The notes under the pieces are model-generated. The model had not been told where the DNA came from. It did not search any database and saw only the letters and a list, made by a program, of their open reading frames with translations. The translations under genes were made by a program, and so were the position numbers. DNA of 64,000 nt from positions 1-64,000 of the forward strand of contig NZ_RCHI01000005.1 in NCBI RefSeq assembly GCF_003664585.1. The letters run 5' to 3'. Shown here in pieces: positions 1 through 64,000 of the stretch. Source of the stretch: Paenirhodobacter hankyongi. Its GTDB lineage: Bacteria; Pseudomonadota; Alphaproteobacteria; Rhodobacterales; Rhodobacteraceae. How positions within the stretch are numbered: the stretch's first letter is position 1; every line of letters begins with the position of its first letter.

Positions 1-93
1 TCGGCGGGATATCTCAAGCTCAAGATGCAGGAGTGGAACGCCTTCGTGAACCACTTCTCCCACTGGGAACGCGACAACACCCTCGATATCTGA
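1..93 (+). CDS. C-terminal end of a probable glutamine synthetase family protein (partial)
   Basis: Only the last 30 codons are in the window, open at the left edge and ending at TGA 91-93. The tail is rich in Lys, Trp and His and ends in Asp-Ile. It recalls the C-terminal tails of GlnT/type III glutamine synthetase-like proteins, which ligate ammonia or an amine to glutamate. No catalytic motif is visible, so the family call is tentative. A strong hairpin lies 42 bases after the stop, so this is the last gene of its transcript. Confidence 0.4.
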   Translation, partial: SAGYLKLKMQEWNAFVNHFSHWERDNTLDI

Positions 94-134
94 ACCAAAA
101 ATGCGCGCCCGCGATGCCGGGCCCGCATCATGGA

Positions 135-160
135 AAACGGCGCCCCGAGGGGCGCCGTTT
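135..160. terminator. Bidirectional intrinsic terminator between convergent genes
   Basis: A perfect 12-bp stem (135-146 pairing with 149-160) begins with AAA and ends with TTT, with a two-base loop. It sits between the rightward gene ending at 93 and the leftward gene ending at 180. The A-run on one side and T-run on the other suit termination from both directions. Confidence 0.8.
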
Positions 161-179
161 CGCATGTCGGGGGGAGCGC

Positions 180-1733
180 TCAGGCGCGGGCCGCCGCCTC
201 GATCTGTGCCTCGAGCATCGAGCCGGTCTCGATGAAGCGCTGGTGCCAAGACAGCGCCTCGGTCAGCAGATGCGGCGCGTGCTTGCCCCAGCTGCCCGAG
301 ATCGAGCGGGCGAAGTAATCCTCGAGCATCGGGCGATAGGCCGGGTGGGCGCAGTTGCGGATGATCAGCTCGGCGCGCTTGCGCGGCGCCAGGCCGCGCA
401 GGTCGGCCAGGCCCTGCTCGGTGACGATCACCTGCACGTCCTGGCTGATGTGGTCGACATGGGCCGCCATCGGCACGATCGCCGAGATCTTGCCGCCCTT
501 CGCCGTCGAGGGGGTCATGAAGATCGACATGAAGGCGTTGCGGGCGAAGTCGCCCGAGCCGCCGATGCCGTTCTGGATCCGCGAGCCCATGACATGGGTC
601 GAGTTCACGTTGCCGTAGATGTCGGCCTCGATCAGCCCGTTCATCGCGATCACGCCCAGACGGCGGACGAGTTCGGGGTGGTTCGAGATTTCCTGCGGGC
701 GCAGGATCAGCTTGGTGCGATAGTGATCGGCACGCGCGTTCAGATCATGGGCGCGTTCGGGGCTGAGCGAGAAGGCGGTGGCCGAGGCCATGCGCAGCTT
801 GCCCGCGTCGATCATGTCGAGCATGCCGTCCTGGATCACCTCGGTGAAGGCGGTCATCGGCTCGAAGGGGGCGTTGATCAGGCCGGCCATCACCGCGTTC
901 GGCACGTTGCCGACGCCCGATTGCAGCGGCAGCAGCGCCTTCGGCAGGCGGCCCTTCTTCACCTCATGGGCGAGGAACTCGAGAATGTGTTCCGCGATCG
1001 CCTGGGCCGAGCCGTCGGGCTTCGAGAAGGGCGCGTTGCGGTCGGCGGCGTCGGTCTCGATGATCGCCACGACCTTCGAGTGGTCGACGTGGAAATGCGG
1101 CTCGCCGATGCGCTGATCGGGCGCGATCAGCGGGATCGGCACGCGGTGCGGCGGCAGGCGGGTGCCGTAATAGATGTCGTGCATCCCCTCGAGCGATTCC
1201 GACTGCCAGCGGTTCACCTCGAGGATGATCTTGTCTGCGCGATCGAGCCAGGTCTTGTTGTTGCCGACCGAGGAGGAGGGGATCAGCTGACCGCCGGGCG
1301 TGATGCCCGAGATCTCGACCACGGCGAAGTCGAGTTCGCCATAGAGCCCTTCCCAGACCATCGGCGCGACCTGGCTCAGGTGCATGTCGACGTAATCCAT
1401 CTCACCGCGGTTGATGCGCTCGCGCAGGATCGGGTCGGAGTTGTAGGGCAGGCGGAACTCGATGCCGTCGGCGCGGGCCAGCGCACCGTCAAGCTCGGGG
1501 CCGGTCGAGGCGCCGGTGAGCACGCGCACGCGGAACGGGCGGCCCTGCGCGTGTTCGGCCTCTGCGCGGGCCGCGAGCGCCACCGGCACCGCCTTCGGAT
1601 AGCCCGAGCCGGTGAAGCCCGACATGCCGATCGTGGCACCGTGCGGGATCAGCGCGGCCGCATCTTCGGCGCTCATCACCCGAGCGGCAAGGCCGGCGTG
1701 GCGCAGGCGGGCGTTCGTCTTGCTGGTGGTCAT
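180..1733 (-). CDS. Acetyl-CoA hydrolase/CoA-transferase family protein (succinyl-CoA:acetate CoA-transferase type)
   Basis: A 517-aa class I CoA-transferase that moves CoA between carboxylates (acetate, succinate or propionate), or hydrolyses acetyl-CoA. Conserved blocks are the early GMSGFTGSGYPK segment (about 36-47), the GVGN oxyanion-loop region (273-276) and FTEVIQDG, with Glu298 as the likely catalytic residue. The length fits AarC/Ach1/ScpC proteins. The start is the ATG at 1733 because a strong GGGAGGAG ribosome site lies just upstream; the in-frame start 20 codons earlier has none. A separate transcript from feoB is likely, since 155 bases divide them. The substrate pair cannot be read from sequence. 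Confidence 0.87.
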   Translation of the reverse strand: MTTSKTNARLRHAGLAARVMSAEDAAALIPHGATIGMSGFTGSGYPKAVPVALAARAEAEHAQGRPFRVRVLTGASTGPELDGALARADGIEFRLPYNSDPILRERINRGEMDYVDMHLSQVAPMVWEGLYGELDFAVVEISGITPGGQLIPSSSVGNNKTWLDRADKIILEVNRWQSESLEGMHDIYYGTRLPPHRVPIPLIAPDQRIGEPHFHVDHSKVVAIIETDAADRNAPFSKPDGSAQAIAEHILEFLAHEVKKGRLPKALLPLQSGVGNVPNAVMAGLINAPFEPMTAFTEVIQDGMLDMIDAGKLRMASATAFSLSPERAHDLNARADHYRTKLILRPQEISNHPELVRRLGVIAMNGLIEADIYGNVNSTHVMGSRIQNGIGGSGDFARNAFMSIFMTPSTAKGGKISAIVPMAAHVDHISQDVQVIVTEQGLADLRGLAPRKRAELIIRNCAHPAYRPMLEDYFARSISGSWGKHAPHLLTEALSWHQRFIETGSMLEAQIEAAARA

Positions 1734-1888
1734 CTGGCTCCTCCCAAACCCCTGAGGTCGCAGCAACGGTCGTTCATATTCCGTCGCGCGCATGAAACTA
1801 TCCGAAAGCAGAATGCCGCGCGTTTGTCGATGGCGTAACAGACATGCGCCCCGTGCATGGCTTTCGCAAGAATGTTAGGCGCGGCCTG

Positions 1889-3787
1889 TCAGCCCGCGCC
1901 GAGCAGCACGGCGAGGTGATAGGTGACGAAAGACCCCACCCAGGCCAGCACGAACATGTAGCCGAAGGTGAGCCACATCCAGCGCGCGCCGCCCGCCTCG
2001 CGCCGGATCACGGCGAGGGTCGAGATGCATTGCGGCGCGAAGATATACCACACGAGGAGCGAGAGCGCGGTGGCGAGGCTCCAGTTCGCGGCAAGGATCG
2101 CACCAAGCGCCGAGGTGCTGTCGCCGCCCACGGCATAGACCGTGGCAAGGCCCGAGACGGCGATCTCGCGCGCTGCCATGCCGGGCACCAGCGCCACGGC
2201 GATCTGCCAGTTGAAGCCGATCGGCGCGAGGATCGGTTCCAGAAGATGGCCGATCATCGCGGCGAAGGAATAGAGGATCGGCGGCTCGGTCGCGCCCGCC
2301 GGCGCGAAGGGGAAGGTGGCCAGCAGCCAGATCAGCACCGTCATCGCGAAGATCGTGGTGCCCGCGCGTTTCAGGAACGCCTTCGCCCGGGTCGAGAGCC
2401 CGATCGCCACCGAGCGCGGCCGCGGCAGCTTATAATCGGGCAGGTCGAGCATGAAGGGCGGCGAGGGCTCGCGCCGCCAGAACATGAACTTCGCCGCGGC
2501 CGAGACCGCCAGCGCCGAGACGATGCCGGCGGCGTAAAGGCCGAACATCACCAGCCCCTGCAGGCTGAGCACGCCGAGCACATGGCGCGCCGGGATGAAG
2601 GCCGAGATGATCAGCGTATAGACCGGGATCCGCGCCGAGCAGGTCATCAGCGGTGCGACCAGGATCGTCGTCAGCCGGTCGCGGCGGTTGTCGATCACCC
2701 GCGCCGCCATGATCCCGGGCACGGCACAGGCGAAGGAGGACAGCAGCGGGATGAAGGCGCGCCCGTGCAGCCCCGCGCCGCCCATGATCTTGTCCATCAG
2801 GAACGCCGCCCGCGCCATGTAGCCAAGGTCTTCGAGCAGCAGGATGAAGAGGAACAGGATCAGGATCTGCGGCAGGAACACCAGCACGCCGCCCACGCCC
2901 GCGATCACCGCATCCAGAAGGAAGCTCTGCACGATGCCCGCGGGCACATGCGCGGCGACGAAACCGCCCACCACGCCAAAGCCCGCGTCGATCAGGTCCA
3001 TCAGCGGCGCGGCCCAGGTGAAGACCGCCTGGAACATCACGAAGAGCAGCACCAGCAGGAAGACGAGGCCGAAGACCGGGTGCAGCAACACGCGGTCGAT
3101 GCGGTTCGTCAGCGTGTCGGGCAGCTCGGGCTCGGTCACCGCGCGCGCGATCAGCCGGTCGGCGGCGCGGTGGCTCAGCCGCAGGTCCGCCGCATTGGGC
3201 GGGCTCCACAGGTTCGGGCCGGGCTCGGGCACGCCGCGGGCAAGGATCGCGTCGAGCTCGGCGTGCAGCGCATCGAGCCCGCCCTTGCGCACCGAATTCG
3301 CGGTGACGACCGGCACGCCCAGGGTTTCGGAAAGCGCGTTGGTGTCGATCTCGATGCCGCGGTGGCGGGCGATGTCGATCATGTTCATCACCAGCACCAT
3401 CGGCAGGCCGGTGGCGGCAAGCTCCATCGCCAGCCGCAACCCCGAGCGCGGCGCCGAGGCATCGGCCACGACCAGCAGCAGGTCGGGCACGCGTTCGTTG
3501 TGATGGCGACCAAGGACCACGTCGCGGGTCACCACCTCGTCGGGGCTGCGCGCGCGCAGGCTGTGGGTGCCGGGCAGGTCGATGACCCCGATCGAGGCGC
3601 CCGAGGGCAGCTTCGCCAGCCCCGCCTTGCGCTCGACGGTGACGCCCGAATAGTTGCCCACATGCTGGCGCGAGCCGGTCAGGGCGTTGAAAAGCGCGGT
3701 CTTGCCGCAGTTCGGCGGGCCGACGATCGCCAGGCGAAGGTCGTCGGGGCGCGCCGCGGCGGGCGCGGGAGTGTCGCAGCAGTCCAT
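1889..3787 (-). CDS. feoB: Ferrous iron transporter FeoB
   Basis: Inner-membrane Fe(II) permease with an N-terminal G protein. The P-loop GPPNCGKT is at 23-30, the G2 Thr at 50, DLPGT (G3) at 70-74 and NMID (G4) at 135-138. Two Gate regions follow, each carrying the family cysteine segments (FACAVPGIMAAR and TCSARIPVY) and surrounded by multiple membrane helices. At 632 aa it is shorter than enterobacterial FeoB (about 770 aa), as is common in alphaproteobacteria. An extra Cys pair lies at residues 3-4. feoA starts the operon 10 bases upstream. No feoC is present. Confidence 0.95.
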   Translation of the reverse strand: MDCCDTPAPAAARPDDLRLAIVGPPNCGKTALFNALTGSRQHVGNYSGVTVERKAGLAKLPSGASIGVIDLPGTHSLRARSPDEVVTRDVVLGRHHNERVPDLLLVVADASAPRSGLRLAMELAATGLPMVLVMNMIDIARHRGIEIDTNALSETLGVPVVTANSVRKGGLDALHAELDAILARGVPEPGPNLWSPPNAADLRLSHRAADRLIARAVTEPELPDTLTNRIDRVLLHPVFGLVFLLVLLFVMFQAVFTWAAPLMDLIDAGFGVVGGFVAAHVPAGIVQSFLLDAVIAGVGGVLVFLPQILILFLFILLLEDLGYMARAAFLMDKIMGGAGLHGRAFIPLLSSFACAVPGIMAARVIDNRRDRLTTILVAPLMTCSARIPVYTLIISAFIPARHVLGVLSLQGLVMFGLYAAGIVSALAVSAAAKFMFWRREPSPPFMLDLPDYKLPRPRSVAIGLSTRAKAFLKRAGTTIFAMTVLIWLLATFPFAPAGATEPPILYSFAAMIGHLLEPILAPIGFNWQIAVALVPGMAAREIAVSGLATVYAVGGDSTSALGAILAANWSLATALSLLVWYIFAPQCISTLAVIRREAGGARWMWLTFGYMFVLAWVGSFVTYHLAVLLGAG

Positions 3788-3797
3788 CTGGTCCGGT

Positions 3798-4109
3798 TCA
3801 GGAAACGAGGATCGCCATCGCCTCGCGACGGCGCAGCGCCACGGTGGCGCCGTTCACCCGCACGGCGATCGGATCGCGGCCGAAGAGCCCCTCGTGCAGG
3901 ATCGCGACGCGCGCGCCCTCGACGAAGCCAAGCTCGATCAGCCGCCGTTCCATCTCCTCGGCGGGCAGGGTGTTCGAATGGGCGGCGGGCAGGATGCGGA
4001 AGACATGGCCGGAAAAGCCCCTGTGCAGGGCCCCGAGCGGACGATGCGCGGCCTCGGGCACGTGACCCGGCAGGCTGGCGGCGTCGATCGGCTGCGGCGA
4101 GATCATCAT
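3798..4109 (-). CDS. feoA: Ferrous iron transport accessory protein FeoA
   Basis: A small cytosolic SH3-like protein (103 aa) thought to modulate FeoB. The core reads like FeoA: a Gly-rich turn, an MERRLIELGFVEGARV segment near residues 53-68, then the beta-rich half ending in RREAMAILVS. It is longer than the usual 75-85 aa, with about 25 extra N-terminal residues. Two adjacent ATGs (4109 and 4106) share one GGAGGG site. It is the first gene of feoAB. Confidence 0.9.
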   Translation of the reverse strand: MMISPQPIDAASLPGHVPEAAHRPLGALHRGFSGHVFRILPAAHSNTLPAEEMERRLIELGFVEGARVAILHEGLFGRDPIAVRVNGATVALRRREAMAILVS

Positions 4110-4187
4110 CTCCGGTTCCCTCCGTTCTGGGCCGGCGGGCTGTGCGGGGCCACGGTTCGGGCCGGGCGACAGCGCGTCGATGTGCCC

Positions 4188-4215
4188 TTCATACTATTCC
4201 GAGTGAAGCAATCAA
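4188..4215 (-). promoter_or_regulatory. Candidate promoter of feoAB
   Basis: On the minus strand TTGATT (4215-4210) is followed after 16 bases by TATGAA (4193-4188). The region is AT-rich against its surroundings. It would give a leader of about 70 bases before feoA. Just upstream is an 8-bp palindrome GAATATTC (4216-4223) joined to a perfect 8-bp-stem hairpin (4221-4228 with 4234-4241), a possible operator. Promoter strength and regulator are inferred only. Confidence 0.4.
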
Positions 4216-4344
4216 GAATATTCCCGCGGCTCGCGCGGGAATGTGATGCGGCGCGCTGCCGCAAGGTTCCGGGCGCCGGACCCGGCGGGGGTCTTGCGCG
4301 GGGCGCGGGCGCCGCGCAGGATCGGCGCGGCAGCGGAGGAGGCG

Positions 4345-5991
4345 ATGGACGCAGACCAGATCATGGCGGGCAGGCGACAGTCGGGGCGGCCGCGCAAGGC
4401 GCGCGCGCCGGTGCCGGCGACGCGTGCGGGCGCGATCGACGCCGCCTATCTGGCGCAGGCCCCGGCCGCGCATCGCCGCGCCCATGCGCAGGTGCTGACC
4501 CCGCCGGATCTTGCCGCGCTGATGGCCGAGTGGATCGCCGCGGCGCGCCCCGCGACGCTGCTCGATCCGGCCTTCGGCACCGGCATCCTCGCCCGCGCCG
4601 TCGCCGCCCGCCGCCCCGGCATCGCCGTCACCGGCTGGGAGGTCGATCCCGAGATTGCCGGGGCGGGGCAGGCGGCCTGCGCGGCGGAGGGGCTGGAGCC
4701 CGATCTGCGGCTTGGCGATTTCCTCGCCAGCGCGCCCGAGCCGGTCGAGGCGGTGATCGCCAATCCGCCCTGGCTGCGGCCGCTCGCGGGCAACGGGCTG
4801 CGCGCGCAGATCCGGGCGATGGCGGTGCGCACCGGGCTGCCGCTGCAGGGCGCGGTGAATGCCTATACCTTGTTCGTGATCGAGGCCTGCCGGCGGCTGC
4901 GCCCGGGCGGGCGCGGCGCCTTCCTGCTTCCGGCCGAATGGGCGAATGCCAATTCCGGCGCGGTGCTGAAGGAGTTTCTCCTCTCCCGCGGGCTGCTGCG
5001 CCGGCTGGTCTCGGTGTGCAACCTGCGCCCGGTCTTTGCCGATGCGCTGACCACGGCGAGCCTTGTCCTGGTCGAGGCGCCGCGTGCGGGCGAGGCCCTG
5101 CCCGAGACGATCGACTGCCTCTTCGTGCCCGAGGGCGCGGCGCTGCCCGGCCCGGGCACCTCCGGCCGGCCGGTGCCGGTGGCGGCGCTGCGCGCGGCGC
5201 CGAAATGGGACGTGCTCTTGCGCGATCTGCCCGAGGCCCCGCCGCCGGGCTTCGTCCGGCTGGCCGCGCTTGCCACCACCCGGCGGGGCCTTGCGACCGG
5301 GGCGAACGGCTTCTTTCACCTGAGCCGGGCCGCGGCGCTTGCGCAGGGCATCGCGCCGCACCGGTGGCGCGCTTGCGTGGCAAAGGCGGGCGATGCGCCG
5401 GGTCCGGTCTTCACCGCCGCCGATCTTGACGCGCTCGAGGCGGCGGGGCGGCCCACGGTCTTTCTCGACCTGACACCGCCGCTCGCGCCCGCCGAGGCGG
5501 CCTATGTCGACGCGGGGGCCGCCGAGGGGCTTGATGCGCGCTTCCTCACCCGCAACCGCACGCCCTGGCACGCGCCCGAACGGCTGTATGTCGCGCCGAT
5601 CTGGGCCGCGACCTTCGCCCGCGACCGGCTGCGCTTCGTGCTGAACGAGGCGGGCGCGCTGCAGCTGACCGCCTTTCACGGCATCTTTCCCGAGCGGCGC
5701 GACCGCGCCTTCCTGCGCGCGCTGACCGCCTGCCTGAACGCCACGCCGGTCGCCGATCTGGCCGAGGCGCAGCTGCGCCGCTATGGCGGCGGCCTGCGCA
5801 AGATCGAGCCGCGCGACCTCGCGGAGATCGCCGTGCCCGACCTGCGCCGGGTGCCGCCCGCGCGGCTGGCCGCGCTTGGCCGGGCATTGACCGCATTGAA
5901 CGAGGGCCGGCGGGGCGCACAGGCGCGCCTCGACCGGCTGGTGGAGGAGGTCGCGGCCGAGATCGCGACAAAACCGGAGGAGAGCACATGA
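4345..5991 (+). CDS. Orphan N6-adenine DNA methyltransferase (gamma-class, Eco57I/TaqI-like)
   Basis: A 548-aa AdoMet-dependent methyltransferase. Motif X-like AQVLTPPDLA is at 48-57, motif I LDPAFGTG at 73-80 and the catalytic NPPW motif IV at 140-143. The C-terminal half has the look of a target-recognition domain. The N-terminus before motif X is about 45 residues, too short for the nuclease domain of a type IIG enzyme, and no restriction gene adjoins it, so it is probably a solitary methylase. The ATG at 4345 is chosen because GGAGGAGG lies just upstream; an in-frame ATG at 4243 has no such site. It overlaps the next gene by 4 bases (ATGA), so translation is coupled. An RNA or protein substrate cannot be excluded. 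Confidence 0.8.
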   Translation: MDADQIMAGRRQSGRPRKARAPVPATRAGAIDAAYLAQAPAAHRRAHAQVLTPPDLAALMAEWIAAARPATLLDPAFGTGILARAVAARRPGIAVTGWEVDPEIAGAGQAACAAEGLEPDLRLGDFLASAPEPVEAVIANPPWLRPLAGNGLRAQIRAMAVRTGLPLQGAVNAYTLFVIEACRRLRPGGRGAFLLPAEWANANSGAVLKEFLLSRGLLRRLVSVCNLRPVFADALTTASLVLVEAPRAGEALPETIDCLFVPEGAALPGPGTSGRPVPVAALRAAPKWDVLLRDLPEAPPPGFVRLAALATTRRGLATGANGFFHLSRAAALAQGIAPHRWRACVAKAGDAPGPVFTAADLDALEAAGRPTVFLDLTPPLAPAEAAYVDAGAAEGLDARFLTRNRTPWHAPERLYVAPIWAATFARDRLRFVLNEAGALQLTAFHGIFPERRDRAFLRALTACLNATPVADLAEAQLRRYGGGLRKIEPRDLAEIAVPDLRRVPPARLAALGRALTALNEGRRGAQARLDRLVEEVAAEIATKPEEST

Positions 5992-6830
5992 AACTTCTGC
6001 GATGGGGCGCGGCGGGGGCCGAACGCCCGGGGATGCTGGCGCCCGATGGCACGATCCGCGACCTTGGCGGCGTGCTGACCGATCTGTCGGGCCCGGCGCT
6101 TGCGCCCGAAAGCCTGGCCCGGCTGGCCGCGCTCGACCCCGCGACCCTGCCCGTGGTGGCGCCCGGCACCCGGCTTGGCCCGCCGGTCGCCGGCACCGGC
6201 AAGGTGATCTGCATCGGTCTGAACTATGCCGATCACGCCGCGGAGTCCGGCATGGCGGTGCCGCCCGAGCCGGTGATCTTCCTCAAGGCGCCCTCGGCGA
6301 TCTCGGGGCCCGACGACCCGGTCGAGCTGCCGCGCGGCGCCGAAAAGCTCGACTGGGAGGTGGAGCTGGCCTTCGTCATCGGCACCCGCGCGAAATACGT
6401 CGAGGAAGCCGCGGCGATGGATCATGTGGCGGGCTACATGCTGGCCAATGACGTCAGCGAGCGCGCCTTCCAGACCGAGCGCGCCGGGCAATGGACGAAG
6501 GGCAAGAGCCACGACACTTTCTTCCCCTGCGGCCCCTGGCTCGTCACCCGTGACGAGATCGCCGATCCGCAGGCGCTGGCGCTTGGCGCCTCGGTCAATG
6601 GCGCGGTGATGCAGGCCGGCACCACGGCGACGATGGTCTATGGCGTGCGCTTCCTGGTGAGCTATCTCAGCCGCTTCATGACACTCGAGCCCGGCGACAT
6701 CGTCACCACCGGCACGCCGCCCGGCGTCGGCATGGGGATGAAGCCGCCGCGCTTCCTGCGCCCGGGCGATGTGGTCGCGCTGACGGGCGAGGGGCTGGGG
6801 ATGCAGCGCCAGCGCGTGGTGCCGGCATGA
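5988..6830 (+). CDS. Fumarylacetoacetate hydrolase family protein
   Basis: A 280-aa enzyme of the FAH fold, which cleaves or isomerises beta-diketo or 2-oxo acids in aromatic and sugar-acid degradation. Family marks are GLNYADHAAE (77-86), the metal ligands in DWEVELAF (Glu124, Glu126), Asp155 in the NDVSER block, and the KGKSHDTFFPCGPWL block. An N-terminal lid region of about 65 residues precedes the catalytic domain. It overlaps both neighbours by 4 bases, so it is co-translated with the methyltransferase and the aldehyde dehydrogenase. The exact substrate is unknown; a pathway ending in an aldehyde is an inference from context. Confidence 0.88.
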   Translation: MKLLRWGAAGAERPGMLAPDGTIRDLGGVLTDLSGPALAPESLARLAALDPATLPVVAPGTRLGPPVAGTGKVICIGLNYADHAAESGMAVPPEPVIFLKAPSAISGPDDPVELPRGAEKLDWEVELAFVIGTRAKYVEEAAAMDHVAGYMLANDVSERAFQTERAGQWTKGKSHDTFFPCGPWLVTRDEIADPQALALGASVNGAVMQAGTTATMVYGVRFLVSYLSRFMTLEPGDIVTTGTPPGVGMGMKPPRFLRPGDVVALTGEGLGMQRQRVVPA

Positions 6831-8218
6831 GCGGGGCCGCCTTCACCCGTCTTGCCGCCGGCAATGCCACGCGCCGCACCGGGTTCGGTTACGCCGAGCG
6901 CCGCGCCGCGCTGATCGCCCTTGCGACGGCGATCCGGGCGCATGAGGCCGAGATCATGGCGGCGCTCGCCACCGATCTCGGCAAGCCCGAGACCGAGACC
7001 CGGCTGACCGAGATCGTGCCGGTGCTGGCCGAGATCCGCCATACCCTCGCCCATCTGCGGCGCTGGATGAAGGTGCGCCGCGCGCTGCCGACGCTTGCCA
7101 TGCTCGGCACCCGCGCCCGGCTGCGGCCCGAGCCGAAGGGCACGGTGCTGGTCATCGCGCCCTGGAACTATCCGTTCTCGCTCGCCCTCGGCCCGCTCGT
7201 CTCGGCGCTGGCGGCCGGCAATGGCGCGGTGGTGAAACCCTCGGAACTGGCGCCTGCGACCTCGGCGTTGATCGTGCGCCTGGTCGCCGCCGCGCTGCCC
7301 GAGGATCTGGTGGCGGTGATCGAGGGCGGGGTCGAGACCTCGACGGAACTTCTGGCGCTGCCCTTCGACCACATCTTCTTCACCGGCTCGCCCGCGGTCG
7401 GGCGGGTGGTGATGGCGGCGGCGGCGAAGACGCTCGCCTCGGTCACGCTGGAACTCGGCGGCAAGTCGCCGGTGATCGTCGGCCCCGGGGCGGATCTGAA
7501 GCGCGCCGCGCGGATGGTCGCCTGGGGGAAATTCGCCAATGCCGGCCAGACCTGCATCGCCCCCGACCACGTCTTCGTGCCGCGCGCGCAGGAGGCGGAG
7601 TTCCTGACCGCGCTGCGGGCCGAGATCGCGCGCATGTATGGCACCGATCCGCGCGCCTCGAACAGCTTCGCGCGGATCGTGAACACGCGCCATTTCGCGC
7701 GTCTGAAGGCGATGCTCGACGAGGCGCGGGCGGGTGGGGCGGAACTTGCGGCAGGCGGCGAGGCCGACGCGGCCGCGCGCTATCTCGCCCCCACCGTGCT
7801 GACCCGCACCGATCCGACGATGGCAGTATCGCGCGAGGAGATCTTCGGCCCGGTGCTGCCGGTGATCGCCTATGACGACCTCGACGCGGTGCTCGGCCAG
7901 ATCGAGGCGGGAGAGAAGCCGCTCGCGCTCTACCTCTTCGAGCGTGACCGCGCGGTGATCGAGCATATCAGCGCCGCCACCACCTCGGGCGCGCTCGGGG
8001 TGAACATCACGCTCGCGCATTACCTGCACCTGAACCTGCCCTTCGGCGGTATCGGCAATTCCGGGCTCGGCGCGGCGCACGGGATCTGGGGCTTTCGCGC
8101 CTTCAGCCATGAAAAGCCGGTGCTCGAGGATCGCTTCTCCTCGCTCGGCCTCTTGATGCCCCCCTATACGGGCGCGAAGGCGCGGCTTGCGAAACTGGTG
8201 CAGCGGCTCGTGGGATAG
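6827..8218 (+). CDS. NAD(P)-dependent aldehyde dehydrogenase (class 3/coniferyl-aldehyde type)
   Basis: A 463-aa enzyme that oxidises aldehydes to acids. The PWNYP segment holds Asn114, the nucleotide loop FTGSPAVG is at 185-192, the general base is Glu209 in LELGGK, and the nucleophile is Cys243 in FANAGQTCIAPD. The short length and missing N-terminal extension match class 3 ALDH and coniferyl aldehyde dehydrogenases. The C-terminus, with hydrophobic and basic residues, might touch the membrane, as in some class 3 enzymes. It is the last gene of the three-gene coupled operon; a composite repeat follows its stop. Confidence 0.9.
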   Translation: MSGAAFTRLAAGNATRRTGFGYAERRAALIALATAIRAHEAEIMAALATDLGKPETETRLTEIVPVLAEIRHTLAHLRRWMKVRRALPTLAMLGTRARLRPEPKGTVLVIAPWNYPFSLALGPLVSALAAGNGAVVKPSELAPATSALIVRLVAAALPEDLVAVIEGGVETSTELLALPFDHIFFTGSPAVGRVVMAAAAKTLASVTLELGGKSPVIVGPGADLKRAARMVAWGKFANAGQTCIAPDHVFVPRAQEAEFLTALRAEIARMYGTDPRASNSFARIVNTRHFARLKAMLDEARAGGAELAAGGEADAAARYLAPTVLTRTDPTMAVSREEIFGPVLPVIAYDDLDAVLGQIEAGEKPLALYLFERDRAVIEHISAATTSGALGVNITLAHYLHLNLPFGGIGNSGLGAAHGIWGFRAFSHEKPVLEDRFSSLGLLMPPYTGAKARLAKLVQRLVG

Positions 8219-8226
8219 GCCGGGCA

Positions 8227-8366
8227 GGGGGCGCTGCCCCCTCTTGGCTGCGCCAATTCACCCCCGAGGTATTTCCGGCAAGGAGAAAGCGCGAAGGGTC
8301 TTCCGCTTCCAATTGCCGCAAATATCCCGGGGGTGAGGGCGAAGCCCGAGGGGGCAGCGCCCCCTT
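8227..8366. repeat. Composite inverted repeat of two head-to-head palindromic units
   Basis: The left half has a GGGGGCGCTGCCCCC palindrome (8227-8241) and then a CCCCCGAGGTATTTCCGGCA unit (8261-8280). The right half has the same two parts in reverse complement: a CCCCCGGGATATTTGCGGCA unit (8331-8312) and a matching GGGGGCGCTGCCCCC palindrome (about 8350-8364). The whole block forms an imperfect inverted repeat of about 140 bases. Related units occur at 17678-17700 and 38826-38876. It may act as a terminator for the aldehyde dehydrogenase transcript. Confidence 0.75.
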
Positions 8367-8436
8367 CTGCCGCCCGCCCCCTTGCCCGCAGGGCGGATTT
8401 GCCGCAAACCGGGCCGGTCGCAGGGAGGGAACGGAC

Positions 8437-9348
8437 ATGGGCGAGGCAACGGAGGGCCGGGCGCGGCTCGGGCTCGAGGGGATCGCGGCGCTGGCGCTGC
8501 CGCCGCTGTTCTGGGCGGGCAATTTCATCGTCGCGCGCGCGGCGCGTGGCGAGGTGCCGCCGATGGCGCTGTCCTGCGTTCGCTGGGGCCTTGCGCTGCT
8601 GTGCATGCTGCCCTTCGCCTGGCCCTATCTCAAGCGCGACGCGGCGTGGTATCGGGAGAACTGGAAGCTCGTGGCGCTGGTCGGCATTCCGGGCGTCACC
8701 GGCTTCAACACCCTCGTCTATGTCGGGTTGCAATACACCACCGCGACCAACGGCATGTTGCTGAACTCGACGATCCCGGTGCTGATCCTGGTGCTGGGTG
8801 CGCTGTTCTGGGGGCGGAAGATGCGCGCGCTGCAGGCGTTCGGCCTGCTGGTCTCGACCTTCGGCGTGGCCGTCATCATCTTGCATGGCGAATGGCAGCG
8901 GCTGGTGACGCTGGAATTCTCGCGCGGCGACCTGATCATCTTCGTCGCGATGATCTGCTGGGCGCTTTACACCCTTGGCCTGACGCGGATCCCGGCCTCG
9001 GTCAACCGGCTCGGGCTGCTCGCCGTGCACAGCGCGATGACGCTCGTGCTGCTGGCCCCCTTCCTCGGGCTCGAGATCGCCTCGGGCCGGGTGCCGAGCT
9101 TTTCCGGCGCCGGCATCGCGGCGATGCTTTACGTGGGCGTCGTGCCCTCGGTGCTGGCGACGCTGCTTTACATGCGTGCGGTCTCGATCGCCGGGCCGGC
9201 GCGGGCGGGGCAGTTCATCCACCTGCTGCCGGTCTATGGCGCGGTGCTCTCGACGCTGTTCCTGGGCGAGGAGCTGCACCTCTATCATGCCGTCGGTTTC
9301 GGGGCGATCCTGGCCGGCATCGTGATCGCCGGGCGGGCCGGGCGCTGA
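8437..9348 (+). CDS. EamA/DMT-superfamily membrane transporter
   Basis: A 303-aa inner-membrane protein with about ten hydrophobic segments arranged as two EamA repeats, the drug/metabolite transporter layout. Visible marks are LFWAGNFIVARAARGEVPP in the first helix, the TGFNTLVYVGLQYTTATNG block and the LLYMRAVSIAGPARAGQF block near the C-terminus. The ATG at 8437 follows a GGGAGGGAA ribosome site. It stands alone after the composite repeat. The substrate is unknown; export of amino acids or metabolites is typical of the family. Confidence 0.88.
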   Translation: MGEATEGRARLGLEGIAALALPPLFWAGNFIVARAARGEVPPMALSCVRWGLALLCMLPFAWPYLKRDAAWYRENWKLVALVGIPGVTGFNTLVYVGLQYTTATNGMLLNSTIPVLILVLGALFWGRKMRALQAFGLLVSTFGVAVIILHGEWQRLVTLEFSRGDLIIFVAMICWALYTLGLTRIPASVNRLGLLAVHSAMTLVLLAPFLGLEIASGRVPSFSGAGIAAMLYVGVVPSVLATLLYMRAVSIAGPARAGQFIHLLPVYGAVLSTLFLGEELHLYHAVGFGAILAGIVIAGRAGR

Positions 9349-9437
9349 CGCAGCGGCAGGGCTGACGCGGGGGCAGGGCGGGCGCGCCCTTTCCCTGTCG
9401 CGCCGCGGGCCTAGATAGGCCGCGGAAGGAGCCCGCC

Positions 9438-10424
9438 ATGATCCCCTATTCGATCCTCGATCTCTCGCCCATTCCCGCCGGTGCCAGCGTGGCCGAGGCG
9501 CTGGCGAACAGCGTTTCGCTTGCCCGCCATGCCGAGGCGCTCGGCTTTCACCGTTACTGGCTTGCCGAGCATCACAACTCGACCGGCATCGCCTCGGCTG
9601 CGACGGCGGTGGTGATCGGCCATGTCGCGGGCCAGACCCACAGCATCCGCGTGGGCTCGGGCGGGATCATGCTGCCGAACCATTCGCCGCTGCAGGTGGC
9701 CGAGGCCTTCGGCACGCTCGCCACGCTCTATCCCGGCCGCATCGACCTGGGCGTCGGGCGCGCGCCCGGCACCGACCAGCGCACCGCGCAGGCGCTGCGG
9801 CGGGGGATGAGCGGTGCCGACCGCTTCCCCGAGGATGTGGTCGAGCTGATGGGCTTCCTGGGCGAGGCCGACCCCGAGGCGCCGGTGCGCGCGGTGCCGG
9901 GGCAGGGCACGCATGTGCCGGTGTGGATGCTCGGCTCGTCGCTCTTCGGCGCGCAGCTTGCGGCCTATCTCGGCCTGCCCTACGCCTTCGCCAGCCATTT
10001 CGCCCCCGACATGCTGGGCGAGGCGCTCGAGGCCTATCGGGCGCGCTTCCGCCCCGGTGTCACCGCGGCACCGCGCTTCATGCTGGCGGTCAACCTCTTT
10101 GCCGCCGAGACCGATGCCGAGGCGCATCTGCTGCGCTCCTCGATGCTGCAAAGCTTCATCAACCTGCGCCGCGGCGCCGCGGGGCCGCTGCCGCCGCCCT
10201 GTGCCGATCTGACCACGGTCGCGACCCGGGCCGAGATCGCCATGGCCGAACGCGCGCTGCGGGTCGTCGCGGTCGGCAGCCCGGCCACGGTCGAGGCGCA
10301 GCTGCGCAGCTGGATCGACACCTGGCGCCCCGACGAGGTGATCCTCACCGGCCATATCCATGACCACCACGCGCGGCTGCGCAGCTTCGAGATCGGCGCC
10401 GAGGTGATGCGGCGGCTCGGCTAG
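9438..10424 (+). CDS. Luciferase-like (LLM class) flavin-dependent oxidoreductase
   Basis: A 328-aa TIM-barrel protein of the bacterial luciferase-like family. Typical blocks are RYWLAEHHN near residue 40, the [18 protein letters not shown] block, and [14 protein letters not shown]. It is likely a soluble oxidoreductase using reduced flavin; its substrate is unknown. The ATG follows a GGAAGGAG site. Its stop overlaps by 4 bases (CTAG) the stop of the convergent gene at 10421-10963. Confidence 0.9.
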
Positions 10425-10963
10425 GCCTGCCAGGCCGAGGCAAGGGTGAGGCCGACCAGCCCGACGAGGAAGATCCCCTTCTGCCAGCCCGGCACCGGCA
10501 ACCGCGCGAGCGTGCCGGGCAGCCACATCACCACGCAGGCCGCGGCGTAGAGGATTGCCAGGCGCAGGCCGAAGGCGGTGAGCGCGCGCTCGCTCTCGGC
10601 GGCCTTGCCGAGCACGTCCTGCGCCGCGAGCAGGGCGAAGGCGCCGGCGATGATGCCGGTGAGGAAGGCGATGCCCTCGCCGACGATGTCGGTCATCATC
10701 TCGACCGCGGGACGGCTTGGCAGGGCCAGCACGAACAGGCACCAGACCCCGAGCATCGCCCCCATCTGCCGGAAGCTGAGCAGCGATTGTGGCAGATGCG
10801 CCCAGCTGGCGACCGAAAGCGGCGCTCCCTCGCCGGCGAGGAAATGCAGGATCTGGGTGCCGAGGAGCGTGAAGAGGAAGGCGAGGGCGCCGGCGAGCAT
10901 CAGCAGCGCCGCCTGGATGAAGAGTTCGCCGAACGTCCCGAGCGTGGTGAAAAAGCGCGACAT
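10421..10963 (-). CDS. Small integral membrane protein of unknown function
   Basis: A 180-aa hydrophobic protein with about four membrane spans (near 15-40, 68-82, 98-115 and 132-177). It ends SAWQA and has no motif I recognise. The ATG at 10963 has a GGGGAG site upstream; a longer reading would add 24 polar residues with no ribosome site. It is divergent from rpsF and shares a 207-base upstream region with it. Confidence 0.75.
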
Positions 10964-11041
10964 GAAAGCTCCCCGGTCTCTGTCTTTCGTGATAACCCGG
11001 CCTTGGCCCATGCGTAAACCCGCCGGTTGCGGCAATCAGCG

Positions 11042-11070
11042 CTTGCATCGCGCGCGCCATGGCCTATAAG
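11042..11070 (+). promoter_or_regulatory. Candidate sigma-70 promoter of rpsF-rpsR-rplI
   Basis: CTTGCA/TTGCAT near 11042-11048 is followed after 16-17 bases by TATAAG at 11065-11070. The leader to rpsF would be about 95 bases. S6 and S18 can bind their own mRNA leader in many bacteria, so this leader could be autoregulatory, but I could not fold it convincingly. Confidence 0.5.
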
Positions 11071-11170
11071 GCGCGGACTTCCGCATTCATGTGAACCGGC
11101 GGAGCCTCTCGTGGTGGGCCGCGGAAGTCACTGGCCCTCCTATGAAGCCGCCCGAGAAACAGGAGCAAAC

Positions 11171-11533
11171 ATGCCGCTTTACGAGCATGTCCTCATTGCG
11201 CGCCAGGACCTGTCCAACGCGCAGGCCGAAGGTCTCGTCGAACACTTCTCGACCGTTCTCGCCGACAACGGCGGCAAGGTCGTTGCCTCGGAATACTGGG
11301 GCGTGAAGACGATGGCCTACAAGATCAACAAGAACCGCAAGGGCCACTACGCCTATCTGCGCACCGACGCCCCCTCGGCCGCGGTGCAGGAGATGGAACG
11401 TCTCGCCCGCCTGCATGACGACGTCATGCGCGTTCTGACCGTCAAGGTCGATGCGCACGAAGACGGCCCGTCGGTGCAGATGCAGAAACGCGAAGAGCGC
11501 GACGACCGTCGCGAGCGTCGCGAACGCCGTTGA
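11171..11533 (+). CDS. rpsF: 30S ribosomal protein S6
   Basis: A 120-aa S6 that binds 16S rRNA with S18. It begins PLYEHVLIARQDLS and has the conserved YWGVKTMAYKINKNRKGHY region and the RLHDDVMRVLTVKVD beta strand. The tail is highly charged (Glu/Asp/Arg). The ATG at 11171 has an AGGAG site 5 bases upstream; a longer in-frame reading from 11027 lacks one. First gene of rpsF-rpsR-rplI, 17 bases before rpsR. Confidence 0.97.
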   Translation: MPLYEHVLIARQDLSNAQAEGLVEHFSTVLADNGGKVVASEYWGVKTMAYKINKNRKGHYAYLRTDAPSAAVQEMERLARLHDDVMRVLTVKVDAHEDGPSVQMQKREERDDRRERRERR

Positions 11534-11550
11534 TCGAAAGGACCTGACCC

Positions 11551-11778
11551 ATGGCCAACAAACCGTTTTTCCGTCGCCGCAAGGTCTGCCCGTTCTCGGG
11601 CGAGAACGCGCCGAAGATCGACTACAAGGACGTCCGTCTGCTGCAGCGCTACATCTCCGAGCGCGGCAAGATCGTGCCCGCCCGCATCACCGCCGTCTCG
11701 GCCAAGAAGCAGCGTGAACTCGCCCGTGCCATCAAGCGCGCGCGTTTCCTCGCCCTGCTCCCCTACGCCGTGAAGTAA
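11551..11778 (+). CDS. rpsR: 30S ribosomal protein S18
   Basis: A 75-aa basic protein that pairs with S6 on the 30S platform. It shows the family layout [20 protein letters not shown], then [18 protein letters not shown], and ends [10 protein letters not shown] Cys remains at residue 11, although the zinc-ribbon cysteines of some homologues are absent. It sits between rpsF and rplI, 12 bases before the latter. Confidence 0.97.
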
Positions 11779-11790
11779 GGAGCGAGACCC

Positions 11791-12363
11791 ATGCAAGTCA
11801 TCCTGCTGGAACGTGTGGCCAAGCTCGGCCAGATGGGCGAGGTCGTGAACGTCAAGGACGGTTACGCCCGCAACTTCCTGCTGCCGCAGGGCAAGGCCCT
11901 TCGCGCGTCGGAAACGAACATCAAGTCGTTCGAGGCCCGCAAGGCGCAGCTCGAGGCCCGCAACCTCGAGACCAAGAAGGAAGCCGAAGCTCTCGCCGAG
12001 AAGCTTGACGGCCAGACCTTCGTGGTCATCCGCTCGGCCTCAGATTCGGGCGCGCTCTACGGCTCGGTCACCCCGCGTGACGCCGCTGACGCCGCGACCG
12101 CCGGTGGCTTCTCGCTCGACCGCAAGCAGGTCGCGCTGAAGGCGCCGATCAAGGATCTCGGCCTGCACGAAGTGCATGTCGTGCTGCATCCGGAAGTCGA
12201 CGTCACGATCGTGATGAACGTCGCCCGTTCGGCCGAAGAAGCCGAACTGCAGGCGTCGGGCAAGTCGATCCAGGAACTCGCTGCCGAGGCGGAAGCCGAA
12301 GCCGAGTTCGAGATCGCCGAGCTCTTCGACGAAGTCGGCGCTGCTGCCGGCGACGAGGAATAA
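11791..12363 (+). CDS. rplI: 50S ribosomal protein L9
   Basis: A 190-aa two-domain L9. The N-terminal rRNA-binding domain reads [19 protein letters not shown] and then [13 protein letters not shown], followed by the long connecting helix (about 45-75) and the C-terminal domain. An acidic tail of about 40 residues extends past the usual 150-aa core, as in other alphaproteobacteria. It is the last gene of the operon, ending before a strong terminator. Confidence 0.96.
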
Positions 12364-12389
12364 TCGGGCCCAACCGCCCGGTGACCGGA

Positions 12390-12417
12390 AACCGCGCCCC
12401 TCGGGGCGCGGTTTTTT
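12390..12417 (+). terminator. Intrinsic terminator of the rpsF operon
   Basis: A 10-bp GC stem (12391-12400 with 12403-12412) with a TC loop is followed directly by a run of Ts to 12417. It lies 27 bases after the rplI stop. Confidence 0.9.
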
Positions 12418-12517
12418 CATGTGCGGCCGATGGCGCGCCGAGAGCGGCGCCCGGGGGGGGGCGTGCCTTGAAGGGGGCGTGCCGGCACGATAGGGTGGCG
12501 CGACGATGGAGGTGACG

Positions 12518-13339
12518 ATGGCGCAACGGGTTTCGGTCTTTGGCTGCGGCGTGCAGAAGGGCGGCACGACGACCCTTCATGCCTATTTCGCCGATCATCC
12601 CGGGTTGTCGGCGCCAAGCCGCAAGGAAACGCATTTCTTCGACGACGAGACGCAGGACTGGTCCTTGCCCGACTATCGCTGTTACGACGCGTTCTATCCC
12701 GGCGCGGTTCGGGGCCGGCTGCGGTTCGACATCACCCCGATCTACGGCTATTGGGAACCGTCGCTCGCCCGCATCCAGGCCTACAATCCCGAGGCGAAGC
12801 TGATCTTCCTGTGGCGCGATCCGTTCCACCGGGCGCTGTCGCACTGGTCGATGGAGGTCGGTCGCGGCGACGAGAGCCTGGGCTTTTCCGAGGCGCTTGC
12901 GACCGAGGAGGAACGCCTTGTCGTGGCGGGTCCGCTCGGTCAGGCGCGGCGGGTGCAATCCTATGTCGACCGCGGCCGCTATGCGAGCCAGCTGCGCCGC
13001 GCCTATGCGCTGTTCCCGCGCGAGCAGATCCTGAACCTGCGCTCGGAAGACCTGTTCAAGGCGCATATGGACACGCTCGACCGGATCGCCACCTTCCTCG
13101 GCATCGCCCCCTTCGCCAAGGTCGAGGCGAAGCACGAGATGAAGCGCCGCAGCAAGGGTGGGCGGAAAGGCGCGAGCCGGGCCGATTTCGATTTCGTCGC
13201 AAGCCGGCTTGCAGGCGAGATGGAGGAGTTCGCGGCGTTGAGCGGGCTCGACATCTCGGGCTGGATGAAGCCGCCTTCGGACGAGCCCGAGGCCCCGAAG
13301 GACGAGCCGAAGGGGATCCTGGCGCGTCTCTTCCGCTGA
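12518..13339 (+). CDS. Sulfotransferase domain protein (PAPS-dependent)
   Basis: A 273-aa protein with the two PAPS-binding signatures: the 5'-phosphosulfate loop QKGGTTTL (13-20) and the 3'-phosphate segment LWRDPFHRALSH (98-109). It probably moves a sulfuryl group to a carbohydrate, lipid or peptide acceptor; the acceptor is unknown. The tail is rich in Pro, Glu and Lys. The ATG at 12518 is preferred over 12506 because GGAGGTG lies just before it. It is a single gene with its own terminator, between rplI and tig. Confidence 0.85.
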   Translation: MAQRVSVFGCGVQKGGTTTLHAYFADHPGLSAPSRKETHFFDDETQDWSLPDYRCYDAFYPGAVRGRLRFDITPIYGYWEPSLARIQAYNPEAKLIFLWRDPFHRALSHWSMEVGRGDESLGFSEALATEEERLVVAGPLGQARRVQSYVDRGRYASQLRRAYALFPREQILNLRSEDLFKAHMDTLDRIATFLGIAPFAKVEAKHEMKRRSKGGRKGASRADFDFVASRLAGEMEEFAALSGLDISGWMKPPSDEPEAPKDEPKGILARLFR

Positions 13340-13383
13340 GATCCCGGGCTTTTCGAGGAAAACCGGAGTTTCTGAAAAACACG

Positions 13384-13418
13384 AAACGGCCGCGGCAGGA
13401 CCGCGGCCGTTTTCGTTT
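13384..13418 (+). terminator. Terminator after the sulfotransferase gene
   Basis: A perfect 12-bp stem (13384-13395 with 13401-13412) with a five-base loop ends in a T-rich stretch. The stem also starts with AAA, so it may work on both strands. Confidence 0.8.
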
Positions 13419-13448
13419 CATCGGATCTCGAACCTGTCGGCACAGAAA

Positions 13449-13473
13449 AAGGGCCGCCCGAGGGGCGGCCCTT
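13449..13473 (-). terminator. Terminator of tig
   Basis: An 11-bp stem (13449-13459 with 13463-13473) has a three-base loop. Read on the minus strand it is followed by five Ts (the A-run at 13446-13450). It lies 24 bases past the tig stop. Confidence 0.85.
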
Positions 13474-13496
13474 CCGAATGCGGTCGGGCGGGTCGA

Positions 13497-14831
13497 TCAG
13501 ACCTCGTCGAGAGCCTCGATGGCCTTCTGCAGGTCTTCCTTCGAGACTTCCTTCTCGGCGACTTCGGCACCGTTGACGATGAAGTCGACGACCTTGTCCT
13601 CGAAGATCGGGGCGCGCAGCTGCTGCTGCATCTGCGGGTTCTGCTGCACGAATTCGAAGAAGGCGCGCTCCTGGCCCGGATACTGGCGGGCCTGGTTCAG
13701 CACGGCCTGGGTGAACTCGGCGTCGGTCACTTCGATTTCCTGCTTGCGGCCGAGCTCGGCGAGCAGCAGGCCAAGGCGCACGCGGCGTTCGGCGAGCTTG
13801 TTGTGCTCGTCGGTCGGTTCCATCGCGCCGTGGTCGTGGCCGTGATCGTCCGGGTGCTCTTCGTGATAGAGCTGGTGGGCGATCTGATGCGCCTCAGCCT
13901 CGACCAGCGACGGCGGCAGGTCGAACTTGACCTTCGCGTCGAGCACGTCGAGCAGGCCGCGCTTCAGGATCGCGCGGGCCGCGCCCTGATATTCGGCTTC
14001 CAGACGCTCGGCGATCTGCTTCTTCAGCGCCTCGAGGTCCTCGGCACCGAACTTCTTCGCCAGCTCGTCGTCGAGCTCGGCCGCCTTCGGCGCCTTCACC
14101 TCGTGCACGTGGCACTTGAAGGTGGCTTCCTGGCCCGCGAGATGCGCCGCACCATATTCCGCCGGGAAGGTGACCTTCACTTCGACATCGTCACCGGCCT
14201 TGGCGCCGACGAGCTGATCCTCGAAGCCCGGGATGAACGAGTTCGAGCCGAGCACGAGCGGGTATTTCTCGCCCTTGCCGCCTTCGAAGGGCTCGTCGCC
14301 GAGGAAGCCTTCGAAGTCGATGACGACCTGGTCGCCCTCTTTCGCCTTCGAGCCCTTGCGGCGGTCCTCGAAGCTCTGCGCGGTCTTGGCGAGGTTTTCG
14401 AGCGCCTCGGCGACGGCGGCCTCCTCGGCCTTCACCACCAGCTTCTCGAGCTTGACGTCGCTCAGGTCGACTTCCGGGATCTCCGGCAGCGCTTCGTAGG
14501 AAACGTTGACGATGACGTCATCGCCTTCCTTCCAGTTCTCGCCGCCTTCCATCTCGACCTTCGGCTGCATCGCCGGGCGGTCGCCGGTCTTCTCGAAATG
14601 CTCTTTCATCGCGCCGTCGACGGCGTCCTGCATCGCATCGCCCAGAACGCGCGGGCCGAACTGCTTGCGCAGCATCGCCATCGGCACCTTGCCCTTGCGG
14701 AAGCCCTTCATCTCGATCTCGGGCTGCGCTTCGAGCAGCTTCTCGGTGACAGTCTTCTCGAGTTCGGCCGCGGTGACGGTGATCTGGTAGCCGCGCTTGA
14801 GGCCGTCGTTGAGGGTCTCGGTGACCTGCAT
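13497..14831 (-). CDS. tig: Trigger factor, ribosome-associated chaperone/prolyl isomerase
   Basis: A 444-aa chaperone that meets nascent chains at the ribosome exit. The ribosome-binding loop GFRKGKVP is at 43-50, the FKBP-like isomerase domain spans about 160-245 ([10 protein letters not shown] at 167-176), and the helical C-terminal arms follow. An unusual His/Asp-rich loop at about 322-343 (several HD/HG repeats) sits within the arm region. It is monocistronic, with its own terminator. It is not followed by clpP within this window. Confidence 0.95.
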
Positions 14832-15042
14832 GGGTTTTCCTCTGTCTCAAAGGCGCGCCCGGTAGCGCGCGCAATTCCGAATTTCAGCCGCCCTTCTATT
14901 GGGCGCGCGTCTTGGTGGCAAGGTGAAAAGGCAAGGTCCGGGCGGCTTCGGCGGCGGCGGGCGGGGCCGGGGCGGGATGCCGCGCCCCCTTGCCGCCTCG
15001 GTCGCCGCCGCCTAGTGTCGGGCCGAGACGACGGAGACCCCC

Positions 15043-16194
15043 ATGAGCCCGAAACGCAGCATCTTCGAAGAGGTCGGCGCCGAGAAGCCCGCCACGCCCA
15101 CCGCCCCCAGGGGCGGGCTGATCGACGCCCGCCCGAAAGGCGCGCGCGCCGCGATCCGGGTGTGGCTGTTCGCGCTGTTCGCGCTGGTCGCGACGATGAT
15201 CGCGCTTGGCGGCGCGACCCGGCTCAGCGATGCGGGCCTCTCGATCACCGAATGGAAGCCGGTCACCGGCATCTTGCCGCCGCTGAATGACGCCGACTGG
15301 CAGGCCGAGTTCACCAGATACCAGGCGACGCCGCAATTTGCCCTGGCGAATGCGACGATGGATCTGGCCGGGTTCAAGGCGATCTACTGGTGGGAATGGG
15401 CGCATCGCGCGCTTGGCCGGATGATCGGCCTGGTCTGGGCGGCGGGCTTCGCGGGCTTTGCGCTGACGCGACGGATCCCGAAGGGCTGGGGGCTGCGGCT
15501 TTTCGGTCTGGGCGTGCTCGGCGGGCTGCAAGGCGCGATCGGCTGGTGGATGGTCAGCTCGGGGCTGGGCGACGGCATGACCTCGGTCGCCTCCTACCGG
15601 CTTGCCGTGCATCTCGGCATCGGCTTCACCATCCTCGGCCTCATCGCCTGGTATGCGCTGCTTCTGGGCCGCAGCGAGGCCGAGCTTCTGCAGGCCCGCC
15701 GTCTGGCCGAGCCGCGGCTTTTCGGCATGGCGACGGGGGTGCTGCATCTGGCCTTCCTGCAGGTGCTGCTTGGCGCGCTGGTCGCCGGCATCGACGCCGG
15801 GCGCGGCTTCACCGATTGGCCGCTGATGGGCGGGCAATTCCTGCCGCCCGAGCCGTTCTCGCTCACGCCGCTGTGGCGCAACTTCTTCGAAGACCCGGGG
15901 CTGGTGCAGTTCGACCACCGGATGATCGGCTATCTCGTGCTGATCTTCGGCGCGGTCACCGCACTGCGCGGCCGCCGTTCGGCCCATGGCGCGACCCGCA
16001 CCGCCTTCGCCTGGATGGGCGCCTGGCTTCTGGTGCAGGTGGCGCTTGGCATCGTCACGCTGATCCATGCCGCGCCGATGGCGCTTGGCCTTGCGCATCA
16101 GCTGGGGGCGGTGGTGGCCTTCGTTCTCATCCTGCGCGCGCGCTTCCTGGCGCGTTACCCGCAGGTGCAATCCATCAGGGGGGGAGCAAGATGA
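15043..16194 (+). CDS. ctaA: Heme A synthase (CtaA/COX15, type 2)
   Basis: An integral membrane enzyme that oxidises heme O to heme A for aa3-type cytochrome oxidase. The 383-aa protein has about eight membrane helices. Conserved blocks are GGATRLSDAGLSITEWKPV (57-75), the ligand region WEWAHRALGR (Glu118, His121), His190 in the AVHLGIGF helix, FDHRMIGY and HQLGA. The length and N-terminal extension match the alphaproteobacterial/mitochondrial type. Its stop overlaps the next start (ATGA), so translation is coupled. Confidence 0.94.
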   Translation: MSPKRSIFEEVGAEKPATPTAPRGGLIDARPKGARAAIRVWLFALFALVATMIALGGATRLSDAGLSITEWKPVTGILPPLNDADWQAEFTRYQATPQFALANATMDLAGFKAIYWWEWAHRALGRMIGLVWAAGFAGFALTRRIPKGWGLRLFGLGVLGGLQGAIGWWMVSSGLGDGMTSVASYRLAVHLGIGFTILGLIAWYALLLGRSEAELLQARRLAEPRLFGMATGVLHLAFLQVLLGALVAGIDAGRGFTDWPLMGGQFLPPEPFSLTPLWRNFFEDPGLVQFDHRMIGYLVLIFGAVTALRGRRSAHGATRTAFAWMGAWLLVQVALGIVTLIHAAPMALGLAHQLGAVVAFVLILRARFLARYPQVQSIRGGAR

Positions 16195-17660
16195 CGGCAT
16201 TTCAAGAGCTTGTCGCGTTTCAGCGCGAGACCGAGGCACTGGCCAGCATCGCCGAACGGCTGGGCTGGGACCAGGAGACGGTGATGCCCCGCGGCGCGGC
16301 CGAACAGCGCGCCGAGGAGACCGCCGCGCTCGAATCCGTGCTGCACGCCCGCCGCACCGATCCGCGGATCGAGGACTGGCTTGCCCGGGCCGAGGCGGAA
16401 ACGCCGTTCGAGGCGCGCTTCCTCGACCTCGCCGGGCGCAGCTACAACCGCAACACCCGGGTGCCGGCGCGTCTGGCGACGGAGCTTGCCCGCCTCACCT
16501 CGCTGTCGCAAGGGATCTGGGCCGAGGCGCGGGCCGAGGAAAACCCTGCCGCCTTCGTGCCGGTGCTGAAACAGGTGCTGGCGCTGAAGCGCGAGGAGGC
16601 CGAATGCCTGGCCGACGGCGATCTGTACGACGCGCTGCTGGATGACTACGAGCCTGGCGCGACCCACCGTTCCCTTGGTGCGATGTTCGACCGGATGCGG
16701 CCGCGGCTTGTGGCGCTGCGCGAGCGGGTGCTTGGCGCCGAATTCCGCCCGCCGGTGCTCGATCAGGTCTTCCCCGAGGCGGCGCAGTTGCGTCTCGCCC
16801 GGATCTGCGCCTCGGCCTTCGGCTATGACTGGAGCTGCGGCCGGCTCGACATCGCGGTGCATCCCTTCTCCTCGGGCTCGGGGCGCGACGTGCGCATCAC
16901 CACGCGCGTGGTGGAAAGCGATCCGTTCAACTGCCTCTATTCGACGATCCACGAGACCGGCCACGCCTGCTACGAGCTCGGCATCGACGAGGAATACGCC
17001 TTCACCCCGATGGGGCATGGCGTGTCGATGGGCGTGCACGAAAGCCAGAGCCGGATCTTCGAGAACCAGATCGGCCGCTCGGCCGCCTTCACCGGCTGGC
17101 TCTATCAGCGCATGACCGAGGCCTTCGGCGATTTCGGCATCTGCACGCCCGAGGCCTTCCACGCCTGCGTGAACCGGGTCACCCCGGGCTTCATCCGCAC
17201 CGAGGCGGACGAGCTGCATTACAACCTGCACATCATGATGCGCTTCGATCTCGAGCGCGACCTGATCGCCGGGCGGCTTGCGGTCGACGACCTCGAGGAG
17301 GCGTGGAACGCCCGCTTCGAACAGGATTTCGGCGTCGCCGTGCCCACGCCCTCGCAGGGGTTCCTGCAGGACGTGCATTGGGCGGTGGGGCTCTTCGGCT
17401 ATTTCCCGACCTATGCGCTTGGCAACGTCTATGCCGGCTGCCTGCACCAGACGCTGCGTGCGGCACTCCCCGATCTCGACGCCTCGCTGGCCGGTGGCTC
17501 GGCGCGGCCCGCGACCGAATGGCTGCGCGAGAGTCTGCATCGCCACGGCGGGCTGCGCCCGCCCGTCGAGACGATCGAGGCGGCCTGCGGCTTCGCCCCG
17601 ACCGAAGGGCCGCTCCTTGACTATCTCGAGGCGAAATTCGGCGCGATCTACGGGCTTTGA
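16191..17660 (+). CDS. M32 family metallocarboxypeptidase (Taq type)
   Basis: A 489-aa cytosolic zinc carboxypeptidase. The zinc motif HETGH is at 254-258, with the third ligand Glu284 in VHESQSR, and the family blocks DIAVHPFSSG and RITTRV precede it. The length matches thermostable carboxypeptidase Taq. The ATG at 16191 has a GGGGGAG site and overlaps ctaA by 4 bases. Its link with heme A synthesis is positional only. Confidence 0.93.
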   Translation: MTAFQELVAFQRETEALASIAERLGWDQETVMPRGAAEQRAEETAALESVLHARRTDPRIEDWLARAEAETPFEARFLDLAGRSYNRNTRVPARLATELARLTSLSQGIWAEARAEENPAAFVPVLKQVLALKREEAECLADGDLYDALLDDYEPGATHRSLGAMFDRMRPRLVALRERVLGAEFRPPVLDQVFPEAAQLRLARICASAFGYDWSCGRLDIAVHPFSSGSGRDVRITTRVVESDPFNCLYSTIHETGHACYELGIDEEYAFTPMGHGVSMGVHESQSRIFENQIGRSAAFTGWLYQRMTEAFGDFGICTPEAFHACVNRVTPGFIRTEADELHYNLHIMMRFDLERDLIAGRLAVDDLEEAWNARFEQDFGVAVPTPSQGFLQDVHWAVGLFGYFPTYALGNVYAGCLHQTLRAALPDLDASLAGGSARPATEWLRESLHRHGGLRPPVETIEAACGFAPTEGPLLDYLEAKFGAIYGL

Positions 17661-17672
17661 CCGCGACGGCCG

Positions 17673-19067
17673 TCAGGCCCGAGGGGGCAGCGCCCCCTCG
17701 CGCGGGCTCAGCCGCAGCCGGATGCCGTCCTTGCCGCGCACCGTCAGATGCGCGACCGGCACCGGCACCGCGCCCGCCACCGTCTCGAAGCGGAAGGCGC
17801 GGGTGAGCAGCGACAGCAGCAGCGGTCCCTCGGCCATGGCAAAGCCGGCGCCCGGGCAGACCCGCGGGCCGGTCGAGAACGGGATATAGGCGCAGCGCTG
17901 CGCCTCCTTGCCGTTTTCGCTGTCCCAGCGGGCCGGGTCGAAGCCGTCCGGGTTGTGCCAGATCCGTTCGTGCCGGTGCAGGTGCCAGGGGCTGATCACC
18001 ACCTGCGCCCCCTTCGGCACCGGGCGCTCGCGGAAGGTCTCGGGGCAGCGCGCCTCGCGCACGAACATTGGCACCGGCGGATAAAGCCGCATCGCCTCGC
18101 GGAACACCGCGCGGCTGAGTTTCAGCCGGTTCAGGATCGAGAAGGAAGGGATTTCCTCGCCGATGACGGTTTCGGCCTCGCTGGCAATTCGGTCCTGCCA
18201 GTCGGGGTTCTGCGCAAGCAGATAGAGCGACCAGGCGAGCGCCGAGGCCGAGGTCTCGTGCCCGGCGAGGAAGAAGATCGCCACCTGATCGACCATCTCG
18301 GATGTCCCGAAGCACGCACCCGTCACCGGGTCGGGGGTGGTCATGATCTTTGTCGCGAGGTCATCGGGCGCGGTGCCCGCCGCGATCTCGGCGGCGCGGG
18401 CGGCGGTGAGACGCTCGATCAGGGCGCGGATGCGGGCGGCGGTGCGTTTCGTCGCGCGGGAATGAAAGCGCGGGAACCAGCGCGGCAGCGGCAGGAGCGC
18501 GCCGAGATTGACCACCGGCGAGGCGTTCTGATGGGTGCGGAACTCGTGGAAGACGGCCGAGGCGGTGGCATCCTCGATCGGGATCGAGAACAGGGTGCGG
18601 AAGATCACGTCGGCCGCGGCATGCGAGGTTTCCGCCTCGATCTCAATCGGTTCCGGGCTGATCTTCGTGCTCAGCCGGGTGACGCAGGCCTGGCCCGCCT
18701 CCCACATCGCGGGGAAGGTGTCGCGCAGGCGGCCGCCCTCGAAGGCCGGGTCGATGATCCGGCGCTGGCGCAGCCAGGTCTCGCCATTGGTCAGGAACAC
18801 GCTGTCGCGCAGCAGCGGCGCCAGCCCCTCGCGCACCCGGTCGGATTTCGGGAAATCCATCGGCCGCTCCTTCAGCACGCGGGCGACAAGCGCGGGGTCG
18901 TTGCACAGGAAGGAGCGGAAGAAGGGGGTGCGGAACTCGGCCATCCAGGCGCGGTAGAGCCGCGCGGGCTGCGCCGAGAGGATATCGGCGCGAAACAGGC
19001 GGAAATAGCGCCAGAGCGACACCCTGTCGGGGCGCGGGTCGGGTTTCGGGGGCAGAGGTGCGGTCAT
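17673..19067 (-). CDS. Cytochrome P450
   Basis: A 464-aa soluble P450 monooxygenase. Marks are the C-helix WLRQRR (98-103), the I-helix AGHETS (268-273), the K-helix EAMR (324-327, ExxR) and the heme loop FSTGPRVCPG (397-406), with Cys404 as thiolate ligand. It lacks a membrane anchor and a fused reductase. The sequence style (PVPMFVREA, then PKGAQVVISPWHLHRH) recalls CYP4/CYP102-like fatty-acid hydroxylases. The last 11 residues and stop lie in a copy of the genome's palindromic repeat. It overlaps the hydrolase gene upstream by 4 bases. Substrate unknown. Confidence 0.93.
   Translation of the reverse strand: MTAPLPPKPDPRPDRVSLWRYFRLFRADILSAQPARLYRAWMAEFRTPFFRSFLCNDPALVARVLKERPMDFPKSDRVREGLAPLLRDSVFLTNGETWLRQRRIIDPAFEGGRLRDTFPAMWEAGQACVTRLSTKISPEPIEIEAETSHAAADVIFRTLFSIPIEDATASAVFHEFRTHQNASPVVNLGALLPLPRWFPRFHSRATKRTAARIRALIERLTAARAAEIAAGTAPDDLATKIMTTPDPVTGACFGTSEMVDQVAIFFLAGHETSASALAWSLYLLAQNPDWQDRIASEAETVIGEEIPSFSILNRLKLSRAVFREAMRLYPPVPMFVREARCPETFRERPVPKGAQVVISPWHLHRHERIWHNPDGFDPARWDSENGKEAQRCAYIPFSTGPRVCPGAGFAMAEGPLLLSLLTRAFRFETVAGAVPVPVAHLTVRGKDGIRLRLSPREGALPPRA
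17678..17700. repeat. Palindromic repeat unit overlapping the 3' end of the P450 gene
   Basis: CCCGAGGGGGCAGCGCCCCC here matches the right arm of the composite repeat at 8345-8364. Read on the minus strand it encodes the last residues of the P450 (EGALPPRA) next to its stop. It also lies between two convergent genes, so it may serve as their shared terminator. Confidence 0.65.
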
Positions 19068-20305
19068 GCGATCGTGGTAAAGCGGTTCGCGGCGCGCTCA
19101 ATGCGGCTTTTTGACGGGGGGCGGTCGCGGAACCGCTCGGCCAGCGTCTGCGGGCCGGCGGTGATGCGGAAGTAATCGTATTCGCCCGGTCGGTCGAAGG
19201 CGCACAGATACTGGAAATGCAGCCGGAAGAAGCGCCAGCGCAGCGCCTTCCAGCGCTCGGGGCTGAGGGTCTGGGTGAAGGCCGCCGAGAGGATCAGCGG
19301 CTGGATCTGATCGGGCGGCGCGACGCCCGTCACCTTGACCGGGTCGCACAGCGCAAAGGCACAGCCGTCGCCCGGGGCGGTGACATCGACCCAGCTCAGC
19401 TCGGTCCGCGCGCCAAGAAAGGCGAGGTCGGCGCGCAGCCGGGTGGCGCGGGGCAGGAAGCTGACCATCGGCACGACCTGGCCGAGCGAGAGGAAGCCGA
19501 GCGCGGGGCCCGTGGCGGGCACGCGGCCCGAGCGGATCAGGTCCGAAAGGATCGAGACGGCGAGATGCGCGCCCGAGCTGTGGCCGACGACCAGCACCTC
19601 GTCCCAGTCCTCGGTCAGCGCCTGCGCGATGGTGTCGGCGAAGTCCGCCATCCGCGCCTCGAGCCGCGGCGGGTTGGCGCCGCCCCACCGCGCGGTGAAG
19701 GCATAGTCGTGCATCAGGTAATAGGCATAGAACTTGCCGTCCTTCGCCCGGAACCAGCGCAGCGTGAAGGCCAGCACGGCGGCGCCAAGCACCAGCCCCG
19801 CAAGCGCGCGGAACGGAAAGGGCGGCAGCAGGGCGAGCAGCACCGCGGCGATGGCCCAGCCGAGCAGCGCGCCCACAAGGGCCTGGGCCAGCAGGGCAAA
19901 GATCGGGTAGAGCGCGGCGATGATCGGTCCCTTGCGCAGCCGCATCAGCCGGAAAAGCGCGCCCGAGCCGATATAGGTCCAGGCGGTGCGAACCAGCTGC
20001 GCATAGGTTTCGGGGATCGAGGCGCCCATGCTGTCGCGCACGATGTCGGACCAGACCAGCACCTCGACCGCGGCCTCGACCGTCTCGCCCGCCTGCACCG
20101 AGCGCACGCGCCAGCCATAGGGGCCGCCGCCGCGCTTCGGGGCGAGAGCGATCTCATAGCCCGAGATCCCGGCCTGTGCGGTGCCTTCCTTGCGATAGAG
20201 CTCGCGATAGCGGCGCGGGTGGATCGGGTCATAGCCCGGGATGTAGAACACCCGGCGCCGGCGCACGCGGCGCGCCTCCTCTGTCTGCGGCTGATCTGCG
20301 GTCAT
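19064..20305 (-). CDS. Membrane-anchored alpha/beta-hydrolase-like protein
   Basis: A 413-aa protein with the nucleophile elbow GHSSG (241-245, Ser243) in VLVVGHSSGAHLAVSIL, preceded by two or three membrane spans at about 128-182. It starts with a polar segment, RVFYIPGYDP. It resembles a lipase/esterase core with an inserted membrane region; the catalytic Asp and His are not certain. Its stop overlaps the P450 start by 4 bases, so hydrolase and P450 are co-translated and may act on a shared lipid. No named family recognised. Confidence 0.72.
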   Translation of the reverse strand: MTADQPQTEEARRVRRRRVFYIPGYDPIHPRRYRELYRKEGTAQAGISGYEIALAPKRGGGPYGWRVRSVQAGETVEAAVEVLVWSDIVRDSMGASIPETYAQLVRTAWTYIGSGALFRLMRLRKGPIIAALYPIFALLAQALVGALLGWAIAAVLLALLPPFPFRALAGLVLGAAVLAFTLRWFRAKDGKFYAYYLMHDYAFTARWGGANPPRLEARMADFADTIAQALTEDWDEVLVVGHSSGAHLAVSILSDLIRSGRVPATGPALGFLSLGQVVPMVSFLPRATRLRADLAFLGARTELSWVDVTAPGDGCAFALCDPVKVTGVAPPDQIQPLILSAAFTQTLSPERWKALRWRFFRLHFQYLCAFDRPGEYDYFRITAGPQTLAERFRDRPPSKSRIERAANRFTTIA

Positions 20306-20358
20306 GCTGGCCCCGGTTTTTTGCGAGACTAGCGGGCAAAACCGGCGAAGGTAAGGCG

Positions 20359-21039
20359 TTAACCCTGCCAGCGGTCGAGATGGCGGCGGATCGCGGAGAT
20401 GCGCTCGGGCGCGGCGGGGTGGGTGGCGAGCCAGGCGGGCATCGCGGTGGTGCCGGTCAGCGCCTCGAGCTTCTCGAACAGCGCGATCTGCGGGCCGGCG
20501 CCATAGCCCGCCTTGATCAGCAGCGCGGTGGCGAATTCGTCGGCCTCGAACTCGTCGCGGCGGCTGAGTTTCGCGGCAAGCGCCGTGGTCAGCGTGTTGG
20601 CGATCCAGACGCCGGCGAAGGGGATCATCCGGCCGAGAACGCCGGTCAGCACGGTGCGCAGGGCGTTCTGTCCGGTGAAGTCGATCATCCGACGTCGGGC
20701 ATGGCCATGCGCGACGTGCCCGAGCTCATGCGCGATGACGGCGCCGATCTCCTCGGCGCTGATCCGGCCCTGGCGGTGTAGGCGCAGGAAGCCCTCGGTC
20801 AGAAAAACGCGGCCGTCAGGGGTGGCAAGGCCGTTCACCGCCTCGACCTCGTAGACATGGACGGGCACGGTGGCGACGCCAAGCGCGGCGGCGAGGCGGT
20901 CGAGCACCGGGGCAAGGCGGCTGTCATTGAGCCGGCGCGATTTCGCGTCGAGCGAGCGGGCAAGGCTGCGCGCCGAGACGTGCCACAGCACGAGGCCATA
21001 GGCGAGCATCAGCAGGATGGGCAGAAGGCGCAGCAGCAT
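20359..21039 (-). CDS. M48 family zinc metalloprotease (HtpX/Ste24-like)
   Basis: A 226-aa protease with an N-terminal hydrophobic helix (1-20), the zinc motif HELGH (104-108) and the downstream EFEAD segment (163-167) that supplies the third ligand. It is much shorter than HtpX (about 290 aa) and lacks some membrane spans. The ATG at 21039 begins the hydrophobic segment; longer readings add an Arg/Pro-rich stretch that looks like noise. It is the last gene of the leftward operon that begins at 24850. Confidence 0.88.
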   Translation of the reverse strand: MLLRLLPILLMLAYGLVLWHVSARSLARSLDAKSRRLNDSRLAPVLDRLAAALGVATVPVHVYEVEAVNGLATPDGRVFLTEGFLRLHRQGRISAEEIGAVIAHELGHVAHGHARRRMIDFTGQNALRTVLTGVLGRMIPFAGVWIANTLTTALAAKLSRRDEFEADEFATALLIKAGYGAGPQIALFEKLEALTGTTAMPAWLATHPAAPERISAIRRHLDRWQG

Positions 21040-21070
21040 GGGGCCGATGTGGGGGCTTCGGGCGGGGGCG

Positions 21071-21682
21071 TCAAGCGCCGTTCCGCGCGGTCGCGCGCAG
21101 CGCATGCCACAGCCACCAGCCAAGGGCGAGGGCCGCGGCGCCGGCGCCGAGAAATCCGACGGCGTTTGCCGCAAGGTCGGCCGCCGCCTGCAGGTTCGCC
21201 CCGAAGACGATGCCCAGCCCGACATAGGCCGCGACCCAGACCGCTTCGCCCAGCAGATCGGCAAGCGCAAAGCGCGGATGGGCAAAGCCCGAGGCGCCGG
21301 CGGCAAGGTTCACCCAGGGACCGAGCGCCGAGAACAGCCAGCGGCTGAGAAACACCGTCACCACGCCGCGCCGGCGCAGGCTTGTCATCGCCGAGGCGAC
21401 CAGATCGCCGCGCCGCGTGCCCGGCTCTGGCAGCCAGTGCCCGGCCCGGCGGCCGAGCAGGAAGCCGAGCTGATCGCCCGCCACCGCGCCGGCATAGGCG
21501 GCCGCGGTCACCATGGGCAGCGACAGATCGCCCGAGGCGACGAAGGCGCCCGCCGCGATCATCATCAGCGACGAGGGCACCGGCAGCGCCAGACAGCTGA
21601 GGAAGGTGGTCAGCCCGAGCAGCGCCGGCCCGTAGAGCGGCAGCTGTGCGAGGAACCAGTCGGACAGGTCGGCGAGGCTCAT
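21071..21682 (-). CDS. DedA/VTT-domain membrane protein
   Basis: A 203-aa protein with the DedA core: LSCLALPVPSSLMMIAAG near residue 25, then GDQLGFLLGRRAG, SRWLFSALGPWVNLAAG and several membrane helices. DedA proteins are linked to lipid scrambling and envelope homeostasis. The ATG at 21682 overlaps the 125-aa gene upstream by 4 bases. Substrate unknown. Confidence 0.88.
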   Translation of the reverse strand: MSLADLSDWFLAQLPLYGPALLGLTTFLSCLALPVPSSLMMIAAGAFVASGDLSLPMVTAAAYAGAVAGDQLGFLLGRRAGHWLPEPGTRRGDLVASAMTSLRRRGVVTVFLSRWLFSALGPWVNLAAGASGFAHPRFALADLLGEAVWVAAYVGLGIVFGANLQAAADLAANAVGFLGAGAAALALGWWLWHALRATARNGA

Positions 21683-22056
21683 TTCGGCGGCTGGTCCGGA
21701 TCGGCGCCGGGGGCGAGCGGGGTGAGCGTCGGCAGCACGGCCGCAACGTCGTCGAGCAGCTGCGTCACCGGAATGCCGCGATCGCGCGCGATCTCCTCGA
21801 GCGAGCGCCGGCCGCCGTCGCGCGGGCCGAGCACCGCATCGAGTGCGCCGTTCGGCAGGTGCCAGCTGCGCGCGAGATAGCCCGGCGTCATCCAGGGCTC
21901 GGGCATCTGCCTGTGATGCGCCGGGTTCGACCAATAGAGTGCCCGCACCACCATCCGCCCGCCGAAGAAGGCGGTCAGCCCCACGGCCAGCGCAAAGGCG
22001 ATGAGCACGAGGCGCTGCTCGTGCCAGAGCCGGGCGAGGGCGGCGCGCAACCTCAT
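21679..22056 (-). CDS. Conserved-looking protein with one N-terminal membrane span
   Basis: A 125-aa protein of unknown function. One hydrophobic helix lies near residues 15-35, followed by WSNPAHHRQMPEPWMTPGYLARSW, a short helical region (LEEIARDRGIPVTQLLDDV, reminiscent of a small DNA-binding-like helix pair) and a Pro-rich tail. It overlaps the genes on both sides by 4 bases, so it is translated as part of the operon, which supports it being real. Confidence 0.75.
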   Translation of the reverse strand: MRLRAALARLWHEQRLVLIAFALAVGLTAFFGGRMVVRALYWSNPAHHRQMPEPWMTPGYLARSWHLPNGALDAVLGPRDGGRRSLEEIARDRGIPVTQLLDDVAAVLPTLTPLAPGADPDQPPK

Positions 22057-23234
22057 CCGAGGGTCCGCATCGCACGGGTGATGCCGTCGAGGGTCAGCGG
22101 GAACATCCGCCCCTCGAATTCGCGCTGCACGATGCCGATCGAGGCGGTATAGCCCCAGTGCCGCTCGGGCACCGGATTGAGCCAGGCATGCGCGGGCCAT
22201 TGCTCGCGGGCGCGGGCAAGCCAGAGCGCGCCGGGTTCGGGGTTCCAGTGCTCGTTCGCGCCGCCCGCATGGGTGATCTCGTAAGGGCTCATCGAGGCGT
22301 CGCCGACGAAGATGCACTTGTAGTCGGGACCGAAGCGATGCAGCACCTCCCAGGTCGGCGTGACCTCGTCCCAGCGGCGCTTGTTCGACTTCCACACCCC
22401 CTCGTAAAGGCAGTTGTGGAAATAGAAATGTTCGAGATGCTTGAACTCGGCCCGGGCTGCCGAGAACAGCTCCTCGACCAGTTTCACATGCGCATCCATC
22501 GAGCCGCCGATGTCGAGAAACAGCACCACCTTGACGGCGTTGCGCCGCTCGGGCCGGGTCTTGACGTCGATATAACCCGCCTCGGCCGAGGCGCGGATCG
22601 TGCCGGGCAGGTCGAGTTCCTCATGCGCCCCGGCGCGGGCCCATTGCCGCAGCCGCTTCAGCGCCACCTTGATGTTGCGCGTACCGAGTTCGACCGTGTC
22701 GTCGAGATCCTGGAATTCCCTCTTGTCCCAGACCTTTACGGCGCGTTGATGACGTGACTTGTCCTGCCCGATGCGGACCCCCTCGGGGTTGTAGCCATAG
22801 GCGCCGAAGGGCGAGGTGCCGGCGGTACCGATCCATTTCGAACCGCCCTGGTGGCGCTCCTTCTGCTCGGCCAGGCGCTGGCGCAGCGTCTCCATCAGCT
22901 TGTCGAAACCGCCAAGCGCCTCTATCGCCGCCTTCTCCTCCTCGCTGAGGTACTTTTCGGCGAGCTTCGCCAGCCAGTCGCCGGGCAGATCGAGCGCCTC
23001 GAGCACCGCCTCGGGGGCGATCGCCTCGATGCCGGAAAAGGCCTCGGCGAAGGCGCGGTCGAAACGGTCGAGATGGCGCTCGTCCTTCACCATCGTGGTG
23101 CGGGCGAAATAGTAGAAACCGTCGAGATCATAGGTGCACAGCCCCGCCGCCAGCCCCTCGAGAAAGGCCAGGTATTCGCGCAGCGAGACGGGCACGCCGC
23201 CGCGCCGCAGGGCTTCGAAGAAGGGCAGGAACAT
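22053..23234 (-). CDS. CoxE-like VWA domain protein
   Basis: A 393-aa protein of the CoxE-like VWA group. The first 200 residues are helical and charged; the VWA domain starts near 235. Its metal-site motif is DIGGSM (241-246), where the first Ser of the usual DxSxS is Gly. Such proteins usually work with a MoxR-type AAA ATPase, but none is adjacent here. The ATG at 23234 begins MFLPFFEALRRGGVPVSLREYL, as in other members. It overlaps the next gene by 4 bases. Confidence 0.85.
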   Translation of the reverse strand: MFLPFFEALRRGGVPVSLREYLAFLEGLAAGLCTYDLDGFYYFARTTMVKDERHLDRFDRAFAEAFSGIEAIAPEAVLEALDLPGDWLAKLAEKYLSEEEKAAIEALGGFDKLMETLRQRLAEQKERHQGGSKWIGTAGTSPFGAYGYNPEGVRIGQDKSRHQRAVKVWDKREFQDLDDTVELGTRNIKVALKRLRQWARAGAHEELDLPGTIRASAEAGYIDVKTRPERRNAVKVVLFLDIGGSMDAHVKLVEELFSAARAEFKHLEHFYFHNCLYEGVWKSNKRRWDEVTPTWEVLHRFGPDYKCIFVGDASMSPYEITHAGGANEHWNPEPGALWLARAREQWPAHAWLNPVPERHWGYTASIGIVQREFEGRMFPLTLDGITRAMRTLG

Positions 23235-23241
23235 CCGCGCC

Positions 23242-23406
23242 TCACACCATCCGGTTCAGCACGATGGTGACGAAAAGCCCCGCAAGCGCAAGAAGAATGC
23301 CGAAGACCGCCGCATATTGCAGCTGATCAAGCCCGTTGCCACCGCGCCGCCGCGCCCGTGCCGCACCGATCAGCGCGCCGATCACCAGCCCTGCCAGAAT
23401 ATACAT
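23242..23406 (-). CDS. 54-aa membrane microprotein
   Basis: A complete small gene, ATG 23406 to TGA 23242, with a GGGAGGCGGG site upstream. It has two predicted helices (about 1-16 and 32-50) joined by a basic loop of four Arg in a row. It lies 34 bases after the DUF2927 gene and 7 bases before the VWA gene, on the same strand. Similar tiny proteins (MYI start, RRRGGN-LDxLQY centre) exist in Rhodobacteraceae and have sometimes been annotated as apolipoprotein acyltransferase, which the size makes implausible. Confidence 0.75.
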   Translation of the reverse strand: MYILAGLVIGALIGAARARRRGGNGLDQLQYAAVFGILLALAGLFVTIVLNRMV

Positions 23407-23440
23407 CCCGCCTCCCCGGATGCGGCCGGGCAGCGCCGGC

Positions 23441-24850
23441 TCAGTTCACCTGCGCCCCGGCCCCGGCCAGCGCCGCCACCTCGGTGGCGCGGGCCCGGAC
23501 GGCGGCGTCCGAACCAAAGCCATAGCGTGCCCAGTGCTGCGAGTCGAGCCAGGCGGCCCGGGCCCCGGCACTGTCGCCAAGCGCCTCGCAGGCCTCGGCA
23601 CGGATCATCGAGAGCGTCGCGCTCAGCGCGGCATTCTCGGCCGTGCGCGCGGCCGGCAGGGCGCGTTCGCTCAGCGCGCGGGCCGTGTCGGGCTGGCCCG
23701 AGGCGAGGGCAAGGGCCGCAAGCTGCATGTCGACATGGGCGGCCTGCACCGCGGCGCCGGGCGTGGCGCGGAAGATCGCGCCCGCCGTGCGGAAGGCGGA
23801 CAGCGCCGCCTGCGGATCGTCCCGCAGGCTGAGCCGGCCGAGCGCGAACAGGGCAAAGCCCGTGCGGCTGTCGCTCCAGCCCTCGGCGCGGGCGATCTGC
23901 ACCGCCTGCGCGGCCGCGGCCTTGCGCCGGGCCGGCGTGCCGGTGCCGAAGGCCGTGTCGATCGCGCGCGAGAAGCGCGGCGGCGTCGGATCGGCGGGGA
24001 GCGGCGTGACGGCGCCGCCCGCGGGGTTGATCCGGGCCAGCACCGCGGGCAGCCGTGCCGCCACCTCGGCCTCGGTCATGCCCGAGTGCAGCTCGGGCGC
24101 ATAGGTCGCGCGCAGGATCAGCATGTCGTGGCGCGTCAGCACCGCCTGGAAATTGTCGTCGTTCCAGATCGAGTCGGGCAGACGGTAGAGGTCGTTCAGC
24201 GGGCCGAGCGCCTGGCTGACCTCTTCGTGCAGGCAGTCGCGCAGCTCCTGCGGGCTCGCCTCGGCGGGGATGAAGACGGTGGCGTCGCGGCGCACCGTCT
24301 GCGTCGCCCAGTCGGTGGTGCGGTCGCGCCGGCGGGCGCGGTAATCGTCCCAGCCCGCGACATTCGGCACGACGAAGCAGGCGGCGCCCGGCACCTCGGC
24401 CTGCAGCACCCGTTTCGGCACGAAATCGAGGGTGATCCGGTTCGCCCCGCCAAGGCCGGTGCCGATCGCGATCCCCGCCTCGGCGCGCAGCCGCGCGGTC
24501 AGCCGGTCAAGCTCGGCGGGCGCGGTCGCGGGGACGGCGCCGGCAAGGGACATGTTCACCGGACCCTCGAAGCGGGTGAAGACCGGCAGGGCACGCCCGG
24601 TTTCCAGCGCGAAGGACAGCTCGCGGAAATCGCGGGCCAGTGCCGCGTTCGAGAGCACCGAGGGGCGCGGTGTCGCCGCCGGGGCGGGCGCGTCGAGCGG
24701 CATCCGCGCGCTCTCGGCCGCGGCGCGGGTCGGCGGCACCTGTGCCGCGGGCGCGGCGCAGGCGGCAAGCGTCGCGGCAAGGCCGAGCGCCGCGAGCGCG
24801 CGCAGCGGTGCGGCAAGGACCGCGCGGGGCGTGGAAATCGTCGGACGCAT
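23441..24850 (-). CDS. DUF2927-type lipoprotein with a TPR-like C-terminus
   Basis: A 469-aa exported protein. The signal peptide ends in a lipobox TLAAC (27-31), so Cys31 is the likely lipidation site. The middle domain (about 75-300) carries HEEVSQALG and NDLYRLPDSIWND blocks that fit DUF2927. The Ala-rich C-terminal third looks like TPR helices. It is the first gene of the leftward operon to 20359. Function unknown; an envelope role is inferred from the signal and the neighbours. Confidence 0.82.
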   Translation of the reverse strand: MRPTISTPRAVLAAPLRALAALGLAATLAACAAPAAQVPPTRAAAESARMPLDAPAPAATPRPSVLSNAALARDFRELSFALETGRALPVFTRFEGPVNMSLAGAVPATAPAELDRLTARLRAEAGIAIGTGLGGANRITLDFVPKRVLQAEVPGAACFVVPNVAGWDDYRARRRDRTTDWATQTVRRDATVFIPAEASPQELRDCLHEEVSQALGPLNDLYRLPDSIWNDDNFQAVLTRHDMLILRATYAPELHSGMTEAEVAARLPAVLARINPAGGAVTPLPADPTPPRFSRAIDTAFGTGTPARRKAAAAQAVQIARAEGWSDSRTGFALFALGRLSLRDDPQAALSAFRTAGAIFRATPGAAVQAAHVDMQLAALALASGQPDTARALSERALPAARTAENAALSATLSMIRAEACEALGDSAGARAAWLDSQHWARYGFGSDAAVRARATEVAALAGAGAQVN

Positions 24851-25002
24851 GGCAGTGCGGTCCCTTGGAGGCTGTCGAACGTGATGCCTCAGCTTCGGCC
24901 GGCAAGCGCCTGCCACGCAAGCGGAAATTGCGGCGCCGATGTGGCCTGCGCCGCCGCGGCGGCGCCATGATTGCGCCGCTTGCGGGAGATTGTCCTTTTT
25001 GT

Positions 25003-25019
25003 GGAAACGTTTCGTTTCC
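25003..25019. promoter_or_regulatory. Perfect dyad, candidate operator
   Basis: GGAAACG, a TTT spacer, then CGTTTCC. It includes the 8-bp palindrome AAACGTTT and sits about 150 bases from the DUF2927 start, in a local AT-rich patch. The bound regulator, if any, is unknown. Confidence 0.4.
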
Positions 25020-25238
25020 TGATCTTGGCGAATCAGCGCGGCACTGCGGCGCCTGTGCAACGACCCGTTGCCGCATCGGAAACGTCGCAACCGGTTCTCC
25101 GGGGGGCGCGTCCGCGAACCGGCGCTGCGTCCAATCCCGCGCCGGCTGGGCCATTGTTGCGCAGGCGTTGGCGTCGGGGCGAATCGCGCGACTTGGCGGC
25201 TCCGGCGCAATCGTGTCATCGCCGCGTCACCTCGCGCC

Positions 25239-25267
25239 TTGAACCCCTGCGTTCAAATCGCTACCTT
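25239..25267 (+). promoter_or_regulatory. Candidate ppx-rlmE promoter with overlapping dyad
   Basis: TTGAAC (25239-25244) and TACCTT (25262-25267) are 17 bases apart, 30 bases before the ppx start. The -35 element is also one arm of the perfect dyad TTGAAC-N6-GTTCAA (25239-25256), which a regulator could use to block or recruit polymerase. Confidence 0.5.
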
Positions 25268-25296
25268 GGGGACAACTTGAAATCGGAGGGCGTGCA

Positions 25297-26418
25297 ATGG
25301 CGCCCAAGCGTCCCAGGTCTGCGGGCGCGTTCCCGAAACCGGTAGAGCCGACCGCGACCGTCCCCGCCGAGAAGGGCGAGCTTTATGCTGCGCTCGATCT
25401 TGGCACCAACAGTTGCCGGATGCTGATTGCCCGACCGAAGGGCGATCAGTTTCAGGTGGTGGACAGCTTTTCCAAGGCGGTCCAGCTCGGCCAGGGGCTT
25501 GAAGCCTCGGGCCGCTTGTCGCGTTCATCCATGGCGCGCACGGTGCAGGCATTGCAGATCTGCCGGCGCAAGATCGAATCCCATGGCGTCAAGCGGATGC
25601 GGCTGGTTGCCACCGAGGCCTGCCGCCGTGCCGGCAACGCCCGAGACTTCATCCGCTATGTCCGGCGCGAAACCGGCCTGCCGCTCGAGATCATCCCGCC
25701 CGAGGAGGAGGCACGCCTTGCCGTGATCTCCTGCGCCTCGCTCGTCAGCCCGCGCACCGAACAGGTGCTGGTGGTCGACATCGGCGGCGGCTCGACCGAA
25801 CTTGTCTGGATCGATATCTCGAAGGTGCCGCCGGCCGACCGGGCGCGGGCGATCATGCGGATGTCGGGGGCGGGCGGGTTCCGCGCGCTCGAAGGGCCGG
25901 AGCCGTCGGCGCGGGTGGTCGACTGGATCTCGGTGCCGCTGGGCGTGGCCACGCTCAAGGACCAGTTCGCCGATGTCGAGGATGACGCGGCGCGTTTCGC
26001 GCTGATGAGCTGGTACTTCGAGGAGAAACTGGCCGATTTCACCCCCTACAGCTCGGGAAGCCCGCAAGAGGGCTTCCAGATCATCGGCACCTCGGGCACG
26101 GTGACCACGGTTGCCGCCTGTCACCTCGGGCTGAAGCGCTATGACCGCACCCGCGTCGACGGGCTGGCGATGTCCTCGGCGCAGATCGACGCGGTGATCC
26201 GGCGGTTCCTGCAGCTCGGTCCCGAGGGCCGGCGTGCCGATCCGCGCATCGGGCGCGACCGGCACACGCTGATCATGTCGGGCGCGGCGATCTTGCAGGC
26301 GCTGATGCGGGTCTGGCCGACCGACCGGATGTCGGTGGCCGACCGCGGCCTGCGCGAGGGGCTGCTTTACGCACAGATGGCCGCCGATGGCGTGCTCGAG
26401 GAAATGGGCCCGATCTGA
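25297..26418 (+). CDS. Ppx/GppA family phosphatase
   Basis: A 373-aa member of the ASKHA fold that hydrolyses polyphosphate or pppGpp. The phosphate-1 loop [10 protein letters not shown] and phosphate-2 loop [13 protein letters not shown] are plain. It holds the two catalytic domains only and lacks the C-terminal HD-like domains of the 510-aa E. coli Ppx. The first 28 residues are basic and Pro-rich. The ATG at 25297 has GGAGGG upstream. It is followed 16 bases later by rlmE, a pairing seen in many alphaproteobacteria. Confidence 0.92.
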
Positions 26419-26434
26419 GGGCAAGGAGAGAAAA

Positions 26435-27196
26435 ATGGCGAAGACACCCTCCGGCAAGAACAGCTCGGGCCGCGGCCAGCGCGAATTGCGCGTGCGCGTG
26501 AAGACGGCGAAGGGGCGCAAGCTCAGCTCGACGCTCTGGCTCGAGCGGCAGCTGAACGACCCCTATGTCCTGCGCGCGAAGAAGGAAGGCTATCGCGGCC
26601 GCGCCGCCTTCAAGATCCTGGAGCTCGACGACAAGTTCCGCTTCCTCGTGCCGGGCGCGCGGGTGGTCGACCTTGGCTGCGCGCCGGGCGGCTGGTGCCA
26701 GGTGGCGGTGCAGCGGGTGAACGCGCTTGGCGAGAAGTCGGGCAAGAAGGTGGGCACCGTGCTGGGCGTCGACCTGCAGGAGGTGACGCCGATCACCGGC
26801 GCCGAGATCCATCAGCTTGATTTCCTCGAGGATGACGCCGACGAGAAGGTGAAGACCTGGCTTGGCGGCAAGGCCGATGTGGTGATGTCGGACATGGCCG
26901 CGGCGGCCTCGGGCAACCAGCAGGTCGACCACCTGCGGATCATCACCCTGTGCGAACACGCCGCCTATTTCGCCTTCGATGTGCTGGAAGAGGGCGGCAC
27001 CTTCGTCGCCAAGGTGCTGGCGGGCGGCGCCGAGCAGGAGCTGCTGACCATCCTCAAGAAGAATTTCACCAAGGTCGCGAACGTCAAGCCGCCGGCCTCG
27101 CGCAAGGACAGTTCCGAGAAATTCGTGGTCGCGCAGGGCTTTCGCGGCAAGCGCCACGAGGGCGGGGCGGAAGATGGGGAAGAGCCTGCGACCTAA
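26435..27196 (+). CDS. rlmE: 23S rRNA 2'-O-methyltransferase RlmE (RrmJ/FtsJ)
   Basis: A 253-aa enzyme that methylates the ribose of U2552 (E. coli numbering). The AdoMet motif is [16 protein letters not shown] (77-92). The catalytic triad candidates are Lys60 in RAAFK, Asp153 in MSDMA and Lys193 in VAKVL. A basic N-terminal extension of about 30 residues and an acidic tail are added to the 209-aa E. coli core. The ATG at 26435 follows AAGGAG and fits the family N-terminus better than a longer reading. Confidence 0.95.
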
Positions 27197-27291
27197 GTCG
27201 TAAGGCCGACCCGCGCGGGGGCATTTACTCCTGCCCCGAACCGGCTATCCTTCCGAGCCTGACGCATCGGAAAGAGGGGAGGCTTTTCGCC

Positions 27292-28263
27292 ATGCCGTCG
27301 ATGAACACAGTCCAGCGCAACCACGCCGACATCGTGCAGTCGGTGGTGACGTCCCCGGCCGCGCTCGGCCGGGCGGGCTTTGCGGCAAGCTGGCGCCGCT
27401 CGCTCATCCATCACAAGCTCGACCCGGCGACGCAACGCCCGATCGAGCGGTTGTCGACCCCCGAGATGCGCGCCCGGCGCGAGGCGGCGGGGCTTCTGGT
27501 GCGGGTGGCGAGCCCGGTGCTCGACCGGCTCGCCCGCGCCGCCTGCGACGCGGGCTGCACCGTTCTTCTGTCCGACGCGCAGGGGCTGATCCTGGATGAG
27601 CGCGTGCGCGACGGCGACAAGCGCGAATTCCACGCCTCGAACCTGGCGCCCGGCACCGACTGGTCGGAGGGGGCCGAGGGCACGAATGGCATCGGCACCT
27701 GTCTGGCCGAGGGCCGCGCCGTGACCGTCTGGCGCGACCAGCATTTCCGCTCGACCAACACCGGGCTGACCTGCATGGGTTCGCCGGTCTTCGGCGCGAC
27801 CGGCGAGCTGGCCGGGGTGATCGACATTTCCTCGGTGCGCGACGACATGGCCGAGGGCTATGCACGGATCGTCGCGCTGACCGTGCAGGACGCCGCGCTG
27901 CGGATCGAGGCGGATCTCTTCCGTGCGTCCTTCGAGGGGGCGCGGATCCTCTCCGCCGGGGCGGGCGAGAATGCACCGCAGGGCGTGATGCTGCTCGCGC
28001 TCGACCGCGACGATCTGGTGATCGGCGCGACGCGGGCGGCGCGGCGTCACCTCGGCATCGAGGACAGCGCCATCGGCCGGCTGCCGGCGGATGATCTGTT
28101 CAGCGGTCAGACCACGCGCGGCGGGCTCGAGGAGGCGCAACGCGCCGAGATGGCCCGCGCGCTGGCGCGCTCGGGCGGCAATGTCTCGGCCGCGGCGCGC
28201 GATCTCGGCATCGGCCGCGCCACCTTCTACCGCAAGGCGAAGGCGCTCGGGCTTCAGGTCTGA
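27292..28263 (+). CDS. GAF-Fis transcriptional regulator (AcoR-like without AAA domain)
   Basis: A 323-aa regulator. The N-terminal helical part begins with RSLIHHKLDP-type residues, a GAF-like sensor (about 75-205) contains GTDWSEGAEGTNGIGTCLAEG and FRSTNTGLTCMGSPV, and a Fis-type HTH is at the end (GGNVSAAARDLGIGRATFYRK). The layout is like AcoR/AcxR but without the sigma-54 AAA domain, so it probably acts with ordinary sigma-70 RNA polymerase. Such regulators control alcohol or aldehyde oxidation genes; the aldehyde dehydrogenase at 34378 is a candidate target. Confidence 0.85.
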   Translation: MPSMNTVQRNHADIVQSVVTSPAALGRAGFAASWRRSLIHHKLDPATQRPIERLSTPEMRARREAAGLLVRVASPVLDRLARAACDAGCTVLLSDAQGLILDERVRDGDKREFHASNLAPGTDWSEGAEGTNGIGTCLAEGRAVTVWRDQHFRSTNTGLTCMGSPVFGATGELAGVIDISSVRDDMAEGYARIVALTVQDAALRIEADLFRASFEGARILSAGAGENAPQGVMLLALDRDDLVIGATRAARRHLGIEDSAIGRLPADDLFSGQTTRGGLEEAQRAEMARALARSGGNVSAAARDLGIGRATFYRKAKALGLQV

Positions 28264-28278
28264 GCGTCACAGCGCCGT

Positions 28279-31200
28279 TCAGAGTGCGGTGAGGTCGAGC
28301 ACCCGCGCCTGCGGGCAGGCTTCGCGCGCGATCTCGCACAGGTGGCGGTGGTGGGTCAGGTAGATCACCTGGCCGTGGTGCGACATCTGGCCGAGCAGGG
28401 TGAAGGCCGCGGTGGCGCGGCCATCGTCGAAGGTTTCCATGATGTCGTCGGCGACGAAGGGCACGGTCGGGCGGCTGCGGGCGAGTTCCGCATAGCCCGC
28501 GATCCGCAGCGCCAGGTAAAGCTGGAACCGCGTGCCCTTCGACAGATCCGCCGCCAGCTTCGCCCCGCCCGCGGCGGGCAGCGCCACCAGCCGTTCCTGC
28601 GCGCCGTCGGGTTCGGCCGAAAGCCCGGCATAGGCGCCGCGCGACAGCGCCGCGAAGGCCTCTGAGGCGCGGGCGAGCATGGCACTGCGATGGCTGTCGC
28701 GATAGTGCCGCAGCGCGGTCTCGAAGGCGATCAGACCGAAGCGGGCGGCCAGATGGGCGCGGCTGTCTTCGGCCAGCGCATTGAGCAGGTTTGCGCGTTC
28801 GGCCTCGATCCGCGCGACGGCATCGTCGCCGCCCACCGCCTCGAGCCGCCGGCGTGCCTCGCGCAGCGCGGCAAAGCTTTCCTCGGCCGCGGCGCGGGTG
28901 GCCGCGGCGGCGCTCTGCAGTGCGGATTCGCGGGTGGCGAGGGTGGCGTCATCGTCATCCCCGGCCTCCGGCTCGGGTTGCGCGGCAAGGTCGCGGGTCA
29001 GCCGGGCGATCTCGGTGCGAAGCGCGCCGGCGGTGCGGCAGGCCGCCAGATGCGCCGCCAGCTCGCGCCCGCGCAGCATGGGCGCACCGAGATGGGCGGC
29101 GATCCCGGCCTGTCCGGCCTCGTTCGCCAGCTGCGCGGCAGTGTCGGCGTCTTGCGTTGCGCGCAGGGCGGCGAGATCGGCGCCGAGCACCTCGCGTTGC
29201 CCCTCGATCTCCTCGGCGCGGCGCAGCCGGGCGGTCAGCGCGGTCCAGGGCGCGTCGTCGGCAAGCCCCAGCCGGGTGCGCAGATCGGCGAGCGCCGTGC
29301 GGAAACGATCGCGGTTCGCCTCCATCTTCGCGATCCGGTCGGCGAGGGCGGCGTGGTTTGCGGCTTCCTGCCCCAGCCGGTCGAGCAGGTCGAGCATCCG
29401 GCCCAGCCCCTCGATCCCGACGGGTTCGGCGGCGAGCGGCGTGCCCGCGGTCTGCGTGGCCCAGTCGGCGGTCCAAGCGGCAAGCTGCGCTTCGGCCTTA
29501 TCCAGGGCCTGTGCGCGGCGGGTGGCGGTCTCGCGCGCGGTCTCGGCGGCGCGGTCGAGATCGGCGATCCGGCCCGCGGCCTCGACCCGGGCGAGCGCCT
29601 CGGCCCGCAGCGCGGCAAGGCCGCCCGGGGCCGGCATCGGCTGGCCAAGCAGCGCCGCAAGCGCCTGCGCGGCGGCGTCGACGGCCGCGCTGGCGCGTGT
29701 GGTCTCGGCCTCGGCCGCGGCCAGCCGGGCCTGCGCCGCAAGCGCCGTTTCGCGCGCCGCGAGCCACGACAGCAACGCGTCGAACCCGGCGCCGGAGAGG
29801 CCGAGCGCTTCGGTCATCGCCGCCACATCGGCCAGATGCGCGGCGCGGGCGGCCTGTGCCGCGCTCAGCGCCGCCGCGGCCCGGTCCTGCGCGGCGGCCT
29901 CGCGGGCCCGAAGCCGCGCGGCCGCAAGCCGGTCGGCCGCCTGCGCGGTGATCCGGTCATCGGCCCGCAGCGCCGCCTCGAAAGCCGCGGCGCTGTTGCG
30001 GGTGAGCGTCGCCAGATGCGCGGCCCAGAGCGCCTCGCGCCGGCTGCGCGCGGCATCGGCGTCGGCCGTGGCCTCGGGGGCGTCGATCTCGCCGGGGGCG
30101 GTGGCCGTCAGCGCGCGCTGCGCATCGGCCAGCGCGGTGCGGGTGGTCTCGGCTGCGGTTTTCAACCCCTCGAGCTGCCACGGCGCGGGCACGGCAAGGG
30201 CGGCCAGCGCCGCGGCATCGCCGCGCCAGGGCGCAAGCGCGGCCAGCGCTTGCGCAAGGTCTGCGCGCGCAAGGTCTTCGGCGCGACGGGCGAGCGCGAG
30301 CGTGGCCGCCGGATCGTCACGGCCGATCTGCGCGAGCAGGGCGGCCAGAGCGCGCGCATCGCTGCCGGCGCCGGCGGTGGTGCGGCGCGCCTCGGCCTCG
30401 GCCAGGGCGGTTTGCGCGGCCTCGGCCTCGGCCCGGGCGGCGGCCACGGCCGTCTCGTGGCCCGAGCGACGGGCGAGAAGCGCGCGCAGGGACGCCAGCC
30501 GGGCCGGGCTGAGCAGAAGGCCCGCCACCGGCACCCCGGTCCGGCCAAGCGCCGCCTGCGTCGCGCGCAGGCTCGCCTCGATCTGCTGTGCGGCATCGAT
30601 CCGGTGCGGCAGATCGGCAAGCGCGGTGTCATGCGCCGCGCGCAGCCCCTCGGCCGCCGCCAGATCCGGGGCCAGCGCCAGCACCGCCGGATCGGGGGCA
30701 AGGGCCGCGAGCCGGTCCTCGAGCGTCCGGATCTGCGCCGCCGCGGCCGCCAGCCGACTGTCGATGCCGATCCGCGCCTCGGTCAGCGCACGCAGCTGGT
30801 CGTCCAATGCGGCATCGGCCTCGGGCAGGGCGGCAAGCGGGGCAAGCTCGGCCTCGGCCGCCACAAGGCGTGCGCGCAGCGGCCGCGCGGCACGGGTGGC
30901 GCGGATGGCGGCCAGCGCGGCATCGGCGGCATCGGCCGCAGCCTTGGCGCGGGTCCAGCCCTCCTCGGCCACGGCACCCTCGCGCGCCAGCTTCTGCGCC
31001 GCCGCTGCGCTGGTGTCGAGATCGCGCCGCGCCCGGTCGAGATCGGCCAGCCGCGCCTTCGCGTCGCGAACCGCGCCCTTGCGCCGGCCCGGCGCGTGGA
31101 AGGCGTCGAGATCCGCCCGCATCGCCTCGAGCTCGGGGCCGAGGCCGGCAAGCCCGGCGCTGGCGGAAAACAGCATCTCGCCAAGGTCGCCGCGGCTCGC

Positions 31201-31620
31201 AAGGATGCTCTCGCCGCCGCGTTCGAGCGTGTCGTCGTCGAGCGAGAACATCGCGCCATAGCCCTCGCGGCCCAGCCCGCCAAGCGCCGCCTGCAGCACG
31301 GTCTCGGGCAGGGCCGCGCCATGGGCATCGAGCAGGCTGCCCGTGCTGCGCTTGATCCGGGTGAGGGCCATCGGTCCCGCCTCGGTGCGGATCGTGGCGC
31401 CGATGCGCATCGTCGGGCCGGGGTGCAGGAAGTCATAGCGGCTGCGCAGCGGGATGCCGAACAGCAGGTCGAGCCAGGCCGAGAAGATCGTCGACTTGCC
31501 GGCCTCGTTCGGGCCGAAGATGACATGCAGATCGGCCCCGCCGGGCGTGGGCGCGGGGAAGTCGAGCACGGTGTCGGTGAAGCGGCCGTAGCGCGCGAGG
31601 TCAAGCCGGTCGAGCCGCAT
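28279..31620 (-). CDS. YhaN-like SMC/SbcC-type ATPase
   Basis: An 1113-aa AAA protein with a split ABC-type ATPase head: Walker A GPNEAGKST (36-44) at the start and, near the end, a Walker B-like VPFVADDIMETFDD followed by an H-loop in YLTHHRH. Between them is a very long Ala/Arg/Glu-rich coiled coil. It pairs with the metallophosphoesterase gene upstream (stop/start overlap TGATG), as SbcC pairs with SbcD and Rad50 with Mre11. The expected role is DNA end processing or repair. Confidence 0.88.
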   Translation of the reverse strand: MRLDRLDLARYGRFTDTVLDFPAPTPGGADLHVIFGPNEAGKSTIFSAWLDLLFGIPLRSRYDFLHPGPTMRIGATIRTEAGPMALTRIKRSTGSLLDAHGAALPETVLQAALGGLGREGYGAMFSLDDDTLERGGESILASRGDLGEMLFSASAGLAGLGPELEAMRADLDAFHAPGRRKGAVRDAKARLADLDRARRDLDTSAAAAQKLAREGAVAEEGWTRAKAAADAADAALAAIRATRAARPLRARLVAAEAELAPLAALPEADAALDDQLRALTEARIGIDSRLAAAAAQIRTLEDRLAALAPDPAVLALAPDLAAAEGLRAAHDTALADLPHRIDAAQQIEASLRATQAALGRTGVPVAGLLLSPARLASLRALLARRSGHETAVAAARAEAEAAQTALAEAEARRTTAGAGSDARALAALLAQIGRDDPAATLALARRAEDLARADLAQALAALAPWRGDAAALAALAVPAPWQLEGLKTAAETTRTALADAQRALTATAPGEIDAPEATADADAARSRREALWAAHLATLTRNSAAAFEAALRADDRITAQAADRLAAARLRAREAAAQDRAAAALSAAQAARAAHLADVAAMTEALGLSGAGFDALLSWLAARETALAAQARLAAAEAETTRASAAVDAAAQALAALLGQPMPAPGGLAALRAEALARVEAAGRIADLDRAAETARETATRRAQALDKAEAQLAAWTADWATQTAGTPLAAEPVGIEGLGRMLDLLDRLGQEAANHAALADRIAKMEANRDRFRTALADLRTRLGLADDAPWTALTARLRRAEEIEGQREVLGADLAALRATQDADTAAQLANEAGQAGIAAHLGAPMLRGRELAAHLAACRTAGALRTEIARLTRDLAAQPEPEAGDDDDATLATRESALQSAAAATRAAAEESFAALREARRRLEAVGGDDAVARIEAERANLLNALAEDSRAHLAARFGLIAFETALRHYRDSHRSAMLARASEAFAALSRGAYAGLSAEPDGAQERLVALPAAGGAKLAADLSKGTRFQLYLALRIAGYAELARSRPTVPFVADDIMETFDDGRATAAFTLLGQMSHHGQVIYLTHHRHLCEIAREACPQARVLDLTAL

Positions 31621-32873
31621 CAGCCCTCCTCCCCGCCGGGGGCGAGGCGGGCCAGAAGCTGTGCCGTGCCGGTGGCGAGAAGCGCGGCACAGGCGGCGTC
31701 AAGCGCGGCCTCGTCCTCGCCCAGAAGGCCGCGCAGCTCGGGCGGCAGGTCGTGCAGCAGCTCCTCGGCGGTCTTGCGCAGCTGCGCGGCAAGGCCCGCG
31801 TCGCGGGGCAGGTCGTCGTTCAGAAGGCGCAGCAGGTCGGCGGGCAGGCGGCCGGCCTGCACGTCGCCGCCGTTCACCCGCGCCTCGAGCTTGTCGATCC
31901 AGATCCCGCCGATCGCCTCGGCGGCGGCGCGCGCCTCCTCGGTCAGCCGGTCGAGGTCGCGCCCGATCCGCCAGGCAAGCGGCGTCGCGCCGACAAGAAC
32001 CGGGCGCAGCACCAGAGCCGTGCCCGCGGCGCCGGCGGCCGCGTCGCGCAGTGCCGACGCCAGCCGGCCGGGCAGGGCGGCCCAGTCGGCGATGCCGCTC
32101 AGGTCAAGCTCGACCCGCTCGAAGCGCAGCGGTGCGACGGCGCGGGCGTCGGTCGTCACCGTGCCATCGTCGGCCACGGTGACGAGGGTGACGGTCTTTT
32201 CCCCGCTTTCGCCGATGTCGCGGCCCTGCGGCATGCCGGGCATGACGACGACCGAGCGGCCGCGGTATTCGGCGCGGCGGTGGATATGGCCAAGCGCCCA
32301 GTAGTCATAGCCCTGCGCATCGAGATCTGCGACCGCGCAGGGGGCGTAATTGTCGTGCCCGGGGCTGCCGTTCAGGCTGGTGTGCATCATGCCGATGTTG
32401 ATCGCGCCCGGAACCGGGGCGGGGTAGCGCGGCAGCAGGCTCTCGGGGGCGCTGTCCTGGGCAAAGCTCAGCCCGTGCACGGCCACGGTGCGGCCCCGGG
32501 CCTCGAACACCTCGGTCGCGGCGCGGCCGCCGAAGACATGGGTGCCGGGGGGCGGCTCCAGCTCACGCGTGACCTTCGACATCGCGTCGTGGTTGCCGCG
32601 GATGAGGAAGCTGCGAATCCCCGCGGCCCCCAGACGGGCAAGCTCCTGCCGCAGGAACCGCGGCGTCTTCGCCGAGCCCTGCGCGCCGTCCCACAGATCG
32701 CCCGCGATCAAGAGTGCATCGACCGCTTCGGCCAGGCACAGATCGACGATCCGGCTCAGCGCGGTGCGGGTGGCGGTGCCGACCTCCTCGGCCAGGGCCG
32801 GATCGCGCAGCGCCAGCGACACCAGCGGCGAGTCGAGGTGCAGGTCGGCGGTATGGACAAAGCGGACTGCCAC
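31620..32873 (-). CDS. YhaO-like metallophosphoesterase (DNA repair exonuclease subunit)
   Basis: A 417-aa calcineurin-like phosphoesterase. Metal motifs in order are TADLHLDSP (8-16), LLIAGDLWDG, IRGNHDA, GMMHTS and ALGHIHR. The C-terminal half is a likely DNA/partner-binding region. I place the start at GTG 32873, where the family sequence (FVHTADLHLDSPL) begins; the ribosome site there is weak and the longer frame upstream is Pro/Arg noise. First gene of the yhaO-yhaN pair. Confidence 0.87.
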   Translation of the reverse strand: MAVRFVHTADLHLDSPLVSLALRDPALAEEVGTATRTALSRIVDLCLAEAVDALLIAGDLWDGAQGSAKTPRFLRQELARLGAAGIRSFLIRGNHDAMSKVTRELEPPPGTHVFGGRAATEVFEARGRTVAVHGLSFAQDSAPESLLPRYPAPVPGAINIGMMHTSLNGSPGHDNYAPCAVADLDAQGYDYWALGHIHRRAEYRGRSVVVMPGMPQGRDIGESGEKTVTLVTVADDGTVTTDARAVAPLRFERVELDLSGIADWAALPGRLASALRDAAAGAAGTALVLRPVLVGATPLAWRIGRDLDRLTEEARAAAEAIGGIWIDKLEARVNGGDVQAGRLPADLLRLLNDDLPRDAGLAAQLRKTAEELLHDLPPELRGLLGEDEAALDAACAALLATGTAQLLARLAPGGEEG

Positions 32874-33053
32874 GGCGGGAGGGGGCCTTTCGGGAACCGG
32901 GCCAGAAGACCAGATCGGGGCGGGGCGAGGCAAGCGGAAAGCGCGCCGCAGGATGGGCGAGGGATGGGCGGAAACCCCGCCTCGGGCGCCACGCTCCATT
33001 GACGGCGCGGGCCCGATCTGCGATGCCGCTCGCCTCTGACGAAGGAGAGCATC

Positions 33054-34208
33054 ATGCAGGACAAACTGCCCGAGCGTCCCGAACTGGATCTGCTGATCGT
33101 CGTCACGGAGCTGCACGCCGCGCGCGGTGCCGTTGACCGTGCCGCGCTGCAGGTCGAAGCCCGCGGCCGTGGGCTCGAGGTGGCGCGGCCGCTCTCAGGG
33201 CTGATCGGCGCCGGGCTCGTCGAGGAGATCACCCACCGGCCGTCCTTCCTGAAACGCCTGTTCGGCGCGCGCGAGACGGTGGTGCTGGCGCCGACCGAGG
33301 CCGCGCGCAGCCTGCTGGCTGCGCTGAACGGCGAGACGGCGGCCGAGGTCGCGGATGAGGCGGCGGCGGCAGCCCCCGAAGCCGTCGCGCCGGAGACGCC
33401 CGTCGCCGAGGTCGCGCCGGAAACCGTGTCGGTCGAAGCTCCCGTGGCCTCCGACGCCGCGCCTTTCGTGCTGGACCAGCCGGCGGCCGAGACCCTTGCG
33501 CCCGAGGCCCCGCTTCAGGAAAGCCCCGTTGCGGAAGTCCCGCCGGCCGAGGCTCCGGTCGCCGAACCCCAGCCTGTGGACACGCCTTCGGTCGAGGCGG
33601 CCGTCGCGGAACCGACGATCGAGGAGACCCCGGTGGCCGAGGCGCCGCGCCGCGCCCCCGCGCGGCCGGTTCCGACGCCGGCCCGGGCCCGGGTGGTCGG
33701 CTTCACCGAGGAGCTCGGCGGCACGCCTGAAGAGGCGCCGCCGATCGCTCCGGTCCGCGTCGATCCCGAGGTGATGGACGGGCTGCGCGAGCTGCTCGAG
33801 GGGCTGGGCATGGAGCTGACCATGGCCGGCGAGGCGCTGATCGGCACCCGCATGGCGCAGGGCTTCTCGGCCGGCGAGGCGCTGTCGCAGGTGGTGCTCT
33901 TCGCCTTTGCCCATGCGATCCGCCACGACATCCTGTTCCATGGCGAGATGCGCGCGCTTGGCCTGTCGGAATACGCGATCGAGGTGATGCGCGAGGTCGA
34001 GAAGCTGCGCGATGCGGGCGAGATCGGCGAGGCGCGCTTCGAGGAGGACATGCGCGCCCTCTGGGCGTTGCTCGAGGAGGCGCCCGATCGCGATGCGCGG
34101 CTTGATGCCCTGCTCACCGATCCGGTCGGCGGCGCGGCCCCCGTTGCGGTGCTGCCCGAGGATCTGCGCAGCGCCGAGGAGGCGGAAGAGGAGGACGAGG
34201 GCTTCTGA
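33054..34208 (+). CDS. Unknown three-part protein with a Pro/Ala/Glu/Val linker
   Basis: A 384-aa acidic protein that I do not recognise. Residues 1-92 look like a small folded helical (possibly winged-helix) domain with basic [17 protein letters not shown]. Residues 95-235 are a low-complexity linker built from repeats of VAE/PVAE/EAP type. Residues 236-345 form a helical domain ([44 protein letters not shown]). The tail is Glu-rich. The ATG at 33054 follows GAAGGAG. It has no signal peptide. Divergent from yhaO. Confidence 0.8.
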
Positions 34209-34250
34209 GCCCTGTCCCTTTCCGCAACTTCCGGGTTTCTGCGGCTGCAC

Positions 34251-34270
34251 CTGTCTCAGGCCCGAGACAG
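34251..34270. promoter_or_regulatory. Perfect dyad upstream of aldehyde dehydrogenase gene
   Basis: CTGTCTC-N6-GAGACAG, 107 bases before the ATG of the aldehyde dehydrogenase. The outer TGT...ACA spacing resembles sites used by AcoR-type GAF-Fis activators. A regulator of that kind is coded at 27292-28263. The pairing is inferred. Confidence 0.5.
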
Positions 34271-34377
34271 TCTGCCATTCTGGGCGCGCATTGCGGCTAT
34301 GCAACTTGGGAAAGGTGGCGCACCTTGGATGCATCGCGGGTCGTGGAGGACCCGCAGCATTCAGGGAGGAAATCCAG

Positions 34378-35904
34378 ATGGCAACCGACATGTCGGCCGA
34401 GTTCAAGGGTGTGATGGTGTCGCCGTTCAAGGCGCGCTACGACAACTTCATTGGTGGCAAGTTCGTGCCGCCGGTCAGCGGCCGCTACTTCGACAACATC
34501 ACCCCGATCACCGGCGGCAAGATCTGCGAAGTCGCCCGTTCGGACGCCGCCGATATCGAGCTGGCGCTTGATGCCGCGCATGCCGCGAAGGATGGCTGGG
34601 GCACCACCTCGGCCGCGCACCGCTCGAACGTGCTGCTGAAGATCGCCGACCGGCTCGAGGCGAACCTCGACCTGCTCGCCGCCGCCGAGACCTGGGACAA
34701 CGGCAAGCCGATCCGCGAGACGACCGCCGCCGACATCCCGCTGTCGATCGACCACTTCCGCTACTTCGCCGGTGTCCTGCGCTCGCAGGAAGGCACGATG
34801 TCGGAAATCGACAACGACACCGTCGCCTACCACTATCACGAGCCGCTCGGCGTCGTCGGCCAGATCATCCCGTGGAACTTCTCGATCCTGATGGCGGCGT
34901 GGAAGCTTGCCCCGGCGCTGGCTGCCGGCAACTGCGTGGTGATGAAGCCCGCCGAACAGACCCCGGCCGCGATCATGGTGCTGGCGGAACTCATCGCCGA
35001 CCTGCTGCCGGGTGGCGTGCTGAACATCGTCAACGGCATGGGCCCGGAAGTCGGCGCGCCGCTGGCGAAATCGCCGCGCATCGCCAAGATCGCCTTCACC
35101 GGCTCGACCGCGACCGGCCGCAAGATCATGCAGGCCGCGACCGAGAACCTGATCCCGGTCACGCTGGAACTGGGCGGCAAGTCGCCGAACATCTTCTTCT
35201 CGGACGTGATGGCGAAGGATGACGCCTTCCTCGACAAGGCGGTCGAAGGCTTCGTCCTCTTCGCCTTCAACCAGGGCGAGGTCTGCACCTGCCCGTCGCG
35301 CGCGCTGATCCAGGAAGACATCTACGAGGCCTTCATCGAGCGCGCCATCGCCCGGGTGAAAGCGATCAAGCAGGGCGACCCGCGTCTGATGGAGACCATG
35401 GTCGGCGCCCAGGCGAGTCAGGAACAGCAGGACAAGATCCTGTCCTATCTGCAGATCGGCCGCCAGGAAGGCGCCGAGGTGCTGGTCGGCGGCGACGCCG
35501 CGCGCTTCAACGGCGAGCTGTCGAACGGCTTCTACATCCAGCCGACGATCCTCAAGGGCCACAACAAGATGCGCGTGTTCCAGGAGGAGATCTTCGGGCC
35601 GGTCGTCTCGGTGACCACCTTCAAGGACGAGGCGGAAGCGCTGCACATCGCCAACGACACGATGTACGGCCTCGGCGCCGGCGTCTGGTCGCGCGACATC
35701 AACACCTGCTACCGCTTCGGCCGCCACATCCAGGCCGGGCGCGTCTGGGTCAACAACTACCACGCCTACCCGGCCCACGCGGCCTTCGGTGGCTACAAGC
35801 AGTCGGGCATCGGTCGCGAGACCCACAAGATGATGCTCGACCACTATCAGCAGACCAAGAACATGCTGGTTTCCTACAACCCGAACAAGCTGGGCTTCTT
35901 CTGA
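34378..35904 (+). CDS. NAD-dependent aldehyde dehydrogenase (AldA/AcoD type)
   Basis: A 508-aa aldehyde dehydrogenase. PWNF holds Asn167, the loop FTGSTATG is at 240-247, the general base Glu264 is in LELGGK, and the active-site Cys303 is in GEVCTCPS. The N-terminus ([19 protein letters not shown]) and ending ([20 protein letters not shown]) match acetaldehyde dehydrogenases of the AldA/AcoD/ExaC group. The ATG at 34378 follows GGGAGGAA. It is a single gene with its own terminator and a dyad in its promoter. Confidence 0.93.
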
Positions 35905-35923
35905 GACCTCCCCAGCCCAGCGG

Positions 35924-36008
35924 GGCCGCTCCTTCGGGGGCGGCCTTCAATTCCGGACACCTTCCCCCCTCCGTCCGGCTCGGCCGTCCGCCCCGCGGGC
36001 GGCCTTTT
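35924..36008 (+). terminator. Tandem terminator hairpins after the aldehyde dehydrogenase
   Basis: The first hairpin has a 9-bp stem with a TTCG tetraloop (35924-35932 with 35937-35945) and is followed by TTCAATT. The second has a 6-bp GC stem (35988-35993 with 35997-36002) followed by TTTT. Both read rightward. Confidence 0.65.
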
Positions 36009-36070
36009 GCGCTGCGACGACGGGACCTCCGTCGCGACAACGTGGCCCACGCGCCGCGGCGGCGCGGGCC

Positions 36071-36946
36071 TCAGGGCGCCTTGCGGAACTGCGACGGGGT
36101 CTTGCCGGTGCGGGCGTGGAAGGCGCGGGTGAAATAGGCCGGGCTGGTGTAGCCCAGCACGTCCGAGATCTCCTTCACCGGGGCGCGGGTTTCCGACAGC
36201 AGTCGGCGCGCCTCGTAAAGGCGGCGGTCCTGCAGCAGGTCCGAGGCGGCGCGGCCGCAGCTTGAGCGGCACGAGCGGGTCAGATGGGTCGGCGTCACAC
36301 CGAGCTGCGCGGCATAGTCGGCAACGCCATGGCCCGAGCGGAATTCACGTTCGAGCAGCGTCGCATAGCGCGCCACCAGCTTGCGCGCCGCATCGGGCGC
36401 AGGCAGGTCATTCGCGCCCGAGGCTGCCTGCCGCTCGAGCCAGACGCTGAGCAGGCCAAGGTGGTGATGCACCGCCCGATCGGCCGCGGGCCGATCGCTT
36501 TCGTTTTCGCGCTGCGCCGCCTCGAGCAGCGCGTTGAGTTCGACCTGCGAGGCGGCGTCGCGGATGCGCAGGTGCAGCGCGCCCTGCGGCAGTGGCAGGT
36601 TGCACTCTGCCCCGAAGAAGACCGCCGTGCCATGCGTCTGCGGGCTCATGTCGAAGCCGTGCATCACGCCCGCCGGAATGAAGATCGCGTTATGCGCGCC
36701 ATAGCCGCGCGTCGTGCCGCCGACGGTGATCCGGCCCTGGCCCCGGGTGAACCACAGCAGGCACGGCTCGGAGAGCGAGCGCATCGCCTCGATCCGCCAG
36801 CGCCCGCCCTGGGCAAGCCGGGCGATCGGCATCAGGCGCAGCTGCGAGGGCGCCGAGGGCAGGCAGGCGGCCTGCCGCTCGCGCGGCATCTCGCCGGCAG
36901 GGGGCGGGGACAGGTGCGACAGCGGCGGTGCGGTGAAGAGTTTCAC
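36071..36946 (-). CDS. AraC family transcriptional regulator
   Basis: A 291-aa regulator with an N-terminal cupin sensor (about 35-130, with GGTTRGYGAHNAIFIPAGVMH) and a C-terminal double HTH: VADYAAQLGVTPTHLTRSC and VKEISDVLGYTSPAYFTRAFHARTG. The ending TPSQFRKAP is standard. The effector and targets are unknown. The nearest gene on its upstream side is miaA, read in the same direction, so the target may lie elsewhere. Confidence 0.9.
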   Translation of the reverse strand: MKLFTAPPLSHLSPPPAGEMPRERQAACLPSAPSQLRLMPIARLAQGGRWRIEAMRSLSEPCLLWFTRGQGRITVGGTTRGYGAHNAIFIPAGVMHGFDMSPQTHGTAVFFGAECNLPLPQGALHLRIRDAASQVELNALLEAAQRENESDRPAADRAVHHHLGLLSVWLERQAASGANDLPAPDAARKLVARYATLLEREFRSGHGVADYAAQLGVTPTHLTRSCRSSCGRAASDLLQDRRLYEARRLLSETRAPVKEISDVLGYTSPAYFTRAFHARTGKTPSQFRKAP

Positions 36947-37047
36947 GGGCAGGGTCCGGTTGGCTTGCTACGGGCGCAGCATAGGAGAGAAGACGTTTCT
37001 CTTGCCAACAGAAAATTCAGTCCCTTGCGGGATGTTGCCGGTGCGAC

Positions 37048-37935
37048 TCAGGGGGTCTGGATGTTGTGCCAGCCGCGCATCCGGCTACGAAACCAGGTGC
37101 GCTGCCGCTTGGCATATTGGCGCGAGGCGGCCTGCGCCTGCGCGGTTGCCGTCGCGAGGTCGATCTCGCCGCGCAGATGCGCCACCAGGTCCGGTGCGCC
37201 GATCGCCTTCGCCCAGAGCGCGCGGGGCTCCCAGATCGGCAGCACCGCCCGCACCTCATCGAGCGCGCCCTGTTCCAGCATCAGCCCGAAACGGCGGTCG
37301 ATCCGCTCGGCGAGCCAGTCGCGGTCGGCGTCGAGCAGGAGCGGCGTGCAGTTGTCGAGCGGCAACAGCGGCGCGGGGGTCGCATCCTGCCAGGCGGCAA
37401 GGCCGCGTCCGGTCGCGCGCTGCACCTCCCAGGCCCGTTGCACCCGCATCGGGTTCAGCCGATCGATCCGCGCCGCCGTCTCGGGATCGAGCGCGGCCAG
37501 CAGCGCCGCCACGCCTTCGGCCGCGAGCCGCGCGTCCGCCTCGGCCCGCACGGCGGCAGGCGTCGGAGGGATCTCGGCCAGCCCCTCGGTCAGCGCGGTG
37601 AAGTAAAGCCCTGTGCCGCCGACGATGACCGGCCGCGGCCCGGTGCCGGCGCGAAACTCCGCAAGAATCGGTTCCAGATCGCGCAGCCAGGCGCCGACGG
37701 AATAATCCTCCCCGGGCGCCTTGTGGCCGTAAAGGCGGTGCGGCGCGAGCGCCTCTTCCTCGGCCGAGGGGCGCGCCGACAGCAGCCGCCAGCACGACCA
37801 GACCTGCAGCGCGTCGGCGTTCACCACCACCCCGCCGCGCGCCTGCGCCAGCGAAAGCGCCAGCGCCGATTTGCCGCTGGCCGTCGCGCCGGCGATCAGG
37901 ATGGGCCGGTCATCCGGGATATTCTCGAGCGGCAT
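37048..37935 (-). CDS. miaA: tRNA dimethylallyltransferase
   Basis: A 295-aa enzyme that adds an isopentenyl group to A37 of tRNAs reading U-starting codons. The P-loop [11 protein letters not shown] is near 16-26, [12 protein letters not shown] is plain, and the C-terminal [12 protein letters not shown] block is conserved. Two adjacent ATGs (37938 and 37935) are possible starts and neither has a clear ribosome site. It is divergent from pyrH. No hfq follows within the window. Confidence 0.93.
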
Positions 37936-38071
37936 CATTGGTTTGCGTGGCTTTCCGAGGCGGTGGAAAGGGTTTACCCGCCGGAAACGACTGGTGGAAT
38001 TCCCGAGTTGAACCCGAAGCCCATTTGCGACATTTTGCGCCGCGATGACAACCGAAATGAGGATCCCCGAG

Positions 38072-38803
38072 ATGAGTGCAGAGGCAGAGCCGACTGTGAA
38101 GTACAAACGTGTGCTTTTGAAGATCTCGGGCGAGGCGCTGATGGGGGATCAGGGCTACGGGCTGCACCCGCCGACCGTCGCCCGCATCGCCCGCGAAGTG
38201 AAGACGGTGCATGACCTCGGCGTCGAGATCTGCATGGTGATCGGTGGCGGCAACATCTTCCGCGGCCTTGCCGGCGCCGCGCAGGGGATGGAACGCACCA
38301 CCGCCGATTACATGGGGATGCTCGCCACGGTGATGAACGCGCTCGGCATGCAGGCGCAGCTCGAGGCGCTCGGCATCCACACCCGGGTGATCTCGGCGAT
38401 TCCGATGGACCAGGTCTGCGAGCCCTACATCCGCCGCCGCGCCGTGCGCCACCTCGAGAAGAAGCGGATCTGCATCTTCGCCGCGGGCACCGGCAACCCC
38501 TATTTCACCACCGACACCGCCGCGACGCTGCGCGCGAACGAGATGAATTGCGAAGCGATCTTCAAGGGCACGAAGGTCGACGGCGTCTATGACAAGGACC
38601 CGAAGAAGTTCCCGGACGCCAAGCGCTACGACCAGGTCAGCTATGACGAGTGCCTGCAGAAGAACCTCGGCGTGATGGACGCCTCGGCGATCGCGCTCGC
38701 CCGCGACAACAACCTGCCGATCATCGTCTTCTCGCTCGACGAGCCGGGCGGCTTCCGCGGCATCCTGGCGGGGCAGGGCACCTATACCACGGTGAAGGGC
38801 TAA
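38072..38803 (+). CDS. pyrH: Uridylate kinase
   Basis: A 243-aa cytosolic UMP kinase of the amino-acid kinase fold. Blocks are [33 protein letters not shown] and [10 protein letters not shown]. The ATG at 38072 is the likely start, with a GAGG a few bases up; in-frame ATGs at 38045 and 38057 are alternatives. It heads the pyrH-frr-uppS-cdsA-dxr-rseP-bamA gene string. rpsB and tsf, often upstream, are not here; miaA is instead. Confidence 0.96.
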
Positions 38804-38825
38804 GGCCGGCGGATTTCCGCGCCTT

Positions 38826-38876
38826 CGCCTTTTCCTGGCCGAAATACTCCGGGGGTTCGGGGGCTGGCCCCCGAAA
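38826..38876. repeat. Palindromic intergenic repeat unit between pyrH and frr
   Basis: On the minus strand the block has an inverted GGGGGCCAGCCCCC element and then a CCCCCGGAGTATTTCGGCCA unit, the same two-part make-up as the copies at 8.2 kb. Located in the 137-base pyrH-frr gap, it could form a hairpin that lowers read-through or stabilises the pyrH transcript end. Confidence 0.7.
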
Positions 38877-38940
38877 GCCCTACCCAAGGCCGCGCGCTGC
38901 GGCTAAAGAAAGACAGACTTCAAGATCCGGGGGATAACCC

Positions 38941-39504
38941 ATGTCCGACGACATCGAAATCGACACCGACGACCTCGAACGCCGCATGGAAGGCGCGATG
39001 GCGTCGCTCAAGCATGAATTCGGCTCGCTGCGCACCGGCCGGGCCTCCGCCTCGATGGTGGAGCCGATCCTGGTCGACGCCTACGGCTCGCTGACGCCGA
39101 TCAACCAGGTTGGCACGATCAACGTGCCCGAACCGCGGATGGTCACCGTCAACGTCTGGGACAAGGGCCTGATCAACAAGGTCGAGAAGGCGATCCGCGA
39201 GTCGGGCCTTGGCATCAACCCGCAGACCAACGGCCCGATCATCATGCTGCCGATCCCCGAGCTGAACGAGGAACGCCGCAAGGAGCTGACCAAGGTCGCC
39301 GCGCAATATGCCGAAAGCGCCCGCGTCGCGATCCGCAACGTGCGCCGCGACGGCATGGACCAGATCAAGAAGGCGAAGGGCTCGGGCATGTCCGAGGACG
39401 ACGTCAAGTTCTGGGAGGCCGAGGTCGAGGAGCTGACGAAGAAGCACATCGCCCTCATCGACAAGGCGCTCGAGGCGAAACAGGCGGAGATCATGCAGGT
39501 CTGA
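38941..39504 (+). CDS. frr: Ribosome recycling factor
   Basis: A 187-aa protein that splits post-termination ribosomes with EF-G. It shows [33 protein letters not shown] and the [14 protein letters not shown] helix, and has the standard length. The ATG follows GGGGGATA. Its N-terminus is slightly acidic. uppS starts 37 bases after the stop. Confidence 0.97.
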
Positions 39505-39540
39505 GCCGACCTGCATCCCCCGCAAGCAAAGAGGCCCGTG

Positions 39541-40284
39541 ATGCCCGCGAGTGAGCCCCCGGCCGGCTGTGGCCCCGTCGATTACGGCGTGTCGCATGTC
39601 GCCATCATCATGGACGGCAACGGCCGTTGGGCGAAGAACCGCGGCTGGCCGCGGCTCGTCGGTCACCGCCGTGGCGCCGAGCGGGTGAAGGAGATCGTCC
39701 GCGCCTGCCCGGATCTGGGCGTGCGCTGGCTGACCGTCTATGCCTTCTCGACCGAGAACTGGAAGCGCTCGACCGAGGAGGTGCTCGGCCTGATGGGCAT
39801 CTTCGCGCGCTACATCGAGAAGGAGGCCGACGGCCTCTCGGCCGAGGGCGTGCGGATGCGCTTCATCGGTGCGCGCGAACGGCTTGACCCGAAGCTGCAG
39901 GCGCTGATGGCGGGGATCGAGGCGCGCACCGCGCCGAACACCCGGCTGAACCTGACGGTGGCAATCAACTACGGCGGCCGCGACGAGCTGCGCCGCGCCG
40001 CCGTGCGGCTGGCGCAGGATGTCGCCGCGGGCCGGATCGCCCCCGATGCGATCGACGAGGCGGCCTTTGCGGCCCGGCTCGACACCGCGGCGATTCCCGA
40101 CCCGGATCTGGTGATCCGCACCTCGGGGGAGACCCGGACCTCGAACTTCCTGCCCTGGCAGGCGGCCTATTCGGAATACGAGTTCACCCCCACGCTCTGG
40201 CCCGATTTCGGCCCGGCCGAGCTCGAGAAGGTGCTTGCCGTGTTCAGCACGCGCGAGCGGCGCTTTGGCGGGGCGAAGGCATGA
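39541..40284 (+). CDS. uppS: Isoprenyl transferase / undecaprenyl diphosphate synthase
   Basis: A 247-aa cis-prenyltransferase making the C55 lipid carrier precursor for peptidoglycan. The catalytic Asp is in HVAIIMDGNGRWAK. HRRGAERVKE and the C-terminal signature RTSGETRTSNFLPWQAAYSE are present. The start is ATG 39541, with AGAGG 6 bases up; a GTG directly before it is possible. It overlaps cdsA by 4 bases. Confidence 0.95.
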   Translation: MPASEPPAGCGPVDYGVSHVAIIMDGNGRWAKNRGWPRLVGHRRGAERVKEIVRACPDLGVRWLTVYAFSTENWKRSTEEVLGLMGIFARYIEKEADGLSAEGVRMRFIGARERLDPKLQALMAGIEARTAPNTRLNLTVAINYGGRDELRRAAVRLAQDVAAGRIAPDAIDEAAFAARLDTAAIPDPDLVIRTSGETRTSNFLPWQAAYSEYEFTPTLWPDFGPAELEKVLAVFSTRERRFGGAKA

Positions 40285-41102
40285 GCACGCAGGGCACGAC
40301 GCCGGCTGCGGGCTCACGCTGGACCGACCTGCGGCCGCGGGTGCTGTCGGGACTGGTGATGGTGGCGATCGGCGCGGTCACCATCTGGCTTGGCGGCAAG
40401 ACCTTCGGCCTGCTCGCGGTGGTTGTCTGCGGGCTGATGATCTGGGAGCTGGCGACGATCATGGCGCCGGCGGGCAGCGGGCGCGGCGCCGCGGCGGCGG
40501 CGCTGTCGGTGCTTGCTGCGGTGCTGATGGCGCTGGTGCTCTACTGGCCGGGCGCGCTCACCCGCTGGGCGCTGCTGCTGCCGGTGGTCGTGGGCACGGC
40601 CCTGCCGCGGCGCGACCGGCTGATCTTCGCGCTTTACGCCTTTGCGGTGATGGCGGCGAGCTATGGGCTGATCGTGCTGCGGCTCAATGCCGGCGCGCTG
40701 GTGATCCTGTGGATCGTGACCATCGTCGTGGTGTCCGACGTCGCGGGCTATTTCGCCGGCCGCGCGATCGGCGGGCCGAAGTTCTGGCCGCGGGTCAGCC
40801 CGAAGAAGACCTGGTCGGGCACCGTCGCGGGCTGGATCGGCGCGGTGGCCGTGGGCGCGGGCTTTGCCGCGCTCGGCTGGGGCGGCTGGACGCTCGTGTG
40901 GCTTTCGCCGCTCACCGCCTTTGCCGGGCAGATGGGCGATATCGCGGAAAGCGCGATCAAGCGGCGGACGGGTGTGAAGGACAGCTCGCACCTGATCCCC
41001 GGCCATGGCGGCGTGCTCGACCGGTTCGACGCGCTGATCGGGGCGGTGGTCTTCCTGCTGATCGTGATGAAATTCATGCGGCTGCCCTTCGACGGGATGT
41101 GA
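40281..41102 (+). CDS. cdsA: Phosphatidate cytidylyltransferase
   Basis: A 273-aa membrane enzyme making CDP-diacylglycerol for all phospholipids. It has about seven membrane helices, and its C-terminal signature SAIKRRTGVKDSS followed by LIPGHGGVLDRFDALIG is complete. VSPKKTWSGTVAG precedes it. It overlaps uppS by 4 bases and ends 3 bases before dxr. Confidence 0.95.
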   Translation: MSTQGTTPAAGSRWTDLRPRVLSGLVMVAIGAVTIWLGGKTFGLLAVVVCGLMIWELATIMAPAGSGRGAAAAALSVLAAVLMALVLYWPGALTRWALLLPVVVGTALPRRDRLIFALYAFAVMAASYGLIVLRLNAGALVILWIVTIVVVSDVAGYFAGRAIGGPKFWPRVSPKKTWSGTVAGWIGAVAVGAGFAALGWGGWTLVWLSPLTAFAGQMGDIAESAIKRRTGVKDSSHLIPGHGGVLDRFDALIGAVVFLLIVMKFMRLPFDGM

Positions 41103-41105
41103 CGG

Positions 41106-42284
41106 ATGCGCAAGGTTTCGGTTTTCGGCTCCACCGGCTCGATCGGTGTGAACACGCTCGACCTGCTGGTGCGGCAGGGCGGGTCAGAGGCGTTCCAGGT
41201 GGTGGCGCTGACCGGCGGGCACAATGTCGATCTTCTGGCCAGCCAGGCGCGCGAACTGCGTGCCGAGATCGCGGTGACCGCGCATGAGGACCGGCTGCCG
41301 GCGCTGCGCGCGGCGCTGCACGGCTCGGGGATCGAGGCGGCGGCGGGCCCCGCGGCGCTGATCGAGGCGGCGGAGCGGCCGGCCGACTGGATCATGTCGG
41401 CGATTGTCGGCGCGGCGGCGATCGCGCCCGGCTTCGCGGCGCTGAAGCATGGCACGACGCTGGCGCTTGCCAACAAGGAAAGCCTGGTCGCCGCCGGGCC
41501 GCTGCTTCTGGCCGAGGCGCGGCGGCAGGGCGCGCGGATCCTGCCCGTCGACAGCGAGCATTCGGCGGTGTTCCAGGCTCTCGTCGGCGAGGAGATGGCG
41601 GCGGTCGAGCGGATCATCATCACCGCCTCGGGCGGTGCCTTCCGCGACTGGCCGCTCGAGAAACTGGCGACCGCGACCGTCGCCGCGGCCTCGACCCATC
41701 CGAACTGGGCGATGGGGCAGCGGATCACCATCGACAGCGCCTCGATGTTCAACAAGGCGCTGGAAGTCATCGAAACGAAAGAGTTTTTCGGCGTCGACCC
41801 GGATATCATCGAGGTTCTGGTGCATCCCGAGAGCCTGGTCCACGCACTGGTCGGTTTCCGCGACGGGGCGCTCATGGCGCATCTGGGCGCGCCCGACATG
41901 CGCCACGCGATCGGCTATGCGCTGAACTGGCCCGAACGGGCCGAGCTGCCGGTGGCGCGGCTCGATCTGGCGCAGATCGGATCGCTCAGCTTCCGCGCCC
42001 CCGACCCGGTCCGCTTCCCGGCGCTGCGCCTTGCGCGCGAGGTGATGGCGATCGGCGGCACGGCCGGGGCGGCCTTCAACGCTGCGAAGGAGGTCGCGCT
42101 TGACGGTTTCATCGCCGGGCAGATCGGCTTCCTCGACATGGCGCGGCTGGTCGAGGCGGTGCTCGCGGACATGTGCGCGGGCCATGGGCTTGGAAATGCG
42201 GCCGTCAGCCTCGATAACGTCTTGCAGACCGACGCCGAGGCCCGCGCCCTCGGCCGCGAAAGAATTTCGACCGGAAGGATCTGA
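41106..42284 (+). CDS. dxr: 1-deoxy-D-xylulose 5-phosphate reductoisomerase
   Basis: A 392-aa NADPH enzyme, second step of the MEP isoprenoid pathway. The nucleotide loop GSTGSIGVNTLDLL is at the N-terminus, ALANKESLVAAG and LPVDSEHSAVFQ hold active-site residues, and ASGGAFRDWP and HPNWAMGQRITIDSA are conserved. The neighbouring uppS uses the isoprenoid product. The length is normal. Confidence 0.96.
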   Translation: MRKVSVFGSTGSIGVNTLDLLVRQGGSEAFQVVALTGGHNVDLLASQARELRAEIAVTAHEDRLPALRAALHGSGIEAAAGPAALIEAAERPADWIMSAIVGAAAIAPGFAALKHGTTLALANKESLVAAGPLLLAEARRQGARILPVDSEHSAVFQALVGEEMAAVERIIITASGGAFRDWPLEKLATATVAAASTHPNWAMGQRITIDSASMFNKALEVIETKEFFGVDPDIIEVLVHPESLVHALVGFRDGALMAHLGAPDMRHAIGYALNWPERAELPVARLDLAQIGSLSFRAPDPVRFPALRLAREVMAIGGTAGAAFNAAKEVALDGFIAGQIGFLDMARLVEAVLADMCAGHGLGNAAVSLDNVLQTDAEARALGRERISTGRI

Positions 42285-42287
42285 CCC

Positions 42288-43631
42288 TTGGAGTTTCTCC
42301 CCGATTTCGGCAACGCGCTCTATACGCTGGTGGCCTTCGTCGTCGCGCTGATGATCATCGTGACGGTGCACGAGTTCGGCCATTACATCGTCGGCCGCTG
42401 GTCGGGGATCAAGGCCGAGGCCTTCTCGATCGGCTTCGGGCCGCGGCTGCTGTCGCGCGTCGACAAGCACGGCACGCGCTGGCAGGTCTCGGCGATCCCG
42501 CTCGGCGGCTATGTCAAGTTCCTGGGCGATGCGAATGCGGCCTCGGCGGGTGCCGACGAGGGCGCGATGGCCGGGCTGAGTGCCGAGGAGAAGCGCCACA
42601 CCATGCACGGTGCGCCGCTTTGGGCCCGCGCGGTGACGGTGGCGGCGGGGCCGGTGTTCAACTTCGTGCTGTCGATCGCGATCTTTGCCGGCATGATGAT
42701 CTGGACCGGCACCGCGACCGATGTGCCGACGGTGGGCAAGCTTGCGGTGCTGCCGGGTGGCAGCGGCGATCTGCGCGTGGGCGACCGGGTGCTGGCGATC
42801 GAGGGGCGCGAGACGCCCGATTACGCGACGCTGAGCGCGGTGACGGACGAGCTTCCGGCACAGCCTGCGCTGACCTGGCGGGTCGAGCGCGACGGGCAGG
42901 TGGCCGAGGTTGCCGGGCCGCAGCTGTTCCCGCCGCGTCTGAACGGGGTGATGCCGTCTTCGGCGGCCTATGCCGCGGGGCTGGCTGCGGGCGACGTGGT
43001 CACCGCGATCGATGGCGCGCCGATCTGGCGCTTCGTCGATCTGCAGCAGAAGGTCACGGCCAGCGAGGGCGCCCCCGTGGCGCTCACTGTCTGGCGGCCG
43101 GGCAAGGACGGGGCCGAGACGCTTCAGATGACGCTGACCCCGCGCCGCACCGATGTGCCGACTGCCGCGGGCGGGTTCGAGACGCGCTGGATGATCGGCG
43201 CGACGGGCGAGCCGGTCTTCACCCCGCTCACCCGCCCGACCGGCGTCGTCGAGGCGGTGAAGGGCGGGGCCGTGCAGACCTGGGAGGTCGTCGCCTCCTC
43301 GGTCTCGGCGCTCAAGCACATGATTCTCGGCCAGATCTCCTCGTGCAACCTGCATGGCGCGATCGGCATCGCGCAGGGCTCGGCCGCGGCGGCGAAGGCG
43401 GGCACGGCGAGCTTCATCTGGTTCGTCGCGGTGCTGTCGACGGCCGTGGGCTTCCTGAACCTGTTCCCGATTCCCGTGCTCGACGGCGGGCATCTGATGT
43501 TCCACATCTGGGAAGGCGTCACCGGCAAGCCGCCGTCGGACCGGGCGATGAACCTGCTCACCGCGATCGGGTTGTCGCTGGTGCTGACGATGATGCTGTT
43601 CGGCCTGTGGAACGACCTGTTCTGCCCCTGA
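42288..43631 (+). CDS. rseP: RIP zinc metalloprotease RseP
   Basis: A 447-aa site-2 protease of the inner membrane that cleaves anti-sigma factors and signal peptides. The zinc motif HEFGH is at 28-32, a PDZ domain lies in the middle (PSSAAYAAGLAAGDVVTAIDG), and the C-terminal NLFPIPVLDGGH holds the third ligand. The start is TTG 42288, three bases after dxr, with GGAAGG about 10 bases up; no ATG gives a full N-terminal helix, so low-efficiency initiation is likely. Confidence 0.94.
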   Translation: MEFLPDFGNALYTLVAFVVALMIIVTVHEFGHYIVGRWSGIKAEAFSIGFGPRLLSRVDKHGTRWQVSAIPLGGYVKFLGDANAASAGADEGAMAGLSAEEKRHTMHGAPLWARAVTVAAGPVFNFVLSIAIFAGMMIWTGTATDVPTVGKLAVLPGGSGDLRVGDRVLAIEGRETPDYATLSAVTDELPAQPALTWRVERDGQVAEVAGPQLFPPRLNGVMPSSAAYAAGLAAGDVVTAIDGAPIWRFVDLQQKVTASEGAPVALTVWRPGKDGAETLQMTLTPRRTDVPTAAGGFETRWMIGATGEPVFTPLTRPTGVVEAVKGGAVQTWEVVASSVSALKHMILGQISSCNLHGAIGIAQGSAAAAKAGTASFIWFVAVLSTAVGFLNLFPIPVLDGGHLMFHIWEGVTGKPPSDRAMNLLTAIGLSLVLTMMLFGLWNDLFCP

Positions 43632-43714
43632 GGAGGCACAACTTGGCCGCAATTCGGCCATAATGCGCCGCTACTTCCGGTTGTGCGAATGGTCCGCGCA
43701 GGGGAGGGGTGATC

Positions 43715-43888
43715 ATGCAGATGGTGCAGGCAGACGGCTTTCGCGGCCTCTCGCTCGTTGTCGATCTGGCACTCGACCGCCTGATGGCGCCGGCCGCCAT
43801 CCTCGTCGCGCTCGCGATCGGGGGAATCCTCGGCTACGAGCTGATCGCGCTGTTCGGTCCGGCTGCGGGGTCGCCCTATCAGCTCTGA
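43715..43888 (+). CDS. 57-aa membrane microprotein between rseP and bamA
   Basis: A complete small gene, ATG 43715 to TGA 43886-43888, with a GGGGAGGGG ribosome site 5 bases upstream. The protein has a 15-residue polar start, one strong helix (about 26-50, AAILVALAIGGILGYELIALF) and a short tail ending YQL. It lies in the conserved envelope gene string on the same strand, 83 bases after rseP. No family recognised. Confidence 0.65.
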   Translation: MQMVQADGFRGLSLVVDLALDRLMAPAAILVALAIGGILGYELIALFGPAAGSPYQL

Positions 43889-44031
43889 TCCGGGCGCGTT
43901 TTCTGTCTCTGACGTCCTCCGCCGCACCATGTCCGCATGGCGCGGCCTTTGCGTTTTGCCGGCTTGGCGGGCAATGGCGCAACGCCTGCGGACGAATGCC
44001 GCCGAGGGCGCATTTCCGACATCTTGCGGTT

Positions 44032-44060
44032 TTGACAAGCATCCCCTTTCCAGCTACTCA
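44032..44060 (+). promoter_or_regulatory. Candidate sigma-70 promoter of bamA
   Basis: TTGACA (44032-44037), then 17 bases, then TACTCA (44055-44060), about 43 bases before the bamA ATG. The -35 element is a consensus match. It suggests bamA-skp-fabZ-lpx can be transcribed apart from the upstream genes. Confidence 0.6.
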
Positions 44061-44103
44061 CGATCTTGCAGTCTGAAGGAAATACAGGGCGGGGTGACAG
44101 GCA

Positions 44104-46479
44104 ATGACGAACCGGCGGAAGAACGCATTTCTCGGGCGTTCGCTTCTCACGACCCGGCTTGTCGCGGTGGCGCTTCTGGGCGGCGGTTTCGCCGCGGCCT
44201 TGCCGCCGGTGGCGGCGATGGCGCAGGAGTATCGCTTTTCGCAGGTGAAGATCGAAGGCAACGACACGATCGAGGCGGCGACCATTCTCGCCTATGCCAA
44301 GATCGCGCGCGGTTCCTCGGTGAGCGCGGCGCAGCTCAATGACGCCTATCAGCGGCTTCAGGGCTCGGGCCTGTTCGAGAAGGTCGATCTGGTGCCGCAG
44401 GGCGGCACGCTGGTCATCCGCGTGCAGGAATTCCCGACCGTCAACGTCGTCTCCTTCGAAGGCAACAAAGTGCTGAAGGACGAGATTCTTGCGGGCGAGG
44501 TGAAGACGCAGCCGCGCAAGGTCTACAGCCCCGCCACGGTCGAGGCCGATGCCGCCGCGATCGTCAAAGGCTATGCCGATGCCGGGCGCGTCAACGTGCG
44601 CGTCGACCCGAAGGTGATCAAGCGCGACAACAACCGTGTCGACGTTGTCTTCGAGGTCAAGGAAGGCTTCGTGTCGGAAGTCGAGCGCATCAGCTTCACC
44701 GGGAACTCCGCCTATTCCGACCGCCGCCTGCGCGATGTGCTGCAGACGAAGCAGGCAGGCCTTCTGCACCGGCTGATCCAGCGCGACAACTTCGTTGCCG
44801 ACCGCGTCGATCTCGACCGTCAGCTGCTGACCGACTTCTATCGCTCGCGCGGCTATCCGGACGTGCAGGTCACCGGCGTGTCCTCGGAAATGGCGCGCGA
44901 CCGCGAAGGCTTTTTCATGACCTTCAACATCCGTGAAGGCCAGCAGTATCACTTCGGCAAGATCACCACCGTTTCCGAGGTGTCCGAGCTCGACGCGAAG
45001 GACTTCGAGAAACTCGCGAAGATCCGCGAGGGCGTGATCTACTCTCCGAACGCCATCGATCTTGCCATCACCCGGATGGAAGAGACGGCGCTGCGCAAGG
45101 GCGCGAATTTCGTGCGCGTCGATCCGCGCATCACCCGCGATCCGAAGACCCAGACCCTGAACGTGGAATTCGCCCTCGTGCGCGGCCAGCGCCTGTTCGT
45201 CGAGCGCATCGACATCGAGGGTAACACCACGACGCTCGACAGCGTGATCCGACGCGAATTCCACACCGTCGAAGGCGACCCCTTCAACGCGCGCGAGATC
45301 CGCAACTCGGCCGAGCGCATCCGCGCGCTTGGCTTCTTCACCAAGGCGGACGTCAATACCCGTCAGGGCTCCGGCCCCGATCAGGTCATCGTCGACGTCA
45401 ACGTCGAGGAACAGCCGACCGGCTCGCTGACCCTGGGCGCAAGCTACGGCGCCTCGCAGGGCTTTGGCGTGAACGTCGGGGTCCAGGAAGCCAACTTCCT
45501 CGGCCGCGGCCAGTATCTCGGTGTGCAGGTCGGCACCACCTCGGGCACGTCGTCGAGCTCGCTCGACTTCATCGAGCCCTACCTCTTCGGGCGTGACCTG
45601 AAGATGCGCTACCACATGTGGTATGACACCTCCGAGAATGACAACTCGGACTACTCGACCCGGATGCAGGGCCTGTCGCCCTCGATCGAATTCCCGCTGG
45701 CACAGAACTCGCGGCTCGAGCTGCGCTATACCTTCAGCCGCGACAAGCTGTACGACGTCACCGCCTATGATCCGGATCCGGATGGGGATTCGACCACCAG
45801 TGACGCGGTTGGCTCCTCGCCGATCCTGTCGCGCGAGGAGGGGCAGTATGACACCTCGTCGCTGGGCTACACCTACACCTGGGACACGCGCCGCACCGGC
45901 ATCGATCCGCGCTATGGCTTCACCTTCCGCTTCTCGCAGGATTACGCGGGGCTGGGCGGCGACGTCACCGCGGTGACCTCGACCGCGCTGCTGCGCGGCG
46001 AGCGCAAGGTCTGGAACGAGGAGGTGACGCTGCGCGCCGAACTCGAGGGCGGCATGGTGAACCCGACCGGCGACACCCAGCTGACGATCCTTGACCGCTT
46101 CTCGGGCAATGGCAAGATCCGCGGCTTCGAGCCGAACGGCTATGGCCCGCGCGACACCGGTGCGCCGAACAAGGATGCGCTCGGCGGCAAGTATTTCGCG
46201 GCGCTGCGGATGGAATCGGAATTCCCGATCGGCATCCCCGAGGAATACGGCGTCACCGGCGGCCTGTTCTGGGACATCGGTTCGGTCTGGGGGCTCGAGG
46301 ACAAGGCCGGGGCCACCGGGACCGTCGATGACAGCATGCACCTGCGCTCGGCGGTCGGCTTCTCGGTGTTCTGGCGCTCGGCGATCGGTCCGCTGCGTCT
46401 GAACTTCTCGAAGGCGATCAAGAAGGAAGACTACGACAAGGAACAGAACTTCGACCTGACCATCTCGACGCAGTTCTGA
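44104..46479 (+). CDS. bamA: Outer membrane protein assembly factor BamA
   Basis: A 791-aa outer-membrane barrel protein that folds and inserts other barrels. A signal peptide (about 1-40, ending near AMAQEY) is followed by five POTRA domains to about residue 375 and a C-terminal 16-strand barrel. The barrel has FSGNGKIRGFEPNGYGP, matching the conserved RGF loop, and the protein ends in the usual Phe (STQF). The ATG follows a weak site, and a promoter at 44032 fits it. Confidence 0.96.
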   Translation: MTNRRKNAFLGRSLLTTRLVAVALLGGGFAAALPPVAAMAQEYRFSQVKIEGNDTIEAATILAYAKIARGSSVSAAQLNDAYQRLQGSGLFEKVDLVPQGGTLVIRVQEFPTVNVVSFEGNKVLKDEILAGEVKTQPRKVYSPATVEADAAAIVKGYADAGRVNVRVDPKVIKRDNNRVDVVFEVKEGFVSEVERISFTGNSAYSDRRLRDVLQTKQAGLLHRLIQRDNFVADRVDLDRQLLTDFYRSRGYPDVQVTGVSSEMARDREGFFMTFNIREGQQYHFGKITTVSEVSELDAKDFEKLAKIREGVIYSPNAIDLAITRMEETALRKGANFVRVDPRITRDPKTQTLNVEFALVRGQRLFVERIDIEGNTTTLDSVIRREFHTVEGDPFNAREIRNSAERIRALGFFTKADVNTRQGSGPDQVIVDVNVEEQPTGSLTLGASYGASQGFGVNVGVQEANFLGRGQYLGVQVGTTSGTSSSSLDFIEPYLFGRDLKMRYHMWYDTSENDNSDYSTRMQGLSPSIEFPLAQNSRLELRYTFSRDKLYDVTAYDPDPDGDSTTSDAVGSSPILSREEGQYDTSSLGYTYTWDTRRTGIDPRYGFTFRFSQDYAGLGGDVTAVTSTALLRGERKVWNEEVTLRAELEGGMVNPTGDTQLTILDRFSGNGKIRGFEPNGYGPRDTGAPNKDALGGKYFAALRMESEFPIGIPEEYGVTGGLFWDIGSVWGLEDKAGATGTVDDSMHLRSAVGFSVFWRSAIGPLRLNFSKAIKKEDYDKEQNFDLTISTQF

Positions 46480-46488
46480 GGCAGGGAG

Positions 46489-47181
46489 ATGCGCTTTCCG
46501 CCGCGTTTCATCGAGGGGCCGGGGCTTTGCCTCGGCCTCGTCGCGCTTGTGGCCGGGCTGGGGGGCATCCTGCCCGGGCCGGTTGCGGCCCAGCAATCGG
46601 CGGGCGACAGCCGCGGCGAGGCGGTGATCCGGGTGCCCAGCCCGGTGCTCACCCTCGACTGGGAGGCGCTGTTCGAGACGACCCGCTGGGGCAAGCGCAT
46701 CCGCGCCGATCTTGCCGCGGAGTCGCGCGCGCTTTCCGACGAGAACAACCGTATCGCAGACGACCTGATCGCCGAGGAAAAGGCGCTGACCGAGCGGCGC
46801 GCGACGATGGACCCGACCGCCTTCCGCACCGAGGCGAATGCCTTCGACGAACGCGCGACGGGCATCCGCAACGCCCAGAAGGCGAAGGCGCAGGCGCTGT
46901 CGCGGCGCTTCGAGGAAAGCCGGCAGGCCTTCTTCGAGGCGGTGACGCCGATGCTCGACGATATCCTGGCCAAGCGCGGCGCAGTCATGGTGCTCGACCG
47001 GCGGGTGATCATCCGCGGCCTTGCCGAGGCGGATGTGACCGATGATCTGGTGCGGCTCGTTGACGGGAAACTGGGCGACGGCCCGGCGGCGGCCGAAGCC
47101 GCAGCGCCCGACACCTCCGCCGCGACCCCCGGGACCGTCGCACCCGAAACTCCCGCCGCGCCGGCCGCGCCGGGCAACTGA
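46489..47181 (+). CDS. OmpH/Skp family periplasmic chaperone
   Basis: A 230-aa exported protein. The signal peptide ends near residue 36 (VAAQQ), followed by a beta-strand part with [19 protein letters not shown], a long charged coiled coil (about 70-145) and the returning strand [14 protein letters not shown]. This is the Skp/OmpH tentacle layout. An Ala/Pro-rich tail of about 45 residues is added. It sits 9 bases after bamA, in the place where skp normally is. Confidence 0.9.
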
Positions 47182-47261
47182 GCGCGCCCGCATTCTTGCC
47201 AAGCGGCGCTGGCGTTGCTAGCAAGGCTCGACCGCGGACGCTTGAGGATCAAGGACAGACG

Positions 47262-47723
47262 ATGACCGAACCCGCCCCCCATACCTTTGCCGATCTCGCG
47301 CTGATCAAGCGGATCATCCCGCACCGCTACCCGTTCCTGCTGGTGGACAAGGTGCGCGACATCGTCCCCTTCGAATCTGCTGTCGGCATCAAGAACGTCA
47401 CCAGCAACGAGCCGCATTTCCAGGGCCATTTCCCGGATGAGCCGGTGATGCCGGGCGTCACCATCGTCGAGGCGATGGCGCAGACCGCGGCGATCGTCGT
47501 GGGGATCTCGCTCAACCTCATCGACAAGCCGCTCGCCACCTATTTCATGGGCATCGATGGCGTGAAATTCCGCCGCAAGGTGGTGCCGGGCGACGTGCTC
47601 GAGATGCCGGTCAAGGTGATCCGCGGGGGCGGCCGGATCTGGAAGTTCGAGGGTCAGGCGCTGGTCGAGGGGCAACTTGCCGCGCAGGCCGAGTTCACTG
47701 CGATGATGGACCTCAAGGCCTGA
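47262..47723 (+). CDS. fabZ: 3-hydroxyacyl-[ACP] dehydratase FabZ
   Basis: A 153-aa hotdog-fold dehydratase of fatty acid synthesis. [13 protein letters not shown], the catalytic His in [12 protein letters not shown] and the Glu in IVEAMAQTA are present. The ATG at 47262 fits the family length. lpxD, which commonly precedes fabZ, is missing here. lpxA starts 3 bases after the stop. Confidence 0.96.
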
Positions 47724-47726
47724 GCC

Positions 47727-48521
47727 ATGGCGATTGATCCGGGCGCCATCATTCATCCTTCCGCCGTCATCGAAGAGGGCGCCACGATTGCCGCGGGCGT
47801 CCACATCGGGCCGTTCTGTCATGTCGGCCCCGAGGTGTGCCTTGCCGAGGGCGTCGAGCTGAAATCGCATGTCGTCGTCTCCGGCCTGACCGAGATCGGC
47901 GAGGACACCACCGTCTTTCCCTTCGCCTCGCTCGGTCAGGTGCCGCAGGACCTGAAATACAAGGGCGAGAAGACGCGGCTGGTGATCGGCAAGCGCAACC
48001 GCATCCGCGAATACGTGACGATGAACCCCGGCACCGAAGGCGGCGGCGGGGTCACCCGCGTCGGTGACGACGGGTTGTTCATGTCCTCGAGCCATGTCGC
48101 CCATGACGTCACGATCGGCGACCGGGTGATCCTGGTGAACTCGGTCGCGATCGCCGGGCATTGCCACATCGAGGATGACGTGATCGTCGGCGGGCTGTCG
48201 GGCGTGCACCAATGGGTGCGGATCGGCCATGGCGCGATCATCGGCGCGCTGTCGATGGTGACCTCGGACGTGATCCCGCATGCGCTGGTCGCCGGGCCGC
48301 GCGCGCAGCTCGAGGGGCTGAACCTCGTCGGGCTGAAGCGCCGCGGCGTGTCGCGGGCGGAAATCGGGGCCCTGCGCGAGCTCTACATGGCGCTGTCCGA
48401 GGGCAACTTCCGCGAACAGGCGCGCAAGCTCCATGACGAGGGCACCGACAGTGCGCTTGCCCGCGAGGTGCTCGATTTCATCCTCGGTCCGTCGGACCGC
48501 AGCTTCCTGACGCCGCGATGA
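47727..48521 (+). CDS. lpxA: UDP-N-acetylglucosamine acyltransferase LpxA
   Basis: A 264-aa left-handed beta-helix protein, first step of lipid A synthesis. It has repeated hexapeptides in the first 180 residues (VIEEGATIAAGVHIGPFCHVG and the like), the catalytic-His region SSHVAHDVTIGD, and a helical C-terminus. The length is standard. It overlaps lpxI by 4 bases. Confidence 0.96.
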   Translation: MAIDPGAIIHPSAVIEEGATIAAGVHIGPFCHVGPEVCLAEGVELKSHVVVSGLTEIGEDTTVFPFASLGQVPQDLKYKGEKTRLVIGKRNRIREYVTMNPGTEGGGGVTRVGDDGLFMSSSHVAHDVTIGDRVILVNSVAIAGHCHIEDDVIVGGLSGVHQWVRIGHGAIIGALSMVTSDVIPHALVAGPRAQLEGLNLVGLKRRGVSRAEIGALRELYMALSEGNFREQARKLHDEGTDSALAREVLDFILGPSDRSFLTPR

Positions 48522-49330
48522 ACATCGGTGCCGAAACCGCGCTGATCGCGGGGACGGGCGGGCTGCCGGCGCTGCTGGCCGCCGCCGCGCCCGGGATGCT
48601 GCTGTGCGAGCTCGATGGCTTTGCCTCGGCCGTGCCGGGGGCCGAGCCGCTGCGTTTTCGCGTCGAGCGGCTGGTGCCCTTCCTTGACGCGCTGATTGCG
48701 CGCGGGGTGACGCGGGTCTGCTTTGCCGGCGCGATCCAGCGCCCGAAGCTCGAACCCGAGCTGTTCGACGCGCAGACCGCGGCGCTGGTGCCGCGGCTGG
48801 TCGGCGCGATGCAGGCGGGCGATGACGCGACGCTGCGCGCGGTGATCGAGCTGTTCGAGGATTGGGGGCTGGTCGTCGTCGGCGCCGACGAGATCGCGCC
48901 CGAGCTGGTGCCGGGCGAGGGCGTGCTTGCGGGCGCGCTGCGCGCGGTCGACAAGACCGATGCCGCGCGCGCCGCCGAGATCGTCACCGCGCTTGGCGCG
49001 GTCGATGTCGGGCAGGGCGCGGTGGTGGCGCAGGGCCTGTGCCTTGCGGTCGAAAGCCTGCCGGGCACCGATGCGATGCTCGATTTCGTCGCGGCGCATC
49101 GCGGCCAGCGCCGCGGGCCGGTGGGGGGCGTCTTCTTCAAGGCGCCGAAACCCGGTCAGGACCGCCGCATCGACCTGCCGGCGATCGGGCCGCAGACCGT
49201 GGCGAAGGCTGCCGCAGCGGGGCTTTCGGGCATCGTCTTCGAGGCGGGGGGCGTGCTGCTCCTTGACCGCGCCGCGACCGTGGCCGCGGCCGAGGAGGCC
49301 GGGATCTTCCTCTGGGGGCGGGCAGGATGA
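48518..49330 (+). CDS. lpxI: UDP-2,3-diacylglucosamine diphosphatase LpxI
   Basis: A 270-aa enzyme making lipid X by cutting the pyrophosphate of UDP-diacylglucosamine. The N-terminus (TALIAGTGGLPALLAAAA) and the C-terminal DUF1009 domain (VVVAQGLCLAVESLPGTDAML, KAPKPGQDRRIDLPAIGP) match LpxI. This is the alphaproteobacterial form that replaces LpxH. It overlaps both lpxA and lpxB by 4 bases. Confidence 0.93.
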   Translation: MNIGAETALIAGTGGLPALLAAAAPGMLLCELDGFASAVPGAEPLRFRVERLVPFLDALIARGVTRVCFAGAIQRPKLEPELFDAQTAALVPRLVGAMQAGDDATLRAVIELFEDWGLVVVGADEIAPELVPGEGVLAGALRAVDKTDAARAAEIVTALGAVDVGQGAVVAQGLCLAVESLPGTDAMLDFVAAHRGQRRGPVGGVFFKAPKPGQDRRIDLPAIGPQTVAKAAAAGLSGIVFEAGGVLLLDRAATVAAAEEAGIFLWGRAG

Positions 49331-50481
49331 GGCTGTTCCTGGTCGCGGGCGAGGCTTCGGGCGACAAGCTCGGCGCGGCGCTGATGGCCGGGATGAAGGC
49401 GCTTGCGCCGGGCGTCGAATTCTCCGGCGTCGGTGGCCCGCTGATGGAGGCCGAGGGCCTCGTCAGCCTGTTCCCGATGGAGGAGCTGTCGGTGATGGGC
49501 ATCGCGGAGGTGCTGCCGAAATACCGCCAGCTCAAGCGCCGCATCGCCGAGACCGCACAGGCCGTGCTCGACACCGGGCCCGCCGCGCTCGTCACCATCG
49601 ACAGCCCCGATTTCTCGTTGCGGGTCGCGCGAATCGTCAAGGCGGCGCGCCCGGATCTGCGCACCATCCATTACGTCGCGCCCTCGGTCTGGGCCTGGCG
49701 CCCCGGCCGCGCGGTGAAGATGGCCAAGGTGATCGACCACGTCCTGGCGCTTCTGCCCTTCGAGCCGCCCTATATGGAAGCCGCGGGCATGAGCTGCGAT
49801 TTCGTCGGCCATCCGGTGGTCGCCGAGCCGCGGGCAACTGCCGCCGAGGCCGCGCTCTTCCGCGAGCGCCACGGCATCGGTGACGACCAGCCCCTGGTGC
49901 TGTGCCTGCCCGGTTCGCGCCGGGGCGAGGTCGAGCGGCTCGGGCCGCGCTTCGACGAGGCGCTGATGCGGCTGCGCGACCGCGAGCCCGGGTTGCGGGT
50001 GGTGCTGCCCACGGTGCGCGGCGTCGCTCCCCTGGTGCGCGAGATGTCGGCGCGCTGGCCGGTCGCGCCCATCGTGGTCGAGGAGGCGGCGGACAAGCGC
50101 GCGGCCTTCGCCGCGGCCGATCTGGCGCTGGCCGCCTCGGGCACGGTCAGCCTTGAGCTTGCGGCAAGCCGCACGCCGATGGTGATCGCCTATGACGCCA
50201 GTTTCCTCACCTGGCACATCATCTGGCGGATGCTGCGCGTCGATACGGTGACGCTGGTCAATCTGGTGTCCGAGACCCGGGCGATCCCGGAATTTCTCGG
50301 CCCCGAATGCCGCCCGGACCGGATCTGCCACGCCCTCGTGCAGCTTCTGGAAAGCCCGGAGGCGCGGGCCGGTCAGCATGCGGCGATGGAAGAGACGATG
50401 CGCCGGCTTGGCGAGGGCGGCGAGGCGCCGGGGCTGCGCGCGGCGCGCTCGGTGCTGGCGGCGATCGAGCGGCGGCGTTGA
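49327..50481 (+). CDS. lpxB: Lipid-A-disaccharide synthase LpxB
   Basis: A 384-aa peripheral glycosyltransferase (GT19) joining two lipid X derivatives. The N-terminus is FLVAGEASGDKLGAALM. VGGPLMEAEGL, FVGHPV and LCLPGSRRGEVERL are conserved. It overlaps lpxI by 4 bases and ends on TGATG, sharing one base with the next start. Confidence 0.96.
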   Translation: MRLFLVAGEASGDKLGAALMAGMKALAPGVEFSGVGGPLMEAEGLVSLFPMEELSVMGIAEVLPKYRQLKRRIAETAQAVLDTGPAALVTIDSPDFSLRVARIVKAARPDLRTIHYVAPSVWAWRPGRAVKMAKVIDHVLALLPFEPPYMEAAGMSCDFVGHPVVAEPRATAAEAALFRERHGIGDDQPLVLCLPGSRRGEVERLGPRFDEALMRLRDREPGLRVVLPTVRGVAPLVREMSARWPVAPIVVEEAADKRAAFAAADLALAASGTVSLELAASRTPMVIAYDASFLTWHIIWRMLRVDTVTLVNLVSETRAIPEFLGPECRPDRICHALVQLLESPEARAGQHAAMEETMRRLGEGGEAPGLRAARSVLAAIERRR

Positions 50482-50765
50482 TGCGGGGCGTCCTGGCGGT
50501 CGTGCTGCTCGTGCTCGCCACGCCGGCCGCACGGGCCGAAGAGGGCGCGACGACGATCGGGGAACCGGCGGGCGAGGCGATCTGGGAGGCGGACTGCGCC
50601 GGGTGTCACCGCGATGTGGACAGGGCGCTTGCCCGGGTGAGCTGGGCGCTGACCGGCCAGCCGCCGCCTGAACGCGCGGTCTGGCTGCGCGATTTCATCC
50701 TGAACCACCACACGCCGGCGCGCGACAAGGTCGAGGTGCTGGCCGCTTGGCTGGCGCAGCGCTGA
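50481..50765 (+). CDS. Small exported one-heme cytochrome c-like protein
   Basis: A 94-aa protein. A signal peptide (1-19, ending AARA) is followed by one heme c site CAGCH (39-43). There is no Met after the heme site to act as the sixth ligand, so a His (such as NHH near 75) or an open site is possible. The C-terminal helix RDKVEVLAAWL resembles the end of short c-type cytochromes. Its start shares a base with the lpxB stop, so it is expressed with lipid A genes. Function unknown. Confidence 0.75.
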   Translation: MRGVLAVVLLVLATPAARAEEGATTIGEPAGEAIWEADCAGCHRDVDRALARVSWALTGQPPPERAVWLRDFILNHHTPARDKVEVLAAWLAQR

Positions 50766-50773
50766 GCCGAGCC

Positions 50774-51658
50774 TCAGACCTTCTCGAGCGGGATCACGTC
50801 GACCGCCTGCCGGGTCTCGTGGCCGCCCGCGGTGCGCATCACGCCGCGCACCGGTGCCACGTCGGAATAGTCGCGGCCGACGGCGATGGTGACGTAATCC
50901 TCACCGGCGAACTGGTCATTCGTCGGGTCGAACTCGATCCAGCCGGCCTCGAAGCCGACCCAGGCCCGGACCCAGGCGTGCATCGCGTCCGCACCCTCGA
51001 GCCGCGGCTTGCCGGGAGGCGGGAAGGTGCGCAGGAAGCCCGAGACATAGCCCGCCGGAATGCCGATGCCGCGCAATGCGGCGATCATGATATGGGTGAA
51101 GTCCTGACACACGCCGCGGCGCTGCGCGAAGGCCTCGCGCGCCGAGGTGTCGACGGTCGTCGCCTCGGCGTCGAAGGTCATCGCCCGGTTCAGTGCGCGC
51201 CCGATCGCCACCACCGCCTGTTGCGCCGTCATCCCCGCCGCAAGCTGCTTGCGGGCGAAGGCCGTGGTCTCGGTCATCGGCGCGACGCGGGGGCTGGCGC
51301 CCAAGAAATGGTGCGGCACCTCGGGGGCCAGGCTCTGCTGGGCCGCGATCTCGTCGGGCAACCGGTCAAGGAGCGCGGAGAGATCACTTGCAGGCGGCGC
51401 GGCGCGGCGCTCGACCTTGGCGGCCAGCTGGAACGAGACCGCATCGATCGGGGCATGCCAGGTGACCGAGGTGGTCGAATTGCCGAAGAAGTCGATCGCC
51501 TCGCGCCGCTCGTCGGGCATCGGCTCGACAGTCAGCAGCCGCGACAGCACGCGCTGTCGGCCCGGGATATCAGAGGGCAGCAGCCGCACGAGATTGCGGA
51601 TGTGATCCGAGGGAGCGGCATAGTCGTAGTCGATCGCGAGCCTGATTTCGTACAGCAT
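50774..51658 (-). CDS. Transglutaminase-like cysteine protease family protein
   Basis: A 294-aa protein with the bacterial transglutaminase N-terminal domain (YEIRLAIDYDYAAPSDHIRN) and a transglutaminase core. The triad candidates are Cys184 in RGVCQDFTHI, His227 in ADAMHAWV and Asp244 in EFDPTNDQ. It has no signal peptide, so it is likely cytosolic. It is the last gene of a leftward three-gene operon, 9 bases after the ATP-grasp gene. It probably cuts or re-ligates peptide bonds made by the operon's amidoligases. Confidence 0.88.
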   Translation of the reverse strand: MLYEIRLAIDYDYAAPSDHIRNLVRLLPSDIPGRQRVLSRLLTVEPMPDERREAIDFFGNSTTSVTWHAPIDAVSFQLAAKVERRAAPPASDLSALLDRLPDEIAAQQSLAPEVPHHFLGASPRVAPMTETTAFARKQLAAGMTAQQAVVAIGRALNRAMTFDAEATTVDTSAREAFAQRRGVCQDFTHIMIAALRGIGIPAGYVSGFLRTFPPPGKPRLEGADAMHAWVRAWVGFEAGWIEFDPTNDQFAGEDYVTIAVGRDYSDVAPVRGVMRTAGGHETRQAVDVIPLEKV

Positions 51659-51667
51659 GTCAGCCCT

Positions 51668-54085
51668 TTACCGCAGATACGCCGCGCCGATGAGATCCGA
51701 GATCCCGGCCAGTTCGCCGCGCAGGGTGCACAGGCGGTCGGTGTCGATTTCGGCCGGTGTGGCGATCAGCAGCGCGCTTTCGACCGGCACGATGGCGCGC
51801 AGCAGCGCCGTCAGCCGGCCGTTCTCGCGCGCGTTCGGCAGCGCCTCGGCCAGATAGCGCAGCCGCTGCACCTGGAACAGGATCGCGCGCGGGTTGTCGG
51901 CATCGAGGGCGAGCAGATCGACGACGGTATCGCGCGAGGTCTCGACCCGGTAGCGGCGCTGGTGGGTGATGACGCTGTCGGCGACCTCGACCGCCATGTC
52001 GAGCGAGCCCTCGGGCGCCTCGGCATCGGCAAAGGTGGCCAGGAGCGCGGCAAGCGAATCCGCCCGTTCGAGCGCCCGGCCGAAGCTGAGGAAGCGCCAG
52101 CCCGAGAAGCGATACATGTTCTCGTGCACGAGACCGGAAAAGCCGGTGATCTTGCGCAAAAGCACCGACATCGCGCGCGCGGCATCGTCGCCGGGCTGCG
52201 CCGTGGTGGTCATCCGTCGCGCCGTCTTCAGCATGTCGTTCAGCGCCGCCCAGCCATCGGTCGAGAACCGGTCGCGCACCTTGCCCGCACAGCTGCGCGC
52301 CGCCTCGAGCCGATCGATCAGCGCCGCGGGCACCGGTTCCTCAAGGTCATAGCCATAGCCGGTGAGGAACTCGTCCAGCCGCAGCAGGCGCGCGTCATTC
52401 GGGTTGTCGGTGGCGGCCAGGCGCAGATGATAGGCGCGGATCAGGCGGATCGCGTCTTCGCTGCGCTCGACATAGCGGCCAAGCCAATAGAGGTTGTCGG
52501 CGGCGCGAGAAGGAAGGATTGCGGTAGTGGCGCGGTGGAAATCAGGCGTCGGGCGCGGCGCGAGGGTTTCTTGCGGCACCGGCCGGTCGGAGACCACCCA
52601 GACGTCGGCGACCGAACCGCCACGCTGCATCGCCAGCGCCGTCGCATCGCCGGTCTTGCCGATCCGGGCATAGCCGCCCTGCATGAAGCGCCAGCCGCGG
52701 GGCGTGCGCGCGGCAAAGATGCGGATCGTCATCGGCCGCGGCTCGACCCGGCCGCCGTCCTCGGCATCGACCCAGACGGGTGTCGTCGACAGAGTCACCG
52801 CCTCCTGGCCAACCAGCCCCTGGCCCTCGCGTTCGAGCCAGTCGGTGATCGAGCGGGTGCCGCCGTCGCGGAAGGCGCCACCAAGCGCCGACTCGGCGCC
52901 GATGTCGAAGGGCAGGTCACAGGCATAGGCCGGGCCGATCATCATCCGCGCGGCATTGTCGCGGACATAGGCGCGCTCGGTGTCGCCGCCGCACCACCAG
53001 GTGGCGATGTTGGGCAGCTTCAGCGGCGCGCCCGCCAGCACCTCGGCGATCCGCGGCAGGAAGGCCATCATCGCCCGCATCTCGAGCACGCCCGAGCCGA
53101 GCGCGTTGACGAGGGCAAGGTTGCCAAGCCGCACCGCCTCCATCAGCCCCGGCGTGCCGATCCGGCTCGACGGATCGAGTTCCAGAGGATCGGCAAAGGC
53201 GCCATCGATGCGCCGCCACAGCACGCCGAGCGGCTGCGGCCCCTCGATTGTGCGCACCATCGCCTGACCGTTCTCGACCAGCAGATCCTCGCCTTCGAGC
53301 AGCATCAGGCCGAGGTAGCGCGCGATGTAGGTGTGTTCGTAATAGCTGTCGTTATGCGGGCCGGGGGTCAGGATGCCTGCGGCGCGCTCGCGCCCGCCCG
53401 CGCCCTGCGCGAGCCGTTGCAGCGCCTCGCGATAGGCGCCGAAGAAGCCCGCAAGGCGGTGGATATGGGCCCGCGGGAAGCGTTCGGGGAAGATCCGCCC
53501 GGTCGCCATCCGGTTTTCCAGCGCGAAGCCCGCGCCCGAAGGCGCCTGTGTGCGGTCGCCGAGCACGAGCCACGAGCCGTCGGGCGAGCGGCCGACCTCG
53601 AAGGCGAGGAAATGCAGGTAATGGCCGCCGCGCGGCGGCACGCCGACCATCGGCCGCAGCCATTGCCGCGAGCCCGCGATCAGCTCGGCCGGCAGATGGC
53701 CGTCGCGCACGAGCCGTCCCTGGCCGTAGAGATCGGCCATGACCTCCTCGAGCAGGTCGGCACGTTGCGCCAGCCCGTCGCAGATGCCTTGCCATTCGTC
53801 CTCGTGCAGGATCACCGGGATATGGCTGAGCGGCCATTCCCGTTCCTGCAACGGGTCGTTCGAATATTGCCGGAAGAACACGCCGGCATCGCGCAGATAG
53901 AGATTGCCGCGCTCGAAGCGCGCGGCAATCTCGTCACGGTTGAGCCGCGAGAAGCGGTCGACGAAGCGGCGCCAGACCGGCCGCATCCGGCCCTCGGCGT
54001 CGAACAGCTCGTCCGCGACGCCCGGGGTGAGCCGGTAGTCGGAGAAGAGGTCCGGTGCGGGGGGCGTCGTGGCGGGCTCGGTCAT
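51668..54085 (-). CDS. Circularly permuted ATP-grasp/alpha-E fusion protein
   Basis: An 805-aa fusion. Residues 1 to about 500 are the circularly permuted ATP-grasp peptide ligase (DUF404/DUF407 type) with HIPVILHEDEWQGICDGLAQR, GPHNDSYYEHTYIARYLGL and the GTPGLMEAVRLGNLALVNALG block. From about 515 the alpha-E (DUF403) helical domain starts at LPSRAADNLYWLGRYVERSED. In many bacteria the two parts are separate genes. The enzyme is expected to form peptide-like bonds at the cost of ATP. Middle gene of the operon. Confidence 0.9.
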   Translation of the reverse strand: MTEPATTPPAPDLFSDYRLTPGVADELFDAEGRMRPVWRRFVDRFSRLNRDEIAARFERGNLYLRDAGVFFRQYSNDPLQEREWPLSHIPVILHEDEWQGICDGLAQRADLLEEVMADLYGQGRLVRDGHLPAELIAGSRQWLRPMVGVPPRGGHYLHFLAFEVGRSPDGSWLVLGDRTQAPSGAGFALENRMATGRIFPERFPRAHIHRLAGFFGAYREALQRLAQGAGGRERAAGILTPGPHNDSYYEHTYIARYLGLMLLEGEDLLVENGQAMVRTIEGPQPLGVLWRRIDGAFADPLELDPSSRIGTPGLMEAVRLGNLALVNALGSGVLEMRAMMAFLPRIAEVLAGAPLKLPNIATWWCGGDTERAYVRDNAARMMIGPAYACDLPFDIGAESALGGAFRDGGTRSITDWLEREGQGLVGQEAVTLSTTPVWVDAEDGGRVEPRPMTIRIFAARTPRGWRFMQGGYARIGKTGDATALAMQRGGSVADVWVVSDRPVPQETLAPRPTPDFHRATTAILPSRAADNLYWLGRYVERSEDAIRLIRAYHLRLAATDNPNDARLLRLDEFLTGYGYDLEEPVPAALIDRLEAARSCAGKVRDRFSTDGWAALNDMLKTARRMTTTAQPGDDAARAMSVLLRKITGFSGLVHENMYRFSGWRFLSFGRALERADSLAALLATFADAEAPEGSLDMAVEVADSVITHQRRYRVETSRDTVVDLLALDADNPRAILFQVQRLRYLAEALPNARENGRLTALLRAIVPVESALLIATPAEIDTDRLCTLRGELAGISDLIGAAYLR

Positions 54086-54106
54086 GATTCATTTCTGGCT
54101 CGTCGG

Positions 54107-57100
54107 TCAGAACAGTCCGATGGGCCGGCGCAGGTCCAGCGTCAAGGGGAATTCCGGATGCGGGGTCTCGCTCGCGGGCTCATAGACGCCGCCGGTGTGG
54201 CCGAAGGGCTCGAACCGGGCAAGACGCCGCGCCTCGGCCTCGTAGGCATTGACCGGGAAGGTGTCATAGTTGCGCCCGCCGGGATGGGCGACGTGATAGG
54301 TGCAGCCGGCCAGCGCGTGACCCGTCCAGGTGTCGTAGATGTCGAAGACGAGCGGCGTGTTCACCGGCAGCGTCGGGTGCAGCGCCTCGGGCGGTTGCCA
54401 GGCCTTGAAGCGCACGCCGCCGACCGAGACCCCGGAGGTCTGGGTCCTGGCCATCGGCACGGGGCGTCGGTTGCACATCACCTTGTAACGGTCCTGATGG
54501 AGGGTGGTCAGCTTCACCTGAAGTCTTTCGACAGAACTGTCGGTGTAGCGGACGGTTCCCCCGATCGCGCCGGTTTCGCCCAGCACATGCCAGGGTTCGA
54601 GCGCCTGACGCACCTCGAGATGCACGCCCTCGGCCTGGATCTGGCCGCAGAACGGGAAGCGGAACTCGGCCTGCGCCTCGAACCAGACCGGGTCCATCTC
54701 GAAACCGTGGTTCTTCAGGTCGGTGAGCAGGCTGAGCAGGTCTTCCCACAGGTAATGGGGCAGCATGAAGCGGTCATGCAGCACCGTGCCCCAGCGGACC
54801 GGCCGGCCCTCGACCGGGGCGATCCAGCACCGCGCGATCAGCGCCCGCAGCAGCAGTTGCTGGGCCAGCGACATGCGCGGATGGGGCGGCATCTCGAAGC
54901 CGCGGAACTCGACCAGGCCCAGACGGCCGGTCGGCCCGTCGGGCGAATAGAGCTTGTCGATGCAGATCTCGGCGCGGTGCGTGTTGCCGGTGACATCGGT
55001 CAGCATGTTGCGCAACAGCCGGTCGACCAGCCAGGGCGGCGGCGTCATCCCCTTCCAGGGCGGCGTGATCTGCGACAGCGCGATCTCGAGCTCGTAGAGC
55101 GTGTCGTGGCGCGCCTCGTCGATGCGCGGGGCCTGCGAGGTCGGGCCGATGAACAGGCCCGAGAACAGGTAGCTCAGGCAGGGATGGCGCTGCCAGATCA
55201 GGATTAGCGATTTCAGCAGATCGGGGCGGCGCAGGAACGGGCTGTCGTTCGGGGTGGCGCCACCGACGACCACGTGGTTGCCGCCGCCGGTGCCGGTGTG
55301 GCGGCCGTCGATCATGAACTTGTCGGCACCAAGGCGCGACAGCCGGGCTTCTTCATAGATCGCCTCGGTGGTGGCGACGCAATCCTCCCAGCTGTGGGCG
55401 GGGTGGATGTTGACCTCGATCACGCCCGGATCGGGGGCGACGCGGATCACGTTCAGCCGCGGGTCATGCGGCGGCGCATAGCCTTCGATGTGGATGGGCA
55501 GGTTCAGCTCGGCCGCCGTCGCCTCGGCGGTGGCGATCAGTTCGAGATAATCCTCGAGCGTGTCGCAGGGCGGCATGAAGAGGCACAGCCGGCCATCGCG
55601 CGGCTCGATCGCGATCGCGGTGCGGACCCAGCCCATCGAGGGGTCGACCCCCTCGCCGAGATGGGTGTCCTGCGGCACCCATTTCTGCCGCTCGGCCTCT
55701 TTCGCGCCGGCGCGGAAGCCCTGCGCATGGCCCGGCGTCACCCCGGGCATCAGCGCGGCACGCTCGGCGTCTTCCTGCGCGAGGCGGTCGATCTCCTCCT
55801 GGATCTTGCGGCGGCGCTCCTCGACCACGGCCTGATAATCGGGCAGCGGCGCGCGCGGCACGGTCGGGTCGGCCGGATAGCTGTAGGGATATTGCGCGGG
55901 CGGGATATAGGGCAGCGAGCCGAGCGGCAGGCGGAAGCCCACCGGGCTGTCGCCGGGGATCAGGAAGATATGGCCGCGGCGCGGCTTCCACAGCTCGGAG
56001 CGCCAGTGCGACGGTGTATCGGCCGATTGCCACCAGCGCTGGATCGGCAGGACATAGCCCGAGGGCTCGGTCAGGCCGCGGTTGAAGACGCGGGCATAGC
56101 GGGCGCGGTCCTCGGGGTTCTTCAGCCGGGAATTTTCGGGCGAGACATTCGGCGGCAGGTTCGCTTCCTTGAGGATCCACTCGGCCGGATCCTCGTAGGC
56201 GGGCTGGGCATAGTTGCCGTCAAGGCCGAGCTTGGTCGCGAAGGTCGACATGAATTTGCCGGCCTCGGCCGCGCTCATCTGCTGCGGCGCATCCTCGCGC
56301 GCGATCAGCTCGGGGTTCTTCCACACCGGCAGCCCGTCGTTGCGCCAGTAGAGCGAGAAGGTCCAGCGCGGCAGGCTTTCGCCCGGATACCACTTGCCCT
56401 GACCGTAATGCAGGAAGCCACCGGGCGCGAAGCGCTGCTTCAGCCGGCGGATCAGGGTATCGGCCAGACCGCGCTTCTGCGGGCCGACGGCGGCGGTGTT
56501 CCACTCGTCCGATTCGAAATCGTCGACCGAGACGAAGGTCGGCTCGCCGCCCATGGTCAGCCGCACGTCGCCCTCGCGCAGGGTCTCGTCGACCTTGCGG
56601 CCAAGCGCGTTGAGCCGCTCCCAGGCCTCGTCCGAGAACGGCTTGGTGATCCGCGGGTGTTCGGCCACGCGCTTGATCTTCATGTCGAAATCGAAGCTGA
56701 CCTCGGGCGTGCCGATGGCCGAGAAGCCGCCGACGATCGGCGCGGCGTTGCGGAAATGCGGGGTCGCTGCCAGCGGGATGTGACTTTCGCCGGTGAGCAG
56801 CCCCGAGGTCGGGTCGAGCCCGATCCAGCCGGCGCCAGGCAGGAACACCTCGCACCAGGCGTGCAGGTCGGTGAAGTCGTGGTCGGTGCCCGCGGGCCCG
56901 TCGAGCGAGACCACGTCGGGCTTGAGCTGAATGAGATAGCCCGAGACGAAACGTGCGGCAAAGCCGAGATGGCGCAGCGCCTGCACCAGGAGCCACGAGC
57001 TGTCCCGGCACGAGCCCGAGCGCAGCGCAAGCGTCTCGTCAGGGGTCTGCACGCCCGGCTCCATCCGGATCGTGTAGTTGATCCCGTTCGCGATCCGGGC

Positions 57101-57547
57101 ATTCAGCGCGACCAGGAAGTCGACGGTGCGGGTCTTGCTGTAATCGATCGTGCCGAGGAGCTGGGCCAGCAGCGGGCCTTCGGGTTCGGGCGTGCGATAG
57201 ATCGACAGGTCGTCACGCAGCTCTTCGGGATACTCGAAGGGCCAGTATTCGGCGCTTTCCTCGACGAAGAAGTCGAAGGGGTTGTAGACCGTCATGTCGG
57301 CGACGAGATCGACCTCGATCTTCAGCTCGGTCACCGGCTCGGGGAAGACGAAGCGCGCCAGCCAGTTGCCGTAGGGGTCCTGCTGGTGGTTCACGAAATG
57401 GCCGCCGGGCGAGACCTTCAGCGAATGCGAGATCACCCGGGTGCGCGAATGCGGGGCGGGGCGCAGGCGGATGATCTGCGGGCCCAGAGTGACGGGCCGG
57501 TCATACTTGTAATGCGTCAGGTGATAGATGGATGCGTAAATCGCCAT
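54107..57547 (-). CDS. Transglutaminase-DUF2126 putative amidoligase
   Basis: A very large 1146-aa protein. Residues 1-300 are a transglutaminase-like module (Cys180 in GSCRDSSW, His229 in DLHAWC, Asp245 in LDPTSG). The rest, from about 340, is the DUF2126 region, a putative COOH-NH2 ligase, with [15 protein letters not shown] near its start. The ATG at 57547 begins the conserved N-terminus [13 protein letters not shown]. It is the first gene of the operon with the ATP-grasp/alpha-E and transglutaminase genes. Product unknown. Confidence 0.9.
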
Positions 57548-57774
57548 GGTCGCGCCTTCTTCGTTCGGTGCGGCCAGATTAGGCGATGGCGGCAGGGCCA
57601 CCACCCTTAACGCATGGCCGGCAGCGATGAAAGCGCGGGCGCCGGTGCTTTCGCCTAAAAAAAGGGCGGCAGGTCGCGGGCAGGGGGAGCCGTTCTCCGC
57701 CCCGCCAGGGTTTTCCCTTTTGCACTCAAGGCGCTATATCAGGGGACGGGACAGACCGCGCAAAAGGGGCAGGA

Positions 57775-58788
57775 ATGCAGGAAAAGCAGAAGGCTGTGAT
57801 CCTTGCGGTGGTGATCGGCGCGGTGGGGGCCGGGGTTTTCACCGGGCTCGGTGTGCCGGCGGGGGCGCTGATCGGGGCGAGCCTTGCCGTCGCGCTGGCG
57901 GCTGCGGCCAGCCTGCCGGTCGACGTGCCGGCGCGGCTGCGCGATGTCGCCTTCTGCGTGATCGGGATCTCGCTCGGTTCGGGGATCGACCCCGACATCG
58001 GGCACCGGGTGATCGCCTGGGGGATGAGCCTCGGTTTTCTCGTGCTGTCGCTGATCGTCACGCTGGCCTGCGGTGCGCTCGTGCTGACGCGGGGCTTTGG
58101 TTATTCGCGCGAGACGGCGGTGCTGGCCACGGCGCCGGGGACGATGTCGAACGTGATTGCGCTGGCGCTCGAGGGGCGGGGCGATGTCAACGCCATCATG
58201 GTGCTGCAGATCGTGCGGATGCTGGTGCTGGTGGCGCTGGTGCCGCCGCTCGCCACGCTGCTCGACACCGCGCCGGTGGTGCCGGCCGCGCGCGCGGCGA
58301 TGCCGCTGCTGCCTTTCGCGGGGCTGCTGGCGGCGGCCTATGGGCTTGGCTTCCTCGGTCAGCGCATCGGGGTGCCCGCCGCCTGCCTGCTGGCCGGGCT
58401 GGTGCTCAGCGGCGGGGGCCATGCGGCGGGACTGGTGCAGGGGGCGGCACCGGCCTGGGCGCTGTTCGCGGGCTTCACCCTGACCGGTGCGACGCTTGGC
58501 ACCCGGCTGACCTCGGTCGGGCTGCTCGCCATCCTGCACATGGCGAAGGCGGGGGCGGCGCTGGTCACCACCACGCTCGCCGTTTCCTTCGTCTTTGCGG
58601 CGTTGACCTCGGCCGTCACCGGGCTGCCGCTGGCCGAGGTCTGGATCGCCTTCGCCCCGGGCGGGGTCGAGGCGATGGCGGCGATCGGCCTGTCGCTGGG
58701 CTTCGACCCGGCCTATGTGGCGCTGCATCACTTCGCCCGGATCCTGACGCTGATCGTTCTCGTGCCGCTCGCCACCCGGGCGCGCTGA
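57775..58788 (+). CDS. AbrB family membrane protein (putative ammonia monooxygenase-type regulator/transporter)
   Basis: A 337-aa inner-membrane protein with about ten helices in two AbrB-duplication repeats. Marks are GLGVPAGALIGASLAVAL, the FCVIGISLGSGIDP block, TAPGTMSNVIALALE and the repeat-2 FAPGGVEAMAAIGLSLGFD. Members have been called ammonia monooxygenase by mistake. Role unknown, perhaps transport. It is a single gene with its own terminator. Confidence 0.87.
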   Translation: MQEKQKAVILAVVIGAVGAGVFTGLGVPAGALIGASLAVALAAAASLPVDVPARLRDVAFCVIGISLGSGIDPDIGHRVIAWGMSLGFLVLSLIVTLACGALVLTRGFGYSRETAVLATAPGTMSNVIALALEGRGDVNAIMVLQIVRMLVLVALVPPLATLLDTAPVVPAARAAMPLLPFAGLLAAAYGLGFLGQRIGVPAACLLAGLVLSGGGHAAGLVQGAAPAWALFAGFTLTGATLGTRLTSVGLLAILHMAKAGAALVTTTLAVSFVFAALTSAVTGLPLAEVWIAFAPGGVEAMAAIGLSLGFDPAYVALHHFARILTLIVLVPLATRAR

Positions 58789-58837
58789 GCCCTTGGCCGG
58801 GGCGGACGCTGCGATTCGGCCGTTTCCACAAACGAAA

Positions 58838-58864
58838 AAGCGCCGCGGGAGGCGGCGCTTGTTT
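58838..58864. terminator. Bidirectional terminator between abrB-like and DUF882 genes
   Basis: A perfect 9-bp stem (58838-58846 with 58852-58860) has a five-base loop. It has an A-run before and TTGTTT after, so it fits ends of the convergent genes on both strands. Confidence 0.8.
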
Positions 58865-58886
58865 CCGGGCAGCGATGTGGGGCGTT

Positions 58887-59447
58887 TCAGCCGTTCCAGG
58901 TGCGGACCTGGCCGCAATCCATATGCACGAAGTTCGAGCGCATGTATTTGCCGACGCCGCCGGCGTGGCAGGCCGTCGCGGCCGAATAGATCTGCGGCAC
59001 CGAGCGCGACTTCAGCCGCAGGTCGGCGGCCATGCCCTTCATGTGCAGCGAATTCTGTGCAACCCCGCGCGAGCGGGCGCGCAGCATGGCATTCGTCGCG
59101 GGCGAGCGATAACCGGACAGCATCATGTAGGGTTCGCTGGTGTCCATCAGCCGGTGCGACGCCGCGGCGATGTCGACGGTGCGCGGGTCGATGGTGATCT
59201 TCTGATCGGTCCGCCAGTCGCGCATGAAGTGGTTGATTTCCTTGAGGGCTTCGGGGATGTACTCGCCCTCGATCCAGTACACGGTGTCGATGCTCTCGCC
59301 GGTGCGGCCGGAATACATCTTGATGCGTCGGATATCACCGGCGCCGCGCAGAAAGCCGAAGGCGTTCGATGCGGTCGGCGCGGCCGTGACAGCGGTCGCG
59401 GCGAAGGCTGCAAGAAGCCCGCGGCGGGAAAGTGTCGTCATGCTCAT
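58887..59447 (-). CDS. DUF882 (YcbK-like, M15 peptidase-like) exported protein
   Basis: A 186-aa exported protein. The N-terminus SRRGLLAAFAATAV looks like a Tat signal (Arg8-Arg9). The zinc motif of M15-type peptidases is present: SLHMKGMAADLR and, later, FVHMDCG, so it may cut peptidoglycan cross-links. Start ATG 59447 or 59441. It is divergent from an L,D-transpeptidase gene, which suggests joint work on peptidoglycan. Confidence 0.85.
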   Translation of the reverse strand: MSMTTLSRRGLLAAFAATAVTAAPTASNAFGFLRGAGDIRRIKMYSGRTGESIDTVYWIEGEYIPEALKEINHFMRDWRTDQKITIDPRTVDIAAASHRLMDTSEPYMMLSGYRSPATNAMLRARSRGVAQNSLHMKGMAADLRLKSRSVPQIYSAATACHAGGVGKYMRSNFVHMDCGQVRTWNG

Positions 59448-59750
59448 ATCCAGTTCGCCTGTTCTGTCGTTCGAGGGTGCCGTCATTCGACGTGCGGTTG
59501 GGACCTGCCTCCCCCTTACCATGGCTCAGTTATGGCACAGGCGCTGTCTTGTTCCAATCGCGGAATCGGGATCGACAGAACACAAGGGGGAAAATCGGCA
59601 GGTTTCTGCCCAATTTTCTTGCCTGTTGCGCCGCCGTCGCACCGCTGTGCCTTCGGCGCCGCAACCCGTGCCGCTTTGTTGCGCAGATCTGGACAGTTCC
59701 GGGCTTTTGCAGGACGCTGGGAACATTGATGTTTCAGGGGGAACGGGCAG
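59448..59750. other. 303-base divergent intergenic region
   Basis: Between the DUF882 and L,D-transpeptidase genes. I see no gene with a ribosome site. It holds an extended dyad with AT flanks (59590-59618). No clear promoter boxes were found for either gene. Confidence 0.6.
59590..59618. promoter_or_regulatory. Extended dyad/hairpin in the divergent region
   Basis: GAAAAT (59590-59595) and GGCAG (59597-59601) pair with CTGCC (59606-59610) and ATTTTC (59613-59618) around a GTTT loop, with a small C/CA mismatch. The shape fits either an operator or a terminator of a short transcript. Confidence 0.4.
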
Positions 59751-61373
59751 ATGTGGGGTGCGATGCGCGGTTTCGGCGGCGCGGCGCTGCTGGCGGCGTT
59801 GATGGCGGGCACGGCGATCGGCGGAACGGTGATGCCGACCGATGCCAGCGCGCAGATGATCGACGGGTTTTCGCAGGCGGTGGCCGAGGGCGTGGCCGGC
59901 AACGAGGGACTTGCCGCCTTCTATGCCGCGCGCAGCTATGCGCCGATCTGGACGACCGGCGCCGATGCCGACCGCCGCGCCGCCTTCTTTGCCGCCCTCG
60001 ACGGGGCCGGGGCGCATGGCCTGCCGGTCGACCACTATGATGCCGCGGGGCTGCGCGCGCGCTTTGCCTCGATCCGCTCCGAGCGCGAGCGCGGCCTGCT
60101 CGAGGCCGACATGTCCCGCACCTGGGCGGATTATGCGCATGACGTCTCGAACGGCGTGCTCGAGCCGAAGAAGATCGACCCCGGTCTGGTACGCGAGATC
60201 CCCCGCCGCGACACCGCCGAGCTGATCGCGGGCTTTGCCGCGGCCGAGGTGCCGGCGCGCTTCCTGCGCGATCTCGCCCCGGGCGCGCCGCAATACGCCC
60301 AGCTGATGCGCGCGCGGCTCGACCTTGCGGCGCAGATGGCGGCGGGCGGCTGGGGCGCGACGGTGCCGGCGAAGGTGCTTCGCCCGGGCGAGAGCGGGGC
60401 GGCGGTGATCGCCCTGCGCGACCGGCTTCAGGCGATGGGGTATCTCGGCCGCTCGGCCAGCCCGCGCTATGATGCGTCGCTGCAGAAGGCAGTGCAGCAG
60501 TATCAGCTCGACCTTGGTCTCAAGTCCGACGGCGTCGCCGGCGAGGCGACGCTTGCCGAGATCAACCGCAGCCCCGAGGAGCGGATGCGGTCGATCCTCG
60601 TCGCGATGGAGCGGCTGCGCTGGATGAACGGGATCGACCTCGGCGCGCGCCACATCTGGGTGAACATCACCGATTTCTCGGCCCGGATCGTCGATCACGG
60701 CAAGACCACCTTCGAGACGGTGACCGTCGTCGGCCAGAACCAGACCGACCGCCGCACGCCCGAATTCTCGGACGAGATGGAGATGATGGTGATCAACCCG
60801 AGCTGGTCGGTGCCGCGCTCGATCACCGTCAAGGAATACCTGCCGATGATGCAGCGCAACCCGAATGCGGCGGCGCATATCAACCTGGTCGACAGCCGGG
60901 GCCGCACCGTGCCGCGCTCGGCGGTGAATTTCGCCGCCTACACCGACAAGACCTTCCCCTTCGCGATGAAGCAGCCGCCGTCGGATGGCAATGCGCTCGG
61001 GCTGGTGAAGTTCCTGTTCCCGAACAAGTACAACATCTACCTGCACGACACGCCGTCGAAATCGCTGTTCAGCAAGGACGTGCGCGCCTTCAGCCATGGC
61101 TGCGTGCGGGTCGGCAAGCCCTTCGAGCTGGCCTATGCGCTGCTCGCGCCGCAGGCGGCCGACCCCGAGGCCTATTTCCAGCGGATCCTCGCCTCCGGGC
61201 AGGAGACGACGGTGCGGCTGGAGACGCCGGTGCCGGTGCATCTGGTCTATTTCACCGCCTGGCCGACGGCGAGCGGACGGATGGAATATCGCGCCGATGT
61301 CTATGGGCGCGATGCCGCGCTCTTTGCCGCGCTTGAAAAGGCAGGGGTGGAATTGCCCGTGCTCTCGAACTAG
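59751..61373 (+). CDS. L,D-transpeptidase (YkuD, LdtD/YcbB-like)
   Basis: A 540-aa exported enzyme that forms 3-3 cross-links or anchors proteins to peptidoglycan. A signal peptide (1 to about 34, ending ASAQ) is followed by a helical domain, a peptidoglycan-binding segment (LRPGESGAAVIALRDRLQAMGYLG), the YkuD domain (from about 300) and the catalytic motif SHGCVRV (Cys451). The order matches YcbB. ATG 59751 or 59763 may be the start. Confidence 0.92.
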   Translation: MWGAMRGFGGAALLAALMAGTAIGGTVMPTDASAQMIDGFSQAVAEGVAGNEGLAAFYAARSYAPIWTTGADADRRAAFFAALDGAGAHGLPVDHYDAAGLRARFASIRSERERGLLEADMSRTWADYAHDVSNGVLEPKKIDPGLVREIPRRDTAELIAGFAAAEVPARFLRDLAPGAPQYAQLMRARLDLAAQMAAGGWGATVPAKVLRPGESGAAVIALRDRLQAMGYLGRSASPRYDASLQKAVQQYQLDLGLKSDGVAGEATLAEINRSPEERMRSILVAMERLRWMNGIDLGARHIWVNITDFSARIVDHGKTTFETVTVVGQNQTDRRTPEFSDEMEMMVINPSWSVPRSITVKEYLPMMQRNPNAAAHINLVDSRGRTVPRSAVNFAAYTDKTFPFAMKQPPSDGNALGLVKFLFPNKYNIYLHDTPSKSLFSKDVRAFSHGCVRVGKPFELAYALLAPQAADPEAYFQRILASGQETTVRLETPVPVHLVYFTAWPTASGRMEYRADVYGRDAALFAALEKAGVELPVLSN

Positions 61374-61420
61374 ATCGGAGGCGGGCGTTCCTTCGGGCGC
61401 CGGATTTCGGGGAGGCAGGC

Positions 61421-62521
61421 ATGGCACAGACCGTTGAAACCATTGCGCGGGCGCTGAACGCGCGGGCGGAGGGCGATCTGAGCCTGCCGATCGACGGCGC
61501 GTCCGAGCCTGCGGCCGCCGGCCCGCGCCAGCTTGCCCTGGCGATGAGCCCGAAATACGCCGACGGCATCCGGGCCGGCGAGGCGCGTGCGGCGCTTCTG
61601 TTCGAGGGGGCGGACTGGCGCTCCTACGGGCTCGAGGCGGCGATCTTCGTCGAGCGGCCGCGGCTTGCGATGGCGGGGCTGTCGAAGGCTTTCGATCCGG
61701 GCCCGGAGATCGCGCCGGGCATCCACCCGATGGCGGTGATCGACCCCACGGCCGAGATCGGCGAGAATGCCGCGATCGGCCCCTTCGTGGTGATCGGGCG
61801 CGGCGTGAGCATCGGCCCGAACGCCCGCATCGGGGCGCATGCGGTGATCGCCGAAGGCACCCGGATCGGGGCGGATGCGCTGATCCTCTATGGCGCCAGG
61901 ATCGGTGCGCGGGTGGTGATCGGCGATCGCTTCATCTGCCAGCCTGGTGCGGTGATCGGCGCCGACGGGTTCTCCTTCGTCACCGCCGAGAAGTCGGGCG
62001 TCGAGGAGATCCGCGAGACGCTGGGCGAGCGTGCCCATTTCAACGATCAGCACTGGCACCGCATCCATTCGCTCGGCACCGTCGAGATCGCCGATGACGT
62101 GGAACTTGGCGCCAATGCCTGCATCGATCGCGGCACGGTGCGCGCGACCTCGATCGGGCGTGGCACCAAGATCGACAACCTCGTGCACATCGGCCACAAC
62201 GTGCAGGTCGGCGAGGATTGCCTGCTGTGCGGTCAGGCGGGCGTCGCGGGCTCGACCCGGATCGGCAACCGCGTGGTGCTGGCGGGGCAGGTGGGCGTGT
62301 CGGACAACATCTTCGTCGGCGACGACGTGATCGCGGGCGGCGCCACCAAGATCATGTCGAACGCCCCGGCGGGGCGTGTGTTGCTTGGATATCCAGCGAT
62401 CAACATGAAGACCCATGTCGAGGCCTGGAAAAATATCCGCCGTCTGACAAGATTGTTTGCGCAGGTGGCCGAGCTTCGCGAAACTGTTGCAAAGCTGTCC
62501 GAAAAGAAGGGCGGAAATTAA
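61421..62521 (+). CDS. lpxD: UDP-3-O-(3-hydroxyacyl)glucosamine N-acyltransferase LpxD
   Basis: A 366-aa lipid A enzyme adding the second hydroxyacyl chain. The uridine-binding N-terminal domain (1-95) is followed by hexapeptide repeats from about 105 to 300 (IHPMAVIDPTAEIGENAAIGP and on), with the catalytic His in NLVHIGHNVQVG and the substrate loop FNDQHWHRIHS. The C-terminal helix is present. It lies away from the main lpx string, 6 bases before the acyl carrier gene. Confidence 0.95.
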   Translation: MAQTVETIARALNARAEGDLSLPIDGASEPAAAGPRQLALAMSPKYADGIRAGEARAALLFEGADWRSYGLEAAIFVERPRLAMAGLSKAFDPGPEIAPGIHPMAVIDPTAEIGENAAIGPFVVIGRGVSIGPNARIGAHAVIAEGTRIGADALILYGARIGARVVIGDRFICQPGAVIGADGFSFVTAEKSGVEEIRETLGERAHFNDQHWHRIHSLGTVEIADDVELGANACIDRGTVRATSIGRGTKIDNLVHIGHNVQVGEDCLLCGQAGVAGSTRIGNRVVLAGQVGVSDNIFVGDDVIAGGATKIMSNAPAGRVLLGYPAINMKTHVEAWKNIRRLTRLFAQVAELRETVAKLSEKKGGN

Positions 62522-62527
62522 CGGCAG

Positions 62528-62803
62528 ATGAGGCCAGACGTGCAAGACCAGATCATTTCCATCATCGCCCGCGAGGCGGTGCTCGAGCCTGCGGAGGTGC
62601 GCCCCGAGATGACGCTCGAGGAGCTTGGGCTCGACAGCCTCGGCCTCGTCGAGATGATCTTCGCCATCGAGGAGACCTTCGGCGTCTCCGTGCCCTTCAA
62701 CGCCAACGAGCCGACGCAGACCGACTTCGACGTCTCCTCGGTCGGCGCGATCGTGCGCGCGGTCGAGCGGCTGATCGCGGGGCCGGCGGCGGCGGTTGCC
62801 TGA
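62528..62803 (+). CDS. Acyl carrier protein, second copy next to lpxD
   Basis: A 91-aa acidic helical protein. The phosphopantetheine site is Ser37 in LGLDSLGL, followed by VEMIFAIEETFGVSVP as in typical ACPs. The C-terminal half is longer than in AcpP (NANEPTQTDFDVSSVGAIV). It is next to lpxD and 4 bases before a ketosynthase gene, so it probably carries a special acyl chain. Confidence 0.88.
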   Translation: MRPDVQDQIISIIAREAVLEPAEVRPEMTLEELGLDSLGLVEMIFAIEETFGVSVPFNANEPTQTDFDVSSVGAIVRAVERLIAGPAAAVA

Positions 62804-62807
62804 GCCG

Positions 62808-64000
62808 ATGCGGCGCGTCGTCATCACCGGGGCCGGGACGGTCAACGCCCTGGCCCGGGACCTGCCCGGAACCCTTGCGGCCATGGCCGAGGGGCGCAGC
62901 GGGATCGGACCGCTCGACCTGCCCGATGTCGAGAGGCTGTCCATCCGGATCGGGGCGCAGGTGACGGGCTGGGAGCCCGAGGCGCTCTTCGACCGAACGA
63001 AGCTTTCCCTCTATGACCGCTTCACGCAATTCGCCCTCGTCGCGGCGGGCGAGGCGATGGCGCAGGCGGGGCTGGCCGCGGTGCCGGGCGATCCGGTCCG
63101 CTGGGGCTGCGTGATGGGCACGGCGGGTGGCGGCAACGGCACGGTGAACGACGCCTTCCGCGCCGTCTTTGCCGAGGGCAAGAACCGCGTCCATCCCTTC
63201 ACCGTGCCGCGGCTGATGAACAATGCTGCCGCCTCGCATCTCACCATGGCCTGGGGGCTGATGGGGCCGGCGTTCTCCGTCGCCACCGCCTGTGCCAGCT
63301 CGAACCACGCGATCGGTCTGGCCTTCCAGATGATCCGCGCCGGCATGGCCGACGGGATGTTGGCGGGCGGCTCTGAATCGATGCTGAACTTCGGTGGGCT
63401 GAAGGCCTGGGAGGGGCTGCGGGTGATGTCGCCCGAGGGCTGCCACCCGTTCAGCCTGGGCCGCACCGGCATGGTGCAGGGCGAGGGCGCAGCGGTCTTC
63501 GTGCTCGAGGAGTACGAGGCCGCGCGGGCCCGGGGCGCCGAGATCCTCGCCGAGATCCGCGGTTTCGCGATGACCTCGGATGCGGGCGACATCGTCATGC
63601 CCTCGGTCGAGGGCGCGACGCGGGCGATGCGCGGCGCGCTCGCCGATGCCGGGATCGCGCCCGCAGAGGTCGGCTATATCAACGCCCATGGCACCGGCAC
63701 GGCGGCGAACGACCGCACCGAGGCCGCGGCGATCCGCACGGTTTTCGGGGATGCGCCGCCGCCCGTTTCCTCGACCAAGGCGGCGCACGGGCATTGCATC
63801 GGCGCGACCGGGGCGGTCGAGCTGCTCGCCTGTCTTCTGGCGCTGCGCGACGGGGTGCTGGCACCGACGCTGGGCTTTCAGGCGCCTGACCCGGATTGCC
63901 CGCTCGACGTGGTGCCGAATGTGGCGCGGACGGCCGAGGTCTCGGTCGCGATGTCGAATGCCTTCGCCTTCGGCGGGCTCAACGCGGTTCTCGTGCTGAG
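62808..64000 (+). CDS. Beta-ketoacyl-ACP synthase (FabF/NodE-like), partial at the right edge
   Basis: A condensing enzyme open at the window end (397 complete codons). The Cys-His-His triad is seen: Cys162 in ATACASSN, His294 in NAHGTG and His327 in KAAHGHC. The start ATG 62808 is 4 bases after the ACP stop, so the two are likely co-translated. The N-terminus is shorter than in FabF. It probably extends an ACP-bound chain for a lipid; the substrate is unknown. Confidence 0.9.
   Translation, partial: MRRVVITGAGTVNALARDLPGTLAAMAEGRSGIGPLDLPDVERLSIRIGAQVTGWEPEALFDRTKLSLYDRFTQFALVAAGEAMAQAGLAAVPGDPVRWGCVMGTAGGGNGTVNDAFRAVFAEGKNRVHPFTVPRLMNNAAASHLTMAWGLMGPAFSVATACASSNHAIGLAFQMIRAGMADGMLAGGSESMLNFGGLKAWEGLRVMSPEGCHPFSLGRTGMVQGEGAAVFVLEEYEAARARGAEILAEIRGFAMTSDAGDIVMPSVEGATRAMRGALADAGIAPAEVGYINAHGTGTAANDRTEAAAIRTVFGDAPPPVSSTKAAHGHCIGATGAVELLACLLALRDGVLAPTLGFQAPDPDCPLDVVPNVARTAEVSVAMSNAFAFGGLNAVLVL

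Follow-up and report, generated by a model that had tools for sequence, protein, structure and literature searches.

A DUF2126 operon of Paenirhodobacter hankyongi with an apparently inactive fused ATP-grasp domain: a candidate half of a two-locus amide-bond system

Operon architecture and distribution

The window, a stretch of 64,000 nucleotides from Paenirhodobacter hankyongi, carries an operon in which two ligase-type domains stand beside two transglutaminase-like domains, which raises the question of which of these could form an amide bond and whether the three genes would be enough to do so. As shown in Table 1, the open frames follow one another on one strand with gaps of 21 nt and 9 nt, so that a single operon is likely. 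The transglutaminase-DUF2126 protein (P0001) matches the Pfam families Bact_transglu_N, Transglut_core and DUF2126 (1326 bits), the CP-ATP-grasp-alpha-E protein (P0002) matches CP_ATPgrasp_2 (422 bits) and Alpha-E (188 bits), and the second transglutaminase-like protein (P0003) matches Bact_transglu_N and Transglut_core, all of them well above chance; no NCBIfam model matched the operon proteins. ATP-grasp, Alpha-E, transglutaminase and DUF2126 are all present in one operon. The leftward three-gene layout and the domains agree with the preliminary description, which had also correctly linked the operon to a predicted peptide-synthesis system.

Table 1. Coordinates of the operon genes, their domains and the stand-alone paralogue.
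Feature	Location	Strand	Remark
Transglutaminase-DUF2126 (P0001)	54107-57547	-	1146 aa open frame; Pfam
CP-ATP-grasp-alpha-E (P0002)	51668-54085	-	805 aa open frame; Pfam
Second transglutaminase-like protein (P0003)	50774-51658	-	294 aa open frame; Pfam
Transglutaminase-like domain	P0001 residues 6-246		triad Cys180-His229-Asp245
DUF2126, putative glutamine-synthetase-like amidoligase	P0001 residues 282-1140		
Circularly permuted ATP-grasp type 2	P0002 residues 90-475		canonical ATP/Mg residues gone
Alpha-E domain	P0002 residues 524-804		Pfam
Stand-alone ATP-grasp paralogue	L004 4527-5939		catalytic residues intact

Peptide-synthesis systems of ATP-grasp, Alpha-E, transglutaminase and DUF2126 were reportedly predicted by Iyer, Abhiman, Burroughs and Aravind in 2009 (PMC3268129). 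According to papers that cite it, that account has the domain families and the linked amide-bond idea in common with the window operon; an apparent difference from the prediction is that the ATP-grasp of the window operon lacks the canonical catalytic residues.

The window operon is an ordinary member of this known predicted family. In 79 of 100 DUF2126 loci, the entire gene set of the system consists of DUF2126, the fused ATP-grasp-alpha-E gene and the transglutaminase gene in this order, and the same order with extra genes is found in four further loci (L030, L035, L124 and L125). The DUF2126 gene stands by itself, within the stretch examined, in 8 of the 100, and part of the remaining loci are interrupted by contig ends. 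The family is widespread: at least 593 stretches of a single species-level collection of genomes code for a relative. When the flanking frames at the DUF2126 loci were clustered, the 30 largest clusters contained no extra neighbour family across diverse loci; the largest comprised 23 loci, of which only 2 came from the diverse set. A phage origin was rejected on finding no relative in two scans of viral contigs, as was an anti-phage defence system, for which PADLOC gave no match.

ATP-grasp sites in fused and stand-alone proteins

The AlphaFold2 model of P0002 (pLDDT 87.8) has a fold that matches 3n6x and glutathione synthetases, and the ATP-grasp fold is common to P0002, 3n6x and the glutathione and glutathionylspermidine synthetases (PDB 2hgs and 2io7). 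The canonical features of the site, which are the Mg-binding Glu-x-Asn pair, the phosphate-binding lysine and the glycine-rich loop, are absent from P0002, where both lysines are gone; the roles of these positions are in part those given in the available text of PMC2845819. The stand-alone homologues examined keep the ExN pair, the lysine and the GGYG loop that P0002 lacks, and the 3n6x sequence has both the ExN pair and the glycine-rich loop.

The loss extends over the fused proteins as a group. With the residue numbering (E156 to D464, including K344) of the genome's own stand-alone ATP-grasp copy, of 88 fused proteins (window included; two short rows, L046 and L039, left out) 1 retains E156, none N158, 4 R160, 4 K364 and none Y372 or D424, and all 88 retain R426 and D464. 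All these positions are kept in the 5 stand-alone rows of the same alignment. In a second set, which repeats three fused and two stand-alone rows of the first, EDN and K..(S/A)GGYG are kept in 26 of 26 stand-alone rows, and EDN or GGYG in none of 23 fused rows, two of which (L159 and L160) are gapped at the loop; the lysine is still present in 8 of the 23. The same split of residues is found in one fused row each from Acidobacteriota and Actinomycetota, and the residues are also intact in stand-alone rows from Actinomycetota and Bacteroidota. Judged by these residues, the active site of the ATP-grasp domain in the window operon seems to be lost.

The substituted positions are themselves conserved, with R at N158 in 83/88, Q at R160 in 65/88 and W at K344 in 88/88 fused proteins, and W364 and E428 of P0002 are invariant over 48 rows. 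This conservation is consistent with a repurposed domain, in which a motif of its own (DRTQAPSG, W364 and E428 of P0002) would bind a nucleotide or another ligand in a novel manner and catalyse a different reaction. We regard such a change of chemistry as unlikely, because there is no recognisable Mg ligand pair or phosphate-binding loop and because a binding or scaffold role accounts for the same conservation.

It is very improbable that both ligases of the window operon are active and that the three genes suffice. The CP_ATPgrasp_2 match spans the whole domain, the fold of P0002 is preserved and the fused gene is clearly maintained, all of which would suit an active enzyme; however, the ExN pair, the G-loop and, in P0002, both lysines are gone, and an ATP-grasp of the intact type occurs elsewhere in nearly all DUF2126 genomes.

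In a tree that covers four phyla, in which three genes were entered twice, 32 stand-alone and 41 fused rows lie on opposite sides of one branch with a length of 0.75 (midpoint root; printed support 1.0 on the stand-alone side and 0.948 on the fused side). This separation across four phyla indicates that the fused form is an old, maintained pseudo-ligase. In the literature search, neither an inactive nor a pseudo ATP-grasp with Alpha-E or Anbu was among the matches listed.

DUF2126 and the transglutaminase-like domains

All 119 aligned rows, that of the window among them, retain the Cys-His-Asp triad of P0001, and in P0003 the Cys and His are kept in 105 of 105 rows and the Asp in 104, with one gap, so that both triads look intact. 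P0001 has 293 invariant positions in an alignment of 21 rows, the window protein among them, counted over columns filled in 17 rows or more, and DUF2126 likewise looks intact at this level. The preliminary description had counted two amide-bond enzymes and two Cys-His-Asp domains in the operon and had raised the possibility of degenerate domains. The second pair stands; of the first, DUF2126 remains a candidate and the ATP-grasp is not supported as such an enzyme, and the degeneracy seems to be confined to the latter, whose ATP-binding residues are lost, sparing DUF2126 and the two transglutaminase-like domains.

The model of P0001 has a pLDDT of 76.6. In the Foldseek search its transglutaminase part matched 3isr, and the match of DUF2126 to glutamine synthetases was weak (8fbp, prob 0.97, E 0.021, TM-score by query 0.13). 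Putative synthetase motifs of DUF2126, read by eye, are ordered as in GlnA. The hhalign profile comparisons gave no match, either between DUF2126 and E. coli GlnA (prob 1.4%) or between the stand-alone ATP-grasp and E. coli glutathionylspermidine synthetase, and the links of DUF2126 to GlnA and of ATP-grasp to glutathionylspermidine synthetase therefore rest on the fold search. Pfam labels DUF2126 a putative amidoligase. The literature search found no biochemistry of DUF2126, the term itself having no occurrence, and no known product for the family. An M. leprae paper (COG4196/PF09899) describes the function of the homologue, in the part available, as being without experimental study, and only genome-association work surfaced, as far as the retrieved texts go, under the Rv gene names.

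A second locus and the nitrogen link

The same genome encodes an intact ATP-grasp and alpha-E within a full Anbu operon (L004) on another contig, C1, which holds the sole Anbu match of the genome; none lies beside the window operon. The system thus seems to extend beyond the window, to contig C1. Of the families of the Anbu operon (ATP-grasp, Alpha-E, transglutaminase and Anbu), as described in the available parts of PMC5666114 and PMC6376114, the first three are paralogous to those of the window operon, which differs in having no Anbu gene, in having DUF2126 in addition and in having its ATP-grasp fused to Alpha-E and degenerate.

In the class sample, a stand-alone ATP-grasp is found in 19 of 21 DUF2126 genomes compared to 26 of 121 genomes without DUF2126 (p 1.8e-9, kinship ignored), where stand-alone and fused copies were sorted by open-frame length (<=615 aa and >=757 aa) and the ATP-site residues were inspected for 12 of these 19. 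The two genomes that miss it are 84% and 74% complete, and one of them (G127) shows a fragmentary match of 177 bits located at a contig end; G069 has a weak fused match (81 bits). Among the 299 genomes of the phylum sample, a strong match, taken as intact-type at a best E-value <=1e-150, is found in 84/84 DUF2126 genomes and 71/215 others; since two fused proteins (G262 and G051) also pass this mark, the score alone is no proof of the intact type. At the genome level, DUF2126 genomes depend on an ATP-grasp of the intact type, although the co-occurrence of two loci is not proof of a joint reaction.

DUF2126, the fused gene and the stand-alone ATP-grasp lie at one locus in 12 of 20 hand-picked non-alphaproteobacterial neighbourhoods (L202, L204, L206-L208, L210-L213, L216, L218 and L219), and further shared loci are L126, L223, L030, L035 and L124. 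Only 4 of 100 alphaproteobacterial DUF2126 loci hold a stand-alone ATP-grasp inside the stretch examined, so the halves are usually apart in the class of the window, and here they lie on different contigs. This separation would be expected if the two operons were separate systems that share only a regulon and a lifestyle, as would the occurrence of Anbu in only 14/21 (class) and 51/84 (phylum) DUF2126 genomes and the genomes of L157-L160, which have the fused gene and the transglutaminase without DUF2126. We consider this rather doubtful, however, because the strong ATP-grasp match accompanies DUF2126 in every genome of the phylum sample that has it and because the halves adjoin or interleave at the 12 shared loci outside the class. 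It speaks against a joint system that pull-downs with Anbu as bait, in the available part of PMC6376114, gave no specific partner among the Anbu-operon proteins.

The explanation that we hold to be just probable is that the window operon is half of a two-locus system for amide-bond synthesis and editing, probably nitrogen-linked, in which the fused ATP-grasp is non-catalytic. Such a widespread two-part system would make and edit a peptide or isopeptide bond. DUF2126 would be the working ligase of the operon, fused to a Cys-His-Asp hydrolase/transferase, and P0003 would supply a second hydrolase of this type. P0002 would keep the fold without the ATP-grasp chemistry, most likely with a role in scaffolding, substrate binding or regulation, and the working ATP-grasp and alpha-E partner would come from the second locus, here the Anbu operon. 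The prediction becomes sharper in stating which ATP-grasp should be active and which not, and it also names the locus to pair with the operon and nitrogen limitation, under which the system would probably serve, as the condition; it suggests that assays of the three proteins of the window alone could fail.

Of 30 ATP-grasp genes, 29 of them stand-alone and one a truncated fused piece, 8 have a sigma54-like site (score >=10/12) upstream, against 0.6 expected from first-order Markov shuffles; such sites precede 7 of 115 DUF2126 genes against 2.25 expected, a modest excess, and 0 of 107 operon-internal fused genes against 2.05. An earlier count had used base-content shuffles only and 31 ATP-grasp genes, some not stand-alone; the stricter labels and Markov shuffles weakened the DUF2126 excess. 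No such site lies upstream of the window operon or the Anbu operon, where the best scores are 6 and 7 of 12. In relatives, according to the available parts of the sources, the B. cenocepacia cluster I35_5080-83 is NtrC/sigma54-dependent (PMC5491218), and in P. putida the proteasome beta-type protein PP_2685 and the CP-ATP-grasp protein PP_2688 are raised on nitrate (PMC8050072).

This nitrogen-linked expression and the intact triads would also suit a catabolic role, in which the transglutaminase-like peptidases and Anbu free nitrogen from peptides in starvation and the ligase folds serve for activation or sensing. Such a role is a minor possibility, as a conserved ligase-type domain and an ATP-consuming stand-alone ATP-grasp make an odd kit for pure hydrolysis, and Anbu displayed no activity towards proteasome substrates in the portion available of PMC6376114. 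A more specific proposal is that DUF2126 systems carry out a nitrogen-starvation-induced, proteasome-linked tagging unrelated to Pup, the likeness to the Pup-proteasome pathway being one of function only. The ATP-grasp would make a small peptide or adduct, DUF2126 would attach it to proteins, the pseudo-ATP-grasp-alpha-E scaffold would recruit targets, the transglutaminase-type domains would take the tag off or pass it on, and in genomes that have Anbu this would degrade the conjugates; that all five steps hold together is quite improbable.

The rlo operon of P. aeruginosa, as described in the available part of PMC12239564, resembles the window operon in joining an ATP-grasp and a transglutaminase-type domain in one operon, and has a retropepsin-like protease, an inactive membrane transglutaminase and a RimK-related ATP-grasp. 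In the window operon, in contrast, it is the ATP-grasp that is degenerate, with both transglutaminases intact.

The window operon and its flanks

The three proteins of the leftward operon (50774-57547) are listed in the table together with the neighboring features. The intergenic gaps are 21 and 9 nt, and the Pfam calls for all three proteins are unambiguous; no NCBIfam or PADLOC model matched any of them. The ATP-grasp/alpha-E/transglutaminase/DUF2126 system was reportedly predicted by Iyer et al. in 2009 (PMC3268129), according to papers citing that work. According to an M. leprae paper, the function of its homologue is described by no experimental study; therefore, the window operon is an ordinary member of a known, uncharacterised kind. 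The term "DUF2126" was absent from the literature searched. The value of the present finding lies in the apparently dead ATP-grasp and in the dependence on a second locus.

Features of the window and of two distant loci (L126, L224)
Feature	Length or coordinates	Location	Basis
Transglutaminase-DUF2126 protein	1146 residues	first gene of leftward operon within 50774-57547	Pfam
CP-ATP-grasp-alpha-E protein	805 residues	second gene of the operon	Pfam
Transglutaminase-like protein	294 residues	third gene of the operon	Pfam
AbrB-family protein		directly in front of operon	Pfam
Small protein, longer frame	50307-50765	opposite strand, convergent; stop 8 nt from operon's last stop	no Pfam match
DUF882/M15 peptidase and L,D-transpeptidase genes	58887-61373	opposite strands; 1.3-3.8 kb upstream of operon, past AbrB-family gene	
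Putative zinc metallopeptidase	6817-7875	L126	PF15887
Putative zinc metallopeptidase	4414-5495	L224	record annotation

For the closest flanking genes, Pfam gives no tie to the DUF2126 system. With a putative start at 50481 by our reading, the small convergent protein (50481-50765) looks secreted and carries a CAGCH motif of the haem c-type.

The first Cys-His-Asp triad, in the transglutaminase-DUF2126 protein, is retained in 119/119 rows, and the second, in the third-gene protein, in 105/105 rows, Asp being gapped in one of them. Over 21 rows, 293 positions of the first protein are invariant. Among 108 fused rows, the E of the first alpha-E ER pair is present in 98 and the R in 105. In the DUF2126 protein, [24 protein letters not shown] together with EFR come, as judged by eye, in the same order as the motifs of glutamine synthetase, and Foldseek matched the DUF2126 protein to glutamine synthetases with a probability of up to 0.97; but the E-values were weak, the model had a pLDDT of 76.6, and hhalign of DUF2126 against GlnA gave no match, so that a synthetase-like ligase is likely only.

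ATP-site residues of the fused and stand-alone ATP-grasps

A second alpha-E and ATP-grasp locus is present in the same genome as a complete Anbu operon, consisting of ATP-grasp, alpha-E, transglutaminase and a proteasome-family protein. In the alignment, the window protein has GDRTQ in place of EDNCR of this stand-alone ATP-grasp, MIG...IGAE in place of VVK...SGGYG, and AD in place of the final KD. Among 88 fused proteins including that of the window, N158 and Y372 (stand-alone numbering) are kept in none, E156 in one and K364 in four, while the stand-alone rows of that alignment retain all four residues (5/5). In a second set, which covers additional genomes of the class and other classes and repeats three fused and two stand-alone rows, the EDN and GGYG loop are retained in 26/26 stand-alone rows; either motif occurs in 0/23 fused rows, of which eight retain the lysine. 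In other phyla, the fused proteins of L220 (Acidobacteriota) and L221 (Actinomycetota) are both degenerate, and the stand-alone proteins of L222 (Actinomycetota) and L224 (Bacteroidota) are both intact. Residue loss is thus, in these alignments, a trait of the fused family beyond the window protein.

To handle ATP, known synthetases of the same fold rely on acidic residues as Mg ligands, along with a lysine and a glycine-rich loop, as stated in PMC2845819, and we tentatively equate these positions with those lost here. The model of the fused window protein (pLDDT 87.8), with 3n6x as top PDB match (E 5.6e-29) followed by glutathione synthetases, indicates that the ATP-grasp fold is retained. 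The substituted residues are themselves conserved among the fused proteins; therefore, the fused ATP-grasp seems to be maintained as a pseudo-ligase, or to have been repurposed, and does not resemble a decaying gene. Because one long branch of the tree divides the stand-alone from the fused ATP-grasps, duplication, fusion and residue loss are old events.

Association of the two halves across genomes

DUF2126 was found in 21/142 genomes of the class, and the stand-alone ATP-grasp in 19 of these 21 versus 26/121 without DUF2126 (Fisher p 1.8e-9, kinship ignored); the two lacking it are 84% and 74% complete. By our reading, the fused gene occurs in 22 class genomes, 19 of them with a stand-alone copy, and the three exceptions are 74-84% complete. 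In a phylum sample of 299 genomes, a strong ATP-grasp match was present in 84/84 DUF2126 genomes versus 71/215 others, and Anbu in 51/84 versus 51/215; therefore, DUF2126 is tied to the intact-type ATP-grasp more than to Anbu.

The halves are usually separate within the class, where a stand-alone ATP-grasp was found at 4/100 DUF2126 loci. M. tuberculosis presumably has a similar split arrangement, at two loci. Of 20 neighbourhoods that we picked outside the class, 12 hold all parts in one locus (e.g., L202, L207, L213), and in the remaining eight the stretch examined lacks the stand-alone ATP-grasp, the fused ATP-grasp or DUF2126. Additional joint loci are those of Caballeronia (L126) and B. 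cenocepacia (L223). Two variants were observed: in L205 and L214, the stretch examined lacks a fused pseudo-ATP-grasp, and DUF2126 adjoins Anbu together with a stand-alone ATP-grasp; L157-L160 are two-gene loci of fused pseudo-ATP-grasp and transglutaminase, and their genomes gave no match to DUF2126.

Proposed mechanism and regulation

In the most likely mechanism, whose observed basis is anatomy and dependence and whose catalytic steps are proposed, DUF2126 would use ATP to form an amide bond, the stand-alone ATP-grasp would make the other bond or a donor molecule, the alpha-E domains and the pseudo-ATP-grasp would hold substrate or partners, and the two transglutaminase-like domains would cleave or transfer the product. 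This product could be a polymer, a small peptide or a modification carried by proteins. According to PMC6376114, the ATP-grasp of a Yersinia Anbu operon releases phosphate from ATP, and a specific complex with Anbu was looked for and none found.

Sigma54-like sites, defined by a consensus score of at least 10 of 12 in the upstream region, precede 8/30 genes in the stand-alone ATP-grasp set (0.6 expected), 7/115 DUF2126 genes (2.25 expected) and 0/107 fused genes, which sit operon-internal (2.05 expected). In these motif counts, the stand-alone ATP-grasp shows a clear signal and DUF2126 a modest one. In this genome, no such site was found upstream of the window operon or the Anbu operon. Two papers report that I35_5080-83 of B. 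cenocepacia, which by domain order we take to be the first four genes of L223, require NtrC and sigma54 (PMC5491218), and that PP_2685 and PP_2688 of P. putida are up on nitrate (PMC8050072); these data are consistent with nitrogen control of relatives.

In distant bacteria (L126, L224), the putative zinc metallopeptidase adjoins the stand-alone ATP-grasp and alpha-E genes. The Tsukamurella PLSDB "plasmids" (L221, L222) bear aspS, alaS, ruvX and rpsT and seem to be parts of chromosomes that were labelled as plasmids.
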